Origin: Candidatus Zixiibacteriota bacterium
GTDB taxonomy: Bacteria; Zixibacteria; MSB-5A5; GN15; FEB-12
DNA length: 64,000 nt
Assembly (NCBI GenBank): GCA_040752815.1
Contig: JBFMGC010000004.1
Span: 66,551 to 130,550, forward strand
Direction: 5' to 3'
Made by a program: the position numbers and the translations under genes. Below are positions 1 to 64,000 of this stretch, piece after piece (positions within the stretch are counted from its first letter, which is position 1; each line of letters starts with the position of its first letter). A model generated the notes under the pieces. The model was not told where the DNA came from. It did no database searches and worked only from the letters and a program-made list of their open reading frames with translations.

Positions 1-72
1 CTGGTGAAACGGTTGTGGACCCGGGCCGGTCATACCGACTGCTACGGGCGGTTTGGTTTTGCCGTTTCCGAG

Positions 73-1086
73 CTACTTGCCGAGAAAGCTCTTATGAATC
101 CAATGGTCAGTTAAGGTGTCGCTCAGTGACTCGATGAAAACTGCGTTCTCGCTCTCAATCCTGCGGAGAAACACAACCCCGCCCCCACTTTCTGAACTGG
201 CATTGCCCGTCTCGGCACCCGCCATCCAGGCGGAAATTTCTTCCACCGTGACATGTTCCGGGGCGCCCTCGTCTGCGCTTTTCGCCAGGGCTACAGTGGC
301 GGCGGCATCGAGGAGCTTTGGAAACAGCCTCTCGAAGAGCGTCCCGCTGCGGTACAGGTCGGCGCCGCTGATTTTGCCCTGGATGATTACCACCATGCCT
401 ATAGCGCCCGTGCGGGAACGAGCCTGAGATGTGATGGCCTCGACATATGGGCGCGCCCTGTCCTGAATCTGCATGTTTTCGAGAGCCTCGGGCAGGCTGG
501 ACACCCACAACCATTCGTCCGCGCGACCGCCTCGAATATGTGTGCCGTACTCTTCTATATTGGCAGCGACACCTTCCCATACGCGGCGTTGGGATTTTTC
601 GATTCTGGCCGCCATGAGAATATCGCGATCGGCCACCAGAAAGGGCGCAACCATAAAGATACTCTCACTCTCTTGTCCTCGCCCGGACCAGCGACCCCGC
701 TCTATGCAGAATGAAGCCAGCGGTATCTTTCCTGAGTGCGCAGCGACAATAATGTCATGCGGAAGCATTCTGTCCTGTCGACCGCCTGTAACAATACTTC
801 CTGACGGAATGTACACCGGCCAGTCTGACGTATTCTCAACTTCGATTTCGTCGATTACACCGGTCTCAAAGATGGTCAGCCAGCCTTCTTCGACAGCCTC
901 ATCCAATGTCCGCAAGTCCTCGACCTTAGTCGCATCTTCCGAGTGGACGAGATAAACTGAGAGATTCTCAAACGAATACGGCCCCGACAGGATCCGTTGG
1001 TTCGCCGCGACACCGGTTTCGCAGGAACCCGTCATTGACAGCACCGCGGCCGCTGCACCGAGACCAACTGCGTTCTTCCACTGCAT
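73..1086 (-). CDS. Exported ARPP-1 (DUF6569-like) domain protein
   Basis: Predicted 337-residue exported protein. I recognise the ARPP-1 family pattern: TLDEA near the N-terminus, then a strand-rich block ending in RQDRML and CIERGRW. The family is named for association with ARG, rhodanese and phosphatase proteins; its biochemical role is not established. The N-terminus (MQWKNAVGLGAAAAVLSM) is a signal peptide. A Cys follows in TGSC, a weak lipobox, so lipoprotein status is possible only. The start at 1086 is chosen because AAGGAGGTG lies just upstream of this ATG and inside the alternative nine-residue-longer reading. It stands alone on the minus strand. Family call is fairly confident; function unknown. 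Confidence 0.7.
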   Translation of the reverse strand: MQWKNAVGLGAAAAVLSMTGSCETGVAANQRILSGPYSFENLSVYLVHSEDATKVEDLRTLDEAVEEGWLTIFETGVIDEIEVENTSDWPVYIPSGSIVTGGRQDRMLPHDIIVAAHSGKIPLASFCIERGRWSGRGQESESIFMVAPFLVADRDILMAARIEKSQRRVWEGVAANIEEYGTHIRGGRADEWLWVSSLPEALENMQIQDRARPYVEAITSQARSRTGAIGMVVIIQGKISGADLYRSGTLFERLFPKLLDAAATVALAKSADEGAPEHVTVEEISAWMAGAETGNASSESGGGVVFLRRIESENAVFIESLSDTLTDHWIHKSFLGK

Positions 1087-1422
1087 GACGCACCTCCTTG
1101 TTATGCAGGTCAATAACCCATTGGCGATGAGGGCATCCCTCTACCAAGAAGACGAGCTACCCGCGCCAGTGTCAAAGACTGCTTTCTGTCTCCTGTACAG
1201 TGGGTCACGCGGTTTCTTCCCCCACAGCTTGCTCCCCGGGCCGCAGTATCGTTGGGGAGAACCCTCCGACCGCTTCGGGCGGAGCGGTTCTGCCAGATGC
1301 GATCACTCGCGTTTCGCTCAGTTTGGCAGAAGCACTCGCCGAAGCGGCGAGGCTTCTGCCCTACAGTTTGTGCGAGGCGCATGACCTTGTCCGCCACGTT
1401 CAGTGGCACCGGCCGCGGGGCT
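1087..1422. repeat. Intergenic region with small hairpins
   Basis: No convincing gene. It holds an 8-bp inverted repeat TTCTGCCA (1288-1295) / TGGCAGAA (1324-1331), directly followed by TCGCC (1336-1340) / GGCGA (1346-1350) and another GGCTTCTGCC. They resemble the palindromic REP-like elements found in other gaps of this window. The strong Shine-Dalgarno of the upstream gene lies at its left edge. Confidence 0.4.
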
Positions 1423-3099
1423 TCAGCAATTCGTGTAATTCGGGCCTTCGCCGCCCTGCGGCGTCACCCACTTAATGATCTGGTACGGATCCAGAATGTC
1501 GCAGGTCTTGCAGTGGACACAGTTCGACGGGGTCAGTTCCAGCTTGAGCCTGCCGGGGCGGGACTGATCCTCGACCATGTTGTAGACCGACGCCGGGCAG
1601 AAGTGCTGGCACGGGTTACCGTATTCCTCGGTGCAGCGCGTGTTGCAGATGTTGAAATCAGCTACTACCAGATGTGACGGTTGGTGTTCCTCGTGCATGG
1701 TGCCGGACTTATAGACGTCGGAGACCTTGTCGAACAGGTACTGGTTGTCCAGCTTGAGCGCAGGCTTGGCCGGCCTGTGCCCGTATTTCCGCTCGTATTC
1801 CGAGATCTTCAGGACGTACTCGTGGTCCTGTTTGTGGGCGCGACGATCGAAAATACCGCGTCCGCCGGTCACGATCTGCAACCCGGCGTGGAGCATGCCG
1901 GTCCAGAGACCGCCCTCGAATCCGGCGTGGAAATTGCGCGACTTCCACAGTTCGTCTTTAGCCCAGCTCTTCTGGAACTTGTCGGAATAGAGACTCAGGC
2001 GAGTCCTGCTGTAATCCTCGGCTTTGACCGCCTCGAATATCGTCTCCGCGGCGAGTATGCCCGACTTGATCGCCAGATGAATGCCTTTCAACCGCTGGGG
2101 ATTGAGCAGCCCGGCCGAATCGCCGCACAAAAGGAGGCCGTCGTGATACAGCTTCGGAATCGAATAGTAGCCGCCGACCGGAATCGTCTTGGCCCCGTAG
2201 TGCAGCATGGTGCCGCCTTCAAGAATCGAATGGACCAGTTTGTGCGTCTTGTAGAGCTGAAATCTGAAATGGGGATCGTTGGTCGGGTTGGGGCTGTCCA
2301 GCCCGGAGCAATAGCCGACCGAGACCATCGTATCGCTCATGCCGTAAAGCCAGGAGCCGCCGTATTCGTAACTCTCGGCCGGCCATCCGGCGGTATGGAT
2401 TACCTCCCCGGCCTGTATCCGCCCCGCAGGGACCTCCCACACTTCCTTCACGCCGGTCAGGTACGATTGCGGGTAACAATCCTGGCGAAGCTCCGGCAGG
2501 CGCTCGAACGCTTCTTTAGTGAGCGACCCGTGGACGCCCTCGCAGAGCACGGTGACTTTGGCCTTGATGTTGGAACCCGGCTCGAAATTGGCTTTCGGGT
2601 GGCCTTCCTTGTCCAACCCCATGTCGACGGTCTGGGCGCCCACCACGCGCCCGTTCTCTACCAGCAGTTTGAAACCGGCCAGACCGGCAAAAATGTCAAC
2701 CCCGGCCGCCTCGACCTGCTTGGCCATCCAGCCGGCCAGTTTGTTGAGAGACACGACATAGTTGCCGTGATTTCGGAGCGGCGGCGGCATGAGCGGTAGT
2801 TTTGTCGCGCCATTCCGGCGGAGAATATACATGGCGTCTTTGCTGACCTGAGCCTCCAGCGGTGCGCCCTTGGCCTCGAAATCCGGGATCAGCTCACGGA
2901 GGCCTTTCGGGTCCATGACCGCGCCGGAGAGAGAATGCCCCCCGACATACGATCCCTTTTCCATGAGGAACACCTCCGGCATGGCCGGAGCACCGTCTGC
3001 GGCAAAAAGCTGAGTTAGTTTGAGGGCAACAGCCAGTCCCGCGGGGCCGGCGCCAACTATCAATATGTCAGTTTCTATTGTTTCGCGCTGGATTTCCAT
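1423..3099 (-). CDS. Electron-transfer flavoprotein:quinone oxidoreductase
   Basis: 558-residue ETF-QO family flavoprotein. This family passes electrons from electron-transfer flavoprotein to membrane quinone, linking acyl-CoA or other ETF-dependent dehydrogenases to respiration. The FAD-binding Rossmann motif DILIVGAGPAGLA is at residues 10-22. The C-terminal 80 residues form the ferredoxin-like part, with CNTRC, NPCQHFCP and CVHCKTCD supplying the 4Fe-4S ligands. Length matches the family. A GTG nine bases upstream could also start it, but GAGGTG there reads better as the ribosome-binding site for the ATG at 3099. No etfA/etfB genes are in the window. Confidence 0.93.
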   Translation of the reverse strand: MEIQRETIETDILIVGAGPAGLAVALKLTQLFAADGAPAMPEVFLMEKGSYVGGHSLSGAVMDPKGLRELIPDFEAKGAPLEAQVSKDAMYILRRNGATKLPLMPPPLRNHGNYVVSLNKLAGWMAKQVEAAGVDIFAGLAGFKLLVENGRVVGAQTVDMGLDKEGHPKANFEPGSNIKAKVTVLCEGVHGSLTKEAFERLPELRQDCYPQSYLTGVKEVWEVPAGRIQAGEVIHTAGWPAESYEYGGSWLYGMSDTMVSVGYCSGLDSPNPTNDPHFRFQLYKTHKLVHSILEGGTMLHYGAKTIPVGGYYSIPKLYHDGLLLCGDSAGLLNPQRLKGIHLAIKSGILAAETIFEAVKAEDYSRTRLSLYSDKFQKSWAKDELWKSRNFHAGFEGGLWTGMLHAGLQIVTGGRGIFDRRAHKQDHEYVLKISEYERKYGHRPAKPALKLDNQYLFDKVSDVYKSGTMHEEHQPSHLVVADFNICNTRCTEEYGNPCQHFCPASVYNMVEDQSRPGRLKLELTPSNCVHCKTCDILDPYQIIKWVTPQGGEGPNYTNC

Positions 3100-3307
3100 G
3101 TACGGCACCTCGGTAGTCTTCTCTGAGGGCGAATATAGGCGATGGGAGGCCGAAGGAAAGAAATATCGTCGCGGGCTGCAGACTGCCTCGGCAGACGTGG
3201 GATGACGGTTGAATCCTGGATTCCCCGCGACGGCAATTGGTGAAAAACTCTCAGCACTGTCATCGCGAGGCTCGGCCCGCCCGACTTTGACAGGGCGGGC
3301 ACGGCCA

Positions 3308-3350
3308 TGGCAATCTCAACGCCCAACCCACAATCAAGTGGAGATTGCCA
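3308..3350. repeat. Palindromic repeat, GGCAATCTC family, copy 1
   Basis: Perfect 10-bp inverted repeat TGGCAATCTC (3308-3317) / GAGATTGCCA (3341-3350). A related copy with the same outer arms (GGCAATCTCAAC / GTTGGGATTGCC) occurs at 58640-58680. Both are followed by a GC-rich tract containing a CGCGGWGCGGC- or CGCGAAGCGC-like palindrome. The rest of the 3100-3409 gap shows no gene. Confidence 0.55.
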
Positions 3351-3409
3351 CGCTACGACATCGCCGCGCGGAGCGGCAGTCCCGCGCCGGGTGGATGGTG
3401 CGGAAGAAA

Positions 3410-3853
3410 CTACTTGCGCACCGGCAGAGAACGCCGGGTTACCTTACCGGACTTGCGGCTGTCGTTTTCGTTCTCTTCGTCCGGTTCGCCATTCTGACTG
3501 ATCTGGAGCATCTCGGCGATCTTTTCCTTGTTGCACCCGATTGTCAGTAACCGAGCGTTTTTGACAATTGGACGACGCAGCAAACCCGGATGTTCGGCCA
3601 TGAGCTTGAGCATCTCGCGCCGATCCGGAACCTTCTGATCGAGTCCGAGCGAAGTGTACTCGCTCGATGCCGGATTGATGAAATACGACAGCGGGTTGTG
3701 ACCGAACATATGGTCCAGCTCCTCCATCGTCAGCGGATTCTTGCTGAGATCTCTGATATCAAGCCGGATACCGGCATCCTCGATGAATCTGCGGACTTCG
3801 TCGCAGCGCTCATCGTGGCCGTATGTCATGAATGTTGCACGCTTCTGAGGCAT
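3410..3853 (-). CDS. ArsC/Spx-family thioredoxin-fold protein
   Basis: 147 residues with the ArsC/Spx pattern: a short beta-alpha start (ATFMTYGHDERCDEVRRFIEDAGI), the LTMEEL segment, DRREMLKLMAEHPGLLRRPIV and a conserved tail. Family members are arsenate reductases (catalytic Cys before the first helix) or Spx regulators (CxxC). Here the usual Cys position in TYGHDERC is Gly/His, leaving only the later Cys18, so classical arsenate reduction is doubtful. The last 25 residues are highly charged (EENENDSRKSGK). AGGAGAAG lies 2-3 bases before the ATG. It is separated from neighbours by gaps. Fold call is good; activity unknown. Confidence 0.7.
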   Translation of the reverse strand: MPQKRATFMTYGHDERCDEVRRFIEDAGIRLDIRDLSKNPLTMEELDHMFGHNPLSYFINPASSEYTSLGLDQKVPDRREMLKLMAEHPGLLRRPIVKNARLLTIGCNKEKIAEMLQISQNGEPDEENENDSRKSGKVTRRSLPVRK

Positions 3854-4522
3854 AACTTCTCCTGGTCACTTAGTCCACAGGGCCGGTAGCCGGGAACACA
3901 GTAGGGGCCGATACTTTGTTCGGGAGCCTGGAGGACTTCCAAATTCCAGATCGGAGAGGCCTGAGAGGCGACTGACTCGCCCGGCCACTTTCCGACCTCG
4001 GGCACCATAGAAACGGTCCGCGGTCATTTTTGTCAACCTAAATCTATGTTAAAAACTCGCAAACTCCACCATGCCATCGGCGCCGGCTCCATTGGAACCG
4101 TATCTTAGACTCTGCGGAGCGTAAAATGATTCACCGCCACCCCAGAATTTCAGCTATTGCCGGGCGCCTAATCCAGCGCGCCTCAATCTGTGGAAGAACT
4201 AATCGTCCAGAACTGCTCTCAGTATGCCCACTACCGGGGTATCGGACTCAGAATGAAGTAACTTGATCGACATCTTACAATTGGAACACCCGCAACCGAC
4301 CAAAGTTCCAAAAACCGAACCGCGCTATCCGGAAATGACAATATCGTGATGAATGCGGCGAGGCACATCAGCGCCGACTATCGGACAAGGAATCGTTGCC
4401 TCAAAAGTCTCGGCAGCTGTTGCGTGAATTCTTGCCCCTTTTTGCCTCGGCCCCTAAGCAGGGCGAAAGGGATGTGAACTGACGCTCTTGTGCCTCTAAG
4501 ACTCGTGGGCGCCACGTCACAA
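3854..4522. other. Gene-free region with one REP-like hairpin
   Basis: About 670 bases with no coding frame I would defend on either strand. Most of it looks featureless. The right end (4422-4485) is a copy of the long-hairpin repeat described separately. Confidence 0.5.
4422..4485. repeat. Long-hairpin repeat TTCTTGCCCCTTTTGCCT family, copy 1
   Basis: The arms are GCGTGAATTCTTGCCCC and GGGATGTGAACTGACGC around an internal TTTTTGCCTCGG...GGGCGAAA. The same element, better paired, is at 56234-56296. The shared outer sequence and shared internal spacing make common origin likely. Confidence 0.6.
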
Positions 4523-5146
4523 TCAAAGTCTCACCGCTACCGCCAGCCCGTCGCGAAGCGGGAGTATCGTCGTAAAGAACCTTGTGTCTGCATAAAGCTC
4601 GCGCGTGAATTCAACAATTGCCCTGGTGTCGACGTCCTGGTCGGTTTCGCAGACCTGACCGGACCAGAGCGCGTTATCAGTGATGAAAAGTCCGCCGCGG
4701 CGTAGGCGCTTCGCCACCGGATCGATAGTGGCGGGGTATCCCGTCTTATCGATATCATTGAAAACGATGTCGAACTCCTTGTCGATTTCGGACAATACTG
4801 CCAGCGCATCTCCCACTTTGAATTCGAACCTGGTTTCCAACCCCGCTCGCTCAAGATAGCCGAGCGCCCGGCTCCGGTTTTCCTCGCTGCCGTCGATCAT
4901 GGTGATTTTCCCCCGCCCCCCCATTCCCAGGGCCAGCCAGTATGCCGAATAGCCGAAACCGCTGCCAAGTTCGAGCACCTTTCGCGCTTTGGTCACTTTC
5001 GCCATTTGATACAGGAACCGGCCCACAAGCGGGCCGACTATGGGAAAGTCCTTCTTTTCTGCGTACGCTTCCATCTCCTGCAGAACCGATGGCCGTTCCG
5101 GAGTAACTCGATAGAGATAATCTTCAATCTCGGTTTCGTAGATCAT
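4523..5146 (-). CDS. SAM-dependent O-methyltransferase, family 3
   Basis: 207-residue class I methyltransferase of the catechol/caffeoyl-CoA O-methyltransferase type. The SAM-binding motif I is VLELGSGFGYSAYW (residues 57-70), the ribose-binding acidic segment is ITMIDGSEEN, and the metal/active-site region is FDIVFNDIDKTGYP. Length fits the bacterial family. Small hydroxylated acceptors are typical substrates, but nothing here identifies one. It is the last gene of the minus-strand run, 14 bases after the Rieske gene. GGGAG precedes the ATG. Confidence 0.88.
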   Translation of the reverse strand: MIYETEIEDYLYRVTPERPSVLQEMEAYAEKKDFPIVGPLVGRFLYQMAKVTKARKVLELGSGFGYSAYWLALGMGGRGKITMIDGSEENRSRALGYLERAGLETRFEFKVGDALAVLSEIDKEFDIVFNDIDKTGYPATIDPVAKRLRRGGLFITDNALWSGQVCETDQDVDTRAIVEFTRELYADTRFFTTILPLRDGLAVAVRL

Positions 5147-5160
5147 AATTCTGCACTCCC

Positions 5161-5463
5161 TTACATTTGTACGAAGACTTCGTCGCCGTCGACCATTACA
5201 TCATACCGCTTAAGGAACACCCCCTTGAGATTCAGACACTCCCCGGTCTCGAGCACATACCGCCAGTGATGCCAGCGGCAGGTGATCGTGCCGTCTTTCA
5301 CGCTTCCCGCGGCAAGCGACGCCCGCATATGCTTGCAGTCAGCTTCGAGGCCGTACAGTCGGCCGTCGACATTGAACACCGCCACCCGGCGGGCTCGAAT
5401 ACGCTTCTCGAGAACCCCACCCGGAGGCAGGTCTGCCAGTTTTCCCATTTTAACAAGGGGCAT
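5161..5463 (-). CDS. Rieske [2Fe-2S] ferredoxin
   Basis: 100-residue soluble Rieske protein. Ligands are plainly visible: C43xH45 in DCKHM and C62xxH65 in CRWHH. No signal or membrane segment, so it is a cytoplasmic ferredoxin of the NirD/dioxygenase-ferredoxin type, not a bc1 subunit. A longer open frame exists, but the 50 extra residues overlap ispH and are low in plausibility; starting at MPLVKMG puts the gene 16 bases after ispH. It lies between ispH and a methyltransferase. Both IspH and LipA in this operon need low-potential electrons, so a donor role is possible, though unproven and Rieske potentials are often too high. Confidence 0.85.
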   Translation of the reverse strand: MPLVKMGKLADLPPGGVLEKRIRARRVAVFNVDGRLYGLEADCKHMRASLAAGSVKDGTITCRWHHWRYVLETGECLNLKGVFLKRYDVMVDGDEVFVQM

Positions 5464-5479
5464 GTGTTGGCCGCCAATT

Positions 5480-6433
5480 TTAGGCCAGGTGCGCGGCGTT
5501 GTCCTGGGCAGCTTCTGCAGCCACTGGGCGTTTTCTGGGTGGTTTGGGCTGCTGATACACCTCGGCCTGTCCCCCGGAAAACTCCACGAGCCGTTTGATA
5601 ACCGCCTCGACAAGAAAATCAGGAGTGGACGCTCCGGCGGTTACACCGACGCGCTCCAGCCGCTCGTTCGGGCCGGTGAACCACTCTTCGTGGATATCTT
5701 CGGCCGATCCGATCAGCTCGCCGCGCCCACAAAGCGCCTGCGAGATATTGGCCAGCCGCTTGGAGTTCGCCGAGGTTTCTGAACCGACCACGAGGATGAT
5801 ATCAACTTCCGGGGCCATGTCGCGCACGGCCGATTGGCGCTCGCTGGTGGCCATACAGATAGTATCGAATGTTTCCAAATGAGGCCATTTCCGCTCAGCT
5901 GCAACTCGAAACGCCTCGAAGTCTTCTATCCGCATCGTGGTCTGAACCGTCAGCCCAAGCTTGCGGTCGGTCCATTCCGGGTAGTTGTCGAGCTCGGCTA
6001 TCGATGAAATCACTGTGATCCGGTCTGGCGCGTGGCCGACCACGCCCTGGGTCTCGTCGTGGTTTTTGTCACCGAAGTGTATGAGATAGTACCCCTGCGG
6101 GATAACCTTGGCGATAATCTTGTAGATATGTGTAACCAGCGGACAGGTGGCGTCGACTACTCTGAGCCCTCGATCTGCCGCTTCCTGCTTGACATGCGGC
6201 GCGACTCCGTGGGCCGAAATGATCAGCGTGCCGCCGGGGACATCGCTGACCGCAAACTTCTGGCCGACACCTTTGCGACGAAAGTCTTCGACCACCGAGT
6301 CGTTGTGCACTATTTCATTGAGGATCGTCACCGGGCCGTCCGTGTCGCGGGCGGTTTCATCGGCTATTTTAATAGCCCGCTTGACACCCATGCAGAAGCC
6401 GTAGTGGCGGGCGATAGTGATCTTCTTAATCAT
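5480..6433 (-). CDS. ispH: 4-hydroxy-3-methylbut-2-enyl diphosphate reductase
   Basis: 317 residues; last step of the MEP isoprenoid pathway, converting HMBPP to IPP and DMAPP on a 4Fe-4S cluster. Cluster ligands C14 (GFCMGV), C97 (ATCPLV) and C193 (TICMATSERQ) are all present. Substrate-binding EIVHND, SAHGV, VQTTM and GSETSANS motifs are recognisable. The last 30 residues are a proline- and alanine-rich extension beyond the core. Its ATG overlaps the lipA stop as ATGA, so the two are translationally coupled. Confidence 0.96.
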   Translation of the reverse strand: MIKKITIARHYGFCMGVKRAIKIADETARDTDGPVTILNEIVHNDSVVEDFRRKGVGQKFAVSDVPGGTLIISAHGVAPHVKQEAADRGLRVVDATCPLVTHIYKIIAKVIPQGYYLIHFGDKNHDETQGVVGHAPDRITVISSIAELDNYPEWTDRKLGLTVQTTMRIEDFEAFRVAAERKWPHLETFDTICMATSERQSAVRDMAPEVDIILVVGSETSANSKRLANISQALCGRGELIGSAEDIHEEWFTGPNERLERVGVTAGASTPDFLVEAVIKRLVEFSGGQAEVYQQPKPPRKRPVAAEAAQDNAAHLA

Positions 6434-7389
6434 GCTTTCTCCAGGATACTTTTCGACTGGTGAAAGGCCTTGTAGGAACTGCGAACCAGCGGGCCGGCCT
6501 CAACATGCCCCAGACCGATATCCTTTCCTATCTGCGCCAGTTCCTCGAATTCCTGAGGAAGGTAGAAACACTCCACCGGAAGGTGCGCCAACGACGGCCG
6601 CAGGTACTGGCCGATCGTGACGATGTCCACTCCGGCGGCGTGAATCTGATGCAGCACCTCGATTATTTCATCCTTGGTCTCACCCAATCCGAGCATGATA
6701 CCGGTTTTCACCACCGGCCTCGGTTTGTAGTCTGAAATGTAGCGCAGCACGCCCAGCGAGCGATCCAGTTTCGCTCCGCCGCGCACCCGGCGATGCAGCC
6801 TCTGAACCGTTTCGACATTGTGCGCCAGCACGTCTACCCCGGAGTCGATTACCGACGCCACCGCCTGATAGTCACCTTTGAAATCGGGAATGAGAAACTC
6901 AACTCTGATCGCGGGATCATGCGCCCTGAGTTCGCGCATGGTGGCGACAAAGATCGACGCGCCGCCGTCGGAGAGGTCATCGCGGGCCACCGACGTTATC
7001 ACTACCTGCTTGAGTCCGAGCCGCCCGACTACTTCGGCCAGCCGACGGGGCTCGTCGCGGTCCAGACCATCCGGCTTGCCTGTGGCAACATCACAGAAGT
7101 TGCAGTTCCGGGTGCACTTATCGCCGAGGATCATGAACGTAGCGGTGCCCTCGTTGAAACACTCCCAGATGTTGGGACAGGAGGCTTCCTGGCAGACCGA
7201 GTGCAATCCGCCCGCCTTCAGGGACGAATAGACACGATTGAACTCCTCGGTCATACGCGGCCGCGCCTTGAACCAACTCGGCAGGCGCCGGTGCGGAATT
7301 TTCAGGCGCTCGGCCACCGGCAATGTTGGAGCAGCTTCGAGCTTGAGCACGGTTTCTTCCGCCGGTGGTTTGGTTGCTGTTATGTCCAT
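6430..7389 (-). CDS. lipA: Lipoyl synthase (radical SAM)
   Basis: 319 residues. LipA inserts two sulfurs into protein-bound octanoyl groups to make lipoate for pyruvate and 2-oxoglutarate dehydrogenases and the glycine cleavage system. The auxiliary cluster Cys are C66, C71 and C77 (CQEASCPNIWEC). The radical SAM cluster is C92, C96, C99 (CTRNCNFC). The C-terminal RSSY serine ligand is present. Full length and intact. It follows pdxT by 43 bases and overlaps ispH by four. Confidence 0.97.
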   Translation of the reverse strand: MDITATKPPAEETVLKLEAAPTLPVAERLKIPHRRLPSWFKARPRMTEEFNRVYSSLKAGGLHSVCQEASCPNIWECFNEGTATFMILGDKCTRNCNFCDVATGKPDGLDRDEPRRLAEVVGRLGLKQVVITSVARDDLSDGGASIFVATMRELRAHDPAIRVEFLIPDFKGDYQAVASVIDSGVDVLAHNVETVQRLHRRVRGGAKLDRSLGVLRYISDYKPRPVVKTGIMLGLGETKDEIIEVLHQIHAAGVDIVTIGQYLRPSLAHLPVECFYLPQEFEELAQIGKDIGLGHVEAGPLVRSSYKAFHQSKSILEKA

Positions 7390-7432
7390 CGAATTGCTTT
7401 CAGTTAGTATACGCGCACACTATCCGGAGGCG

Positions 7433-8008
7433 TCAGACTCTTGTCAGAAAATACTCCAACAGCGTGGTGTCGTCGTCGAGTTCAGCATGAAATGAGGCCG
7501 CCAATAGTCGATTCTGGCGGATCAGCACCGGGTCGTTTCGCCAGGAGGCGAGAGTTGCGATCTCTGGGCCGACTCGCGTCACCCTCGGCGCCCTTATGAA
7601 AGTGGCAGTCAGTTTCGCCTTCTGCCCGGCCAGATCGGCATCGACCTTGTCTTCCCAGGAGTGTACTTGACGGCCGTATCCGTTGCGGTCGACATCGATG
7701 TCCAACAGACCCAGGGCGTTTACGTTCGACGTGTTGTTCTCTATCTTCTTGGCCAGCATGATCATCCCGGCACAGGTTCCGAATACCGGTTTAGAACGCC
7801 CGAAGCGAACCAGCAGTTCCCTGAGATCGAATCGGTCGATCATGATATTGATTGTGGTCGACTCGCCGCCGGGGAGTATGAGCGCGTCGAGTTTGTCTAG
7901 ATCACCCGGCAGACGAACCTCGACCGGCCGCGCGCCGACCAGCCCGAGCTGGTAGATGTGGCGCTCGAAATCGCCCTGGATGGCGAGCACGCCGACGGTT
8001 TTGTCCAT
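7433..8008 (-). CDS. pdxT: Pyridoxal 5'-phosphate synthase glutaminase subunit
   Basis: 191 residues; glutaminase that feeds ammonia to PdxS for PLP synthesis. The class I amidotransferase triad is visible: C79 in FGTCAGM, and H174/E176 in FHAEL. LPGGEST is the oxyanion region. PdxS is not in this window, which is unusual because pdxS and pdxT are often adjacent. The frame is open farther upstream through a pair of palindromes, but family members begin right before VGVLAIQGD, so MDKTVG (8008) is preferred; an ATG four codons earlier (8020) is also possible. It heads the pdxT-lipA-ispH-Rieske-methyltransferase run. Confidence 0.93.
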   Translation of the reverse strand: MDKTVGVLAIQGDFERHIYQLGLVGARPVEVRLPGDLDKLDALILPGGESTTINIMIDRFDLRELLVRFGRSKPVFGTCAGMIMLAKKIENNTSNVNALGLLDIDVDRNGYGRQVHSWEDKVDADLAGQKAKLTATFIRAPRVTRVGPEIATLASWRNDPVLIRQNRLLAASFHAELDDDTTLLEYFLTRV

Positions 8009-8030
8009 GCGAGTCTTCATCTCTTCGTAG

Positions 8031-8080
8031 GGCAGGACCCCTGAGGTCCTGCCACCTGTCGGGACCACAAAGGTCCCGAC
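8031..8080. repeat. Tandem pair of perfect hairpins (BIME-like)
   Basis: Two adjacent perfect 9-bp inverted repeats: GGCAGGACC (8031-8039) / GGTCCTGCC (8045-8053), and GTCGGGACC (8058-8066) / GGTCCCGAC (8072-8080). They sit between the DUF5131 gene and pdxT on the minus-strand transcript. The inner GGACC motif is shared. They may act as a processing or termination barrier. Confidence 0.6.
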
Positions 8081-8105
8081 CTACAACAAAATATACGGGA
8101 GAAAT

Positions 8106-8849
8106 CTACAACCCAAAAGTGAATTGGCCGGCCGGCTCGGGGAGTGGCGGCATGGCGTCGTAGAAGCGGCCATTGAGCTTGCGGCCGGTCTTCTTCTTGT
8201 TCACCCCGCCCCATTGCTTGAAGAAGAAGTGGACGTTTTGAGCATCACACTGGCGCTTGATATCTACCACCCACTCTTTTTTCATCGGGCGGGCGCCGGG
8301 GCCGGATTCGCCACCGACAACTATCCAGTCGATAGCAGCAAGGTCCATGTCCGGCACGGCTGAGAGAAGCGGCTCCATCGACAGCCACTTGATCGCCGCG
8401 CTGCTCTGGCGCAGGAGACCGATCCGGTGCGTAAACCTGGCCGATTCGACCGTCACCCCCATCCAAACATTCGGCGGCCAGTCAATCCTAGGCGACAATT
8501 CAGCGAGACGCTCCGCCCGCTTGGTGAGTATCTGGAAGATGTGCCAATCGGCGCGACGCATAACGTCGAATATCTGGCGCAAGTAGGCAATCGGGATCTG
8601 CTCGTGGAAAAGGTCGGACATTGAATTGACGAAGATGAGCTGCGGCTTCTTCCACTTGAGCGGGTCTTCGAGAACATCGGGATGGAGGGTCACCTCGAAG
8701 CCGTTGCGGTACTTAGCTACTCTCATGCCCTGCAAGCGCTTAGCCATGCGCTCGGCGTAGCAGTGCGCGCACCCGGCCGATACCCGACTGCACCCGGTAA
8801 CCGGGTTCCAGGAGGAGTGGGTCCATTCAATGCGGGAGGAGCAGGCCAT
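8106..8849 (-). CDS. DUF5131 family (phage Gp37/Gp68-like) protein
   Basis: 247 residues matching the DUF5131 pattern: IEWTHSSWNPVTGC, then VSAGCAHCYAE, FVNSMSDLFHE, FQILTKR and WVVVGGESGPGARPM-like segments. The three cysteines C20, C27 and C30 (Cx6CxxC) suggest a radical-SAM-like iron-sulfur site; catalysis is not established for the family. Members are often encoded in phages or accessory regions, sometimes with a three-Cys-motif partner, which is absent here. It sits next to a REP transposase, consistent with an accessory position. Confidence 0.85.
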   Translation of the reverse strand: MACSSRIEWTHSSWNPVTGCSRVSAGCAHCYAERMAKRLQGMRVAKYRNGFEVTLHPDVLEDPLKWKKPQLIFVNSMSDLFHEQIPIAYLRQIFDVMRRADWHIFQILTKRAERLAELSPRIDWPPNVWMGVTVESARFTHRIGLLRQSSAAIKWLSMEPLLSAVPDMDLAAIDWIVVGGESGPGARPMKKEWVVDIKRQCDAQNVHFFFKQWGGVNKKKTGRKLNGRFYDAMPPLPEPAGQFTFGL

Positions 8850-8897
8850 AACGAAATCTGGGAGTCAGGATTCCCAAACGAAATCACATTTGTCCCC

Positions 8898-8949
8898 GTA
8901 GGTCGGGTTCACGAGCGTTTAGCGCAGGGAAACGCGAGCAACCCGACAC
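8898..8949. repeat. REP copy at 3' side of the RAYT gene
   Basis: Starts GTAGGTCGGGTTCACGAG and ends GCGAGCAACCCGACA; itself an imperfect palindrome. It ends four bases from the transposase stop codon. The same element, inverted, is on the other side of the gene (9441-9491). Confidence 0.75.
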
Positions 8950-8953
8950 CTGA

Positions 8954-9433
8954 TCATTCTCCGAACGAGCCGTCGAATGAGATCGGCTTTCTCACCCCCC
9001 AATCTCTCTGGTAATAACCGCGTTCGAGCCAGCGAGCGGCTGAAGACATTGAATACGCGAACGGATCGAGAGCCAGGCCGTGGCGCACAGGATTGTAGCG
9101 AATATAGTCGATACGCTTATTCAGATCCTCCTGATCGCGTACCACGTGGTCCCAAAAGCGGTTCTGCCATACCCGACCCGGTCCGTGGAGAAGCCTGTAA
9201 CGGCGGGAAAAGCTCAGCTTGAAATCGTGCATGATCTGGGATATGGACACTTTGCCGATTGTCAGCACGGCATGAAAGTGATCGGGGAGGATCACCCACG
9301 CATCGAGTTCTCGTCCGCGCCAGGCCTTCTGAAACAGTTCAGGTTCTCGAAGGAGAATCGGCCTCCGCTCGTAAGAAACAGCAGTAACGAAGAACGTGGC
9401 GTCAGACAGAACGTAACGGCGCAGCGATTTCAT
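8954..9433 (-). CDS. REP-associated tyrosine transposase (Y1_Tnp, RAYT)
   Basis: 159-residue IS200/IS605-like HuH nuclease. The HuH pair is H52/H54 in LPDHFHAV; the catalytic tyrosine is most likely Y110 in KRIDYIRYNPV. The WQNRFWDHVVRD segment is typical of RAYTs. Such single-domain enzymes cut and join REP hairpins rather than moving a conventional insertion sequence. The frame is intact, so it may be active. The start codon follows eight bases after the upstream REP, so the REP forms part of its leader and no clear Shine-Dalgarno is visible. Confidence 0.9.
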   Translation of the reverse strand: MKSLRRYVLSDATFFVTAVSYERRPILLREPELFQKAWRGRELDAWVILPDHFHAVLTIGKVSISQIMHDFKLSFSRRYRLLHGPGRVWQNRFWDHVVRDQEDLNKRIDYIRYNPVRHGLALDPFAYSMSSAARWLERGYYQRDWGVRKPISFDGSFGE

Positions 9434-9440
9434 GGGCGGA

Positions 9441-9491
9441 TGTCGGGTTGCTCGTAGCGCACTCCGCGCGCCACTCGTGAACCCGACCTAC
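9441..9491. repeat. REP copy at 5' side of the RAYT gene
   Basis: Inverted copy of the 8898-8949 element: begins TGTCGGGTTGCTCG and ends CTCGTGAACCCGACCTAC. The loop (TAGCGCACTCCGCGCGCCA) differs from the other copy. The following 160 bases to the larC stop hold nothing I recognise. Confidence 0.75.
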
Positions 9492-9654
9492 TCTCCCTCT
9501 GTCATTCTCCAAATGGCAGCTCTCATCACAATAGACATTGTATTCCATGACTATGAGATACTACCCTCCCACTGAGAATGTCAATCAGATTCGCAAATGA
9601 ACCCGGGCGAGTATGCCTCGCGGAGGCTATCCCCGGCAGAATGGCGTCAGTCCC

Positions 9655-10824
9655 CTACCCCCACTCCCCCCGCGCCACCCTCGCTGCCTCACGAAAAACC
9701 TCTCTCAAAGGCACGCTCTTTTCCTCGGCCAGGCGACGGCAGTCATCATACTCCGGGGTGATGTCGCGAATTCGCCCGCTCAGCCAGGACAGCTTGACGC
9801 GCACGTCACCGTACTTTGTAACAACGGTTCTAACCTCGCGCTTCAGCTTCCGTCGTTCGAGTTTCTGAAGGCGGACACCAAGGGTCGTAGTCTCGGCGAA
9901 GACAACGTCGAGCAGGCGTGGTGCGTCCTGCGGGCGAGCGATCACGCTCAGAGTGATCGCCGGGCGGCTCTTCTTCATGATGATAGGCGTCAGGTAAGCG
10001 TCGAGCGCGCCCGAGGACATCAGCTTGTCGACCACATACTCGAATTGCTCGGGCGGCATGTTGTCAATGTTGGCTTCGATAAGGTCAACCTGGTCCATTT
10101 CGTAATCATCTGCCGATGTTCCTATGAGCACCCGCAGCAGGTTGGGAATCGGCAGGTCACGCGATCCGGCACCGTAACCGACAGACTCGAGAGTCATCGG
10201 CGGAAACGGACCAAATCCGGCAGACATTGTTTTCAGAATCGCGGCACCTGTCGGCGTCACCAGCTCAGCGTCAAGTCCGGTAGAATAAACCGGCGTGCCT
10301 TTCAGAATCTCAACTGTAGCTGGCGCGGGAAGCGGCAGCCGCCCGTGCTGACAATCAACAAATCCGGTTCCCACATGCACCGCCGACGACCATACCTGAT
10401 CTATGCCGAGCAGTTCCATCGCTGCGATTGCGCCGACAATATCGACTATAGCATCCAGTGCGCCGACCTCATGAAAGTGTATCTTATCAGCGGTTGTGTC
10501 GTGGATTTTCGCCTCGGCGCCAGCCAGGGTCTCGAAGACTCTAATGCTGGTTTGCTTGACCGAGTTCGACAAACTGCTTGCCTCGATGATCCCCATGATT
10601 TGCTTGAGATGGCGGTGCGCCTTTTGATCGTCAGTGTGCACCGTCACTTTGGTGCCGGTGATGCCGTTCTTGACCGCTTTCTCTGCCGACACCGAAAATC
10701 CGGTGACCGGGAGCTTAGCGAGCTCGTGCTGCAGCCTATCCAGCGGCAGTCCGGAATCGATAAGTGCGCCGAGAATCATATCCCCGCTAATACCCGAAAA
10801 ACAATCGAAATAAAGCAGTTTCAT
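9655..10824 (-). CDS. larC: Nickel insertion protein LarC (NPN cofactor)
   Basis: 389 residues. LarC is the CTP-dependent cyclometallase that inserts nickel into the pyridinium bis-thiocarboxylate mononucleotide to form the nickel-pincer nucleotide (NPN). Recognised from MKLLYFDCFSGISGDMILGAL, the HFHEVGALDAIVDIVG segment, and ELVTPTGAAIL. It is a single continuous frame; in some bacteria larC is made by a programmed frameshift, which is not needed here. It starts five bases after larB ends, so larE-larB-larC is an operon. No larA is in the window. Confidence 0.95.
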   Translation of the reverse strand: MKLLYFDCFSGISGDMILGALIDSGLPLDRLQHELAKLPVTGFSVSAEKAVKNGITGTKVTVHTDDQKAHRHLKQIMGIIEASSLSNSVKQTSIRVFETLAGAEAKIHDTTADKIHFHEVGALDAIVDIVGAIAAMELLGIDQVWSSAVHVGTGFVDCQHGRLPLPAPATVEILKGTPVYSTGLDAELVTPTGAAILKTMSAGFGPFPPMTLESVGYGAGSRDLPIPNLLRVLIGTSADDYEMDQVDLIEANIDNMPPEQFEYVVDKLMSSGALDAYLTPIIMKKSRPAITLSVIARPQDAPRLLDVVFAETTTLGVRLQKLERRKLKREVRTVVTKYGDVRVKLSWLSGRIRDITPEYDDCRRLAEEKSVPLREVFREAARVARGEWG

Positions 10825-10829
10825 ACGAA

Positions 10830-11579
10830 TTATTCACCGAGGTTGATAATCGATGCGAAGTAACCGGCGCCGAACCCGTTATCGATATTCATGACCGCCA
10901 CACCTGGTGCACAACTGTTGAGCATTGCCAGCAGCGCCGCCAGCCCCTCGAAACTGGCCCCGTAGCCGACCGAGGTCGGCACCGCTATCACAGGCCTTTC
11001 AACCATGCCGCCCACCACCGAGGCCAGCGCCCCTTCCATACCGGCGACAGCTATAATCACGTTGCCCGCGGCCAGCTTCTCACGGTTATCGAGCAGCCGA
11101 TGTATCCCGGCCACGCCGACATCGTAGATGCGATCAGCCGGGCAGCCCATGCATTCGGCGGTCACGGCGGCTTCCTCCGCGATCGGCATATCCGAGGTGC
11201 CCGCGGACACAACCACAACACGCTTTTCGGTCCTCGCTGTCGGTGGCTCTGCACTCAATACGATTCGGGCCGATTCGTTGTACCTGGCGCCCGGATGTTT
11301 CATGCGAATGGCGTCAAACACGTCAGCAGTAGCACGTGTCGCCATCACCAGATGCTCGTTCCGGCGAAGCGTCTGGAATATGTCGACTACCTGTGAGGGC
11401 GTTTTCCCCTGGCAGAAGATCACTTCGGGAAAACCGCGCCGCAGGTGGCGATGGGTGTCGATCTTGGCGAAACCGAGGTCATCATACGGAAACGATTTCA
11501 GACGTTCCAACGCGGCAGGGATATCGAGTTCCCCGTCCTTAACCTCCTGCAGTAATTGGCGGAGTTTATTTCGGTCCAT
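10830..11579 (-). CDS. larB: Pyridinium-3,5-biscarboxylic acid mononucleotide synthase LarB
   Basis: 249 residues. LarB carboxylates and hydrolyses nicotinic acid adenine dinucleotide, the first step towards NPN. The C-terminal two thirds is PurE-like: VVSAGTSDMPIAEEAA, YDVGVAGIHRLL, VAGMEGALASVVGG, PTSVGYGAS. The N-terminal region carries the LarB-specific FAKIDTHRHLRRGFPEVIFCQGK block. The gene begins 14 bases inside the end of larE, indicating coupling. Confidence 0.95.
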   Translation of the reverse strand: MDRNKLRQLLQEVKDGELDIPAALERLKSFPYDDLGFAKIDTHRHLRRGFPEVIFCQGKTPSQVVDIFQTLRRNEHLVMATRATADVFDAIRMKHPGARYNESARIVLSAEPPTARTEKRVVVVSAGTSDMPIAEEAAVTAECMGCPADRIYDVGVAGIHRLLDNREKLAAGNVIIAVAGMEGALASVVGGMVERPVIAVPTSVGYGASFEGLAALLAMLNSCAPGVAVMNIDNGFGAGYFASIINLGE

Positions 11580-12432
11580 GCGGATCTTTCAATATGGCCT
11601 CGTTTAGGCTGCCGGAGCGAAAACCGCGCGGATCTACAATCACGCTCTGATAACCCAGTTCTTTCAGCTTTCGCTCAACCTGCGGGAACAGCGCATCACT
11701 TTGAAGCCGAGGAATGTCCTCCATGGGCACCTCGATTCGGGCGGCTGTGTCATAATCACGCACACGAAGCTCTCTGAAACCGAGGGGTCGCAGAAACGCT
11801 TCGGCCGCCTCGATCCGCCGCAGCTTCTCGGTCGTGACTGCGGACCCGTACGGAATCCGCGAGGATAAACATGGCGCCGCCGGCTTATCCCAGGTGGGCA
11901 AACCAGCTTGTTTTGACAGCGTTCTGATTTCGTCTTTCGTCAGACCGGCTTCCCTGAGCGGACTGCGAACGCGGAACTGATTGACCGCTTTCAGGCCGGG
12001 ACGATAATCGGCCAGGTCGCTGAAATTGGAGCCTTCGAGCACAAAACGAAACCCCTGCTGCCTGGCGATTTCGGTCAGCGAAACAAACAATGTCCGTTTG
12101 CAATGATAGCAGCGGTCCGGTGCGTTGGCGATATAGAGCGGATCCTTCAACTCGCCGGTATTGATCACCAGGTGACGCACGCCAATCGCACGTGCCAGCC
12201 GACAGGCGGCATCCAACTCGGAACGGGGGATGCTTTCGGAATCGGCAGTCACTGCGAGCACCTGTTCGCTCAGTTGTTCAAATGCGACTTTGACCAGGAA
12301 CGCGCTGTCGACACCGCCTGAGTAAGCCACCAGGGCGCTGCCCAGTTCCTTCACCAGGTTCCTCAATGATCGGAGCTTGCCGTCGAGTGCAGCGTCCTGA
12401 TCGATACGATCCGATGAAACAGTATTATCCAT
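11566..12432 (-). CDS. larE: Sulfur transferase LarE (NPN cofactor)
   Basis: 288 residues. LarE adenylates the LarB product and donates sulfur. The PP-loop is AYSGGVDSAF (residues 36-45). The conserved CYHCK is at 108-112. Cys188 in PAAPCLSSRIPYG matches the sacrificial cysteine. I see no further C-terminal cysteines, so this looks like the sacrificial type, not the 4Fe-4S type. The open frame extends 26 codons upstream, but AAGGA just before MDNTVS supports a start at 12432. First gene of the larEBC run, divergent from the DUF362 gene. Confidence 0.93.
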   Translation of the reverse strand: MDNTVSSDRIDQDAALDGKLRSLRNLVKELGSALVAYSGGVDSAFLVKVAFEQLSEQVLAVTADSESIPRSELDAACRLARAIGVRHLVINTGELKDPLYIANAPDRCYHCKRTLFVSLTEIARQQGFRFVLEGSNFSDLADYRPGLKAVNQFRVRSPLREAGLTKDEIRTLSKQAGLPTWDKPAAPCLSSRIPYGSAVTTEKLRRIEAAEAFLRPLGFRELRVRDYDTAARIEVPMEDIPRLQSDALFPQVERKLKELGYQSVIVDPRGFRSGSLNEAILKDPHGPK

Positions 12433-12574
12433 GGTCCTTTCCGATGTTGCCGATGACGCAAACTCCTTCACCTGATAACGATTATAACGCCACCGGGTGC
12501 CGGGCGTCACATACTATCTTGCATGGCGTCTGCCACATGCTTATTCTATACCTGATGGAGCAAGTTGGGCTACT

Positions 12575-13528
12575 ATGAAACGGCGCGAGTTCCTCAAGAA
12601 GACCAGTCAGGCGATGGCGCTGGCGGCAGTCACCGGCGCGACCGGGTTCCTTTTTCATAACCGGCAAACGGACCGGTATATTCCGTTAGCAAGTCGCAAA
12701 GCCGGGTTCGAGATACCCCCGGATATGAGTCTTCCAAAGGTCACTCTCGCTCGCCGCGAGGATCCCCGGCAGGCGCTGGGGGCATCGCTGGACGCTATTG
12801 GAGGAATCGGCCGGTTTGTAAAGTCGGGTGAACGGGTGACGATCAAACCGAATATCGGCTGGGACCGCACGCCCGAGCTTGCCGCCAACACCCACCCCGA
12901 GCTAGTAGCCGAGATGGTGCGGCTCTGCCTGGCGGCAGGTGCGATCGACGTGATTGTCACCGACATCACCTGTAACGATCCGAGACGCTGCTTCCTGAGA
13001 TCCGGTATCCGCGAGGCCGCCGAAAAAGCCGGGGCGCGGGTAATCCTGCCGGAGGAAAGCGATCTCGTGGAAATCGACCTCGGCGGCGAACTGCTCACGC
13101 GCTGGCCGGTATCGAAGTACTTTGTCGATACCGATCGATTCATAAACATGCCGATTGTCAAACACCACTCGCTGTCGCGGTGCACGATCGGCATGAAGAA
13201 CCTCTACGGCATTCTCGGCGGGCGACGCAATCAACTGCACCAGCAGATTGACCAGTCGATTGTCGATCTGGCCGCGTTCTGCAAGCCCACATTGACGGTT
13301 ATCGATGCCACTCGCGTGCTTGTCCGCGGCGGTCCGACCGGTGGGTCGCTCGATGACGTGGCGATCGAAAACAGCGTCATCTGTGCGACCGACATTGTAG
13401 CCGCCGACTCCCGGGCCGCGGAGTTTCTCGGTATGCGGGGCGACCAGGTCGAGCATATCGCGCTGGCGGCCAGGGCCGGCCTCGGTATGCTCGATTATCG
13501 CGCGGCGGGCTATCTCGAGGTAGCTTGA
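12575..13528 (+). CDS. TAT-exported DUF362 protein
   Basis: 317 residues. The N-terminus MKRREFLKKTSQAMALAAVTGATGF is a twin-arginine signal (RREFLK), so the protein is exported folded. The rest matches DUF362: VTIKPNIGWDR, VIVTDITCNDPRRCF, NMPIVKHHSLSRCTIGMKNLYG. Function of the family is unknown; many members sit next to iron-sulfur proteins. This one has no ferredoxin domain of its own and is directly followed (stop and start share a base) by a multi-cluster membrane protein, so a redox partnership is likely. Possible promoter TTGCAT (12519) and TATTCT (12542) upstream, weak. Confidence 0.85.
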   Translation: MKRREFLKKTSQAMALAAVTGATGFLFHNRQTDRYIPLASRKAGFEIPPDMSLPKVTLARREDPRQALGASLDAIGGIGRFVKSGERVTIKPNIGWDRTPELAANTHPELVAEMVRLCLAAGAIDVIVTDITCNDPRRCFLRSGIREAAEKAGARVILPEESDLVEIDLGGELLTRWPVSKYFVDTDRFINMPIVKHHSLSRCTIGMKNLYGILGGRRNQLHQQIDQSIVDLAAFCKPTLTVIDATRVLVRGGPTGGSLDDVAIENSVICATDIVAADSRAAEFLGMRGDQVEHIALAARAGLGMLDYRAAGYLEVA

Positions 13529-15222
13529 TGACTATCGGGGCCGTCAGAAATCTCCGACGTGTATCCCAAGTCGTATTCTTCCTGATCTTCTTCTGGCTTG
13601 TCCTGAAGACGACATTCGAGGTGACCTTCACACCGGGCGAGGCCGCAGAGATTCGTCTGCCCTATCCGGTCTCAATCGCACTTGAGTTCGACCCGCTTGC
13701 AGCGCTGATGACACTGCTCGCGAGTGGTACTATCTACAAGGGAATGCTCTGGGCGCTGGTGATTCTGATTCCGACTGTCTTCATGGGGCGCTTCTTCTGT
13801 GGCTGGGTCTGCCCGCTGGGGAGCCTCAGTCACTGGGTGTCCGAGATCAAATCGGAACGGCTCAGTTTTCGCGGCAAAGGGAGGATTGAATCTAATCGAT
13901 ACCGGCAATACCAGCGCCTCAAGTACTACGTCTTCTTCTTTTGCCTGGGCGCAGCGTTTCTTGGGTCGCTCCAGGCTGGTTTGCTGGACCCATTGCCACT
14001 CCTGGCGCGCTCGCTCGGCACGGCGGTGCTCCCGGCGTTTCATGCGGCGGCCGCCGGAGCGGTCGCCTGGGCCGGACAGACCGGAATCCCTCCCCTGTCC
14101 TGGCTGGCGAAGGCCATCTACGTTTTAATAGCGCCGCTGCTCCTTACTTACCGGCAGGCGTTCTTTCACGGACTTGTCTCGATCGGCCTGTTCTTCGTGC
14201 TGATCCTGCTGCTGAACCGATGGTTCACCCGCTTCTTCTGTCGCGCCATCTGCCCGCTGGGGGCGATGCTCGGCATCTTTTCCCGGTTCGCGATATTCGG
14301 TCTGAAAAAGAACGAGACAACTTGCGATCACTGCAATCTCTGTCTCGAATCTTGCCAAGGGGCGGACAACCCGGATATCGGCAGCCGCTGGCGGCAGGCC
14401 GAATGCCATCTCTGTCTCAACTGCCAGGCTGCCTGCCCGCAGGGTTCGCTCAGCTTTCAGTTCTTTCCAGACCAGGCAGACTCCAAAACGAATCCGTCCG
14501 GTACGGCGAAAGTCGACGCCTCGCGCCGCAAAGTTCTCGCCTCGGTGGCGGGTGGCTTGGCACTCGTCCCGACATTTCGCGCCGGCGACGCCTTCGAGGT
14601 TAACCGGTCTGAATTCCTGATCAGGCCGCCCGGATCACAGCCGGAGGAGGATTTTATTGGGAGGTGTATTCGCTGCGGCCAGTGCATGCGGGTCTGTCCG
14701 AATAACGCCCTGCATCCGGCTCTGCTGGAATCGGGCCTCGAGGGGATCTGGACCCCGTACCTGATCGCCCGAATCGGCTATTGCGAACCGAGCTGCACCC
14801 TCTGCGGCCAGGTTTGCCCCACCGGCGCCATTCGCGAGCTGACCCTTCAACAGAAGGTAGGCGACAGAGAAACGCCGCCGGACCGGATAGGCACCGCATT
14901 CGTGGATCGCGGCCGCTGCCTGCCGTGGGCCATGGCGACGCCCTGTATCGTGTGCGAGGAGTGGTGTCCGACCTCGCCAAAGGCGGTATACCTTCTTGAA
15001 GAGATCGCCATCGACAGCCGCGGCCAAGAGGTGAAAGTGAAGCGTCCATATGTCGACGCCGCCCTGTGCACCGGCTGCGGCGCGTGTGAGTTCGCCTGCC
15101 CGGTTCAGGACAGACGCGCGATCTATATTACATCGGTAGGGGAAACCCGCTCGGCCAAAAACCAAATCCTGCTCGAACGGAACCGCCGCAGACCGGTGGC
15201 CGTGTCCGCCGACCGCACCTGA
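13528..15222 (+). CDS. NapH/NapG-like membrane iron-sulfur protein
   Basis: 564 residues combining two ferredoxin modules normally seen as separate proteins. Residues 1-250 are a multi-helix membrane domain with the NapH/NosR Cys-Pro motifs GWVCPLGS and AICPLGAM, followed by two clusters (CDHCNLCLESC, CHLCLNCQAACP). A second hydrophobic stretch with SRRKVLASVAGG resembles an internal TAT-like segment. Then comes a NapG/MauM-like part with CIRCGQCMRVCP, CTLCGQVCP, a CIVCEEWCP group and CTGCGACEFACP. It probably moves electrons from quinol or cytoplasm to a periplasmic partner. Start ATG shares a base with the preceding stop (TGATG). Confidence 0.82.
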   Translation: MTIGAVRNLRRVSQVVFFLIFFWLVLKTTFEVTFTPGEAAEIRLPYPVSIALEFDPLAALMTLLASGTIYKGMLWALVILIPTVFMGRFFCGWVCPLGSLSHWVSEIKSERLSFRGKGRIESNRYRQYQRLKYYVFFFCLGAAFLGSLQAGLLDPLPLLARSLGTAVLPAFHAAAAGAVAWAGQTGIPPLSWLAKAIYVLIAPLLLTYRQAFFHGLVSIGLFFVLILLLNRWFTRFFCRAICPLGAMLGIFSRFAIFGLKKNETTCDHCNLCLESCQGADNPDIGSRWRQAECHLCLNCQAACPQGSLSFQFFPDQADSKTNPSGTAKVDASRRKVLASVAGGLALVPTFRAGDAFEVNRSEFLIRPPGSQPEEDFIGRCIRCGQCMRVCPNNALHPALLESGLEGIWTPYLIARIGYCEPSCTLCGQVCPTGAIRELTLQQKVGDRETPPDRIGTAFVDRGRCLPWAMATPCIVCEEWCPTSPKAVYLLEEIAIDSRGQEVKVKRPYVDAALCTGCGACEFACPVQDRRAIYITSVGETRSAKNQILLERNRRRPVAVSADRT

Positions 15223-15342
15223 GCGCCCGTTCATGAGGTCCCAATCTGGCGCCATAGCGCTCACTGAGGGTTTCAACACCTACTTTTGTTGACTTGGTCG
15301 TCTGACCGCCACTACCCTTGCTTTTTTGCCAAAGCCAATTAA

Positions 15343-15726
15343 ATGAAGTCATTCGCCAAATACCACCTTCCGGCTGTCCTTTACGCCGCCGCGATCCTGA
15401 TTATTCCGTCGCTGCCGGGGTTTCGTACTCCTGCGGTCAGATTTCTAGTGAGTGACAAGCTGGCACACTTCCTCGAATACGCGGTCTTCGCATTACTGGC
15501 CTATCGCTCGGTAAGTCACTGGAGCGAGCGACTCCAACCTCGCATGATGTTCCTGATCAGCTTCCTTGTCCTGGCGGTATTCGCCGTGGTAGACGAAGTC
15601 CTGCAACGGTTTATCCCGGGACGGCAGACGGACATCTGGGACTATGTTGCCGATCTTTGCGGCGGGGTGGCCGTTTATGGCCTGCTGGTATGGTGGAGGC
15701 GTCGGCGTAGCAGGACCCGCGGTTAA
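15343..15726 (+). CDS. VanZ-like family membrane protein
   Basis: 127 residues, about four hydrophobic segments, with the VanZ pattern DKLAHFLEYAVFALLAYRS and DEVLQRFIPGRQTDIWDYVADLCGG. Members are small membrane proteins of mostly unknown role, some affecting glycopeptide tolerance. No clear Shine-Dalgarno. It stands between the iron-sulfur gene and a surface-protein gene with its own promoter. Confidence 0.85.
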   Translation: MKSFAKYHLPAVLYAAAILIIPSLPGFRTPAVRFLVSDKLAHFLEYAVFALLAYRSVSHWSERLQPRMMFLISFLVLAVFAVVDEVLQRFIPGRQTDIWDYVADLCGGVAVYGLLVWWRRRRSRTRG

Positions 15727-15765
15727 ATTGTCCATTTTTCATACAGCATTTGTGGCCATAAACCC

Positions 15766-15793
15766 TTGACAACTGCGGGTTTTCTGATATATT
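15766..15793 (+). promoter_or_regulatory. Sigma-70-type promoter for the 16076 gene
   Basis: TTGACA (15766-15771), 16-base spacer, TATATT (15788-15793). This would give a 5' leader of about 275 bases before the surface-protein gene. The leader (to 16075) contains a GTTGC-CGAAA-GCAAC hairpin near 15960 but no known riboswitch that I recognise. A strong GAGGAGGAATT lies before the start codon. Confidence 0.65.
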
Positions 15794-16075
15794 CGGGCTG
15801 GTCGATGATGTTAGGGGTTACCCTGCGTTACTGCTGCAGTTACTCCTTTCGATTACTTCATTAGGTCTAACAGGACTGGGTTTAGATAAGCGACAGCTTT
15901 TCGACCTACGATGCATCGTAACTGGTGTTTCGAAGCACAGTTTGGCGGCGCCGTTTCTGTTGCCGAAAGCAACGGAACGCGGGCAGCTTCTTGTGCCGAG
16001 CCCGTGCGCCTGTACCCGGAGTTGTCATTTCAAAAGAGCTTTTCTGATAAAAACACTTGAGGAGGAATTGACACG

Positions 16076-19000
16076 ATGAACCTCAGACTCTTCGCAGGCG
16101 CGCTGTTCCTGGCGAGCGTTTTTGCGGCCACCGCAGCTGCCCAGCAGGATCCGAAAGACGAGGGAGTTGCAGACTCCGCCTTTTTCGTAGTCCTGGAGCC
16201 GACAGTAGGCCTGGTGGACCAGGTCGTCACGGCTCAACTGTATTTCTTCAATACCCCGCAGAACCTGGCCAGCGTATCGGGCGGTTATCGTTGGGACAAT
16301 CCGAAGCTGGTGATGGATTCTGTACGGTGGTCTCCGGAAGCGATGGCGGCGTTCAACCTGACACAATTGGCCTATTACCGCAATAACCGGGACTCGACTA
16401 ACGCCAACCGGTACTTTCAGGCCACCGCACTACGCATTTTCGGTGACGGGCTGGTTGCCTCGGGAGCCCCAAAACTTATCGCCACGTATTATTTCCATGC
16501 CACTACCTGGACCAATTCAGACGCCTTCTGCATCGATACGGCGTCGTTTACTCCGCTCTTATTCGTGTCGACAGTCGGAAATGTGGAGTACAAACCGATT
16601 TTTCGCGGCCAAACGTGTGTCGGCCACGTGGTGACCGGGGTACTTCAGGCGAGTCCCACAACGCTCAACTTCACCGGTGTGGCCGGTGGTCCGGCTCCAC
16701 CGTCGCAGACGTTCAACATCTCCGAACAAGGTGGTGCGAATATACCGTACGTAGCGTCGAGCCCCGCATCGTGGTTTGATCTGACCAACGCTTCAGGCAC
16801 CACGCCGGCTGACGTAGGTGTCGCTATCGACATGACTGGTCTGGGCGCCGGCGATCACCAAAGCCTTATAACAGTCACGTCACCTGAGGCTACCAATCAG
16901 GTCACGGTGACAGTGAACCTGCACCTCGACCAGGCCAATCAGCCACCGGTACTGAATCCGATTGGTAACCGGGAAGTAGACGAGGCTCAACTCCTGCAGT
17001 TTGTAGTCAGCGCGACGGATCCGGACGCCCAGATTCCGGCGTTGACTACGTCGGCGCTGCCGAGCACCGCCAGTTTTATCGACAATGGCGACGGCACCGG
17101 GACGTTGTCCTGGACGCCGACATACGATGATCAGGGCGCGTACCCGGTAACTTTTACGGCATCGGACGGTGATCTGACCGACGAGGAGACAATCACGATC
17201 ACGGTCAATAACGTCAACCGCGCCCCACTGTTGGCAACCATCGACCCGCAACAAGTCAACGAGGGCGTGAATCTCACTTTTGGTGCGTCGGCTACCGATC
17301 CGGATCTCGACCCGCTGACACTGAGTGCCGTGGGTGCTCCTGCGGCGGCCTCGTTTACCGACCACGGTGACGGCACCGCCACTTTTAGCTGGACGCCGTC
17401 GAACACAGACGCCGGTCTGTATGATTTCTACGTTATTGCGTCCGACGGTAACCTGGCGGACAGCCAGTTGGTCAGTGTTCAGGTTATTGATGCCGATGGG
17501 TTCGTGGTCAACCCGCCGATGCTCAACTTCGAGGCGCGATTTAACAGCTCGGACCCGGCGCCGCAGTACTTCAACGTCTCCATAGGCGACGGCAGCAACG
17601 TCCAATTCCTGGTAAGCACCGCCGCTACCTGGATAACGCTCGACCCGACCGGCGCTACCACTCCGTCCGATATCGAAGTTACCGCTCGCATCACGGGCCT
17701 GGCGGCAGGTGATTATCACGACTCCATCCAGGTTGTGGAACAGGTCGGCGAGGCCGGCTCACCGGCAGCTTACGACCCGGTCTGGGTGCACGTGTTCTTT
17801 ACCGTGTACAACGAGCTTGCGGTCACAGCGACCAATCTGCAGCTGACGCAGTCGGAGGGTGCGCCGTCGCCTGCGAGTACGACTTTTACGGTCTACGAGC
17901 TCGGTGGCGACGCTATCGCCTTCACGGTTAGCTCGGAGGCCGATTGGTTCACCCTGAACCCGGCCGGCGGCACGACACCTCAGGAAGTGGTGGTCGCGGC
18001 AGCCTCCACCGATCTGGCGCCGGGCGACTACACCGATTCGATTGAGGTGGCATCAGCAGATGCGCCGAATTCGCCCTTGAAAGTTCATGTCAATCTGACC
18101 GTAACGCCGTGTCCCGGGTTCGCAGTTCCGGAAGTGGCATTCAGCCGCGAGGTATTCGTCGGGGAAACGGCTACTGTCGATGAAATGATCAATATCAACA
18201 GCTCGACAGAAGTAGAGATCCCCTGGTTTGCGATCCCGGCTACCTATTTCACCTTTGACCCCGAATTCGGCGACACCGAGTTTTCACCTCAAACACACAT
18301 GACCTACTCACGCCAGTTCGACAGCGAGGGTTCACATTCCGATACCGCGCGCATCATTGCCGCCTGGGGATCCGAAGATCCGGACTGTCCGTCGGAAATA
18401 TTGATTATCGTCAACGTTTCCGTTAATCGTGCTCCGAGCGCAGATACCGTCATAGTTATCAACACCCCGGCCGTTCCCGGACAGCGGGTGGGCGTGCCGG
18501 TGGTATTCAGCAACAGTTGCCGCCTGACCGGTCTGGGCCTGTCGCTCAACTGGACCGGCGGAATGGTTCTCGATTCGGTTTCTTTCGTTGGTTCGGTTAT
18601 TGCCTATGTCACCGATAAGACCGTCGCGATAAACAACGACCTGAACGATGTGACAATCGTCGCGTCAGTTGGCGCGGAACCGCAGGTGCCGATCGGTTCG
18701 CAGCAGCTTATGGCCACTCTCTGGTTCGCGCTTCGCCCCGAAATAGAGGCCGGCACGTACAGCTTCGGCCTCGGGGCTTACCCGCCGCTGTTGCCGGGCG
18801 ATGTCTATTTCTATCGTGACTGCGGTGAAGGTCAGGAGACCGAATTTCCGGAATACATCCCGGGCGCTATCATAGTCGGCACCACGTCCAACTACGTCTG
18901 CGGGTATGTGGTAGATCCGTTGGACAACGAAATCGAGGGCGCCACAGTTGAGCTCTGGGATGACTACCCGCTCACCGAGCCGCTGATGTCAACCATGTCT

Positions 19001-20659
19001 TCGAGTATTGGCGGGTTCGCTTTCGACGACATCATGATTATTCCGTTCGATCTGTATGCTTACAAAGACGGCTATTATCCCGGGTATGTGGAGGACATTA
19101 ACTTTGGCGACAAGGGCATCAAGATCGTTCTGACCCCGCTGCCGGAAACCGTGACACCTACTAGTCAGTGGGTCGACTACTTCTGTCCCGAGAATCCGGA
19201 AGGCGCCACCCTTTTCCTCGGCGTACCGGTTCCGGTGGGCGCGATAGTCGAAGCCTACACTCAAAACAACCTGCTGGTTGGTCAAACGATCGTCAGTGAG
19301 CGCGGCAAGTACGGTTTCATGCCGGTCTATCGCGCGAGTGACGAGTTCAATGACAATGGCGCCCGCACAGGCGATCAGATTCATTTCACCATCAACGGTA
19401 TGGATGCGGTTGCCACCGGCAACACGATTTATCCGGCGGACTACGCCCAGGTCGAGGTCTGCCTCGAAGTGCGCGGCACCACCGAAAAAGTGTGCGCGCT
19501 GGTCGAGGGCTGGAACCTGATCAGCTGGAACGTCAATACGACCAGCGATGACATTCTCGAAGTGCTTGCCCCGATTATGGATTATGTCGATGTCGTCCTC
19601 GGCTTCGAACAGGGCGGCCTGACTTTCGATCCGGACCTTCCGATGTTCTCCACCCTGTGGAATGTCGACCACCTGAGCGGCTACTGGGTGCGAATTGTCG
19701 GTATCGGCGAGATCGACCTCAACATCACCGGCTTGCCGGTACTGGAGACAACCCCGATTCCGCTCAGCCGCGGCTGGAACCTGGTCAGCTACCTCCGCGA
19801 GGAAAGCTGGGACGTGGAAACGGCGCTGATGAATGTGGATCACCTCACGCTGTTTGCCTACGGCTTCCCGAACGGTGAAATCCGGGTCTGGCAGCCGGGC
19901 GGACAGTTCAACCAGCTCGAGACCTTTGATCCGTGCAACGGCTACTGGATCAAGACCTCCAGCGCCGGTACACTGATTTACAGCGGCGCCGAGCTGGCGC
20001 CCGGCGAGGACCGGCCCATGATCGCCGAACAGGCGCTGTCCAGCGGCCCGGTGACCTCAACCAACTGGATCAACCTGTACTCGCGCGATTTGCGACTGGA
20101 CGGTCAGCGGGTGACCGCCGGTACGACGGTTCGGGCGTTCAGTGTCGACGGCGACCATCTGGCGGGCAGCTTTACCCTAACCACTGATGGCCAGTTCGGC
20201 TTCATGCCCGTTTATGCCGATGCCGCCGGCGAGAACCAGGTCGGTTTGAAAGCCGGCGATGAGTACTACCTGACGGTCAACGACATTCGTACTGTCGAGA
20301 CGCTGGTCTGGACCGGCAACGGCGACCGCATCGAAGTCACCGAACTTGCGGCGGCCAATTCGGGTGGCCAGGCTCTGCCGACCGGCTACTCGCTGGAGCA
20401 GAACTACCCGAACCCGTTTAACCCGAGCACGGTAATCGAATTCTCCGTGCCGGTTACCGGCTATGCCCGGCTCGAGATCTTCAACGTGCTGGGTGCGTCG
20501 GTAGCGGTGGTTTTCGACGGCCAGGCTCTGGCTGGTGAACACAAGATCGTGTGGGACGGCAAGGCCTCAGACGGCACGCCGACCGCGTCCGGTGTTTACT
20601 TCTATCGCCTGACTGCCGATAATTACACCGAAACCCGGAAGATGATGCTCCTCAAATAG
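16076..20659 (+). CDS. Giant multidomain surface protein with C-terminal sorting tail
   Basis: 1527 residues. A signal peptide (MNLRLFAGALFLASVFAATAAAQQ) is followed by a beta-rich N-terminal region. BACON-like units sit at about 186-284, 475-580 and 579-676, with two putative-Ig (cadherin-like) repeats at 287-380 and 381-471. A cohesin-like domain follows at about 788-938 (VGVPVVFSNSCRLTGLGLSLNW, LDSVSFVGS), then a carboxypeptidase-regulatory-like fold at 940-1021. Two copies of an unnamed module lie at 1030-1135 and 1328-1423, around a GWNLISWNV / GWNLVSYL duplicated region. The last 90 residues are the FlgD/T9SS type A-like tail (NYPNPFNPS, GVYFYRL, RKMMLLK). Likely a cell-surface or secreted scaffold; ligand unknown. 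Confidence 0.85.
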   Translation: MNLRLFAGALFLASVFAATAAAQQDPKDEGVADSAFFVVLEPTVGLVDQVVTAQLYFFNTPQNLASVSGGYRWDNPKLVMDSVRWSPEAMAAFNLTQLAYYRNNRDSTNANRYFQATALRIFGDGLVASGAPKLIATYYFHATTWTNSDAFCIDTASFTPLLFVSTVGNVEYKPIFRGQTCVGHVVTGVLQASPTTLNFTGVAGGPAPPSQTFNISEQGGANIPYVASSPASWFDLTNASGTTPADVGVAIDMTGLGAGDHQSLITVTSPEATNQVTVTVNLHLDQANQPPVLNPIGNREVDEAQLLQFVVSATDPDAQIPALTTSALPSTASFIDNGDGTGTLSWTPTYDDQGAYPVTFTASDGDLTDEETITITVNNVNRAPLLATIDPQQVNEGVNLTFGASATDPDLDPLTLSAVGAPAAASFTDHGDGTATFSWTPSNTDAGLYDFYVIASDGNLADSQLVSVQVIDADGFVVNPPMLNFEARFNSSDPAPQYFNVSIGDGSNVQFLVSTAATWITLDPTGATTPSDIEVTARITGLAAGDYHDSIQVVEQVGEAGSPAAYDPVWVHVFFTVYNELAVTATNLQLTQSEGAPSPASTTFTVYELGGDAIAFTVSSEADWFTLNPAGGTTPQEVVVAAASTDLAPGDYTDSIEVASADAPNSPLKVHVNLTVTPCPGFAVPEVAFSREVFVGETATVDEMININSSTEVEIPWFAIPATYFTFDPEFGDTEFSPQTHMTYSRQFDSEGSHSDTARIIAAWGSEDPDCPSEILIIVNVSVNRAPSADTVIVINTPAVPGQRVGVPVVFSNSCRLTGLGLSLNWTGGMVLDSVSFVGSVIAYVTDKTVAINNDLNDVTIVASVGAEPQVPIGSQQLMATLWFALRPEIEAGTYSFGLGAYPPLLPGDVYFYRDCGEGQETEFPEYIPGAIIVGTTSNYVCGYVVDPLDNEIEGATVELWDDYPLTEPLMSTMSSSIGGFAFDDIMIIPFDLYAYKDGYYPGYVEDINFGDKGIKIVLTPLPETVTPTSQWVDYFCPENPEGATLFLGVPVPVGAIVEAYTQNNLLVGQTIVSERGKYGFMPVYRASDEFNDNGARTGDQIHFTINGMDAVATGNTIYPADYAQVEVCLEVRGTTEKVCALVEGWNLISWNVNTTSDDILEVLAPIMDYVDVVLGFEQGGLTFDPDLPMFSTLWNVDHLSGYWVRIVGIGEIDLNITGLPVLETTPIPLSRGWNLVSYLREESWDVETALMNVDHLTLFAYGFPNGEIRVWQPGGQFNQLETFDPCNGYWIKTSSAGTLIYSGAELAPGEDRPMIAEQALSSGPVTSTNWINLYSRDLRLDGQRVTAGTTVRAFSVDGDHLAGSFTLTTDGQFGFMPVYADAAGENQVGLKAGDEYYLTVNDIRTVETLVWTGNGDRIEVTELAAANSGGQALPTGYSLEQNYPNPFNPSTVIEFSVPVTGYARLEIFNVLGASVAVVFDGQALAGEHKIVWDGKASDGTPTASGVYFYRLTADNYTETRKMMLLK

Positions 20660-20687
20660 AAGCGTCGCTTCGGGAACACAAGTCTAA

Positions 20688-20721
20688 TGACCCGGCCGAG
20701 GCCCTGCAGGCGGCCGGGTCA
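20688..20721 (+). terminator. Perfect 11-bp hairpin between two surface-protein genes
   Basis: TGACCCGGCCG (20688-20698) / CGGCCGGGTCA (20711-20721). No U-run follows, so it may stabilise the upstream mRNA end or attenuate read-through into the next gene rather than fully terminate. Confidence 0.5.
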
Positions 20722-20739
20722 CAGCAGAATGGTGAAATT

Positions 20740-21795
20740 GTGAAACGGTATTTCCTGAAACTGGCAGTCGCGGCAATGTTCTCAGTCGGGCTCGGAATTG
20801 CAGCCGAGGCGCAGACAATCTATCCGACCCCGTTTTTTACGTCGTTCGCGGACACCATGATTGCGTCGACTTACAATGGTCAGCCGCTCGTGGTAGGCTC
20901 GATCATCCAGGCCTATGACCAGGCGGGCACTTACTGCGGAGTGGACACGGTCCGCTGGAACGTGGACAGCACCCAGGCCATTTTCGGGTACTTTTCAGTG
21001 TACGGCGATGATCCCAACACGCCCGTACTCGATGAAGGGGCGACCTCGGGTGAGACGATTTCGTTCCGGATCAACGGGCGCGCGGCCACGGTTACTGCCG
21101 GGGATCCCACCTGGAGCGACCAAACGCTCAAGTCGGTGACGCTCTCGGCGTCCGCCACAATCGCCATGACCGGTCTTACGCTACCGGGCGATACGCTGGT
21201 TGTGCCGGGCGACACCGCCGTATTTCGCGTGCAGGTGCGCAACGACGGTGACGGGACAGACTTTTACGGTGTGAGGATGTCTATGTCGATGCCGGGCGGG
21301 CCAGGGCCATTCGACTGGGAGGCGTTTCCGCCGGACACCGTCGTTTATGCCGATGCCGGCCAGACGGTGTGGGTGTATTTCTCGGCGCGGGCGCCGGTTT
21401 TCAGCGCCGACACGACCAATACCATAACCTACAAGGTCTTCTCGCACCTGGACACGACCGTTAACGTCACCGGCAGCTTTAACCTGATAATGACGCTCAC
21501 CGATGTTGACGAATACGATCCGAATTTGCCGGGTTCGTTCGCTCTCTTCCAGAACTACCCGAACCCGTTTAACCCGACTACGACAATTGCCTACCGACTT
21601 AACTCCGCAACCTACGTTCGGCTGGACGTATACGATGTGCTCGGTCGGGTGGTGGAGAGAGTAGACCTGGGCTGGTTGTCGCCGGGCGACGGCGAAATCG
21701 TCTATGACGGCTCGGAACTGGCCAGCGGAGTCTACTTCTACCGCCTTACCACCGAGGCCTCGAGTCGAACCAGAAAAATGATACTCCTCAAGTAG
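20740..21795 (+). CDS. Secreted protein with sorting tail and shared module
   Basis: 351 residues, GTG start. Signal peptide MKRYFLKLAVAAMFSVGLGIAAEAQ. Residues 27-130 are a copy of the module also found twice in the preceding protein (G..VGSIIQAY, GYFSVYGDD, GATSGETISFRING). A central Ig-like region (VPGDTAVFRVQVRNDGDG) follows. The tail is again FlgD/T9SS-like (NYPNPFNPT, SGVYFYRLTT, RKMILLK). Close spacing to the preceding gene and the shared module suggest a common system. A U-rich terminator follows. Confidence 0.83.
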   Translation: MKRYFLKLAVAAMFSVGLGIAAEAQTIYPTPFFTSFADTMIASTYNGQPLVVGSIIQAYDQAGTYCGVDTVRWNVDSTQAIFGYFSVYGDDPNTPVLDEGATSGETISFRINGRAATVTAGDPTWSDQTLKSVTLSASATIAMTGLTLPGDTLVVPGDTAVFRVQVRNDGDGTDFYGVRMSMSMPGGPGPFDWEAFPPDTVVYADAGQTVWVYFSARAPVFSADTTNTITYKVFSHLDTTVNVTGSFNLIMTLTDVDEYDPNLPGSFALFQNYPNPFNPTTTIAYRLNSATYVRLDVYDVLGRVVERVDLGWLSPGDGEIVYDGSELASGVYFYRLTTEASSRTRKMILLK

Positions 21796-21825
21796 TATCA
21801 ACCCGCATCATCGACCGGGTGAAGG

Positions 21826-21856
21826 CCCCTCGATCCGTTCGAGGGGTCTTTTTTTT
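21826..21856 (+). terminator. Intrinsic terminator
   Basis: CCCCTCGA (21826-21833) / TCGAGGGG (21839-21846), followed by CTTTTTTTT. Classical Rho-independent terminator after the two surface-protein genes. Confidence 0.9.
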
Positions 21857-21959
21857 GTTTCTCAGCGCAACGAACCGGGTATATTGCCTCGGATTTGGAT
21901 TTGCAGCTCACGAATGGACAGGACTTCGTCGCACCGCATTTGACCTGCAGGGTACACCG

Positions 21960-22964
21960 GTGTCTCTTCAAATAAAAGTAGTCGGCCGGACTGATATCGG
22001 GCTGGTGCGCCCGGGCAATGAGGACTGCCTGCATCTTGATGAAAGGAACCACGTATACGCGGTTTGCGACGGCATGGGCGGCCACCAGGCCGGTGAGGTG
22101 GCCTCGATGATGGCCTCCGACATCATCCACCAGGCGTTTACACAGTTCAGCAGCGAATTGCTCGACTATCCTCTTCTCAGCGTCGGTCGCACTCTGCCAC
22201 CGAGCGGCGATCTTTTACTGAAGTCCATTCGCCTGGCCAACCGCGCAGTTTACAACAAGGCGATGAGCAGCCCGACGCTCACCGGCATGGGCACGACCAT
22301 CGTGGCGGCGGCGTTCGAGGCGGATGTCATGTCGGTTGCCCATGTAGGCGACAGCCGGGCCTACCGCCTCGGCGAGCGCGCTCTTGAACCGCTGACACGG
22401 GATCACTCCTGGGTCGCTGAGATACAAGCCAGCCACAACATGTCGGAAGAGGAAGCGACGTCGTTTGTAGGCAAGAACGTAATTACTCGCGCTCTCGGAG
22501 TGCGGGCGACTGTCGAGGCGGACTTTCGAATTATCAAAGTAAAACCGGGCGACCAGTTCCTTCTCTGCTCAGACGGACTCTGCGGATATGCCGATGATGA
22601 TGAGATATTCGACGTTGCGTCGAGATTCAGAGCCAATCTGGCCGAGATGATCGATGCCCTGATACAGATGGCCAACGATCGTGGCGGATCGGACAACGTA
22701 ACCGTGATAGCGTTGCAGGTGCTGGGGATAAGGGAGTCGCCCCTGCCTGAGGTGTCGGTATTTACTCTCAAAGAAGAGACCCCGGAGACTGTTGCCGCGG
22801 AAGATCGCTGGCTGGCAAGATTGGCCGAGGCCGCGCCGGAGAGACGACCGCCCCAGGGCGGGAAGTTGTCCAAGGCGGGCGGGAGTAAAATCGTCCTGCT
22901 GCTGATCTTTCTCGTTTTCGCGGTTGCCGCCGTGCTGATTATCTGGTTCCTGCCTCAGAAATGA
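21960..22964 (+). CDS. PP2C-type Ser/Thr protein phosphatase with C-terminal membrane anchor
   Basis: 334 residues. The PP2C/PPM motifs occur in order: TDIGLVRPGNEDC, CDGMGGHQAGE, GTTIVAA, AHVGDSRAYRL, TRDHSW, ITRALG, FLLCSDGL, GGSDNVTVI. The Asp residues for the metal centre are present. The final 25 residues are one membrane helix (IVLLLIFLVFAVAAVLIIWFL), so the enzyme is tethered with its catalytic domain in the cytoplasm. An ATG farther upstream overlaps the preceding terminator; the GTG at 21960 matches the family's start and lies about 80 bases after a TATATT at 21877. No Hanks-type kinase is nearby. Confidence 0.9.
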   Translation: MSLQIKVVGRTDIGLVRPGNEDCLHLDERNHVYAVCDGMGGHQAGEVASMMASDIIHQAFTQFSSELLDYPLLSVGRTLPPSGDLLLKSIRLANRAVYNKAMSSPTLTGMGTTIVAAAFEADVMSVAHVGDSRAYRLGERALEPLTRDHSWVAEIQASHNMSEEEATSFVGKNVITRALGVRATVEADFRIIKVKPGDQFLLCSDGLCGYADDDEIFDVASRFRANLAEMIDALIQMANDRGGSDNVTVIALQVLGIRESPLPEVSVFTLKEETPETVAAEDRWLARLAEAAPERRPPQGGKLSKAGGSKIVLLLIFLVFAVAAVLIIWFLPQK

Positions 22965-23022
22965 GTCGCACTCCAGGTTTTCGGCTGGTCTTGCGCCAGG
23001 AACGGCACGCGGATCAAAACAG

Positions 23023-23051
23023 TTGACAAGGGAGGCCGCGATGGCGAGATT
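23023..23051 (+). promoter_or_regulatory. Likely tRNA promoter
   Basis: TTGACA (23023-23028), 17-base spacer, GAGATT (23046-23051). The -10 is weak (3 of 6), but the position 25 bases before a tRNA supports it. Confidence 0.4.
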
Positions 23052-23075
23052 CCGCCTGCACAAGTCAGTAGAAAT

Positions 23076-23149
<74 letters not shown>

Positions 23150-23178
23150 TTTTATCGTCCCGTCCTTCTTCCCCTGAC

Positions 23179-25914
23179 TTACAGACAAGAACTCAACGCG
23201 GCCCCTGATATGAATAGATGGTCGATCAGCGTGGTGATATCGCCGATCGACAGGTCCTCGAAAACGGGGTACCGTCCACCCGACTGGTTGATATCCCCTT
23301 CCTGCAAACAGGCCAGCGGCGCCCCGCCGAGAAACAAGTAATCTATCATTGCGGTGACATCGCCGATCGTCGGGGCATCTCCTCCCGAGTTGTTGGCATC
23401 GCCGACCATACCGACACAGCACGAGGCATCGACTCCATCGCAGTCCTGGTCGATGCCGTCGTCGGGCAAGTCTTGAGCATCCGGATTGCGAGAAGGATCG
23501 GCATCGTCGCAGTCCTGGGCATTATCGGAGGTACCTTCGGCACAGGCCGCACCAAACTGCATGTACCCCGGATCACCCATCATACCAAAGTCATCCAGGT
23601 CGGCATCCGGATAGCATACAACCACCTGGCAGGCCGGGTACTGGCTCAGATCGGATGGCGTGAACTCCAGCGATATCCCGCCGCCGGCGGACAGCCCGAC
23701 GATGCCGTCGAGCGGCTCGACTTTCTTGTATGTCATCGTGATCACACCGCCGAAGTACATCTGCAGCTGCATGGAAACAACATTGGTGCCGGAGTGTTCC
23801 GGGACATCTTCCCAGGTCACGACCAGGCGATTGCTGTACTTCGCGTATGTCACCTGGCCACCCTCGGCGGGATCGAGGTCATCCCAAAAAACAGAGACAC
23901 GCGCGGGCGACGCAAAATGCTCGTCGAGCGATTCGCTCCAGTCGCTATTCCCTGTCGCAAAAGTGACGAATCCGTTGCTGCCGACATAGACCGTGCTGTA
24001 TGCGGTGCCGTACAGCAGTACCTGATCCCCGCCCAGAGAGACCGGCGCGAAGCTGTCGTCGGTCAACCCGAGTGCTATATGCCCCTCTGGTGTAGTGAGG
24101 AAGTCGGGCGAATCGATTAGGCACGCATGGTAGAGACTGGCCGATTCATCCGGAATCAGCGCCAGCGTTTTTCCTTCCAGCGGAAATCCCGAAGTGAACT
24201 GCTGAGTGAAGAAATCGGGCGTGCCGGTTGTTGTGAATTCGAAGCAATTGCCGCCGTTGTCGTCCTCGCTCATATTTCCGGCCTCATCGGTCGCCTGCAC
24301 GATGAAGCGATAGCTGGTGGCGGGAGTTAGCGAAACCAGCGATATCTGGTGGCTGGTAGCAATCGTGCCCGCGACCGAGTTGGTGTAGCTGCCGCAGGCA
24401 GTTCCAAGCATGACCCGTCCCGCCGCCGACTCGTCGGTGACAAACTCGACCGTGACCCACGTTCCGCCCACCGCCGCCACCGTGACAGCAGAAATCATGG
24501 GTGGCAAACAATCCGCAGTTACCGATGCCTCCACCGTAGCAGGAGTACCGCCCCCATGGTCGGCATCAAAATAAACTGCCGTGACCGCAGTACCGTGTGA
24601 AACTTGGATGACTCCGTCATGCGGTACGACAGTTCCGCTCCCCGCAACTATTGAATCCACGAATACGGCTGACAACGGCGCGGTTTCATCGAGAACGACC
24701 TGTTCCGAGTCCGCAGCCGACGTAACGACCAGCATGCTGTAGCTGCCTTGCCCGGCCAGATCAAGATCGCGCAACTCGATTGCCAGGCGATCATTGCAGG
24801 ACAACACCGCAGAGCCGAGAGAAACCTCACCTGCTGAGGTAATCAGGAGTGGTATGAACCCGGCGACTGATTCGATCTTGCTGATTTCTTCGAAACGAAG
24901 TCCCGAACCCGTATTCCCCGTATTGGGCACGACATTCGACCGGGCGCAGCCGCCGGTATATACGAAATCGGGCGCGCCCCGGACTAATATACCTTCGATC
25001 TGCCAGGTGTTCGTGTTGACCACCATCGAACCGGAATTGCCACCGTAGGTATCCGTGTTGGCCTGGAACCAGGGCGTGGTCCCGCGATTGTCTTTTACCT
25101 CGGCGCCGGCGGCGGCTTTCATGGGAAGCACGGTCGGGTGGCCGAGCACCACCAGCGGTTCGCCGTTGTCCACCAACCCGCTCCGCCGGATCGGTATCGG
25201 TGTGCGCCCGACCACTGGACGGTCAAGCCGGACCACGCAGTGATCGAGATCCCCGGAATACCGGCGATCGATCACCTCGGAGCAGAAGTATATGTTGTCC
25301 TCCGACACGATTGGCACCGGCGGTGTCAAAGAATCAACCTGCTCGAAGCCAAACAGGAAAGCTATCCCCCCACATGCGCTGAGGCAGTGGCCAGCGGTAA
25401 CGACAATATCTGGCGCCACCAGAAACCCCGAACAAAAGCCGATTCTGCGCTGCCCGGCAAAGCGCTCTCCGGCGCAGAGCGGAAGACCGCCCTGGATTGT
25501 CCAGGGACTCGTACTCAGGGTGTAGGTACCATTGCCATTATAGCTGACTTCGTATGACTGGATAACCACGCAGGTAGCCTGGGCAAGTTTCAATTGATTG
25601 GGATCGGTGAGAGTGTAGATATCGCGGCGGTCGTCATCGCCGTATATGACACCGGGGCTCTCGCCAACAGTCGGCGTTACGCCGGCGGCCGCGGCTTTAA
25701 GGTAGAACAGTGAGTCAATGTAACCGCGCACGGAATCGATCCCCGAAAGCCCTGAAGTGCCCCCGTAATACCAACTGCCGGGGGTCTTACCGAAGGGTAC
25801 AGCGGGAGAGGATGGATCTTCGGCCCTCACCGCCAGTGCCATGAGCAGGATGATAGCGAGGACGGTGACAATGAAGTTGCTGATGCGGTTTGTCGTCACA
25901 GTTATCTCATACAA
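23179..25914 (-). CDS. Secreted trypsin-like serine protease with dockerin-like tail
   Basis: 911 residues. The signal segment is at 12-32 (NFIVTVLAIILLMALAVRA). The S1-type peptidase domain lies at about 130-360 with all three catalytic motifs: TAGHC (His), DLDHCVVRLD (Asp) and YGGNSGS (Ser). A fibronectin-type region follows (TWVTVEFVTDESAAGRV), then a beta-rich domain around 590-790 and a MopE-like metal-binding stretch (DCDDADPSRNPDAQDLPDDGIDQDCDG). The tail has two dockerin-like halves, GDANNSGGDAPTIGDVTAMI and DINQSGG...IGDITTLIDHLFISG. Likely an extracellular or surface protease attached through the tail. Confidence 0.85.
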   Translation of the reverse strand: MYEITVTTNRISNFIVTVLAIILLMALAVRAEDPSSPAVPFGKTPGSWYYGGTSGLSGIDSVRGYIDSLFYLKAAAAGVTPTVGESPGVIYGDDDRRDIYTLTDPNQLKLAQATCVVIQSYEVSYNGNGTYTLSTSPWTIQGGLPLCAGERFAGQRRIGFCSGFLVAPDIVVTAGHCLSACGGIAFLFGFEQVDSLTPPVPIVSEDNIYFCSEVIDRRYSGDLDHCVVRLDRPVVGRTPIPIRRSGLVDNGEPLVVLGHPTVLPMKAAAGAEVKDNRGTTPWFQANTDTYGGNSGSMVVNTNTWQIEGILVRGAPDFVYTGGCARSNVVPNTGNTGSGLRFEEISKIESVAGFIPLLITSAGEVSLGSAVLSCNDRLAIELRDLDLAGQGSYSMLVVTSAADSEQVVLDETAPLSAVFVDSIVAGSGTVVPHDGVIQVSHGTAVTAVYFDADHGGGTPATVEASVTADCLPPMISAVTVAAVGGTWVTVEFVTDESAAGRVMLGTACGSYTNSVAGTIATSHQISLVSLTPATSYRFIVQATDEAGNMSEDDNGGNCFEFTTTGTPDFFTQQFTSGFPLEGKTLALIPDESASLYHACLIDSPDFLTTPEGHIALGLTDDSFAPVSLGGDQVLLYGTAYSTVYVGSNGFVTFATGNSDWSESLDEHFASPARVSVFWDDLDPAEGGQVTYAKYSNRLVVTWEDVPEHSGTNVVSMQLQMYFGGVITMTYKKVEPLDGIVGLSAGGGISLEFTPSDLSQYPACQVVVCYPDADLDDFGMMGDPGYMQFGAACAEGTSDNAQDCDDADPSRNPDAQDLPDDGIDQDCDGVDASCCVGMVGDANNSGGDAPTIGDVTAMIDYLFLGGAPLACLQEGDINQSGGRYPVFEDLSIGDITTLIDHLFISGAALSSCL

Positions 25915-25954
25915 CGCAGGGGTCTTAGGCTAACTGAGTCGTCAGTATAGCGGG

Positions 25955-25978
25955 ACCTGACCGGAATATCTGTCAGGT
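25955..25978. promoter_or_regulatory. Inverted repeat upstream of the protease gene
   Basis: ACCTGAC (25955-25961) / GTCAGGT (25972-25978), 10-base loop, about 40 bases before the protease start. Possible operator or leader hairpin. On the minus strand TATACT lies between it and the gene, but no good -35 at proper distance was found. Confidence 0.3.
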
Positions 25979-26038
25979 AATATAATCGAGAATCGGAGAT
26001 TCGCAACAACTGCTGGGGACCCGCGAGACCTGGGCGAT

Positions 26039-27442
26039 CTACTGCAGCGAGACCGCCTCGATCAAATTCAGGCCTGAGGCAGAGACGTCGTATCCGGGGT
26101 AGCTCTGCCCTCCGATACGCGCTCCGTCGGCATCGTAGAACTCGACCGCAACATCATGGCGTCCGGGAGGCAGAATAAAGTCACCGACATAGACTCGCCC
26201 CGGCAGGAGGCGGGCGCAGCGAAGATCGGCGTTTTCGGTGATATCGGTCACGACATCGATCGCGGCCTTCTTGAGCCAGCCGCCCAGGCCGCCAGTATCG
26301 GCCTTCTCCTTCTGCTTGTGCGCGATCAGCCCTTTCGCGATAGTACGGGCGAGCGAGCGAAGATAGATAAGCGTTTTCTTCGCCTCAAACGTCTCCCGCG
26401 CCACCGGGCCGACATCCTCGAGCAGTGACAGCTCGCCTACACGTGCGCCGTCAGCATAAACCTCTATGCGGGCAATCTGCGATGGCCGGTCGACCAGGTG
26501 CGGGATGGCGAAATCAAAATAGTAATCCTCAGATATGGGAAGCGGTAGATGGCCGTACTCAGTTTCGCCGCGCTCCGGATCAGTGTAGAAGACCTGCACC
26601 AGATCGAGGTCCTTATCGGTGCGCAGACGAAGCTCCATCGCCTGCTTCACTGGCGACATGCCGGCAAGCGCCACCACCGAGAGCACCGCGCCGGAATCCC
26701 GCGCGTAAGTCACCGGGGGTGGAGCGAAGCCGTAGATGAACGGCTGAGTCTCGAACGCATGGTGCAACAGTTGTCGGTCGAGATCGGCATCGGAGTGTTT
26801 GCCGGCGGCGGCATAGGCGTGCATAGACAGATACCGAGCGAATGCCGAATTGTGAAAGCGAACCGGCTTGGCCTCATAGTTGATCTTGACTGCATTCGTG
26901 TCTTTCTGGGAGCCGCGCTGAAACTGCTGGGCGGCATCGGCATACTTCTGGTCAAGCAGTTCCAGCTTGAGATTGGCGCGGCGAATCTCGACAAACGCGC
27001 CCTCGAAATCGTCTTTCGCCAGATAGTTCAACGCCTTGATGAGATTGGTGTACAGAATCTCATAGTCCTCGCCGGCATAATCGAGCGCGTTGTCGTTCAG
27101 CAGGAGAGACAACGCGGCCTTTGAGATGCTCTTTGTAAACAATTCTTCGGCGGCATTCTCGGCCTCATGCAAGCGAGCGTTGCTGGAATCATACAGCCCG
27201 GCGTAGTGGTACGCCAGACCGGCATCGACATAGTAAACGACCCGGTCCTTTTCGCCGTACTTGCCGTCCTTGCGAGCTCTTTCGAGATAGACCGCCGCCG
27301 AATCATACTGGCCCTCTCGCGCCGAGAGGGTGACCGGCTCGTAAAAGTCGATCCGGGTGGCCATCGAGCCGCAGCCGACCAGCGACCCCAGGCCAAGGCA
27401 CACCAGACCGAGGGGAGCAATGAAGCGGAGCTTGTCAGACAT
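26039..27442 (-). CDS. COG3014-type lipoprotein with TPR-like repeats
   Basis: 467 residues. The lipobox LVGC follows MSDKLRFIAPLGLVCLGLGS, so it is lipid-anchored. Residues 35-170 are helical with TPR-like pairs (YDSAAVYLERARKDGKYG, VDAGLAYHYAGLYDSSNARL, DFEGAFVEIRRANLKLELLDQ). The C-terminal half is beta-rich. The family (COG3014) usually sits next to lpoB, as here: lpoB is 86 bases upstream on the same strand. A role with LpoB in envelope or peptidoglycan assembly is inferred from that association. Confidence 0.75.
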   Translation of the reverse strand: MSDKLRFIAPLGLVCLGLGSLVGCGSMATRIDFYEPVTLSAREGQYDSAAVYLERARKDGKYGEKDRVVYYVDAGLAYHYAGLYDSSNARLHEAENAAEELFTKSISKAALSLLLNDNALDYAGEDYEILYTNLIKALNYLAKDDFEGAFVEIRRANLKLELLDQKYADAAQQFQRGSQKDTNAVKINYEAKPVRFHNSAFARYLSMHAYAAAGKHSDADLDRQLLHHAFETQPFIYGFAPPPVTYARDSGAVLSVVALAGMSPVKQAMELRLRTDKDLDLVQVFYTDPERGETEYGHLPLPISEDYYFDFAIPHLVDRPSQIARIEVYADGARVGELSLLEDVGPVARETFEAKKTLIYLRSLARTIAKGLIAHKQKEKADTGGLGGWLKKAAIDVVTDITENADLRCARLLPGRVYVGDFILPPGRHDVAVEFYDADGARIGGQSYPGYDVSASGLNLIEAVSLQ

Positions 27443-27446
27443 CGCT

Positions 27447-27555
27447 TACCACTTCGTGCTGCCCTGCGAAATACACGTGCCCGACAGATGCCCACATCTG
27501 CCCGCGGACAAAACAATCCTCGACTTGCCTACCACTTGGTGCTGCCCTGCGAAAT
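27447..27555 (-). repeat. Duplicated 3' end of lpoB
   Basis: A 26-bp stretch covering the end of lpoB (27530-27555, encoding ISQGSTKW and stop) recurs with one mismatch at 27447-27472, 83 bases away, between lpoB and the lipoprotein gene. The spacer copy carries no gene. It looks like the scar of a tandem duplication or of a lost lpoB-like gene. Confidence 0.65.
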
Positions 27556-28125
27556 CCCCTTCTTGATCTTCTTCTGGCCGATCCAGACCTTTTCCATCGT
27601 CTCGATATTGACCAGGGTCAGATCGGTCTGATAGAACACGACCTGCTTGCCTTCCTCCTGATCGACAATCGACTTGATTGCGCCCTGCAGCATGAAATCA
27701 GCGCCGAGTTCGTTGCGCATCCGTTTCATGGTCTCCGGCGATGCGAACTCCTGCTGTTCGGAGCGCTCGCGGCGGATTTCGGCGCGCCAGTCGGCGGCGG
27801 CCACAAAGCGGACCTGGGCGGAGTTGATCAATTCGCGCTCAAAGTCCGCTATAAACGTTTCGATCGCGATGTGCTCATGACTGAGATTGTCAATCGTGCC
27901 GACAGTCACGACCGGCTTCTCTCCGGCTGTCCGATTAAATTCAGTTAGCCAGGGCCGGGAGAGACAATCGGCGATCATTTCCTCGGCGACCAGACGCGAG
28001 TCGGTGTCGTTCCACTTGCCGCTCAGATCGGTCTGCGTGTTCGGATCGAACCGGGTGACCTGTCTACCGCCGCCGCATCCGAGCAGCAGGGCGGTGATTG
28101 CGATTACGGTCAGAATTCCTTTCAT
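27529..28125 (-). CDS. lpoB: LpoB-type penicillin-binding protein activator lipoprotein
   Basis: 198 residues. Lipobox LLLGC after MKGILTVIAITA. The body matches the LpoB/COG3417 family: SGKWNDTDSRLVAEEMI, PVVTVGTIDNLSHEHIAIETF, LGADFMLQGAIKSIVDQE, YQTDLTLVNIETMEKVWIGQKKIKK. In Escherichia coli LpoB reaches from the outer membrane to activate PBP1B; the same role is inferred here. AAGGAG precedes the ATG by six bases. It leads the lpoB-COG3014 pair. Confidence 0.88.
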   Translation of the reverse strand: MKGILTVIAITALLLGCGGGRQVTRFDPNTQTDLSGKWNDTDSRLVAEEMIADCLSRPWLTEFNRTAGEKPVVTVGTIDNLSHEHIAIETFIADFERELINSAQVRFVAAADWRAEIRRERSEQQEFASPETMKRMRNELGADFMLQGAIKSIVDQEEGKQVVFYQTDLTLVNIETMEKVWIGQKKIKKGISQGSTKW

Positions 28126-28326
28126 GGGGGTCTCCTTTATGAGAGTAGCTTTCTTGTTTCGTCTACGTCATGAATCAGGATCAGTTCCCTTGTCCATGTT
28201 GTGTACTGCGACTTTTCGCGGCGTATTGTGTGTTTTCGGCGGGCGGGGGTCAAGGATTGAGGGGGGGGGCAAGACCAGCTGGCATCGAAACCCAGCCTGG
28301 GGCCGGGTCATTACGTGCTTTTAGGG

Positions 28327-28354
28327 TTGACAAACATGCCGATCTTCGTATATT
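28327..28354 (+). promoter_or_regulatory. Sigma-70-type promoter
   Basis: TTGACA (28327-28332), 16-base spacer, TATATT (28349-28354). Identical hexamers and spacing to the promoter at 15766. Transcription would begin near 28361, about 200 bases before the gene. Confidence 0.7.
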
Positions 28355-28360
28355 GACAGC

Positions 28361-28511
28361 ACGACCTACATCTTGGGCAGTCACTACCAATTGTCTCTCT
28401 GAGGGGTGTTGCGTTTATGGGCTTGCCTGACGATTCCGAAGTCACTCGCACTGAAAGTCGCACCTGCATTGTGAGATATAGCCCGTCGTCTGCTGTGACA
28501 CGGGCTTTTTT
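28361..28511 (+). ncRNA. Candidate attenuated leader or small RNA
   Basis: Transcript predicted from the promoter at 28327 to an intrinsic terminator whose stem is AGCCCGT (28480-28486) / ACGGGCT (28500-28506) with a run of six T. The open reading frame starts only 49 bases after it. So either a 150-nt RNA is made independently, or the leader controls the surface-protein gene by attenuation. I do not recognise a known riboswitch class. Confidence 0.4.
28480..28511 (+). terminator. Intrinsic terminator inside the 5' leader
   Basis: 7-bp perfect stem AGCCCGT/ACGGGCT, 13-base loop and TTTTTT. No plus-strand gene lies upstream that it could terminate, which makes a regulatory role likely. Confidence 0.65.
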
Positions 28512-28559
28512 GATGTCACTGAGAAATCAATCGAGTCCTTAAATCCACAGGAGGAGGCT

Positions 28560-31500
28560 ATGAAAAGGTCTTTTCTAATTATTGTCATTGGGCTGATGGT
28601 TATGTCAGCCAATCTGTTCGGGCAGACTTGGGAACCGACCAATGGTCCGGTAGGTGGAACAGTCATGCGGCTTGCCAGCAATAGTGAGGGGGCTCTATTC
28701 TCCGGTACGTGGTTGGGGGGTATGTTCCGATCAACAGACAATGGTGACAGTTGGGCAGCCATAAACAACGGTTTTGCGGGACTAGAGATTTGGGGAATCG
28801 ACGTCGACAGTCACGGCCACATTTTCGTTGTCACGAACGACAACGGAGTATTCCGCTCCGTGGACAGTGGTGAGAACTGGGCGCAGATAGGTAACGGAAT
28901 AATACATGGTGGAACGTCCATAACGATCAATCAAGCGGACCACATCTTCGCTGCTGGCTATGGTTTCCCCTATGAATGTGTGTATCGATCCTTCGACAAT
29001 GGTGCCACATGGGAAGCCGTAGGCCGTGGTATTGAGCCTCCCTCTATACAGGTCATAGAATCTAACGGAGAAACCTTATACGCTGGGGATGATAGGGGCA
29101 ACTTATATCGCTCCTTTGATGAAGGAGATAGTTGGGCGAGAATTGGTTCCTATGGGATAGACGACCCGATATGCGGTATCACTCACGGTATAGGCTATGT
29201 ATTCGTTTCTCGCGGTACCGGTTTGTATATTGGTACCGATTCTGGCACTAACTGGATTCGGATATCGGATGAGCCGGCATGTGTTCTCACGTTCATTGGC
29301 AGCGATTTACTCATTGTTGGTGCCGACGGGGATATTTATCGCTCCGGAAATTTTGGGCATGATTGGACAGGAATCAATGTCACTGCTCAGCATTGCCTTG
29401 GCGGAATCAAGGATCTTCTGGTCAATAGCGACGGTCATCTATTTGTGGCTATGAACGATATAGGAGTTTATCGCTCATTTGACAATGGTCTGAATTGGAG
29501 CGCAGTCGATGAGGGGCTTGCCGCCTCGCTAGTAACTTCTCTTGTCACGACTGAGAACGGGGAGATATTTGCCGGCACCAGGGGCCAGGGTATACACTCT
29601 TCTATCGATGACGGGAATTCGTGGCAGCATGCTGACGGCGCATCATGTAGCATTTGGGCATTGGCGGTCAACGGCGGAGACGACATTTTCGCTTGTTCCG
29701 GCAACAACGTATTCAGTCGTAGAATCAGCGGCAGCAATACCTGGGAAAAGCTACTGCCTTTTCCACCGAGTATTGCAATAATGAGTCTAGCAATAAACAA
29801 TAGTAATAGCATATTCGCTGGAGCTGCGAGCGGACAAATCTATCGATCTGACAATAGTGGTGATACTTGGACAGCGACAGGATTTGACTCCGATAATTCC
29901 GGTGTCTACGCTCTTGCCGTCAATGACGACGGCGCCATTTTCGCCGGCACCCAAACGGGGGGAGTGTTCAGGTCAGTTGACGGCGGTTCAAACTGGTTGC
30001 CTGCGAATATTGGATTCCCGAATACGTTAGTCTCGAGTATCGCAGTTGGCGGCGACGGCGCTGTATTTGCTGCGGTGTATTCTGGAGGCTTGTACCGTTC
30101 CCCCGACAATGGTGACACCTGGTCACTAGTGGATACGAACATAACGGGCAGCATTGTATTTGATGCGGACCACAGCACCATATACGGGCGGGGTGATGAT
30201 GGCGTGTATCATTCTACGGATAGCGGCAGATCGTGGACGCTTATCGGCGACGAGCTGATAAACAAGGACGTCCAGGCGATATCTGTCGACGGTAATGGAG
30301 ATGTCTTCGCGGGAACCAGAGGACACGGTGTTTTTCGTCTGGATCGATCGGCATTATTTGATTCCCTCGTTGTGATTCCTCTTTCGCCGGATCCCAATCC
30401 AGAAATCTCCACCGTAATGCAGGGCGGAACGCTTTATAGATACTATCAGGTAGTGGATGGCAGAGGCAATCCCCGTGCAAATCAGAATGTGCGCATTCAA
30501 TCTGGTGATCTGGAGAAGTCATTTCAAAGCGGTAACTCCGGAATGTTGACTATTGCGCTCTCTTCTGACTCACTGGATATGAGTATTGGTGATACTAGGG
30601 CTTTTGCAGTAGTCTCAGTTAATGACTATTTCTTACTTCCGGGCCAACAAGTGGAATTCGATGTTACGTTGGAAAATCGTAGGTACGAAAAATCATGGGA
30701 CATTCTTGCTAAGATGACGGCGGAGGGCGGTCTCGGCGCGGGTGCTGCAATTGGTCCGTTAGGCATCAAGGGAGCACAAGCCTCAATCACCGGAGAGGGT
30801 GGAGTAGGAATTAAGTTAAAGCTCCTAAAAGGAGAAGCATCAGAAGATATTCTAGTATTTGGTAGGAGATTCGAGGCTGGTGTTGGATTGGCATTCGAGG
30901 TTGGTAAGATCGAAATGCTTGGTAACTATAGGATCGGAGCGGGAGTAGCAGTAAAACCCGTTCTCTTTGGTGAGCAGGAGTTTACATTTGACGAACCTAA
31001 CAGCACGGAGCAACAGAAGGTTCAAGCAGGCGTATTATTAGAAACGTTAAATACGGCCAGTGCACCTTTGTCACCTGTAACGTCAATTATACAAAGGGCT
31101 ATACTGGAGCTTATTCTCCAAAGTTCGGGAACTCAGCAGCTTGTTGTAGATGCTAGTGACATGATTGCAGGCGGTCTGGGAATCGAAGGCGAGGTTAGTA
31201 TCGGATTTGAGACACAACTAGTTCAGAGTAGTCTTAGTCGGTATTTTAACTTCAATCTGCCAAATGCTGCAGTGAATGCCTCCGTCTTAGGCGGTGCCAG
31301 AGCATTTAATCATTCAATCTATTATGACCAGCACCCAAATGCAAATGCGGAAGTATTTATTACTGCAGCACAATCTTTTGATGTTAGTCTTTATGAGGCC
31401 CAAATTGCTCCCCATTTGCTTGGCTTGGACATTGGTGAACTACTTCCCAATATGGGTTATCACGTAGGAGGTTCACAGACTCAACGAGTTCTATTCAATG

Positions 31501-33227
31501 AGTCCAATAATATAGTGGGTGGAAGCATTTGCTTATCAGCGGACGATAAAGAATTTCAAAGCATAGGCGAAAAGCATACCTTTGAAAATGTCACTTACTA
31601 TTACACACCAGAAGTAATGCAGCATATATGGGATACAGAGATAAACCTTGTAAGTATGGCCGTTCAACCAACACAACCACTTTTTGTTGATCCAATTAGC
31701 ATGAATAGTGATTTCACGAAGGCAGTTACTTCTTACTTAAGCTACGTTTATGAAGTGCAAAACTCCTCACTTGATGTCAAGAAGGAGATAGAGGATGTGG
31801 CAATCTATGATATTTCAGTATCTGTTCCATTTGAGGCTGGGATTGGCGTAGTCACGAAATTGGAAATTGGTGCAGGGATTACCGCTACCGATACGCGGAA
31901 ATACCTAACAGCGGTGACTAAAGTATGTAATGTTGGAAAAGGTATTTTCCCAACAGAAAGTTATTATGATGATCCATACATTCAATCAGATAATAGGGAT
32001 CTGGAAGAGGTGGTAGTAAATATTCTATCGGGTGTGATTCCTCTGATCCAAGATGCAATCGATGGGATACTAGTGGCTTATAATGAGTTTATTACCGATT
32101 TACGAGGGGCGGTTATCCAAACTGGTCAAGATATTATTGATGGTGGATCACAATTAGTTGTAGGTGCCGGAGATTTTATTGATGGCTCGATTGGACAGAT
32201 TATTCCGCTTGATATCGATTGGCCGTTGAAAGTGGCAGGTCAAATAGTGAATGTTCCCTATAAATGTCAGAAGGCAGTCGCTTTATCCTCGTACAAAGCC
32301 GCCCGAGTTGATACGACGGTTGTTATGGTTACGGCTGTAGGTAGGGCCTATCAAGTTGACGTATTTAACCCGGATTCGACACCAGTATATGATTTCCCGT
32401 CACCTTTAGATTTCAAAATCCTGGTTACTGATAATGATTTGGCGGAAACCGGATATGCCTCTAGCTTTCGGAGTAACCTGAAGATACATCGGTGGGATTC
32501 TACATTAGCGCGGGTAGTCGAGCTAACATCAAGCCTATCAGGTGATACAGTTATGGCTCAGATTGTTATGGGCGGGCAGTATTTTGCAGGTGTTGATACA
32601 ATTCCGCCTGATACTATTGCTCCTTCCTATAATTACTTATATCCGGAAAATAACGGATCAATTGCTCCCACGGATTCATTTGAAATTGTGTTCGAGGATA
32701 CGGGTGATTACTCGAGTGGGCTTAACCCGTGGTCACTGTTGATTGAAATCGACGAAGATACTGTCTCGCCGGATATGGTTATTTTTGATCCATATCATAT
32801 TAGAATTTCTTGGTTGCCACAGCATGATTCAGTATGGTCGGAAGGAACTCATAACGTTCGACTAGAAATCGCCGATAACGCTGGAAACGCATTCGTGTTG
32901 GAAAACTCATTCAGTGTGGCTGCAACTGATGTTCAGGATGACGACGATCACATCAATCTGCCAACCGAATATTCATTGTCACAAAATTACCCCAATCCAT
33001 TCAATCCCATTACCGAAATTGATTTTGCCTTGCCTAGGGCTTCTAATGTAAAGCTGGAAATCTTCAACATCATGGGCCAGAGAGTTGCATCCTTGATAGA
33101 CAAACATCTTGAGGCTGGAACTCACACTGTAATCTGGGACGGTAGCCATGTGGCCAGCGGAGTATATTTCTATCGAATAGAAGCCAGCGATTTTGTGGAG
33201 ACTAAGAAGATGCTCCTGCTAAAGTAA
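28560..33227 (+). CDS. Very large BNR-repeat surface protein with sorting tail
   Basis: 1555 residues. Signal peptide MKRSFLIIVIGLMVMSANLFGQ; strong AGGAGGAGG before the ATG. Residues 25-590 hold about 13 BNR/sortilin-like repeats with the motif YRSxDNGDxW, forming one or two beta-propellers. Residues 600-1350 are unlike anything I recognise, with glycine-rich GAGVAVKPVL, AGVGLAFEVGK segments. The final 90 residues are the FlgD/T9SS-like tail (NYPNPFNPI, GVYFYRIEA, KKMLLLK). The gene, above all 30.6-32.9 kb, is clearly richer in A+T than neighbours; one 60-base line near 31.6 kb has 25 G+C. Foreign origin of the body is likely. Ligand unknown. Confidence 0.8.
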   Translation: MKRSFLIIVIGLMVMSANLFGQTWEPTNGPVGGTVMRLASNSEGALFSGTWLGGMFRSTDNGDSWAAINNGFAGLEIWGIDVDSHGHIFVVTNDNGVFRSVDSGENWAQIGNGIIHGGTSITINQADHIFAAGYGFPYECVYRSFDNGATWEAVGRGIEPPSIQVIESNGETLYAGDDRGNLYRSFDEGDSWARIGSYGIDDPICGITHGIGYVFVSRGTGLYIGTDSGTNWIRISDEPACVLTFIGSDLLIVGADGDIYRSGNFGHDWTGINVTAQHCLGGIKDLLVNSDGHLFVAMNDIGVYRSFDNGLNWSAVDEGLAASLVTSLVTTENGEIFAGTRGQGIHSSIDDGNSWQHADGASCSIWALAVNGGDDIFACSGNNVFSRRISGSNTWEKLLPFPPSIAIMSLAINNSNSIFAGAASGQIYRSDNSGDTWTATGFDSDNSGVYALAVNDDGAIFAGTQTGGVFRSVDGGSNWLPANIGFPNTLVSSIAVGGDGAVFAAVYSGGLYRSPDNGDTWSLVDTNITGSIVFDADHSTIYGRGDDGVYHSTDSGRSWTLIGDELINKDVQAISVDGNGDVFAGTRGHGVFRLDRSALFDSLVVIPLSPDPNPEISTVMQGGTLYRYYQVVDGRGNPRANQNVRIQSGDLEKSFQSGNSGMLTIALSSDSLDMSIGDTRAFAVVSVNDYFLLPGQQVEFDVTLENRRYEKSWDILAKMTAEGGLGAGAAIGPLGIKGAQASITGEGGVGIKLKLLKGEASEDILVFGRRFEAGVGLAFEVGKIEMLGNYRIGAGVAVKPVLFGEQEFTFDEPNSTEQQKVQAGVLLETLNTASAPLSPVTSIIQRAILELILQSSGTQQLVVDASDMIAGGLGIEGEVSIGFETQLVQSSLSRYFNFNLPNAAVNASVLGGARAFNHSIYYDQHPNANAEVFITAAQSFDVSLYEAQIAPHLLGLDIGELLPNMGYHVGGSQTQRVLFNESNNIVGGSICLSADDKEFQSIGEKHTFENVTYYYTPEVMQHIWDTEINLVSMAVQPTQPLFVDPISMNSDFTKAVTSYLSYVYEVQNSSLDVKKEIEDVAIYDISVSVPFEAGIGVVTKLEIGAGITATDTRKYLTAVTKVCNVGKGIFPTESYYDDPYIQSDNRDLEEVVVNILSGVIPLIQDAIDGILVAYNEFITDLRGAVIQTGQDIIDGGSQLVVGAGDFIDGSIGQIIPLDIDWPLKVAGQIVNVPYKCQKAVALSSYKAARVDTTVVMVTAVGRAYQVDVFNPDSTPVYDFPSPLDFKILVTDNDLAETGYASSFRSNLKIHRWDSTLARVVELTSSLSGDTVMAQIVMGGQYFAGVDTIPPDTIAPSYNYLYPENNGSIAPTDSFEIVFEDTGDYSSGLNPWSLLIEIDEDTVSPDMVIFDPYHIRISWLPQHDSVWSEGTHNVRLEIADNAGNAFVLENSFSVAATDVQDDDDHINLPTEYSLSQNYPNPFNPITEIDFALPRASNVKLEIFNIMGQRVASLIDKHLEAGTHTVIWDGSHVASGVYFYRIEASDFVETKKMLLLK

Positions 33228-33255
33228 GAAGCCAAACAGCAGAGAGGCGCCAATT

Positions 33256-33278
33256 GTCAGGGCCGTATGGGTCCTGAC
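33256..33278. terminator. Hairpin between convergent genes
   Basis: GTCAGG (33256-33261) / CCTGAC (33273-33278) between the ends of the BNR protein gene and the nucleotidyltransferase gene. No U-run; possible bidirectional barrier. Confidence 0.35.
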
Positions 33279-34007
33279 TTACAAGCTGCACCATCCCTTG
33301 ATCCGCTCGCCCTCCGCCTGCGCTCTCTCATAGTCCGACGGGCGGCCGATATCGAGCCAGAAGCCGTCGTACGGATGTGCGAACACGCGGCGCTGCTTCT
33401 CGAGCAGAGCGAACATCAATTGATCGAAACCGAACACCTGGTTAGGCGGCACGAGATCAAGTACCGAGCGGTTGAAGACGTATATCCCCATCGACACGAT
33501 AAACGAATAGTCCGGTTTCTCCCGGAAACCGACCACACCGTTATTCTCATCGAGTTCCAGCACTCCGAAATCGATCTTCTCATTCCCGCGATATGTAGCG
33601 ACGGTCAAATCGGCGCGCCGGTCGATATGGGACTGGTACAACGCTCGGACATCCAGATCTGTGAGCACGTCGCCGTTGGCCACAACAAAATCGTCAGGCA
33701 GATTTTTTATCAGGCGCAACGGCCCGATTGTCGAAAGCGGCGTTGATTCATGGGAGTATTCGATTGCGAGACCAAATCGGGAACCGTCGCCGAGGCGCCG
33801 CTCAATCTGATCGGCCATGTGATTGACCGCCATCACGACCCGCCGGACACCGCTCCGTCTGAGCCGCACCAGCAGGTATTCGACGACGGGACGTCCGCCG
33901 ACGTCGACTAACGGCTTGGGAATTTCGGCGGTGTGCGGCATCAGGCGGCTTCCCTTGCCGCCGGCCAGGACGACTGCTGTTAGCTGAGGACGTGAGTCAC
34001 TGATCAT
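33279..34007 (-). CDS. Sugar-phosphate nucleotidyltransferase
   Basis: 242 residues of the RmlA/GlmU/mannose-1-phosphate guanylyltransferase fold. The nucleotide-binding signature is AVVLAGGKGSRLMPHT (residues 11-26), followed by PKPLVDVGGRP. The metal-binding NGDVL follows, then GVVGFREKP and MGIYVFNRSVLDLV. It would make an NDP-sugar for polysaccharide, LPS or glycoprotein synthesis; sugar and nucleotide cannot be told from sequence alone. It is divergent from lptB, consistent with an envelope role. Confidence 0.85.
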   Translation of the reverse strand: MISDSRPQLTAVVLAGGKGSRLMPHTAEIPKPLVDVGGRPVVEYLLVRLRRSGVRRVVMAVNHMADQIERRLGDGSRFGLAIEYSHESTPLSTIGPLRLIKNLPDDFVVANGDVLTDLDVRALYQSHIDRRADLTVATYRGNEKIDFGVLELDENNGVVGFREKPDYSFIVSMGIYVFNRSVLDLVPPNQVFGFDQLMFALLEKQRRVFAHPYDGFWLDIGRPSDYERAQAEGERIKGWCSL

Positions 34008-34246
34008 GAATTGGAAAGCTTCATGTCTAAGACGTGCAGGACCGATGCCCTCATCGGCCGACGCTACCTCGGGCGCCCCAGGAGGCCCTCTTATTGGCCT
34101 ACTCTACCCGTTTTCCTGTTGCCGCGCAACTGTTTTGGCAGAATGGCGCACGACCTGCGCCGATCGGAATACAGACCTAATAACGTATTGATTACAAAGC
34201 ACTTACCCGCGACAGCAAAAATTGTGCTGAACTGTTCCAGTTTTAT

Positions 34247-34275
34247 GTGGCATGGGCCGGATTCGAGCGTATATT
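34247..34275 (+). promoter_or_regulatory. Promoter of lptB, possibly giving leaderless mRNA
   Basis: GTGGCA (34247-34252, 4 of 6), 17-base spacer, TATATT (34270-34275). The ATG of lptB at 34282 lies seven bases after the -10 box, exactly where transcription should start, and no Shine-Dalgarno is present. The rest of 34008-34281 shows no gene. Confidence 0.5.
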
Positions 34276-34281
34276 AGATAT

Positions 34282-35007
34282 ATGGTGGTAATCGAATCTA
34301 AGGGACTTTTCAAGTACTACCGCAAAAGAGCTGTTGTAAACGACGTATCCATTCGGGTGACTCCGGGCGAAGTGGTTGGGTTGCTTGGACCTAACGGTGC
34401 CGGGAAGACCACCACTTTCTACATGATTATCGGTTTTATCCGGCCCGACAAAGGTCGAGTGTATTTCGGCGAGGAAGACATCTCGCGATGGCCGATGTAT
34501 CGCCGCTCCAAGAAAGGGATCGGTTATCTCGCCCAGGAAGCCTCGGTGTTTCGGAAGCTGTCAGTCGAAGACAACATCATGGCTATCCTGCAGTTTCGCC
34601 GGATGAGCCGGAAGGAGCGTCGGGCCAAGTTAGAGGAGTTGTTGCGCGAGCTGGATATCGAACATCTAAGAAAACACAAAGCGTACACGCTCTCGGGCGG
34701 CGAGCGCCGTCGCGTGGAAATCACCCGGGCGCTGGTGAACGATCCCAAGCTGATTTTGCTGGATGAGCCGTTCGCCGGAATCGACCCGATCGCGGTCGAG
34801 GATATCCAGGGGATCATTCGACGTCTGGTCAACCGCGGCCTGGGTGTTTTGATCACCGATCATAACGTGCGCGAGACGCTCTCGATATGCAGCCGGGCGT
34901 ATATCATGTGCGACGGAAAGATACTAAAAGACGGGACATCGGAATTCCTGGCCAATGACCCGGAAGCGCGGAAGATATACTTAGGAGAGAAGTTCCGGTT
35001 GAATTAG
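34282..35007 (+). CDS. lptB: LPS export ABC transporter ATP-binding protein
   Basis: 241 residues. ATPase of the LptB2FGC complex that extracts LPS from the inner membrane. Walker [12 protein letters not shown]-loop YLAQE, signature LSGGERRR, Walker [13 protein letters not shown] and H-loop TDHNV are intact. The LptB-typical [36 protein letters not shown] region separates it from amino-acid LivF/LivG ATPases. The order lptB-rpoN-...-hpf matches the classical neighbourhood. Confidence 0.94.
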
Positions 35008-35117
35008 GCGGGTGTGTAATAAATGAACTTACTCACCCTGCCCGGTCAATCCGCCCGTTTTTCGATCCGATATCGATACATAGGAGACCAAAACCAGCCC
35101 CAGGATTCAGGCAGCCT

Positions 35118-36515
35118 ATGAAACTCGGCCTTCAGTTAAGACTCAAGCAGACCCTGGCCCCGCAGCTCATTCAGTCGCTGAAGATGGTCCAGGCGCCCAT
35201 TCTCAAGCTGGAGCAGATGCTGAGAATGGAGCTGGCCACTAATCCGATGCTCGAGGAGATCGAGGAACTGGAACCGGATACTGAGGAGACCCCCGAGACC
35301 GAGATCGAGCTGATCGAAAACAAAGAGTCGGAACGGGAGGAGGTCGACTGGGACCAGTTCTTATCCGATGACGAAGAAGGTTACAAAGTTCGCGAACATC
35401 GCGAGCAGGACGAGTCCACGTTCGAGGGGAGCGCGGCCCAGGTGGAATCGCTCTATGATCATCTGCTCGAACAGCTCAATTTCCTCAAGCTCACCGACGA
35501 ACAGCGGCTTATCGGCGAGTACATCATCGGCAATATTGATACGCACGGGTATCTGACCATCTCGGTCGCCGAAATGGCTGCCGAGCTGGGGATAGAGGAA
35601 GCTCAGATCGCCGATATCCTGCAGAAGATACGTACGTTTGATCCGACCGGAGTCGGATCCCGCGACCTCCGCGAATCCCTGATGGCCCAACTGGAAGAAA
35701 AGGGGCTGCAGAACTCGCTGGCCTACCGGGTAGTCGATGAGCACATTCATGATCTCGAGCGGAAATCGACGCTCCAGATCGCCCGGATGATGGGGGTCCC
35801 GTTCGAGCGCGCTCAGAAGGCGATGGAACTGATCAAGAGCCTCTCTCCCACGCCGGCCCACGGCCGGTTCGATACCGGCGCCATGCCGGTGGCACCGGAC
35901 CTGATTGTCGAGAAGATCGGCGACGAGTACGAGGTGTTCCTCAACGACCGAAATGTCCCGCGCCTGAGAATAAACTCCGGCTACAAGCAACTGATTCGCC
36001 GCGGCGCCAATACCTCGCAGGACACCAAGGCGTACGTGCGTTCCAAGCTGGAGCAGGCCCGCTGGCTTCTGAATGCTCTCAACCAGCGGCGCACCACGAT
36101 GATCCGCGTGATGACCGCGATAGTTGAGGAGCAGAGTGAGTTCTTCGAGAAGGGGGCCCCGTTCCTCAAACCGCTGATCATGGAAGACATCGCCCAGAAG
36201 GTGGGCATGAACGTGGCCACGATCAGCCGGGTGGCCAACGGCAAATACGTACAGACGCCGCTGGGCGTCTATGAAATAAAGTACTTCTTCAACACGGGCA
36301 TTTCACGTTCCGACGGCGAGGACATGTCCAAGCGCTCAGTCAAACAGCGCATTTCCGAGATCATTGTAAAGGAGGACCCGTCCAAGCCGCTGTCCGATCA
36401 GGAGATCTTTCGCCTGTTGAATGAAGAAGGCATCAATCTGGCGCGCCGCACGGTGACCAAGTACCGCGAAGAGCTGGGCATCAAGGCAGCTAGGTTCCGC
36501 AAGACGGTAGTATAA
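35118..36515 (+). CDS. rpoN: RNA polymerase sigma-54 factor
   Basis: 465 residues. Region I (residues 1-50) is the Gln/Leu-rich activator-responsive segment (QLRLKQTLAPQLIQSLKMVQ). Region II (50-105) is very acidic. The core-binding domain and the helix-turn-helix (MNVATISRVANGKYVQTPLG) follow. The RpoN box ARRTVTKYRE is at about 442-451. It directs transcription from -24/-12 promoters with enhancer-binding activators, none of which is encoded in this window. Confidence 0.97.
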   Translation: MKLGLQLRLKQTLAPQLIQSLKMVQAPILKLEQMLRMELATNPMLEEIEELEPDTEETPETEIELIENKESEREEVDWDQFLSDDEEGYKVREHREQDESTFEGSAAQVESLYDHLLEQLNFLKLTDEQRLIGEYIIGNIDTHGYLTISVAEMAAELGIEEAQIADILQKIRTFDPTGVGSRDLRESLMAQLEEKGLQNSLAYRVVDEHIHDLERKSTLQIARMMGVPFERAQKAMELIKSLSPTPAHGRFDTGAMPVAPDLIVEKIGDEYEVFLNDRNVPRLRINSGYKQLIRRGANTSQDTKAYVRSKLEQARWLLNALNQRRTTMIRVMTAIVEEQSEFFEKGAPFLKPLIMEDIAQKVGMNVATISRVANGKYVQTPLGVYEIKYFFNTGISRSDGEDMSKRSVKQRISEIIVKEDPSKPLSDQEIFRLLNEEGINLARRTVTKYREELGIKAARFRKTVV

Positions 36516-36569
36516 CGGTTATAGAGACGGAGCCAGAGTCTCCGTCGCGCCGACGGCGATCGGACAACC

Positions 36570-37577
36570 GTGAAGTCGGCGCCCTCAGAAGCGACCGAAT
36601 GGTCATTGGATGATTGGACTGTGGATCGCAATTACGCCCTCGAACTGGTAAGAGTAACGGAGGCCGCCTCGCTGGCAGCGTCACGCTGGGTGGGCAAGGG
36701 CGACGCGGTTGCCGCCGATCACGCGGCGGCAGCGGCAATGCACCGGGCGTTCGGCCTGATATCGTTCTCCGGACGGATCGCGCTTGGCGAGGGTGAACCG
36801 GGCACAGTCACCCATCTGTTCTCCGGCGAAATAGTCGGCGTCGGCGGCGACAACAATTTCGATCTGGCCCTGGACGCTCTCGAATGCACCCGCTCGGTGG
36901 CCTTCGGACGCACCAACGCCATGGCCGTAGTTGCGTTGGCCCCGACCGGGCACTTCCATCTGCCGCCCTCACAGTACATCAACAAGCTGGCAGTCGGGCC
37001 GATGGCCGCCGGCGCTATTGATATCAACCTCAGTGTCGAAGAAAACCTTTACCGAATTGCGGAAGCCCTTGATTATTCGGTCGCCGACCTGACTGTCGTG
37101 ATTCTCGATCGCGAGCGTCACGCCGGGCTGATATCCGAGGTGCGCCGAGTCGGTTCGCGAATACACCTTATTCCCGACGGCGATGTTGCGGCGGCGATCG
37201 CCACGGCGATCCCCGGCAGCGGAATCGACATACTCATGGGCACCGGCAGTTCGGCTGCCGGCGTGCTGGCCGCGGCGGCGCTGCGTTGCCTCGGCGGCGA
37301 AATCCAGGCACGCCTCGCCCCCACCGATGGCAACGAACGCTCTCGACTGAAATCAGCCGGACATGGTGATTTGAGCCGCGTATATCGTACCATAGACATG
37401 GCCGGCAGCGAAAACGTCATGTTCGCCGCGACCGGTATTACCGACGGCGACGTACTCAACGGCGTCTGCTATCGCTCCGACGGGGCTACCACGCATTCGA
37501 TGGTGATGCGTTCCCGGACGCGTACGCGACGCTTTATAGTTACCGAACATTGTTTTGATGATAACCCGACATACTGA
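36570..37577 (+). CDS. glpX: GlpX-type class II fructose-1,6-bisphosphatase
   Basis: 335 residues with a GTG start at 36570; the first 18 residues precede the usual family start (ALELVRVTEAASLAASRW), so a later start is possible. Metal-site motifs are recognisable: GDAVAAD, LGEGE, DLALDALECT. In typical GlpX the last motif reads DPIEGT or DPIDGT; here Gly is Cys (ECT), and Gly of NAADG is His. The C-terminal region (GTGSSAAGVLAAAALRCLGGEIQARL) fits. Gluconeogenic phosphatase activity is likely but the substitutions sit in the substrate loop. Inserted between rpoN and hpf. Confidence 0.85.
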   Translation: MKSAPSEATEWSLDDWTVDRNYALELVRVTEAASLAASRWVGKGDAVAADHAAAAAMHRAFGLISFSGRIALGEGEPGTVTHLFSGEIVGVGGDNNFDLALDALECTRSVAFGRTNAMAVVALAPTGHFHLPPSQYINKLAVGPMAAGAIDINLSVEENLYRIAEALDYSVADLTVVILDRERHAGLISEVRRVGSRIHLIPDGDVAAAIATAIPGSGIDILMGTGSSAAGVLAAAALRCLGGEIQARLAPTDGNERSRLKSAGHGDLSRVYRTIDMAGSENVMFAATGITDGDVLNGVCYRSDGATTHSMVMRSRTRTRRFIVTEHCFDDNPTY

Positions 37578-37608
37578 ATTAACCGAGGTCACAGAAAGGA
37601 AGTCACGT

Positions 37609-37968
37609 ATGCTGAAAAAAGTTACTGCTCGCCATTTTGACCTCACGCCCGAAATCAGAGCAAGGGCTGAGGAGGAAATGGAAGGTCTGACTCGATTCTT
37701 TGACCGTATAATCTCGGCGGAGTATGTGCTTGACGCCGAGCGTCACCGCCGCAGCGCCGAGCTGCGGGTCAAGGTGCACGCTCACATGCTGTCGGCAAAG
37801 GCCGAGACCGATGACATCAAAACCGCGATCACCGGCGCTTCCGATAAAATCAAAGCCCAGCTCAAGAAGTTCAAGGGAAAGCTCAAAGAGAAGGACCCGA
37901 CCGAGATCACGGAGTTGACGAGTTCGATCACGCGTCCCGAGACCGATGTCGACGCGGTGGATATGTAG
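37609..37968 (+). CDS. hpf: Ribosome hibernation-promoting factor
   Basis: 119 residues; short HPF/RaiA type that binds the 30S decoding region in stationary phase. VTARHFDLTPEIRARAEEEMEGLTRFFD, AELRVKVHAHMLSAKAET and the DDIKTAITGASDKIKAQLKKFKGK helix are typical. No C-terminal dimerisation domain, so it is not the long form. AGAAAGGA lies eight bases before the ATG. The rpoN-hpf neighbourhood is widespread in bacteria. Confidence 0.93.
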   Translation: MLKKVTARHFDLTPEIRARAEEEMEGLTRFFDRIISAEYVLDAERHRRSAELRVKVHAHMLSAKAETDDIKTAITGASDKIKAQLKKFKGKLKEKDPTEITELTSSITRPETDVDAVDM

Positions 37969-38536
37969 CTCGTAAACACCCGCGTGTTGGATGCGCGCTC
38001 GTGGTGCGACTGGCGGGCCGCCGTTGGTGCCGGGAAACGAACTCACCCCTTCGGCGGCCCACCCACCTGCAGGTGGGACTACAATCACGTGTTGACATTT
38101 TTCTTGCGAATGAACCGATTGCGGCGAGTGAAAACCCCGGCCGCTGCATACGGAGCGCGATGCCGTTGGTGATCGAACACCGTCACAACACGCGGGTACG
38201 GGTACCAGACTATTCGTCATGTCCCGTCTTCCCGAAGCAGAGCGGTGCCCGGAGCTCGCCTGATTGGTCAACCGCCAGGCAAGCCCGGCGTACTGCTGTT
38301 GTAGAATCCAGCCCTTATTAGTCCTACTTACTACCTGCTCAAAATTCGGCCACCGCAGCCGACAATATGCCGTATCGGGCCGGATCGACCCCCCTTCTCG
38401 GATCAGCCTGGCGAAGGCTAATCTACCGTAGCACACGACCGTTGATGTGCCTGGCGCGAACCGACATCTCGCCTCGAGTAGCGGGGACGATCCTCGTGCG
38501 GAGAGAAGTGCGCGCTTATCTCGATAGGGTCGAGTA
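37969..38536. other. Gene-free region with a palindrome
   Basis: About 570 bases without a supported gene. CCCACCTGCAGGTGGG (38062-38077) is a perfect 16-base palindrome related to the CCCACC...GGTGGG repeats elsewhere. TTGACA at 38092 has no good -10 at the right distance. Confidence 0.45.
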
Positions 38537-39841
38537 ATGCGTCTGGATGAACTGCTCATAGCCGATAATACCGTTGCAGAGGCCTTCGTACGCGAGGCTC
38601 TCGACTACCAGCGCATCTGCGGAGGCCGCCTGGAGTCACATCTATATCGCTTCGGCTACGCGAGCGAGGAGACCCTGGTGACGTCGCTGGCGCGGCAATT
38701 CGGCTTCCCACCGGTTTGTCTATCAGGCATCACCATTGACAGAGGCGTGATCCGGATGATCCCGGCGGACCTGGCTCGATCATGCCTGATACTCCCGTTC
38801 TTCTATGATAAATCCGGATCATTATTGAAGATCGCCTGCGAAAACCCGAGGCGCAGCGGTCTCGACCAGGAGCTGCGTGAGCTCTTGCCGGGAATAAGGG
38901 TGGAGCGTTACGTCGCGATCGCTGACACATTGCGCGCTGCCATCGTCTCCCACTACCGGGACGCCGTCGTCATCTCGGAATCTCCACCCACTCGCGACAT
39001 TCCTGCGTCCGGTTCGGTGTCCGTGCCGATCGATCAGCTTGTCTCGTTGTCGGCCGCGTGCCGGGTTCTGCTCATTCGAGACAACGACACCGACGTACCT
39101 GCTCTTAGGCCGGTGCTGCTACATCAGGGGTTTGTGGTTACCGAGTGCGTGTCGCCCCATGATCTCAGGTCTACCTTTGAAAGCGCGAAGCCCGACATAC
39201 TTGTGCTAGTTGGAAGTGACTCAAGCAGGCTGCAGATGCTGTTCGCGGAGATTGACTCCCTTGCGACGGCGATAGCTTCCTGCCCCAGTTTTCTGGTCAT
39301 GCGGGAAATCGACGATGCAGACATTGGTCGGTTGCTCCGTATCGGGTTCGAGGAGGTCGTCCGGGCCGGAAACGTGCTTGACCTCCTGATGATCAAACTC
39401 AACCGGTTCAAAGAACGATTGATCACTCAACGCAACCAGCGCGTGGAATTGCTGCAGGCCCTGGGAACCCACGGTTCGCTTGCCGACATGAATGTGATCG
39501 ACCTGCTGCAGGCGATGGGGCCCACGGGCAAGACCGCCCGCATAAGTATCTCAGCGGAGGGACGGCAATTGACGGTATTTATCGACCGGGGAAGAGTTAT
39601 GTACGCCGAATGCGACGACTTTATTGGCCCAGACGCCGTTTACAGTGCTGTCGGTTGGAACCAGGGGGTCTGGAGTGTTGACCCTGTGTGTCCCGATGAG
39701 TTGCCCGCGCCAAACGTCTTCTCGACAAATGAGGCTATCCTGCTCGAAGGCTGCCGCCGCCTGGACGAGCACAACCGGGCGACTACTCCTCCGACACAAG
39801 CGAGCAAGGATTCAATCGCAATTATCAGCAGCTTGATCTAA
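38537..39841 (+). CDS. MshEN / pseudo-receiver / DUF4388 protein
   Basis: 434 residues in three parts. Residues 1-150 resemble the MshEN (type II/IV ATPase N-terminal) domain, which can bind cyclic di-GMP (RLDELLIAD, GGRLESHLYRFGYASEETL). Residues 170-300 fold like a response-regulator receiver (VLLIRDNDTDVPALRPVLLHQGF, PDILVLVGSDSS), but the phosphoacceptor Asp region is VLVG, so phosphorylation is unlikely. Residues 310-400 are DUF4388/PATAN (LADMNVIDLLQAMGPTGKTARISI, VFIDRGRVMYAEC). No ATPase domain. Likely an intracellular adaptor linking c-di-GMP or surface machinery to another protein. Isolated gene. Confidence 0.75.
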   Translation: MRLDELLIADNTVAEAFVREALDYQRICGGRLESHLYRFGYASEETLVTSLARQFGFPPVCLSGITIDRGVIRMIPADLARSCLILPFFYDKSGSLLKIACENPRRSGLDQELRELLPGIRVERYVAIADTLRAAIVSHYRDAVVISESPPTRDIPASGSVSVPIDQLVSLSAACRVLLIRDNDTDVPALRPVLLHQGFVVTECVSPHDLRSTFESAKPDILVLVGSDSSRLQMLFAEIDSLATAIASCPSFLVMREIDDADIGRLLRIGFEEVVRAGNVLDLLMIKLNRFKERLITQRNQRVELLQALGTHGSLADMNVIDLLQAMGPTGKTARISISAEGRQLTVFIDRGRVMYAECDDFIGPDAVYSAVGWNQGVWSVDPVCPDELPAPNVFSTNEAILLEGCRRLDEHNRATTPPTQASKDSIAIISSLI

Positions 39842-39870
39842 GCGGTCGTTGTACACGGCCAGGCCTCGAC

Positions 39871-40036
39871 GCTTGACCCCAACTACTCTATGCTGGTTCT
39901 ACCTCGAAGGGAGGCAAAGCAATCCTCACCCACCACAAGCGGTGGGGCACCGGGCTTGACCCCAAGCACTCTATCCTGGCTCTACCTCGAAGGGAAGCAA
40001 AGCAATCCTCACCCACCGCAAGCGGTGGGGCACCCT
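39871..40036. repeat. Tandem duplication of an 83-bp REP-bearing unit
   Basis: Two adjacent copies (39871-39953 and 39954-40036) with few differences, each starting GCTTGACCCCAA and ending in the palindrome CACCCACCRCAAGCGGTGGGGCACC. Located between convergent genes. Confidence 0.8.
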
Positions 40037-40057
40037 GGCTCTTCGAGCATTCGCGCT

Positions 40058-41728
40058 TTACCTGAATAGTGGCGGGTGCTGTGTATAAAAGTCGGTCGCG
40101 CGCTGATATTTCCATGCCACTTCAAGCAGCGGGCCCTCATCATACAGTCTGCCCACAAAGGTGATGCTGACCGGCGAGCCTTCATCATCGAAGCCGTTCG
40201 GAAGAACGACACAGGGATGTCCGGTCAGGTTTGTCAAGAGCAGGTTGTCGCCCTCGAATGCAGGCGAAACGTATACGTCAATCGAATCCATCAATGCCCC
40301 CATGGCTTCGATTAACTGCGTTCTTGCCCGATTGGCCTGGATATACTCAACCGCCGGGATGAAACGCGAACTGCGGAACACATTCGGCCAGGCGTTTTTG
40401 ACCTGTCGGGTCATCAGGTCATCGCGATTGGTTCGTGTCAACTCGTCAAAGGCAGCAGCCGCCTCCGCGGACAGAATAATGGAGAGCGGATACACCGGCA
40501 GCTCCGGCAGTTCGATCTCGATTAACTCCGCTCCCAATTCCCGCAGTTTGTCCAGCGCCGCGAGATTTTGCTTCATGTACGAAGTGTCGCAATCAAAGTC
40601 GCTCTTTAGATAGCCGATTCGCAGCGTTTTCAAATCGACATCCGGCTGGTAATTGAAAGGCAGGTTAACGGTCGTTGGATCTTCCGTGTCGTAGCCGTAG
40701 ATCGCGTTGAAAACGATCGCGCAGTCCTCCACGGTGCGGCAGATCGGACCGAGTTTGTCCATCGACCAGCTCAGCGCCATGGCGCCGGCGCGGCTGACCC
40801 GGCCGAACGTGGGACGAAGGCCGGTGGCGCCGCATCGAGTCGACGGAGACACGATTGAACCCCACGTCTCTGAGCCGATCGCGAACGGCACCAGCCCGGC
40901 GGCTACCGCAGATGCGGACCCGGCCGATGAGCCGCTCGATCCCTGGGCCGGATTCCACGGATTGCGCGTGGTGTCCTCGTACCAGACATCGCCCCAGGCC
41001 AATTCGCCTAGGGAGAGCTTGGCTACACAGACAGCTCCCGCTTCAGAAAGCTTGTGGATTACCGCGGCGTCACGGTCAATGTATTGGCCCTTATAGGGCG
41101 TCGTGCCCCAGGTGGTCGGGTGGCCGCGGACAGCCAACAGGTCTTTAGCGCCATAAGGAATCCCATGAAGCGGACCGCGATAGTACCCTGCGGCGATTTC
41201 GCTGTCGGCAACGGCAGCCTGCCTCAAGGCAAGCTCCTCGGTCATTGTGATAACGCAGTGCAAAACAGAATCGTATTTCCTCAATCGGCTGAGCGCGAGT
41301 TCGGTTAGTTCCACCGATGTTACCTGGCGGGTACGTATCAGTTCGGACAACTGGCGCACGCTGCTGAAGGCCAGATCGTTCAAATCGGCCGGGCGCTTTA
41401 CCGGCGGAGGCGGCCCAAAGTTGACAGGACGCTGCACGGTATCGAATGTTGCACCTGAGGGAATCGGATTGAAAACGAGAGCGGGCGGCACAGAGTTGTC
41501 AATTGTGGCTGAGCGAATGGCTCGGTAGAAGGCGATGTTGTCCGCCAGATCGGTCAGCATCGAGTCGCGCTCCTCCGGCGTGAACTCAAGATCGATCAAT
41601 CTCGCCGCTTCTGATACCCAGCGGCTGTCCACTTTTACGCTGTCCTCCGCCGCCCAGGCGACTGTGGCCACAGCAACAACAAACAGGCATGAACTAACTG
41701 AGACATTGGTCATCTTAAATGACTTCAT
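40058..41728 (-). CDS. Exported amidase-signature hydrolase
   Basis: 556 residues. Signal peptide MKSFKMTNVSVSSCLFVVAVATVAWA; AAAGGAA before the ATG at 41728. The amidase signature family Ser-cisSer-Lys triad appears as GAKDLL (Lys), GSSGSSAGS (cis-Ser) and ETWGSI (nucleophile). The usual TGGSIR reads TWGSIV here and the usual GGS reads GSS, so substrate choice probably differs from GatA. It is periplasmic or secreted, hence not the tRNA amidotransferase. Substrate unknown; amides or peptide derivatives are typical. Confidence 0.88.
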   Translation of the reverse strand: MKSFKMTNVSVSSCLFVVAVATVAWAAEDSVKVDSRWVSEAARLIDLEFTPEERDSMLTDLADNIAFYRAIRSATIDNSVPPALVFNPIPSGATFDTVQRPVNFGPPPPVKRPADLNDLAFSSVRQLSELIRTRQVTSVELTELALSRLRKYDSVLHCVITMTEELALRQAAVADSEIAAGYYRGPLHGIPYGAKDLLAVRGHPTTWGTTPYKGQYIDRDAAVIHKLSEAGAVCVAKLSLGELAWGDVWYEDTTRNPWNPAQGSSGSSAGSASAVAAGLVPFAIGSETWGSIVSPSTRCGATGLRPTFGRVSRAGAMALSWSMDKLGPICRTVEDCAIVFNAIYGYDTEDPTTVNLPFNYQPDVDLKTLRIGYLKSDFDCDTSYMKQNLAALDKLRELGAELIEIELPELPVYPLSIILSAEAAAAFDELTRTNRDDLMTRQVKNAWPNVFRSSRFIPAVEYIQANRARTQLIEAMGALMDSIDVYVSPAFEGDNLLLTNLTGHPCVVLPNGFDDEGSPVSITFVGRLYDEGPLLEVAWKYQRATDFYTQHPPLFR

Positions 41729-41883
41729 ACGCGTTCCTTTCGATGCTTTCGCCCTGGGTGACGCCGGGGAGTATACTCTATTTGCCGAACCGATGCCAGT
41801 ACGCTGACTGTGCGCCGGGCAAGTCGGGTTCAGAGTGGGATCTGATGCAAAAGATCTCATCCCCGGGTGAGTCGTCTCCCCGC

Positions 41884-42576
41884 CTACAGGTTGCTGACAG
41901 TCAGCCGGTAACCTACCCCGTGAATGCTTGAGATTTCTATTCGAGGATCGTCGGTGAAGTACTTTCTGAGACGAGATACGAACACATCCATGCTGCGGGC
42001 ATTAAAGTAGCTGTCATCACCCCAGATTTCGCGCAGAGCCAGGGTACGATCCAGAGTCTTGTCCTGGTGCACGCAGAGCAGGCGCAGAAGATCGGACTCC
42101 TTTGGGGTTAATCGCCGTTCCTCGCACTCAGACCTCAAGGTGCGCGTTACTGAGTTGAAGGTGTAGCTGCCGATCTCGAACTCAGTGCGCGTATCCTCCG
42201 AGCCAAGGCCGCCGGTTCGCCGCAAGACTGCCTGAATCCTGAGCAGTAGTTCCTCGACTGAAAACGGTTTGGTTATATAGTCATCGCAGCCGATCCGGAA
42301 CCCCTCAATCTTGTCTTCCTTAAGTGATTTAGCGGTCAAAAATACCAGGGGCACATCCTGATTCCTCCGCCTCACTTCGCGCGCAAAGGTGAAGCCGTCG
42401 ACACGCGGCATCATGATATCGACCAGGCACAGATCGAAACGCTCGCGACGGAACTGCTCGAGGCCCTGTTCGCCATTGGCGCAAAGCACCGCCTCAAAAC
42501 CGTTCATCTGGAGATGCTCGCGCACGATCATCCCCAGGTTGGGGTCGTCCTCCAGCAGCAGCACGCGACCCTTCAC
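41884..42576 (-). CDS. OmpR/PhoB-family response regulator
   Basis: 230 residues. Receiver domain with acidic pocket E9-D10-D11, phosphoacceptor D53 (LVDIMMPRVDG) and K103 (ITKPF). The C-terminal winged helix (residues 135-228) ends in VSRLRKYF and IHGVGYRL. The start overlaps the stop of the kinase gene as ATGA, so the kinase is its partner. The four phased boxes at 44222-44256 are a fitting target for this class. Confidence 0.95.
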   Translation of the reverse strand: MKGRVLLLEDDPNLGMIVREHLQMNGFEAVLCANGEQGLEQFRRERFDLCLVDIMMPRVDGFTFAREVRRRNQDVPLVFLTAKSLKEDKIEGFRIGCDDYITKPFSVEELLLRIQAVLRRTGGLGSEDTRTEFEIGSYTFNSVTRTLRSECEERRLTPKESDLLRLLCVHQDKTLDRTLALREIWGDDSYFNARSMDVFVSRLRKYFTDDPRIEISSIHGVGYRLTVSNL

Positions 42577-44177
42577 GCGTCATGCCCCCTTGGGTCCTTG
42601 TCTGCCCGTAGCACGGGGAACCAGAGAATCATCCGGGTGCCGTGCCCTGGTTCCGATTCCACCCGAACTGTTCCGCCATGCGCCCGCACCATCAGGGCGA
42701 CATAGCTGAGTCCCAGCCCGAACCCCTTCGCCTCGTGGATGTTTCCGCGCTGGACACGAAAGTACTTATCAAAAATGTGCTTCTGGTCCTCGGACGAAAT
42801 ACCGACGCCCTGGTCGGAGACGGTGATCCTGATACCGCCGGCCGCATCCTCGGTGCTGATACTGATCTGGGGCGATTCCGGCGAGAACTTGTTGGCGTTG
42901 TCCAGCAGGTTGTAGATGATGCCGGTCAAGTGGAGCTCATCGCCTGCCATGACATTACTGCCGGCCCCAAGATCGCACGTGATACGTCCGCCGCGCTGCC
43001 CGACCTGAAGACTTATGCTTTCCACGGCGTTGCGGATGACCTCGTGCAGATCCACAGGCGCTGTTTGCAGGTGCCCGCGGTGTTCCTCGAGAGCGGCCAT
43101 CTGCAAAATCTTCTCCGCCTGATGGCGCATGCGGCGGTTCTCGTCGACAATGACCTGCGAAAAGCGCCTCACGCGCTCGGGGTCGGGCAGCACATCAGGG
43201 CGCAGGATCGCCTCGCAGGCCAGGGCGACCGTGGAAATGGGCGTCTTGAATTCGTGAGTCATATTATTGACGAAATCAACCATCTGCCGTGCTGCCCGGC
43301 GCTGGGCCACGATGGTCTTCACGGAGTAAGCAAACACGCCTACGATCACTACCATGAAGAAAACCGTGGCCGCCAGCATGGGGCCGATCTGCTGCCACAT
43401 GTAGACAGCCCGCCCCGGGAAGTAGAGCACGAGGCTGTTCGGAACGGCGAGAATATCATGAGGGAATAAGTCGGTTCGGAATTCCGATGCCGCCAACTCC
43501 TCGCGATAACCGGGGGCGCTCTCAATTGGCACGGTGGTGTCGGCTCCCGAGTAAACGGCGTAGACGGGTCTTAAGGCGATGCCATATTCACCCATAGCGT
43601 CGCGAACGAGTGAATCGAGACGGCCAGGATCGATTCGATCGGTTATAGGCAGCCACTGACCTGACTCGATGCGCTCGATCACTCTCTGGATCACCCCTAG
43701 GCGCAGAGAATCGCGCGCGATAACCGAATCCACCGCCAGAGTGCTGTCGCCAACAAAGCGCACCTCCAAATTCGTGTCCCTCAGGAGGTACTGGAACATG
43801 ACGGCCGACGTGTCAGCCGATGACTCACAGACGGCAAGCAGGTGCCTGTCAAGATCCGGAATAGAATCGGCCAGGGCGAACTGAAAGAAGAAGGTCGAGT
43901 CAGTCAGCCGCCTGCCGGCGCCATCATCAGAGATTGTGGCCGCTCGGATTACCATCCGCCGGGCGTTGTCCACCACGTGCAGGGTGGCCGAGATCGTCTC
44001 GGCAGTCTCCAGTCCGCGGGCTATGTCGGACATCGCCGCGAGCACGTTTCGCCGGAAAGACTGCTCTCGCGATTCCATGGCGTTTCCGAGGAGCGATGCC
44101 TGCAGTCCCACCAGTCCGGCCAGCGCAATCACCATGGCGGCCGTAATAATCCAGACGGTTCGGGTCGATAGTCCCAT
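42573..44177 (-). CDS. Membrane sensor histidine kinase
   Basis: 534 residues. First membrane helix at 7-30, a periplasmic domain of about 240 residues (no recognised sensor fold, rich in DSTLAVDSV-like beta segments), and a second helix near 275-297 (MLAATVFFMVVIVGVFAYSV). There is no clear HAMP domain. The H-box is HEFKTPIS, then N-box LLDNANKF, G1 DQGVGIS and G2 GFGLGLSY. The open frame begins 17 codons earlier; I start at MGLSTRT because TATACT lies only 9 bases upstream, so the longer reading would need an upstream promoter. Cognate regulator follows. Confidence 0.92.
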   Translation of the reverse strand: MGLSTRTVWIITAAMVIALAGLVGLQASLLGNAMESREQSFRRNVLAAMSDIARGLETAETISATLHVVDNARRMVIRAATISDDGAGRRLTDSTFFFQFALADSIPDLDRHLLAVCESSADTSAVMFQYLLRDTNLEVRFVGDSTLAVDSVIARDSLRLGVIQRVIERIESGQWLPITDRIDPGRLDSLVRDAMGEYGIALRPVYAVYSGADTTVPIESAPGYREELAASEFRTDLFPHDILAVPNSLVLYFPGRAVYMWQQIGPMLAATVFFMVVIVGVFAYSVKTIVAQRRAARQMVDFVNNMTHEFKTPISTVALACEAILRPDVLPDPERVRRFSQVIVDENRRMRHQAEKILQMAALEEHRGHLQTAPVDLHEVIRNAVESISLQVGQRGGRITCDLGAGSNVMAGDELHLTGIIYNLLDNANKFSPESPQISISTEDAAGGIRITVSDQGVGISSEDQKHIFDKYFRVQRGNIHEAKGFGLGLSYVALMVRAHGGTVRVESEPGHGTRMILWFPVLRADKDPRGHDA

Positions 44178-44186
44178 ACTCAGTTT

Positions 44187-44214
44187 AGTATACGGTAGCA
44201 CGTGGTTCTGCAAA
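44187..44214 (-). promoter_or_regulatory. Promoter for the kinase-regulator genes
   Basis: On the minus strand TTTGCA (44209-44214), 16-base spacer, TATACT (44187-44192). The predicted start site is about three bases before the ATG at 44177, so the mRNA would have almost no leader. Confidence 0.4.
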
Positions 44215-44221
44215 ACCCAAA

Positions 44222-44256
44222 TTAACACTTCTTAACGATCTGTAACGTAACTTAAC
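44222..44256. promoter_or_regulatory. Four direct repeats at 10-bp spacing: response-regulator box
   Basis: TTAAC at 44222, TTAAC at 44232, GTAAC at 44242 and TTAAC at 44252, each five bases followed by five spacer bases, plus an extra GTAAC at 44247. Ten-base phasing places all on one DNA face, as in OmpR/PhoB/CpxR binding sites. It lies between the kinase gene and the divergent PDZ-protein operon. Possible -10 TATTAA at 44280 for that operon. Confidence 0.65.
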
Positions 44257-44335
44257 TCCACAGAGCCGAACAGGCGGGGTATTAATACCGTACAGTTTGC
44301 CAGTTGGACGTGAAACTTCATGAGGAGATTCTTGG

Positions 44336-45139
44336 ATGAGCAAGTCAAAACGGATTCGAACCGGTTTTCTGTTCGTTGTTGTTGCCTTAACCCTGAGTTT
44401 GGGAATTAGCGCCACGGCACAAGACAAGCAGTCGGTTTCAATTCAGGTTGATTCGAGTTATCAGATTGTCGAACTGGGGGCCTCTGTCGAATCCACGCCT
44501 GACGGCCCACGCGTGCTGCGTGTGATTCCGCCGGCCGCTCGCCTGGAGAAATACCGTCAGATCGATATCAAAACGGGTGACTGCATTGTCAGCGCCGGCG
44601 GAGAAAGCGTCAAGACTCTTGAAGAACTGGGGCGTGTGCTCAGCGCCGCGAAGCCGGGTGAGGAGATTAGACTCGGTATTCTAAGGAAGGGCAGCCCGGT
44701 GGTTGTCACTTACGCGGCGGCCACGAACGATGAGATTGCAGCCGCGCGCGAGCTATCCGCCCAGCCGATTACCGAAGTGACTATCGAAGAGGGTGGGCCG
44801 ACTCAGGGCCGCATGATGTTCAGGGTCGAGGCCGATGAGAACTCGGTACCGTGGCCGGAGATGGCCGTATTGCTGAGCAATGACGACGGCAAAGTCGTGG
44901 TAAAACAAAAACTCCCCATGCCGCCCGATTTCCCGATTCCGGCGACATTACTGGAGGGTGATGTAGTTACGGCCCTGCAGGGTCAGCCCGTCTCTAACGC
45001 CTTGGATTTGACCGAACGCTACAACCAGTGCCGGGAGGGGGATACAATTGCGCTGTCTGTAGAGAGCAAAGGGCAGACATCGAACCTCACCTTCATCAAG
45101 CCGAAAGGCCCGACCGGCCTGATCCGGATCAGAAAGTAG
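44336..45139 (+). CDS. Periplasmic protein with two PDZ domains
   Basis: 267 residues. Signal peptide at 1-28 (GFLFVVVALTLSLGISATAQ). The first PDZ is at about 45-120 (GPRVLRVIPPAARL, IKTGDCIVSAGGESV) and the second at about 170-260 (LEGDVVTALQGQPVSNALDL). There is no protease domain, so it is a binding or adaptor protein. GAGGAG precedes the ATG. First gene of the operon that continues with the NEW3 protein and ABC transporter, 12 bases ahead of the next gene. Expression is probably set by the adjacent two-component system. Confidence 0.8.
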   Translation: MSKSKRIRTGFLFVVVALTLSLGISATAQDKQSVSIQVDSSYQIVELGASVESTPDGPRVLRVIPPAARLEKYRQIDIKTGDCIVSAGGESVKTLEELGRVLSAAKPGEEIRLGILRKGSPVVVTYAAATNDEIAAARELSAQPITEVTIEEGGPTQGRMMFRVEADENSVPWPEMAVLLSNDDGKVVVKQKLPMPPDFPIPATLLEGDVVTALQGQPVSNALDLTERYNQCREGDTIALSVESKGQTSNLTFIKPKGPTGLIRIRK

Positions 45140-45151
45140 CGGGAGAGCTCA

Positions 45152-46651
45152 ATGCGACTTGCCTCCGCCGCACTGCTTGTCGTTCTGGCCGGCCTGCTCC
45201 CCCTTGCCCCGGTGCTTGGTCAGTCGGGTGATTTCTTTAATCAGCGCGATGACAAATATCGCCTGCTTGGACTCAAGCGCGCCAAAGAGGCATACGAGGT
45301 CGCACGCCAGGATTTTGAACGCCAGAAGGAGCTTCATTCGCGGCAGCTTATCTCCAGCACGCATCTCGATCAGGCGCGCCGCGCGTTTTCCGATGCCGAG
45401 GTCAACTACCAGCAATCGCTGCTGGCGGTATTGTTCGAGGAACAGTATGTCTCGGTTACTCGTGCCGTAAAGAGTCAGGCGCCCGATGGCCGTAAGCATG
45501 TTCGCCTGACCCTGGCCAACACCTCGGGCGGCTCCGAGGAGTTCCGCCAGTTGATAGGTGTCGAGGACGATCTCTTTCGCTCCTTGCAGCCGGATGTCAC
45601 GCACAACATCTATGTCAGCCTGCTCAACGATGACAACGCAATAATCAGCCAGCCGTATGAGGCTAAGGTCGAAGAACTCCGCTTTGGCGAGCCGAAAGAG
45701 ATCGACTTCACTCTACTTCAGGATCTCGATGCGGTCACGGTCATGTTGATCTACGGCAATGGCGCCCAGCGAAACATGAAGATCTTCCTGCAGAAGGACG
45801 CGTCGGTGAACCGTGTGCTGGTTCAGTCGGAACAGTTCTCACAGGAGGTCGACCTGGGCGAATCAGCCAATTTCGACCTTACCCTCGAGCTGTTCAGCGG
45901 CCTGGACAACACGTTCTCACTCGAGGTCGTAAACCTGCCCAAGTCCATTAACCGCTATTTCACCGATTCAACCGGCGCGGCCCGGCTGAGCCAGGTCAAG
46001 TTCACTGAGAGCAGCCGGAGCAAGCGCGCGGCGCTTAAAGTGACGCTGCCTGATCGAAGCGCCGCCGATGTCGCTATGGACGCCGCTATCCCGTTCTACG
46101 TTCTGGTCCTGCCCCGGGAGAAAGCGCGCCGGCTTCAGGATCTGCCCGCCCGGCAGTGGACGGAACAGGAGATAAAAGGTCTCGACATCGGTTTTGTGCG
46201 GCTCGAACTGATTCCCCGCGGCAAAGGAGAGCTGCTGGTGCGCTCGCCACAGCTTTACTACGCAATTCACAGCGGCGAATCCGTGACTATGGCGGTGGAT
46301 ATTGTCAATGAGGGGTCACGTCGCCTTGACAACACCGAGGTCCGCGCCGACATGCCGCTTGGATGGAGCAAGGAGATCATGCCGCTATCGATTCCTACGA
46401 TCGGTATCGGAGAAGAAGCGCGCGTAAACATGAAGTTCACTCCGCCGGAAAAGATATCCCCCGGGAAGTACGAAGTCCGCCTTCGCACCAGCGCTACGTC
46501 GAACAACCAGCCGGTGCACGCCACCGATAAAACGGTAACGATCGAAATTCAGCCTGCTTCAAATGTCCTGGGCACGATCGCCATCGTTCTGGCACTTGTC
46601 GGATTGGTCGGCGGGATTGTGGTGTACGGCATTCGACTATCCCGACGATAA
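45152..46651 (+). CDS. NEW3-domain membrane-anchored periplasmic protein
   Basis: 499 residues. Signal peptide at 1-22. Residues 30-95 form a charged helical, coiled-coil-like segment (LKRAKEAYEVARQDFERQK). The middle is beta-rich. Residues 375-470 match a NEW3-type Ig-like domain (SVTMAVDIVNEGSRRLDNTEV, ARVNMKFTPPEKISPGKYEVRL). A single C-terminal helix (LGTIAIVLALVGLVGGIVVYGI) plus RLSRR anchors it in the inner membrane. This fits a periplasmic subunit of the ABC exporter encoded next. GGGAGAG before the ATG. Confidence 0.75.
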   Translation: MRLASAALLVVLAGLLPLAPVLGQSGDFFNQRDDKYRLLGLKRAKEAYEVARQDFERQKELHSRQLISSTHLDQARRAFSDAEVNYQQSLLAVLFEEQYVSVTRAVKSQAPDGRKHVRLTLANTSGGSEEFRQLIGVEDDLFRSLQPDVTHNIYVSLLNDDNAIISQPYEAKVEELRFGEPKEIDFTLLQDLDAVTVMLIYGNGAQRNMKIFLQKDASVNRVLVQSEQFSQEVDLGESANFDLTLELFSGLDNTFSLEVVNLPKSINRYFTDSTGAARLSQVKFTESSRSKRAALKVTLPDRSAADVAMDAAIPFYVLVLPREKARRLQDLPARQWTEQEIKGLDIGFVRLELIPRGKGELLVRSPQLYYAIHSGESVTMAVDIVNEGSRRLDNTEVRADMPLGWSKEIMPLSIPTIGIGEEARVNMKFTPPEKISPGKYEVRLRTSATSNNQPVHATDKTVTIEIQPASNVLGTIAIVLALVGLVGGIVVYGIRLSRR

Positions 46652-46679
46652 ACTGCTACATCATGCACGAGAGGTAATT

Positions 46680-47456
46680 GTGGAAAACTACAGTGATACA
46701 ACCAGCCCGCGTCTTGAAGCATTCGGTCTGACCAAGCGATACGAAGACGGCGTACTGGCACTCGACCATGTTTCATTCAGTGTCATGCCGGGCGAAGTAT
46801 TCGCCATGCTCGGCGGCAACGGTGCGGGAAAAACCACGACCATCAACTTGTTTTTGAACCTCCTTGATCCGACCGAGGGAGAGGCCCGGGTCTGCGGCAT
46901 TGTGTCGCACAAGGAACCGCTCCGAGCCAAGGGAAAAGTCGCCTTCGTTTCCGAGAACGTCATGCTCTACCCGAATTTCACTGCGCTGCAGAATCTCGAC
47001 TTCTTCGCCCGCCTGGGCGGCAAAACGGGTTACACCGCCGATGATTACCACCGCGTGCTGGATCGGGTCGGTCTGGCGCGCGAGTTTCACCGCAAACGGC
47101 TCAAGGGCTTCTCCAAGGGCATGCGCCAGAAATGCGGTATTGGCATCGCTATCCTTAAGGATGCGCCGGCTATCCTCCTCGACGAGCCCACTGCCGGACT
47201 CGATCCGAAAGCGGGCCACGAATTCCTCCAACTGCTTGGTGAACTTCGAGCCGAGGGGAAGGCTATTCTGATGTCTACTCATGACATTTTCCGCGCCCGC
47301 GAGGTTGCCGATGTCATTGCCATTATGGATAAAGGCCGCATAATCATGCAGAAAGAAGCGTCGGAATTGGCCGGCCAGGACCTTGAACAAATCTATATGC
47401 GATACATGGCGGGCAGCAACGGAGAGGGCGTCGCCGTGGAGAGTCGTCATGCTTAG
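46680..47456 (+). CDS. ABC transporter ATP-binding protein
   Basis: 258 residues with a GTG start at 46680 (GAGAGGT seven bases upstream); the longer frame overlaps the preceding membrane helix in another phase and is unlikely. Walker A GGNGAGKTT, signature FSKGMRQK, Walker B AILLDEPTAGLD, H-loop STHD. The ABC-2-type exporter family; the FSKGM signature is common among NosF/CcmA-like ATPases. It works with the two permeases that follow. Confidence 0.93.
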   Translation: MENYSDTTSPRLEAFGLTKRYEDGVLALDHVSFSVMPGEVFAMLGGNGAGKTTTINLFLNLLDPTEGEARVCGIVSHKEPLRAKGKVAFVSENVMLYPNFTALQNLDFFARLGGKTGYTADDYHRVLDRVGLAREFHRKRLKGFSKGMRQKCGIGIAILKDAPAILLDEPTAGLDPKAGHEFLQLLGELRAEGKAILMSTHDIFRAREVADVIAIMDKGRIIMQKEASELAGQDLEQIYMRYMAGSNGEGVAVESRHA

Positions 47457-48867
47457 GACGATTGTCGAAAAGGAAATCCGCGACCTGATCGGCTCGACCA
47501 AGTTCGCGATCACTTTCGGAGCGTGCGCAGTGCTGATTATCGCCGCGTTCTATGCCGGCGCGGCCAGATATCACCTGTACCGCAACCAGTACGACGCCTC
47601 CCGCGAACAGGTGCATCGGCAGGTCCGTGCCAATACTGATTGGAATGCGGTGGGCGAGGCGATCGCGTTCCTGCCTCCTGATCCTTTGGCGACACTCGTC
47701 TCCGGTGTATCCAACGATATAGGCCGTACTGCTATCGTAAGAGGGCGCGGTGAACCCACCGTGCAGGACAGCCGCTTCAGCGAGGACCCTATCTACGCCG
47801 TGTTCCAGTTCCTCGACCTTGAGTTCCTCTTCAAGGTGATTCTCTCTCTGTTTGCGATACTGCTCGGATACGATGCCATCAGCGGCGAAAAAGAGCAGGG
47901 CACGCTCCGGTTGTCCTTCGCCAACGCCCTCCCTCGCCATACATATATCGTCGGCAAACTGCTCGGGAGTTCGGCCTTGTTGGGCGCGTCGCTGCTGATT
48001 GCACTGATAGCCGGGGCAGTGCTCCTGCCGATTATGGCGGTGCCGATGTCGGGAGGCCACTGGCTAAGTCTGTTTCTGATTGTGTTGACCGGATTTCTGT
48101 ATTTCGGCGTGTTTCTGACGCTGTCTGTCGGGGTCTCGGCGTTGACCCAGCGTTCGTCGAGCTCTTTTCTCGTGATGCTCGTGATCTGGATTGCCTGCGT
48201 CCTGATAATTCCACGGGTGGCCGTTTTAACTGCGGGCCGTGCGGTCGAGGTTCCGTCGGTGGACGAAATCGCCTCGCAAATCGCCCGCTATGCCACTCAG
48301 TTGCGTGACGAGTACTTCGATGCTCTGAACGACATGTCGATTACCATGGCCGGGGCTGAGGGCGATCCTATCCAGAAACTGAACCAATACATGGATTCGC
48401 TTACTAATGTGCGCCAGTCGAAGATGGATGAGCTGTCCGGCCGGCTCAATGAACGGCGTCATAACGCGCAGGAACGGCAGAGCCACCTGGCCCTGGGTCT
48501 GGCGCGTCTGTCACCCACGGCGTCCCTAACGCTGGCCATCTCGCATCTGGCAGGGACTTCCCTCGCGCTCAGCGAGCGGTTCCATCAGGACGCACTGGAA
48601 TACAGCCGCACGTTCGGCGAATTCAAAAGGGCCAAGACGGGGTTCAATTCCGGCGCCAGCGTGAGGATGATTCGCATCCACGATGGCGCGCCTCAGGAGG
48701 AAGCGGAGCGGATCGATCCGGGAGAAATGCCCCGGTTCGAATTCAAACCGCAGAGCACGCTCGAGGCGCTGGCTGCTTCGGCGGTCGACATCGGCCTTCT
48801 CGCCTTCTTCAACATACTGTTCTTCGCCGGCGCCTTCGTTACCTTTGCTCGCTACGACGTGCGCTAA
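47449..48867 (+). CDS. ABC-2 type permease, first paralogue
   Basis: 472 residues. First helix at about 19-40, then a periplasmic segment of about 110 residues, then five or so helices with AILLGYDAISGEKEQGTLRLSFANALPRHTYIVGK, the ABC-2 NosY-like signature. After helix 5 there is a second soluble domain of about 180 residues, partly helical and Gln/Arg-rich, before the last helix. Starts eight bases inside the ATPase gene; GGAGAG upstream. It is clearly homologous to the next gene, so the two likely form a heterodimeric channel. Confidence 0.88.
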   Translation: MLRTIVEKEIRDLIGSTKFAITFGACAVLIIAAFYAGAARYHLYRNQYDASREQVHRQVRANTDWNAVGEAIAFLPPDPLATLVSGVSNDIGRTAIVRGRGEPTVQDSRFSEDPIYAVFQFLDLEFLFKVILSLFAILLGYDAISGEKEQGTLRLSFANALPRHTYIVGKLLGSSALLGASLLIALIAGAVLLPIMAVPMSGGHWLSLFLIVLTGFLYFGVFLTLSVGVSALTQRSSSSFLVMLVIWIACVLIIPRVAVLTAGRAVEVPSVDEIASQIARYATQLRDEYFDALNDMSITMAGAEGDPIQKLNQYMDSLTNVRQSKMDELSGRLNERRHNAQERQSHLALGLARLSPTASLTLAISHLAGTSLALSERFHQDALEYSRTFGEFKRAKTGFNSGASVRMIRIHDGAPQEEAERIDPGEMPRFEFKPQSTLEALAASAVDIGLLAFFNILFFAGAFVTFARYDVR

Positions 48868-48889
48868 GAACGCCCAAGGGAGTTATCAC

Positions 48890-50314
48890 ATGCTCAGCAC
48901 ATTTATCCAGAAAGAACTTAAAGCGATAGTACAGAGTCCCAAGTTCGTGGGCTCGTTCGTGGTCTGCTCCGTCCTTATCCTCCTCTCCGTTTTCACTGGC
49001 ATTCGCGAGTACCAGTCGGCAACGAGACAATACGAGGCGGGGTCGCAATTGGTCGACGAGGAACTACGTCAGGAGACCTCTTGGGGTCGGCTGGCCACTC
49101 GCACGTATCGCGCGCCGGATCCCATGCAGGTGTTTGTCTCCGGCCTCAGCTATGATATCGGACGATGGTCGACAATCTCCGCGCAAGATCCGGTGAAGCT
49201 GGTCCATAGTGTGTACTCCGATGACCCCATTTTTGCGGTATTTCGCTTTGTCGACTTCGTCTTTATCGTCATGTTTGTGCTGTCTCTAATGGCGATCCAG
49301 TTTACCTACGATGCCGTCAACGGTCAACGCGAATCGGGCACGCTCAAGCTTGTCTTTTCCAACGCCGTGCCGCGGGCGCAATACCTGCTTGCCAAATGCG
49401 CGGGCTCCTGGCTCGGTCTGGTGCTGCCTCTCGGCATCCCAATCCTGCTTAGCCTGCTGTTAGTGTTGGCGATGGGCGTTCCTCTGACCGCTGCACATTG
49501 GATGAGGCTAACCGTCCTGGTCGGTATCTCGCTACTGCTGTTTACGTTCTTCATACTGCTCGGTGTGCTGGTATCGACCCTTACGCGGCGATCCTCCGTA
49601 TCATTCTTGATCGCCCTGTTGGTTTGGGTGGGATTCGTCATGATCATTCCGAGAGCCGGCGTGATGGCGGCGGGAGGTATTGTCGAAGTTCCACGCATGG
49701 CCGAAATCGAGGCGCAACGGGAGGCATATGCCAACGAGAAGTGGACGGAGCATTTGAACAAGATCACGGGTCGTGACTTCTCCCCCGGCCAGGAGTCGGC
49801 GCTTCGGGTACAGGATTCGCTCCACAAAGAGATGGAGAAGGAGATCGAGGCATACGATCGACGGCTGCGCGAGGGTCTCCGCCAGAGTCAGATCAGACAG
49901 GAACGGCTGGCCTGGCTACTGGCGCGTCTGTCGCCGGCCAGCGCGTACAACCTTGCGGCCATGACACTGGCTGAAACGGACACTGACTCGAAAGCCCGCT
50001 ACGAGGACGCCATGGGCCAATATCGCGATCAGTTCAGCCGGTATGTGTCGGCCAAACAGGAAGAATCCGGCGAAACCAGCGGGATTAGAATTACCGTGGA
50101 AACGGACGAGGACGGCGAGAGCAAGCTCGCCGTGGATGCATCGAGAAGCCGCGATGGTCTAGAGATCGACGATCTACCGAGATTTGTCCCACCGGTGGCT
50201 GCACTTGCCTCCGCAATCGCACCCACCGTGGTTGACTTCGGCATTCTGGCCTTTGACATCCTGCTGGTGTTCGCAGCCGCATTCGTCGCGTTCCTTAGAT
50301 ACGATCTGCGATAA
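48890..50314 (+). CDS. ABC-2 type permease, second paralogue
   Basis: 474 residues, same layout as its neighbour: MLSTFIQKELKAIVQSPKFVGSF, a periplasmic loop, FTYDAVNGQRESGTLKLVFSNAVPRAQYLLAK, LTRRSSVSFLIALLVWVGFVMIIPRAG, a second helical domain and the end FLRYDLR (the first paralogue ends FARYDVR). Gene duplication with divergence is evident. AAGGGAG precedes the ATG. The open frame upstream overlaps the first permease in another phase and is not real. Confidence 0.88.
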   Translation: MLSTFIQKELKAIVQSPKFVGSFVVCSVLILLSVFTGIREYQSATRQYEAGSQLVDEELRQETSWGRLATRTYRAPDPMQVFVSGLSYDIGRWSTISAQDPVKLVHSVYSDDPIFAVFRFVDFVFIVMFVLSLMAIQFTYDAVNGQRESGTLKLVFSNAVPRAQYLLAKCAGSWLGLVLPLGIPILLSLLLVLAMGVPLTAAHWMRLTVLVGISLLLFTFFILLGVLVSTLTRRSSVSFLIALLVWVGFVMIIPRAGVMAAGGIVEVPRMAEIEAQREAYANEKWTEHLNKITGRDFSPGQESALRVQDSLHKEMEKEIEAYDRRLREGLRQSQIRQERLAWLLARLSPASAYNLAAMTLAETDTDSKARYEDAMGQYRDQFSRYVSAKQEESGETSGIRITVETDEDGESKLAVDASRSRDGLEIDDLPRFVPPVAALASAIAPTVVDFGILAFDILLVFAAAFVAFLRYDLR

Positions 50315-50391
50315 TACTTCCTCCACTCTCAGCGACCCCCCCGGAAAGAGGGGGGGCCGGGCCCTCGTGTTCCTTTGTCCCAAGCAATCCA

Positions 50392-50420
50392 TTGACCGGT
50401 TGCGTTCCGGCCGGTATATT
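50392..50420 (+). promoter_or_regulatory. Sigma-70-type promoter
   Basis: TTGACC (50392-50397), 17-base spacer, TATATT (50415-50420). It drives the thrombospondin-3/dockerin gene, with a leader of about 135 bases. The leader shows no terminator. Confidence 0.6.
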
Positions 50421-50562
50421 GCGTATGAATTCACGAGCGAACTCATCCTGGGCACTACCGCATGCTGCCAAAACACGATTGGTTACTCAACCGAGTGCCC
50501 GGTCAGATATCGAACGAAGAATTCTATGAGCTTGTGAAGCGATCAGTACCGCAGGAGACGAC

Positions 50563-52026
50563 ATGAATACCACCTTTCGCCTGTTATCGATGACACTTTT
50601 TGCCCTGTATCTTGTCGCTCTCGGCGCCTGGGCCGAGCAAATCACGGCCGAGTTTGCGACCGTGCCTGCAGCCAGCGGAATCGTCCTGCAGGGCGCGATG
50701 TCATCGGATGCCGAGTGCGACCTGTGGCGGCACTTTGTCGCCGATTCGGTGCTCGGTTACAGCTCCACTTACAAGACCGGCCAGCGCACCGTTACATATT
50801 TCGATCCGGCCGCCTGCAGTGGTGCCACCTACCCGTTCGAGGTCACCGGGTTTTCGTTCGTTTTACTGGATCCAAACAACTTCTACGACCCCCGCACTTA
50901 CAAATGGCCGGTTCAACTGGACGTCGTGCTTTTCGACATGTATTCCCCGGCGGATAGCTGTCTCGGCCCCGGCGATGAGCTCCTTCGTGTCCCATTGACC
51001 TGTGATTCGGCATCATTCGCGTATCCCGCGGTGGGGAGAGTTGATTTCGGTACTCCCCTGTGTGTCGATCGCCCGTTCTTCATCGGAATCGAGTACACGG
51101 ATACGTTCACCGGACTACTGCCATCCGTGATGTTCGATGTCAGTTCGGACCCCGACCTTTGCCACATTTTCCAGTACTTCATGAACAACTGGTACGGCTG
51201 GTACGCATTCTGGCCCGATCCGGACAACATGCCAGGGTTCCCGTTCTACTGGGTTCACGGCGAGACGCAGGCGGTTTCATGTATGCCCGATACCGACCAT
51301 GACGGCATCCCCGACAGCGAGGACAACTGCCCGGGCGCCGCCAATCCGCTTCAGGAGGACAATGACGGCGACGGCGATGGTGATGTATGCGACTCCGACG
51401 ATGACAACGACGGCGTGCCTGATGTGACGGATAACTGCCAGTTGGCGGCGAATCCCTCGCAAGCGAATCTCGACGGCGATGCGCTCGGCGATATCTGCGA
51501 TCCTGATGACGACAACGACGGCGCTCTCGATGCGAGCGACAACTGCCAGCTCGCTGCGAACCCAGGCCAGGAGGATGCCGACAGCGATGGTCTTGGTGAT
51601 GCCTGCGATAACTGTCCGGCCGACTCCAACCCGGAGCAGCGCGATTATGACAATGACGGGCTGGGCGATGTATGTGACACAGACGACGACAACGACGGTG
51701 TGGCCGACATTGCCGACAACTGCCCGCTAGTGGCCAACCCCGGGCAGGAGGATGGCGACTCCGACGGCATCGGCGATGCTTGTGACTGTGTAGGCACGGT
51801 GGGCAATGTCAACTGTGATCCACTGGACGACGTCACTATCGGCGACATCACCACCTTGATCGATCATCTGTTCATAAGCGGAGTTGAACTGTGTTCGCTT
51901 CCCGAGGCCGACGCCAACCAATCCGGCGGCGCCACTCCAACCTACGAAGACATTACGATAGGCGACGTCACTACGCTCATTGACAACCTGTTTATCTCCG
52001 GCACGCCGTTGCCGGCGTGCTTGTGA
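50563..52026 (+). CDS. Secreted protein with thrombospondin type 3 repeats and dockerin-like tail
   Basis: 487 residues. Signal peptide at 1-24. Residues 25-240 are a beta-rich domain with four or more Cys and no recognised family. Residues 240-410 are calcium-binding thrombospondin type 3 repeats (DTDHDGIPDSEDNCP, DNDGDGDGDVCD, and four further units). The tail has the paired dockerin-like motif VTIGDITTLIDHLFISG and [18 protein letters not shown] with DANQSGG. It is probably exported and held by its tail on the surface. CAGGAGA before the ATG. Confidence 0.85.
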   Translation: MNTTFRLLSMTLFALYLVALGAWAEQITAEFATVPAASGIVLQGAMSSDAECDLWRHFVADSVLGYSSTYKTGQRTVTYFDPAACSGATYPFEVTGFSFVLLDPNNFYDPRTYKWPVQLDVVLFDMYSPADSCLGPGDELLRVPLTCDSASFAYPAVGRVDFGTPLCVDRPFFIGIEYTDTFTGLLPSVMFDVSSDPDLCHIFQYFMNNWYGWYAFWPDPDNMPGFPFYWVHGETQAVSCMPDTDHDGIPDSEDNCPGAANPLQEDNDGDGDGDVCDSDDDNDGVPDVTDNCQLAANPSQANLDGDALGDICDPDDDNDGALDASDNCQLAANPGQEDADSDGLGDACDNCPADSNPEQRDYDNDGLGDVCDTDDDNDGVADIADNCPLVANPGQEDGDSDGIGDACDCVGTVGNVNCDPLDDVTIGDITTLIDHLFISGVELCSLPEADANQSGGATPTYEDITIGDVTTLIDNLFISGTPLPACL

Positions 52027-52071
52027 CCGGTGATACTGGTAGTCCAGAGCTTGCTGTGGGTTACACGGGAG

Positions 52072-52171
52072 CCCCACCTCTTGCGGTGGGATGCGTAAAG
52101 TGCTGTCGGGCGACTCTGCCCGACAGACACCCGTGCGAGCGTTATCTCAATCCCACCCGCAAGCGGGTGGG
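52072..52171. repeat. Cluster of three palindromic repeats
   Basis: CCCCACCTCTTGCGGTGGG (52072-52090), then CTGTCGGGC (52103-52111) / GCCCGACAG (52118-52126), then the perfect palindrome CCCACCCGCAAGCGGGTGGG (52152-52171). Each has a sister elsewhere: the second at 56140-56163, the third at 58805-58824. They sit between convergent genes. Confidence 0.75.
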
Positions 52172-52185
52172 CCACCGAGGCACCG

Positions 52186-52704
52186 TTACTTACTCGCGCT
52201 AGTCACTTTTGTCTTGCGCACCACGCGGCTGCGATAACCCTGTTTAGTGTTCAGTTCAAGATAATTGTAGATCGCTATATCGTAGTCGATAAACGCGACC
52301 ACGCTGGGGACTTCCCGAGCCACGACCGCGGCTTTGCGGAGGGTCGAGATTTCTTCTTTGATGTCGGTGTCCGTAAGATAGTCGGGGCTGCCGGTTTCCA
52401 TGAACACTGTGGCGACAGCGTACCGGTCGATGTACCTGCCATCCTGATACAGATCCACTGTCCGCAAGAGCTTGACCGCTTTCTCGACACCGCGCACAAG
52501 CGGCAGGCGATAGTCGAGATTGACCTTGAACGTCACCATGAACCGGCCCGGGCCGAGCGATTTGACTCGCTCATCCCGCGTATGTTCGAAAAGCCCCCGC
52601 GCCGCCAGCACCGCTTCTTTGGGACCGGCCGCCTCAAGAAACGCCCGGCCGTGGTTGCGGCAGAATTCCATCACGCCTTCGTTGAAATTGAGCTTGTAAA
52701 TCAT
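52186..52704 (-). CDS. Protein of unknown function
   Basis: 172 residues if started at the ATG at 52704, where AAAGG is just upstream; a GTG eight codons earlier (52728) is also open. I do not recognise the family. It is soluble, mixed alpha/beta, with a basic C-terminus (RVVRKTKV). The segment RFMVTFKVNLDYRLPLVRGVEKAVKLLR and the FIDYDIAIYNYLEL stretch are the most distinctive. No cysteine pair or nucleotide motif. It is flanked by REP-like repeats and gaps on both sides. Codon use and G+C resemble neighbours, so it is probably a real, conserved gene. Confidence 0.6.
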   Translation of the reverse strand: MIYKLNFNEGVMEFCRNHGRAFLEAAGPKEAVLAARGLFEHTRDERVKSLGPGRFMVTFKVNLDYRLPLVRGVEKAVKLLRTVDLYQDGRYIDRYAVATVFMETGSPDYLTDTDIKEEISTLRKAAVVAREVPSVVAFIDYDIAIYNYLELNTKQGYRSRVVRKTKVTSASK

Positions 52705-52910
52705 GGCCTTTGATGAATTATCGGCCACGCATGCAGGCTACTTGACGATAAGGTGAAATCGATAAATGCAGGTTCATCCCCTGTAGGCGGCGCCTTGGGC
52801 CTTGTGCGTGGAGGACCTCCTCGTCCACCACGGCTCAATACGTTGAAGAATACTTGGCTTGCTCCCAGAACCTGGTGCACCCGGAGGTACGCCAGGCATA
52901 AGTCAGTAAG

Positions 52911-53396
52911 TCATCCGCCGTAACGAAGGCGCGTGGAAGTGCTTGTCAGGATCTCCGTGTCGCCGCTGAGTTCCGCCGCGAGAACCTCCCCGAAAAACGC
53001 CGTGTGATCCCCGCAGGGTACGCGCTTAACAATACGGCAATCGAGAAAACCGATCGCCCCCGGAATGATCGGGCAGCCCGTCTTGGGAGCTGGCGAGGTC
53101 GCGACATCTTTCAGCCTGTCATGACCCGCTTCCGCCGGACCGTAGAACGTCTTGGCGACTCCTTCGGCGCCTCGCCCGAGCAAATTGACCACGAAACCAT
53201 CCCGCTCGTTCAGAAGACGCGCCGACCGGTGCTGATTGTGAATCGCCACCACAATCATGGGCGGCTCACTCGACACTTGGGTCAGCCACGAGGCAGTAAA
53301 GGCATTGCCTGTCGGGCCGCTGCCCATTGATACGACATAGATACCATACTCCAGCTTCGCAAGCACTTTCCTGATGTCTCTTTCGACCGTCGCCAA
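52911..53396 (-). CDS. Flavin reductase-like FMN-binding protein
   Basis: 161 residues from a TTG start at 53396, chosen because GAAGGGAG precedes it and the family begins right before DIRKVLAKLEYGIYVV. An ATG seven codons upstream is the alternative. The flavin reductase-like split-barrel is shown by NAFTASWLTQVSSEPPMIVVAIHNQHRSARLL, FVVNLL, and the late GAIGFLDCRIVKRVPCGDHTAFFGEVLAAEL. Members bind FMN and reduce flavin or act as NAD(P)H:FMN oxidoreductases; the partner is unknown. Divergent from gyrA. Confidence 0.82.
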   Translation of the reverse strand: MATVERDIRKVLAKLEYGIYVVSMGSGPTGNAFTASWLTQVSSEPPMIVVAIHNQHRSARLLNERDGFVVNLLGRGAEGVAKTFYGPAEAGHDRLKDVATSPAPKTGCPIIPGAIGFLDCRIVKRVPCGDHTAFFGEVLAAELSGDTEILTSTSTRLRYGG

Positions 53397-53581
53397 TGTT
53401 CTCCCTTCGTAAAGCATGGTCCGCGTCTCAATAGACGTTATAACTGATACGGCAGTCCAGCTTACTGAATTTGCACCCAAAAGGACACAACTGGCGAATT
53501 CCCGTCGACAACCCATTCGGCCACCGTAACGCTAAGTACAACAATAAGTTAGGTTGTGCAGACGCACTGATTTTTTGTTGC

Positions 53582-53609
53582 TTTACACCCCTTGGTAAGG
53601 TACTATTAC
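53582..53609 (+). promoter_or_regulatory. Promoter of gyrA
   Basis: TTTACA (53582-53587), 16-base spacer, TATTAC (53604-53609). AAGGA lies eight bases before the gyrA ATG. Confidence 0.5.
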
Positions 53610-53655
53610 GAGGTCGACCAAGTCGGCTAAACTGTTAGGATTTAAGGACCTGCGC

Positions 53656-56085
53656 ATGAATCTGGACCGTCAACGCATCGAGACCATCTTCCTCGAAGAG
53701 GAGATGAAATCGTCGTATCTCGACTATTCCATGTCGGTGATCACCAACCGAGCTTTGCCGGATATTCGCGACGGTCTCAAGCCGTCGAACCGGCGCATCC
53801 TGGTGGCCATGAATGATCTCGGCCTGGCACCCGGCAAGCCGTTTCGCAAATGCGCCAAGATCTGCGGCGATACGTCCGGCAATTACCATCCGCATGGCGA
53901 GCAGGTGGTCTATCCGACGCTGGTGCGCATGGCGCAGGACTTCAATATGCGCTATCCGCTGGTCGACGGGCAGGGGAACTTTGGCTCGATCGACGGTGAC
54001 GAGGCGGCGGCGATGCGCTACACCGAGGCGCGTCTCACGCCCATTGCCATGGAGATGCTGGCCGATCTCGAAAAAGAGACGGTCGCGTTCATGGACAATT
54101 ACGACGGGACGATCAAAGAGCCGATGGTGCTGCCGGGGAAATTCCCGAATCTCATCTGCAATGGGACCACCGGTATAGCGGTCGGCATGGCGACCAGCAT
54201 CCCACCGCATAACCTCAGGGAGATAGCCAAAGCGATCGAACTTGTGATCGACGATCCCGAGTGCACCAACGAGGACCTGATTGAACTGGTGCCCGGACCT
54301 GATTTCCCGACCGGCGGCATTATTAACGGCCGCGAGGGAATCCGCCAGGCCTATCGCACCGGCAAGGGTCATATTGTCGTTCGCGCCAAAGCGGTGATCG
54401 AGCACATGCGCAGCGGGAAAGAGGCCATAGTTGTCACCGAGCTGCCGTTCCAGGTCAACAAGGCCAACCTGCTGGAGAAAATCGCCGACCTGGTTCGCGA
54501 CAAACGTCTAGACGGCATTTCGGATCTGCGCGACGAGTCCGACCGAGACGGAATGCGTATCGTAATCGAGCTCAAGCGCGATGCCCAGACCGACGTGGTG
54601 CTCAACCAGCTTTTCGCTCACACCACTATGCAGACGACATTTGGTGTGATCATGCTCGGACTCGATAAGGGGATTCCACGGGCGCTTTCCCTGCGCGAAC
54701 TGATTCAGGCCTGGGTTGATCACCGGCATGAAGTCGTCACGCGCCGGACGCAGTACCTTTTGCGCAAGGCCGAGGAGCGGGCGCACATTCTCGAGGGGTA
54801 CAAGATCGCGCTGGATAATATCGATGCGGTCATCCAACTGATCAAGAAATCCAAAGACACACCGACCGCCCGCGACGGCCTGATGAAGAAATTCAAGTTG
54901 AGTCAGATTCAGGCCGATGCCATTCTGGAAATGCGCCTGGCCCGGCTGACCGGCCTCGAACGGCAGAAAATCGAGGAGGAGTATCTCGATCTGATCAAGC
55001 GTATCGCCGAGTACAAGGCCATTCTCGAATCCAGGGCCCTGCGCATGCAGATCATCAAGGATGAAACGAAGGAGATGGTGACGAACTACGGCGACGAGCG
55101 CCGGACGGAAATCCAGGATGCCGCCGAGGAGCTGACAGTCGAAGATCTCATTGCCGAGGAGGAGATGGTCATTACCATTTCGCACCTCGGTTATGTCAAG
55201 CGGCTTTCGGTGTCGGCGTATCGTCGCCAGCAGCGGGGCGGACGGGGCGTCAAGGGCATTCAGACCAAGGAAGAGGACTTCGCCGAGCACATATTCATTG
55301 CCAGTACCCATGACTACATTCTGTTCTTCTCCGACCAGGGGCGCTGTTACTGGGTAAAAGTGCATGAAATTCCGACCGGCGGCCGTCTGACCAAGGGCAA
55401 GCCGATTGTGAATATGTGTGAGATGTCCAAAACCGAGCGGGTGGCCGGGTTTGTTCGCGTGCGCGAGTTCGCCGCCGACAAGTACGTGGTCATGGCCACC
55501 AGGCAGGGGGTGATCAAGAAGACTGCGCTCGACGCCTTCTCGCACCCGCGCAAGGCCGGGGTCGCGGCGATGACCATCAACGGCAGCGGCGACGAGCTGA
55601 TCGGTGCGGTGGTCACCGACGGTAACTTCGAGATCGTCCTCGCCACACGCAAAGGGATGGCGATTCGCTTCCCCGAAGACAAGGTAAGACCGATGGGTCG
55701 CACCGCCTACGGTGTCAAGGGGATTAATATCGAAAAGGGTGACTACGTTGTTGGTATGGTTGCCGTCCGGCGCGACAGCACACTGCTTGTGGTTACCGAG
55801 AACGGCTACGGCAAGCGGACATCGATTGAGGATTACCGGGTAACCAATCGCGGCGGCAAGGGTGTCATAAACGTAAAGGCTTCTGAGCGCAACGGCGAGG
55901 TGGTAGCGATAAAAGAGGTTCTTGATACCGACGAGTTGATTCTGATCACGCGCAACGGAATTGCCAATCGCCAGGCGGTGAGCCAGATCAAGGTCATCGG
56001 ACGTAATACTCAGGGCGTGCGTTTGATTCATTTGGATGAGGGTGACACTGTCACCGATGTCGCCGTGGTGGTACAGGAGGAGTAG
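53656..56085 (+). CDS. gyrA: DNA gyrase subunit A
   Basis: 809 residues. Breakage-reunion subunit of gyrase. Catalytic Y122 lies in [11 protein letters not shown]; numbering coincides with Escherichia coli. The C-terminal pinwheel begins near 510 and carries a GyrA-box-like QQRGGRG near residue 525 (consensus QRRGGRG), which favours gyrase over topoisomerase IV. Two points are unusual: the quinolone pocket reads [10 protein letters not shown], so positions 83 and 87 are Gln and Pro, where Ser and an acidic residue are usual, and LKPSNRR replaces LKPVHRR. gyrB is not adjacent. A second GyrA/ParC paralogue elsewhere in the genome cannot be excluded. Confidence 0.93.
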
Positions 56086-56492
56086 GGCGGGTCTGCTTCA
56101 AACCTGCCTCGGTGGACCTTCCCTCGGAGTGACATCGTGCTGTCGGGCGACCCTGCCCGACAGATCCGGCGTTACAAATTCCTCTTCGGTGCCCCACCCT
56201 TTGGAGGCCGTCCCAAAGAACGCCGAAACAGTTGCGTCAGTTCTTGCCCCTTTTGCCTTGACCGTTAAACGAGGCAGAAGGGGCGTGAACTGACGCCCCT
56301 AACGCACGCTCGGTCAACGGCGTCAGGTCACACTTCGGGCCCGACCCGCGGAGCGAGTCGGGCCCGAAGCAAGACCTGATGCAAGAGATCGAGGTTTTGA
56401 GACACCCTCTTTGGAGTGGGTTGAGATAAGACAGGACAACGACCTCGTAGCGAACGAAGACGTCCACCACGCACAGCGGGATCGACCCGATC
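56086..56492. repeat. Intergenic stretch with four REP-like elements
   Basis: In order: CTGTCGGGC (56140-56148) / GCCCGACAG (56155-56163); the long hairpin with 25-base arms at 56234-56258 and 56272-56296 (22 of 25 paired); and TCGGGCCCGA-type palindromes around 56335-56370. GGGCGGGTCTGCTTCA at its left end recalls GGGCAGACTTGCTTCA at 58418. No gene seen. Confidence 0.7.
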
Positions 56493-57443
56493 ATGACCTA
56501 CACCGGTGAACTTGCCGCCCTCACAACCGCGCTCTGCTGGTCGTTTACGGCGCTGTTCTTTGCCGAGGCCGGCCGCCGGGTGGGCTCCTTTCGTGTAAAC
56601 TCCATTCGCTTACTTTTCGCCGTCGCGATTTACGCCATAGTTCTGCTCGTTTCTTCCGGGCGGCTGTTCCCGAGCGACCTGAACCGCACTCAGGTCTTCT
56701 ACCTGGCGCTCTCGGGCCTGCTCGGGCTCGTTATCGGCGACGGCTGCGGATTCAAGGCCCTCGTCATGATCGGCCCCCGCCTGCTGACACTTGTCACGGT
56801 CACGGCGCCGATCATGGCCGCGGCGATCGCGTGGGTATTCCTGGGAGAGCGCCTCCAACCGATTTCACTTCTCGGCATCGTTATCACAATCGCCGGTGTG
56901 ACCTGGGTGGTGATCGAACGGCGGTATCAGAACCACAATCAATTCAACCTCGCTCACGATCATCCCGATGCCGGCACCCTCGCTCGCGGCGTCACGCTTG
57001 GGCTGGTCGCCGCATTCGGGCAGGCGGCCGGACTGGTATTGTCAAAACACGCGATGCTCAATGCGGGGAGCATTTTGGACCCGCTGCCGGCGTCGTTCCT
57101 GCGCATGCTCACTTCGGCCGTAATGATATGGATCTACGCGGTTATTCGAGGCCGATTTGGCGAAACTCTCGGCGCACTGCGCGATCGCCCGGCCATGCTG
57201 TACTCGATCGGCGGCGCCGTGTGCGGGCCGTTTCTCGGCGTCTGGACTTCACTAATTGCGGTAGCTAAGATTCCGGCCGGCGTTGCGGCTACTCTCAACG
57301 CCACAACCCCGATTTGGATCATTCCCAACGTGATCGTTTTCTACAAAGAAAAAGTCTCGCTTCGTGCCTTCTTTGGCGCTATACTGGCCGTGGGTGGCGT
57401 AGCCGTCCTGTTCATGGCCGATGAAATACTTGGACTATTCTAA
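56493..57443 (+). CDS. EamA/DMT-family transporter
   Basis: 316 residues, about ten membrane helices in two EamA repeats (residues 5-140 and 165-310). The first repeat starts GELAALTTALCWSFTALFFAEAGRRVG; the second holds FLGVWTSLIAVAKIPAGVAATLNATTPIWIIP. Members export or import amino acids, nucleosides or other metabolites; the substrate cannot be told. The next gene starts 23 bases before this one ends, so the two are co-translated. Confidence 0.88.
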   Translation: MTYTGELAALTTALCWSFTALFFAEAGRRVGSFRVNSIRLLFAVAIYAIVLLVSSGRLFPSDLNRTQVFYLALSGLLGLVIGDGCGFKALVMIGPRLLTLVTVTAPIMAAAIAWVFLGERLQPISLLGIVITIAGVTWVVIERRYQNHNQFNLAHDHPDAGTLARGVTLGLVAAFGQAAGLVLSKHAMLNAGSILDPLPASFLRMLTSAVMIWIYAVIRGRFGETLGALRDRPAMLYSIGGAVCGPFLGVWTSLIAVAKIPAGVAATLNATTPIWIIPNVIVFYKEKVSLRAFFGAILAVGGVAVLFMADEILGLF

Positions 57444-58374
57444 ACTGGCGGGTTTTATCGCGAAGCACTACGCGGGCTCCGTCGATGAGCGGCGGGTTGG
57501 TCGTCTGCGCCAGTACGAGTCGGACTATGTCGACATCGTGCGGTTTTTCGGCCCCGATGGCGTCCGGCCGTCGGATGTTCGCCTCAACTTTCTCGCCGAA
57601 TCGTTTCGCATTGTTGATCCGACTATTCGCGAATTCGCCCAGCGGATCGCCTTCCAGATGCGCGCCGAGGGACGCATCTACAGCGGCCCGGCAGTGATGA
57701 AACTGGCTTCGGCAGACCTCGCTTCCGGTACTCCGCACCTGGTTGTTCAGCCGTGTGACTTCGGTCTTCAGGCCGGAACCTGCCTGGCCCTCGATCTCCC
57801 GGACAGGCGATTCCAGTCGGTGGGCGGGACGCTTCGTGACTATTATCGCCGGGGGTGCATCGTGCCGACAATTGACAACAATCCGCTGGCGATTTGTATT
57901 GGCGTGTGTGCGATGATGATTATCGACGAACGCGGCGATCGCTTCCTCCATCGGGTCGAGCGCTCATCGCGACTCGCTTCGCTGCAGAACACCCTCGGCC
58001 CCTCGGTGGCCGGCATGGTCGACTTTACCACGAGGTCCCAGAATCTATCCGATCTGATTGAGACTGCGGTGTCCATGGAAGTGGCCGAAGAGCTGCACCT
58101 GCACCGGGATGAATATGAAGTCGTGCCGCTTGCCTGGGCGATCGAGCTGTTCCGGGGGGAACGACCACAAATCTTTTGCCTCATTCGCACGCTTCTCGAC
58201 CGCGAGAACATCGGCGCGCGTCTGGACGCCATTCCGAGCAATGAGCGCGAATTCGCGTCGTATGCCTTTGTTCCCCTTTACGGAGGTTCCCTTCTCGATC
58301 GCAAGGACATCGATGCCCTCAATTTCGAAGCGCGGATGAACTACTATTTGGCGGAAGAACACTTGAATTTGTGA
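57421..58374 (+). CDS. Protein of unknown function, Nudix-like segment
   Basis: 317 soluble residues. I do not know the family. A central ETAVSMEVAEELHLHRDEYEV block resembles the second half of a Nudix box (RExxEE), with Ala and Met in unusual places, and a long N-terminal alpha/beta region (residues 1-120) precedes it. The overlap with the EamA transporter gene suggests a linked role, such as metabolising what is transported. The GC content and codon use are like the neighbours. Nudix assignment is tentative. Confidence 0.6.
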   Translation: MKYLDYSKLAGFIAKHYAGSVDERRVGRLRQYESDYVDIVRFFGPDGVRPSDVRLNFLAESFRIVDPTIREFAQRIAFQMRAEGRIYSGPAVMKLASADLASGTPHLVVQPCDFGLQAGTCLALDLPDRRFQSVGGTLRDYYRRGCIVPTIDNNPLAICIGVCAMMIIDERGDRFLHRVERSSRLASLQNTLGPSVAGMVDFTTRSQNLSDLIETAVSMEVAEELHLHRDEYEVVPLAWAIELFRGERPQIFCLIRTLLDRENIGARLDAIPSNEREFASYAFVPLYGGSLLDRKDIDALNFEARMNYYLAEEHLNL

Positions 58375-58881
58375 CAGCGCGGCAGGTCGCAATGGCACCA
58401 ATCAATAGTAAGTGCAGGGCAGACTTGCTTCACGCCTGCGACCTTCCGCTCGGCAGGCGTCAGATCTTCGTCGCGCCCCTCAGGGCGTGGCGTCCCGAGG
58501 CTTGTTGGCTCAATGATCGTTCCGGCCTATGCCAGAGCGAGAGGCTATGGATTCCCGATTCAGGGGACCGTTGAAAAAGCCCAACGCAGGGTCATTGTGA
58601 GTGGAGATGCGCCGAGTTCACGCGGCCGCATCGTAGCGCGGCAATCTCAACAGGTTATGCAGGTGCAGGTTGGGATTGCCACGTCCCGTCCGCGAAGCGC
58701 GGTCGGGACTCGCTGATGGCGGATCCGAGGGTTGGTCAACGCTCCATCGAGACTGGCATGACGGAGAGAAAGAGTAAGGTGGGAAAAGTGTTTACGGTGC
58801 CACCCCACCCGCAAGCGGGTGGGCCATCAGCGTGGTGGGCCACCGGGAGTAGCCCACCACGCTGTAGATGTACCCTTAGAG
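58375..58881. repeat. Intergenic stretch with four REP-like elements
   Basis: It contains GGCAATCTCAAC (58640-58651) / GTTGGGATTGCC (58669-58680), the perfect palindrome CCCACCCGCAAGCGGGTGGG (58805-58824), and GCGTGGTGGGC (58831-58841) / GCCCACCACGC (58853-58863). The GGGCAGACTTGCTTCA segment near 58418 matches one at 56094. No gene seen. Confidence 0.7.
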
Positions 58882-61800
58882 TTACAGGCAATCGGGCAAA
58901 ACGACCGACGGACCTGTAATGAACAGGTAGTCGATCAGAATCGTCACATCGCCGATTGTAATATCCTCGCAGGTCGCCCCGGCACCGCCAGACTGGTTAA
59001 TATCAGCCTCGGCGATACAGGTAATCACACCGCTACAGGTTCCAGTAATGAACTTGGCGTCGATCATTGTAGTCACGTCGCCAATGGTCGGCTCGTCTTC
59101 ACCGGAGTTATTGGCGTCGCCGACCCGGCCCACACAGCACGAGACCGGCGGCGTGCAAGCCGGCCGCAGATGGCCGAGCATCCAGGCCCTGGCCTTGTCG
59201 ATCGACACCGCCAGGTCTCCCGTAGTGCCGCTCAGCAGACTCACCAGGGCTGAGAACACGTAGACGGTGTCGTCAGGGCCAATGGTCAGCCCGTTCGCGA
59301 AGGTCATCAGCGTATATTGATCAGCCGATGACAGGTTCGGGAAATAACCGGTCTCTTGCATGAGATTGTAGATTTCCTCTGGTACGAACGTGCCGGTGGC
59401 GAAAATGTCGACAGAATTCAGACGCGTGTGCGCATTAGGCGGGGCCACGCTGGTGTCCACGCAACTGGTGCCGCCATAGGCTATACCGAGCAGCGCCTGG
59501 CCGCCGTATCGGGTGGTATTGTCCTGACAACCCGAGCCGATACCGCGAAGGAAAATGGCTCGGCTTGCGCTGAGGTCAACGCCAATGTTGTTGGCTGCCG
59601 AAGAAGTCGGCACGTCCCAATCAATCGCCTCGCCTATGGCCACGTTGGTATGAGTGGCACCGTCCCACGAGTATACTTTCAGCCGCTGGATGACAAAGTT
59701 ACAGGTATCGAACTCCTGCGGTGCGAAGTAGGCCTTCTCGATAGCTATTGCTGCGTCATTCGTAACGAACGTGCCGCTGTTGAAATACTCTGCATCACCA
59801 GTGTATACAGTCGGCTGCATCGGATTGCCGTTCGACGGCCGCAGGAAGCGGTTGTTCCCGTGCAGGTAGAAATCGAGCAAGTACTCGCTGCCGGTGAATC
59901 GGCCTATCACCGGCGTGCCGTCATAGGCATAGACCGACGCGCAGTCACCCTGGAACCAATAGTCTAGAGTTACCCCGGCTGTTCCCTGGCGGGCGAAATT
60001 CCCCTGGTCACTAACCACAAGCGCCACGCACGGAGAGTAAACCGAATCGAATACCGGAGGCATGGGTATTGCCTCGCAGGCATCACCTACTCCATCCAAA
60101 TCCGTGTCCGTCTGAGTCGGATTGTACACCGTGGGGCAATTATCCAGGGCACAGGTGGTCGCCGGATATCCGTCGTTGCCGAATCCGTCGCCGTCGGGGT
60201 CGACACAGTTGTCACAAATATCACCAATACCGTCGTTGTCCAGGTCGGCCTGGTTTGCATTCGGGACACTGGGGCAGTTATCACATAGGTTGCCGACACC
60301 GTCGCCGTCGCTGTCGGTGGCATCAGGGCATGGAACAACCGTCGAAAACATCGATCGGCCATGCGTACCGGCGACCAGTTTGCGCGTTTTGGCATCCATT
60401 ACCAGGTCGATCACCGCCGTGATCGGCATACCCGTCCCCAGCGGAGCCCACGAGGCACCGAGATCTTCAGTGACGTACACACCGACGTCGCTGGCTACGT
60501 ACAAGGTTTGATCCTCGTGAGGATCGAGGATGACATCGTTTAGCGGAGCATCGGGCAGGTTACTGCTGATATCGGTCCAGGTTGCGCCGTAGTTGGTAGT
60601 GCGATAGATGTGCGGAAGCTTGGACCCTTCGGCGACATACCCTGATATTGTAATGTAGCAGATTCCGGCGTCGGTGGGGTCCACGGTTAGCCGCGTTATC
60701 CACCGATCGGGTAGAGTTCCTCCGATATCGGTCCAACTGCCGCCACCGTTGATGGTGACAAACACTTCTCCACTCCGCGCACCCGCATACACAACATCCG
60801 GATCGCTTTTGGCCGAGGCGATAGCTGTTATATAGCGGCTTCCGGCCGTGAGGTCGGGACTGATGGGTGTCCAGTTCGCTGCACCATCGACCGTGCGATA
60901 AACCAGTTCTGTTCCGTAATAAAGAACCTGCGGATTGCTCTGGTCCATGTCGATTGGAGTGTTCCACCCGTGGGTTTCGGTTCCGCCCGGATCGATGCCG
61001 TTCTGCGCCCAGAAGAAACTAAATCCGCCGTCGGTCGACTTGAACAGATTTCCAAACTGCGACTCCGCGAATACGATATTGGAGTTCGTGTAGTCCACCA
61101 GGCAGTAGAAGCCGTCACCACCCAATATACGCTCCCAGTCACCCAGGTTACCTGTCAGCGTGCGCATCGTGCCGTTGTCCTGCGTGCCGCCGTAGATTTG
61201 CTCCGGGTTGTTGAAATCCATGGTGATGGCGTAGAACTGGGTATTGTCCATGTTGTAGTATGTGGTCCAACTGGAGGCTCCATCGTTGGAGTAGTTGACA
61301 CCACCGTCACAGCCGTCGTAGAGGACATCGGGGTCCGAAGGTGAGATGTACAGAGCGTGATGGTCTACGTGCGTGGTGCCGGTCACATCGAACCAGCTTG
61401 CACCAAAGTCCGTGCTCTTCCAGAGCGTGACACCAAGCGAGTAAACGATGTTGGGATTGCCCGGCGCCACCCTAACCTGACCAAAATACCAGCCGAAGCC
61501 GCCGTAAGTCCCCGCGATATCACCGTCATTAACCTGCGTCCAGTTGACGCCGAGGTCGCTGCTTCGATAGAGACCATACAAATTGTAATTGCTGCCGATT
61601 ATCAGCGCGTAACAGTAATTCGAACTCGGATCGATTGTCACCCCGATACGGCTGAAGTCATTGGGAGCAGGCAAGCCGCCGGTGCCGGAAATCATCGTAA
61701 ATGTCCCAGGATCGCCCTGGGCGGTGGAGCGGTAGATGGCGCTGGTGGGGCCGAACCCGAAAGGCCAAGTGGCTGCCAGCACCGTCCCGGTCGACGGGTG

Positions 61801-62601
61801 AAATGCTACATCGACACAGCCGGTGGAATTATCGACAAAAAGCACCTGCGTCCAGTTCGTACCGCCGTCCTCAGTTCGATACAACCCCCGATCAGGCCCG
61901 GCGCCGGCAAAGCGCGCACCCTGCACCGCAACAAAGACACGGTCGGAGTTGGTCGGATCGATTACTATCTTGCCTATTCTGGCTGTCGCCAGGGGAAGGA
62001 CATTGGTCCAGGTGGAACCGCCGTTGACACTCTTGTAAACGCCGTCGGCTTCATAGGAATCAATCGAGTTCGATGGTTCCCCCGGCCCGACCCACACAAC
62101 TTGAGGATTATTCGGGTCGACTGCGACCGCCCCGATGGAGTACGTGCCGTCCTCACCGAAAACGATATCCCAGGTCGCACCGAGATCGGTCGTTTTGTAC
62201 ACCCCCCCGGACGCGGAGCCGGCATAGAAGATATTAGGATCGGTCGGATCCACGTCCAGGGAGCTTATTCGGCCGGGGATGTTGGTCGGACCAGCGGTGG
62301 CCCAGACCACGGCATCCGCGCCCAGCGCGGCCTCCTGACGCCGTGCCAGGTACTTGGCCTCAGCCACAGCCTCGCGGTATTGTAGCTGGGGAATGCTGTC
62401 GTAAGGAAATGCGCGCTGTTCGAAGAAGTAATCCGACGGCTGCCTTTTGAGCCTCGGGGGCTTGTTAAAACGCTTGTGACGATAGTACTCGGCCTCCGAG
62501 GGATCCAGATCCCAGGGGGCCTTTTCGGTTATCGGCAGCATAAAGACAGCGGCCAGCGCGCCGGCGGCCACTACCAGAACCGGTCCGAACAGCTTTCTCA
62601 T
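58882..62601 (-). CDS. Large BNR/sortilin-like protein with dockerin-like tail
   Basis: 1239 residues. A signal segment ([19 protein letters not shown]) leads a long beta-propeller region at 95-760 made of BNR/VPS10-like repeats ([49 protein letters not shown]). Residues 775-860 are thrombospondin type 3 calcium repeats ([15 protein letters not shown]). A beta-rich region of unknown family follows, and the tail is the paired dockerin-like motif ([39 protein letters not shown]). GAGGTGA precedes the ATG. Probably a surface-displayed binding or hydrolytic protein; substrate unknown. Confidence 0.85.
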
Positions 62602-62720
62602 GGACTCACCTCAAGCTTTAATGAAAGTCCGGGGAGCCTGGACTTAACTTTAGTACGTAACCCGGGGTAGTTAAAGTTGGTCAGAAACGTGTGATGAAAG
62701 CGACCCGGTGTTTCTCAGCT

Positions 62721-62749
62721 ACTATAACAAAATGGGCCGGCTTGGTCAA
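62721..62749 (-). promoter_or_regulatory. Sigma-70-type promoter
   Basis: On the minus strand TTGACC (62744-62749), 17-base spacer, TATAGT (62721-62726). It gives a leader of about 110 bases before the 62601 gene. The remaining 62602-62873 gap is otherwise featureless. Confidence 0.6.
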
Positions 62750-62873
62750 GCGAAACCCGCATGCTCCCGGATCGAGCTTCCGCCGGCGCGTACTGACACC
62801 AGCCGTGCTTCCGTGGCGAGCAGACTAAGACGCGGATCGCTTTGCGATAATCTCGACTCGACAAGCGTGCGGG

Positions 62874-64000
62874 CTACACGTCCGGTGCTTCCTGTTTCCT
62901 GACCCAGCGCGAGTAAAGCAGCATCCCTAAAGCTGAGGCAATGCCGATCGCAGCGAACTGGTACCATAGTTTGTATGGGTCGTAGACGTTCCACAACAGG
63001 TCGGTGACTTCCTGGGCGGACTTACCCGTGATCTCCATTAACTTATTGACCGCGTCGGTACGTTCGACACCGGTGATCCCGAATTGCGTCTGCAGATAAT
63101 CTATGGCCAGGTTGGCTTTATCGCCGAGATTATCGTACACGTGGCCCGCGAACAGAGATCCAAACGCCCAGCCGATTCCGTTGGGAATGTTGGCGTACCC
63201 CATGTAAAGGCCCTTTTTGCCTTCGGGGGCAATCACCCCGAGGTATTCATTCATCTTGGGCGACGCCAGCATCTCGCCTACCGAGAAGAATAGGATGCCG
63301 AAGAGACAGAAGTAGCCCGACGTCGTAAACCCGGCCAGAACCAGGCCGATCGATGAAACGGCGATCCCCATCAGTATCGATGTCACCCGGCGCATGCGCG
63401 AAACCAGATACGACACCAATACGACCGCGAGCACGATCAGTCCCGAATTGATGTTGATCATCCACTCCTGGGAGATCTGCGGCGAGCGCGGCGAGTTCTG
63501 CTGCAGCATCCAGTCCGGCAAGCCAAGGTCGTGCACGACGCGACTGCTGTTGACCCAGTCGACGATAAAGTTGGGGAGCATGTCGAACAACTGCATGAAC
63601 ATGAGCCAGAAGCCGGACATGATGAGAATGAACACCAGCAATTTCAGGTTGAAGATGTTCTTCAGCGTGATCCAGAACACGTGAAACGGGTCGCCCTTCT
63701 GCACTCCGCCGGCCGGCGGATCCTTGTATGTGAAAAGCATCAGCAGATTTAGCGAGACTATCCCGGCGCACCCATAGAAAACCGCCGGCCAGGATATCCC
63801 GTATAGAAAGTGTGCCAGCGGCGGGCCGAGAAAACCGCCTATGTTTACGACCATGTAAAACGTCCCCCAACCGACCGATGAATTCTGCTTGGTCAGCGAC
63901 TGGCACATGGTGCCCTGCACGCCGGGTTTGAAAATCGCCGTGCCGAGGGCGAGCACGCAGCAGCCGATCAGGAACGGCCAGAATTCGCGCTGGGTCGCCA
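62874..64000 (-). CDS. MFS/POT-family transporter, C-terminal part
   Basis: The frame is open to the window edge, so the N-terminus is missing; 375 residues are visible. The PTR2/POT-like pattern GTAIFKPGVQGTMCQSL and FYMVVNIGGFLGPPLAHFLYG, plus about nine membrane helices, point to a proton-coupled oligopeptide or related transporter. LFAGHVYDNLG and the GLYMGYANIPNGIGWAFGSL region fit. A 60-residue cytoplasmic or periplasmic insert occurs near the end (LAIDYLQTQFGITGVERTDAVNK). Substrate uncertain. Confidence 0.78.
   Translation of the reverse strand, partial: ATQREFWPFLIGCCVLALGTAIFKPGVQGTMCQSLTKQNSSVGWGTFYMVVNIGGFLGPPLAHFLYGISWPAVFYGCAGIVSLNLLMLFTYKDPPAGGVQKGDPFHVFWITLKNIFNLKLLVFILIMSGFWLMFMQLFDMLPNFIVDWVNSSRVVHDLGLPDWMLQQNSPRSPQISQEWMININSGLIVLAVVLVSYLVSRMRRVTSILMGIAVSSIGLVLAGFTTSGYFCLFGILFFSVGEMLASPKMNEYLGVIAPEGKKGLYMGYANIPNGIGWAFGSLFAGHVYDNLGDKANLAIDYLQTQFGITGVERTDAVNKLMEITGKSAQEVTDLLWNVYDPYKLWYQFAAIGIASALGMLLYSRWVRKQEAPDV

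Follow-up and report, generated by a model that had tools for sequence, protein, structure and literature searches.

Four phased TTAAC-like boxes form a predicted operator between an RprY-like two-component system and a divergent PDZ-NEW3-ABC operon

Genes and boxes at the locus

The window, that is, the whole 64-kb stretch of DNA analysed here, belongs to a metagenome-assembled genome of the Candidatus Zixiibacteriota and contains a two-component system and a divergently oriented transporter operon. The sensor histidine kinase gene (42573..44177, minus strand) encodes HisKA and HATPase_c domains, and its start was set at the ATG at 44177, the Met from which the relatives align, and not at the GTG at 44228. 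The adjacent gene on the same strand (41884..42576) encodes an RprY-like response regulator of the OmpR/PhoB family with receiver and Trans_reg_C domains. An amidase-family gene (40058-41860) is located directly downstream of the regulator gene on the same strand. On the plus strand, the first gene of the putative target operon (44336..45139) encodes a secreted protein assigned to the PDZ-domain proteins by its domain call, and its ribosome-binding site, GAGGAG, is found at 44322-44327. The second gene (45152..46651) encodes a NEW3 protein with a signal peptide, a helical hairpin, Ig-like sandwich domains, and a C-terminal helix, which is probably a membrane anchor. These are followed by an ABC ATPase (46563..47456) and two ABC-2 type permeases (47383..48867 and 48683..50314), all on the plus strand; the coordinates of these three are those of the listed ORFs, and the true starts are probably further in. 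Domain content thus upheld the gene calls of a preliminary description of the locus, in which a kinase-regulator pair faces a divergent PDZ-NEW3-ABC operon.

In the region 47383-50314, the permease 1 query matched two adjacent copies in most relatives, with approximately 50% and 35% identity. Permeases 1 and 2 are thus related to each other, which suggests an old duplication and a heterodimeric exporter. Structure gave no indication of the signal or the substrate: the middle of the kinase sensor model was poorly ordered and the sensor gave no significant PDB match, and the NEW3 model matched only generic Ig-like sandwich proteins.

Four boxes lie on the plus strand between the two operons: TTAAC at 44222..44226 (box 1), TTAAC at 44232..44236 (box 2), GTAAC at 44242..44246 (box 3), and TTAAC at 44252..44256 (box 4). 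Their positions and their exact 10-bp period were confirmed on the sequence as first described. An additional GTAAC at 44247-44251 was rejected as a fifth box; it is probably there by chance, because it falls outside the 10-bp phase and has no counterpart in the nearest relative (L032).

The four-box pattern with up to three mismatches occurs at a single place in the window, besides a self-overlap shifted by one unit, and no match was obtained in 100 dinucleotide-preserving shuffles at the same threshold. The window matches all 19 of the fixed letters, whereas none of 300 Markov shuffles of the 64 kb matched more than 16. The preliminary description had proposed a genome-wide search for such box clusters; when up to three mismatches were allowed, no second site was found in the whole 3.19-Mb genome, self-overlap aside. 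A looser search of the same genome for three boxes with two mismatches yielded nothing above the control beyond this locus, and a wider regulon in this genome was therefore rejected.

Promoters on both sides of the array

The predicted −10 sequence of the PDZ-NEW3-ABC operon, TATTAA (44280..44285, plus strand), is located 23 bp after box 4. When 58 distinct sites were aligned, a −10-like TATNTT was found exactly 23 bp past box 4 in nearly all of them, and no conserved −35 hexamer was detected before it. There is no −35 consensus in the window either, and box 4 adjoins the −35 position. The fixed distance of 23 bp together with the missing −35 is the pattern of an activator-dependent promoter. 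In the spacer of the PDZ promoter, a weakly conserved GNAACC (44267-44272; columns 45-50 of the 58-site alignment) was observed half a turn off the register of the boxes.

On the kinase side, the predicted −10 sequence of the kinase-regulator operon is TATACT (44187..44192, minus strand), which is separated from box 1 by 29 bp and from the kinase ATG by 9 nt. A weak −35-like sequence, TTTTGC (44210..44215, minus strand), is suggested by the sequence 17 bp from this −10. Among the relatives, the kinase-side −10 (TATATT or TATACT) has a median distance of 28 bp from box 1, and the distance is 27-29 bp in most loci. The gap between this −10 and the ATG is exactly 6 nt in 13 of 21 loci, compared with 9 nt in the window. 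The stretch 44175-44192 (minus strand), which takes in this −10, has its counterpart in L032-L054, where the −10 usually ends exactly 6 nt before the ATG. With a gap of 6 nt, transcription is predicted to begin at the A of the start codon, and the kinase-regulator mRNA of this lineage is therefore predicted to be leaderless.

These promoters could also be read as targets of repression, with the same regulator blocking either or both of them until it is freed on a signal. RprY of Porphyromonas gingivalis has been reported to act as a repressor (PMC3646045), and the weak −35-like sequence of the kinase promoter has the array immediately upstream of it. However, a repressor does not need strict phasing to a −10, and the PDZ promoter, with its fixed box-to-−10 distance and without a conserved −35, carries the signature of activator dependence. 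We regard repression as improbable, and activation of the PDZ-NEW3-ABC operon from the array is the reading followed below.

Conservation of the array and its association with RprY-like regulators

The NEW3 gene was found on 80 named GTDB contigs from Zixibacteria, KSB1, Ignavibacteria, Calditrichota, Krumholzibacteria, and others, and relatives found through the kinase sensor kept the divergent order of the two-component system and the operon. The proposal of the preliminary description would have been contradicted by loss of the repeats in relatives with this gene order. The intergenic region was compared in 23 loci, in which the boxes and their spacing were kept and the spacers and flanks had diverged. 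Box 1 is TTAAC in all 23 aligned loci and near invariant in the 58 distinct sites, and box 2 is identical in all 58. The boxes carry 1.5-2.0 bits per position against a low surrounding background, and the DNA between and around them showed no conservation comparable to theirs. Boxes 1-3 are mostly followed by A, and box 4 mostly by T. The opening position of box 3 is unconstrained, so that the GTAAC first described for this box holds in the window, but the form common to the relatives is NTAAC. The letters of the boxes have hardly changed across several bacterial phyla.

Of the 133 genomes of the phylum, 42 carried the array when one mismatch was allowed, nearly always at a single site, and a reversed control pattern gave one match in the same 133 genomes. 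A few of the one-mismatch matches (G034, G058, and G111) resemble unrelated tandem repeats. Among NEW3-ABC clusters with at least 4 kb of upstream DNA, the array was present in all 44 that have an adjacent RprY-like regulator and in none of the 16 that lack one (Fisher p = 6.7e-15, a value that overstates independence because the loci are related by descent).

The best NCBIfam model for the window regulator is RprY (NF051850), which it scores above any PhoB model; we call it RprY-like and not RprY because its 303.8 bits are below the cut-off of 370. RprY-like regulators are common in Bacteroidia, in which the gene beside the kinase differs from that of the NEW3-type loci and the divergent neighbours vary. 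TTAAC-N5-TTAAC was found upstream of 44 of 72 Bacteroidia RprY-like kinases on one strand and upstream of 0 of 72 on the other, with 0.002 expected per region. The distances between TTAAC pairs on the strand opposite to the kinase peaked at 10 bp (54 pairs), followed by 21, 11, and 20 bp, and no same-strand pair at any of these four distances was found in the 72 upstream regions. Four-box arrays in Bacteroidia have spacings of 10-10-11 or 11-10-11, in contrast to 10-10-10 at the NEW3-type loci; the 10-10-11 form was seen in L218, L237, L250, L256, L267, L269, and L273. A regulator above the RprY cut-off (L228, 428 bits) has TTAAC-N5-TTAAC approximately 40 bp upstream of its kinase. In 23 of the 72 Bacteroidia loci, no box chain was detected upstream of the kinase despite recognition helices that look no different, and the sites of these loci may be elsewhere or diverged.

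The recognition helix RSMDV-(F/Y)-I-x-K-LRK is common to the NEW3-type and Bacteroidia groups, and the remaining OmpR-type regulators encoded in the window genome have different recognition helices. The boxes track the regulator and not the transporter target. Since they are absent where the regulator is absent and kept beside a different neighbour, the regulator is indicated as the binder.

Six Bacteroidia loci (L250, L253, L256, L263, L271, and L276) encode short charged secreted proteins opposite the RprY-like kinases; several of these share a 'KI.DGDTT'-like start, and some have a type IX sorting tail. Such proteins are possibly the usual target in Bacteroidia. In L202, an array is flanked on one side by a kinase-regulator pair with 43% identity and on the other by a small exported protein, which is followed by a long exported protein. 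In two related Bacteroidota genomes (L203 and L204), a four-box array at approximately 7.2-7.5 kb precedes a long exported protein, and no RprY-like gene or pair was found near these arrays, which are possible distant regulon members.

The L203 and L204 arrays would also fit binding by another transcription factor, for which the adjacent regulator is a mere neighbour. Against this reading stand the 16 clusters that lack both regulator and array and the related boxes that persist at regulator loci with different neighbours. In addition, binding to direct repeats of 10-11 bp is known for OmpR-type regulators. Another factor is considered very unlikely. That the boxes lack a regulatory function, being a tandem repeat from chance or mutation or else an RNA element, is close to negligible as an explanation: TTAAC-rich short tandem repeats do occur in a few unrelated genomes, with 10-bp repeats that match the pattern (the matches in G522 and G164 were set aside as such), but the shuffles, which give zero expected by chance, and boxes fixed across phyla while spacers vary rule out a chance origin, and the leader folds no better than its shuffles (z = 0.72) and has no Rfam match.

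Proposed operator and comparison with known systems

The four boxes are very probably a dedicated OmpR/PhoB-type operator of the adjacent RprY-like system, which would activate the transporter operon and autoregulate the kinase-regulator operon. Several features expected of an operator of this family are found together here: a neighbouring regulator with receiver and Trans_reg_C domains, direct repeats in the 10-11 bp range, and a phase to the −10 that is fixed on the PDZ side and, on the kinase side, held within 27-29 bp in most loci. We infer that the phosphorylated regulator would bind head to tail as two dimers, with one DNA-binding domain per 10-bp unit and every bound unit facing the same side of the helix. 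The unit nearest the PDZ gene would reach the place of the missing −35, so that the regulator would recruit RNA polymerase and switch on transcription of the PDZ-NEW3-ABC-permease operon. Seen from the kinase promoter, the array has the opposite orientation and lies approximately 28 bp from the −10; there it would mediate autoregulation of the kinase-regulator operon, most likely positive. Because the window genome has this single site, the circuit would be an almost private one that serves a cell-envelope ABC exporter.

The initial proposal of one operator for both operons is supported by the conserved −10 sequences at near-fixed distances on both sides. It stands for this locus, but the same kind of operator also accompanies RprY-like regulators beyond the PDZ-NEW3-ABC operon. 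On balance, we favour the view that RprY-like regulators throughout the FCB superphylum inherited TTAAC-N5-TTAAC direct repeats as their ancestral operator. The site would have been kept at the regulator's own promoter while the divergent target changed: Zixibacteria and relatives have an envelope ABC exporter in this place, and some Bacteroidia have secreted or outer-membrane proteins. The Zixibacteria form with four boxes would then be a one-site private circuit with a leaderless kinase-regulator mRNA.

RprY has been studied for years in Bacteroides and Porphyromonas, and a phased, oriented TTAAC repeat provides a concrete motif to test. As a motif proposed for the whole regulator family, it offers a route to regulon prediction across FCB bacteria. 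The locus also draws attention to an envelope ABC system that is widespread and apparently uncharacterised, with its expression linked to a single dedicated sensor, in lineages of which few members have been cultured.

Operators of the OmpR/PhoB type are already known, and the present array would be a further case. The core site of Bacillus subtilis PhoP consists of four TTAACA-like repeats approximately 11 bp apart. The array resembles it in the number of repeats and nearly in the hexamer, given the A that mostly follows boxes 1-3, but B. subtilis PhoP serves phosphate control and the operon here has no phosphate genes. The site of Staphylococcus aureus SaeR, GTTAA-N6-GTTAA (PMC5083920), is likewise a direct repeat, with a half-site almost identical on the other strand; it has two repeats with an 11-bp period, in contrast to four with a 10-bp period here, and the N6 spacing does not occur in the array.

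Salmonella PhoP, also an OmpR-family regulator, offers a parallel for the promoter geometry. Its activated promoters include some with direct boxes 21-23 nt (two turns) from the −10 and some with reverse boxes at half-integral turns, starting from a distance of 30 nt; no activity was seen for a direct box at 28 nt (PMC3335776). The PDZ side matches the direct-box geometry. The kinase side is close to the reverse-box one, a likeness that is approximate because its distance of about 28 bp falls short of the 30 nt at which reverse boxes begin and is that of the inactive direct box. One array could therefore plausibly serve both promoters. PhoP differs in controlling many promoters, whereas here two divergent promoters share four repeats at a single genomic site.

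Among the closest known systems is RprX/RprY of Bacteroidetes (NF051850). P. gingivalis RprY is reported to bind promoters including its own, and more so when phosphorylated (PMC5706477 for its own promoter). No stated binding motif was found in the text of the P. gingivalis RprY papers covered here (PMC3646045, PMC6032018, and PMC5706477). The window regulator differs from RprY in its score below the family cut-off and in its place beside a PDZ-NEW3-ABC operon. It shares with RprX/RprY the best-matching family, the same recognition helix, the TTAAC-N5-TTAAC repeat as seen in L228, and, if the proposed circuit is correct, the autoregulation reported for that system.
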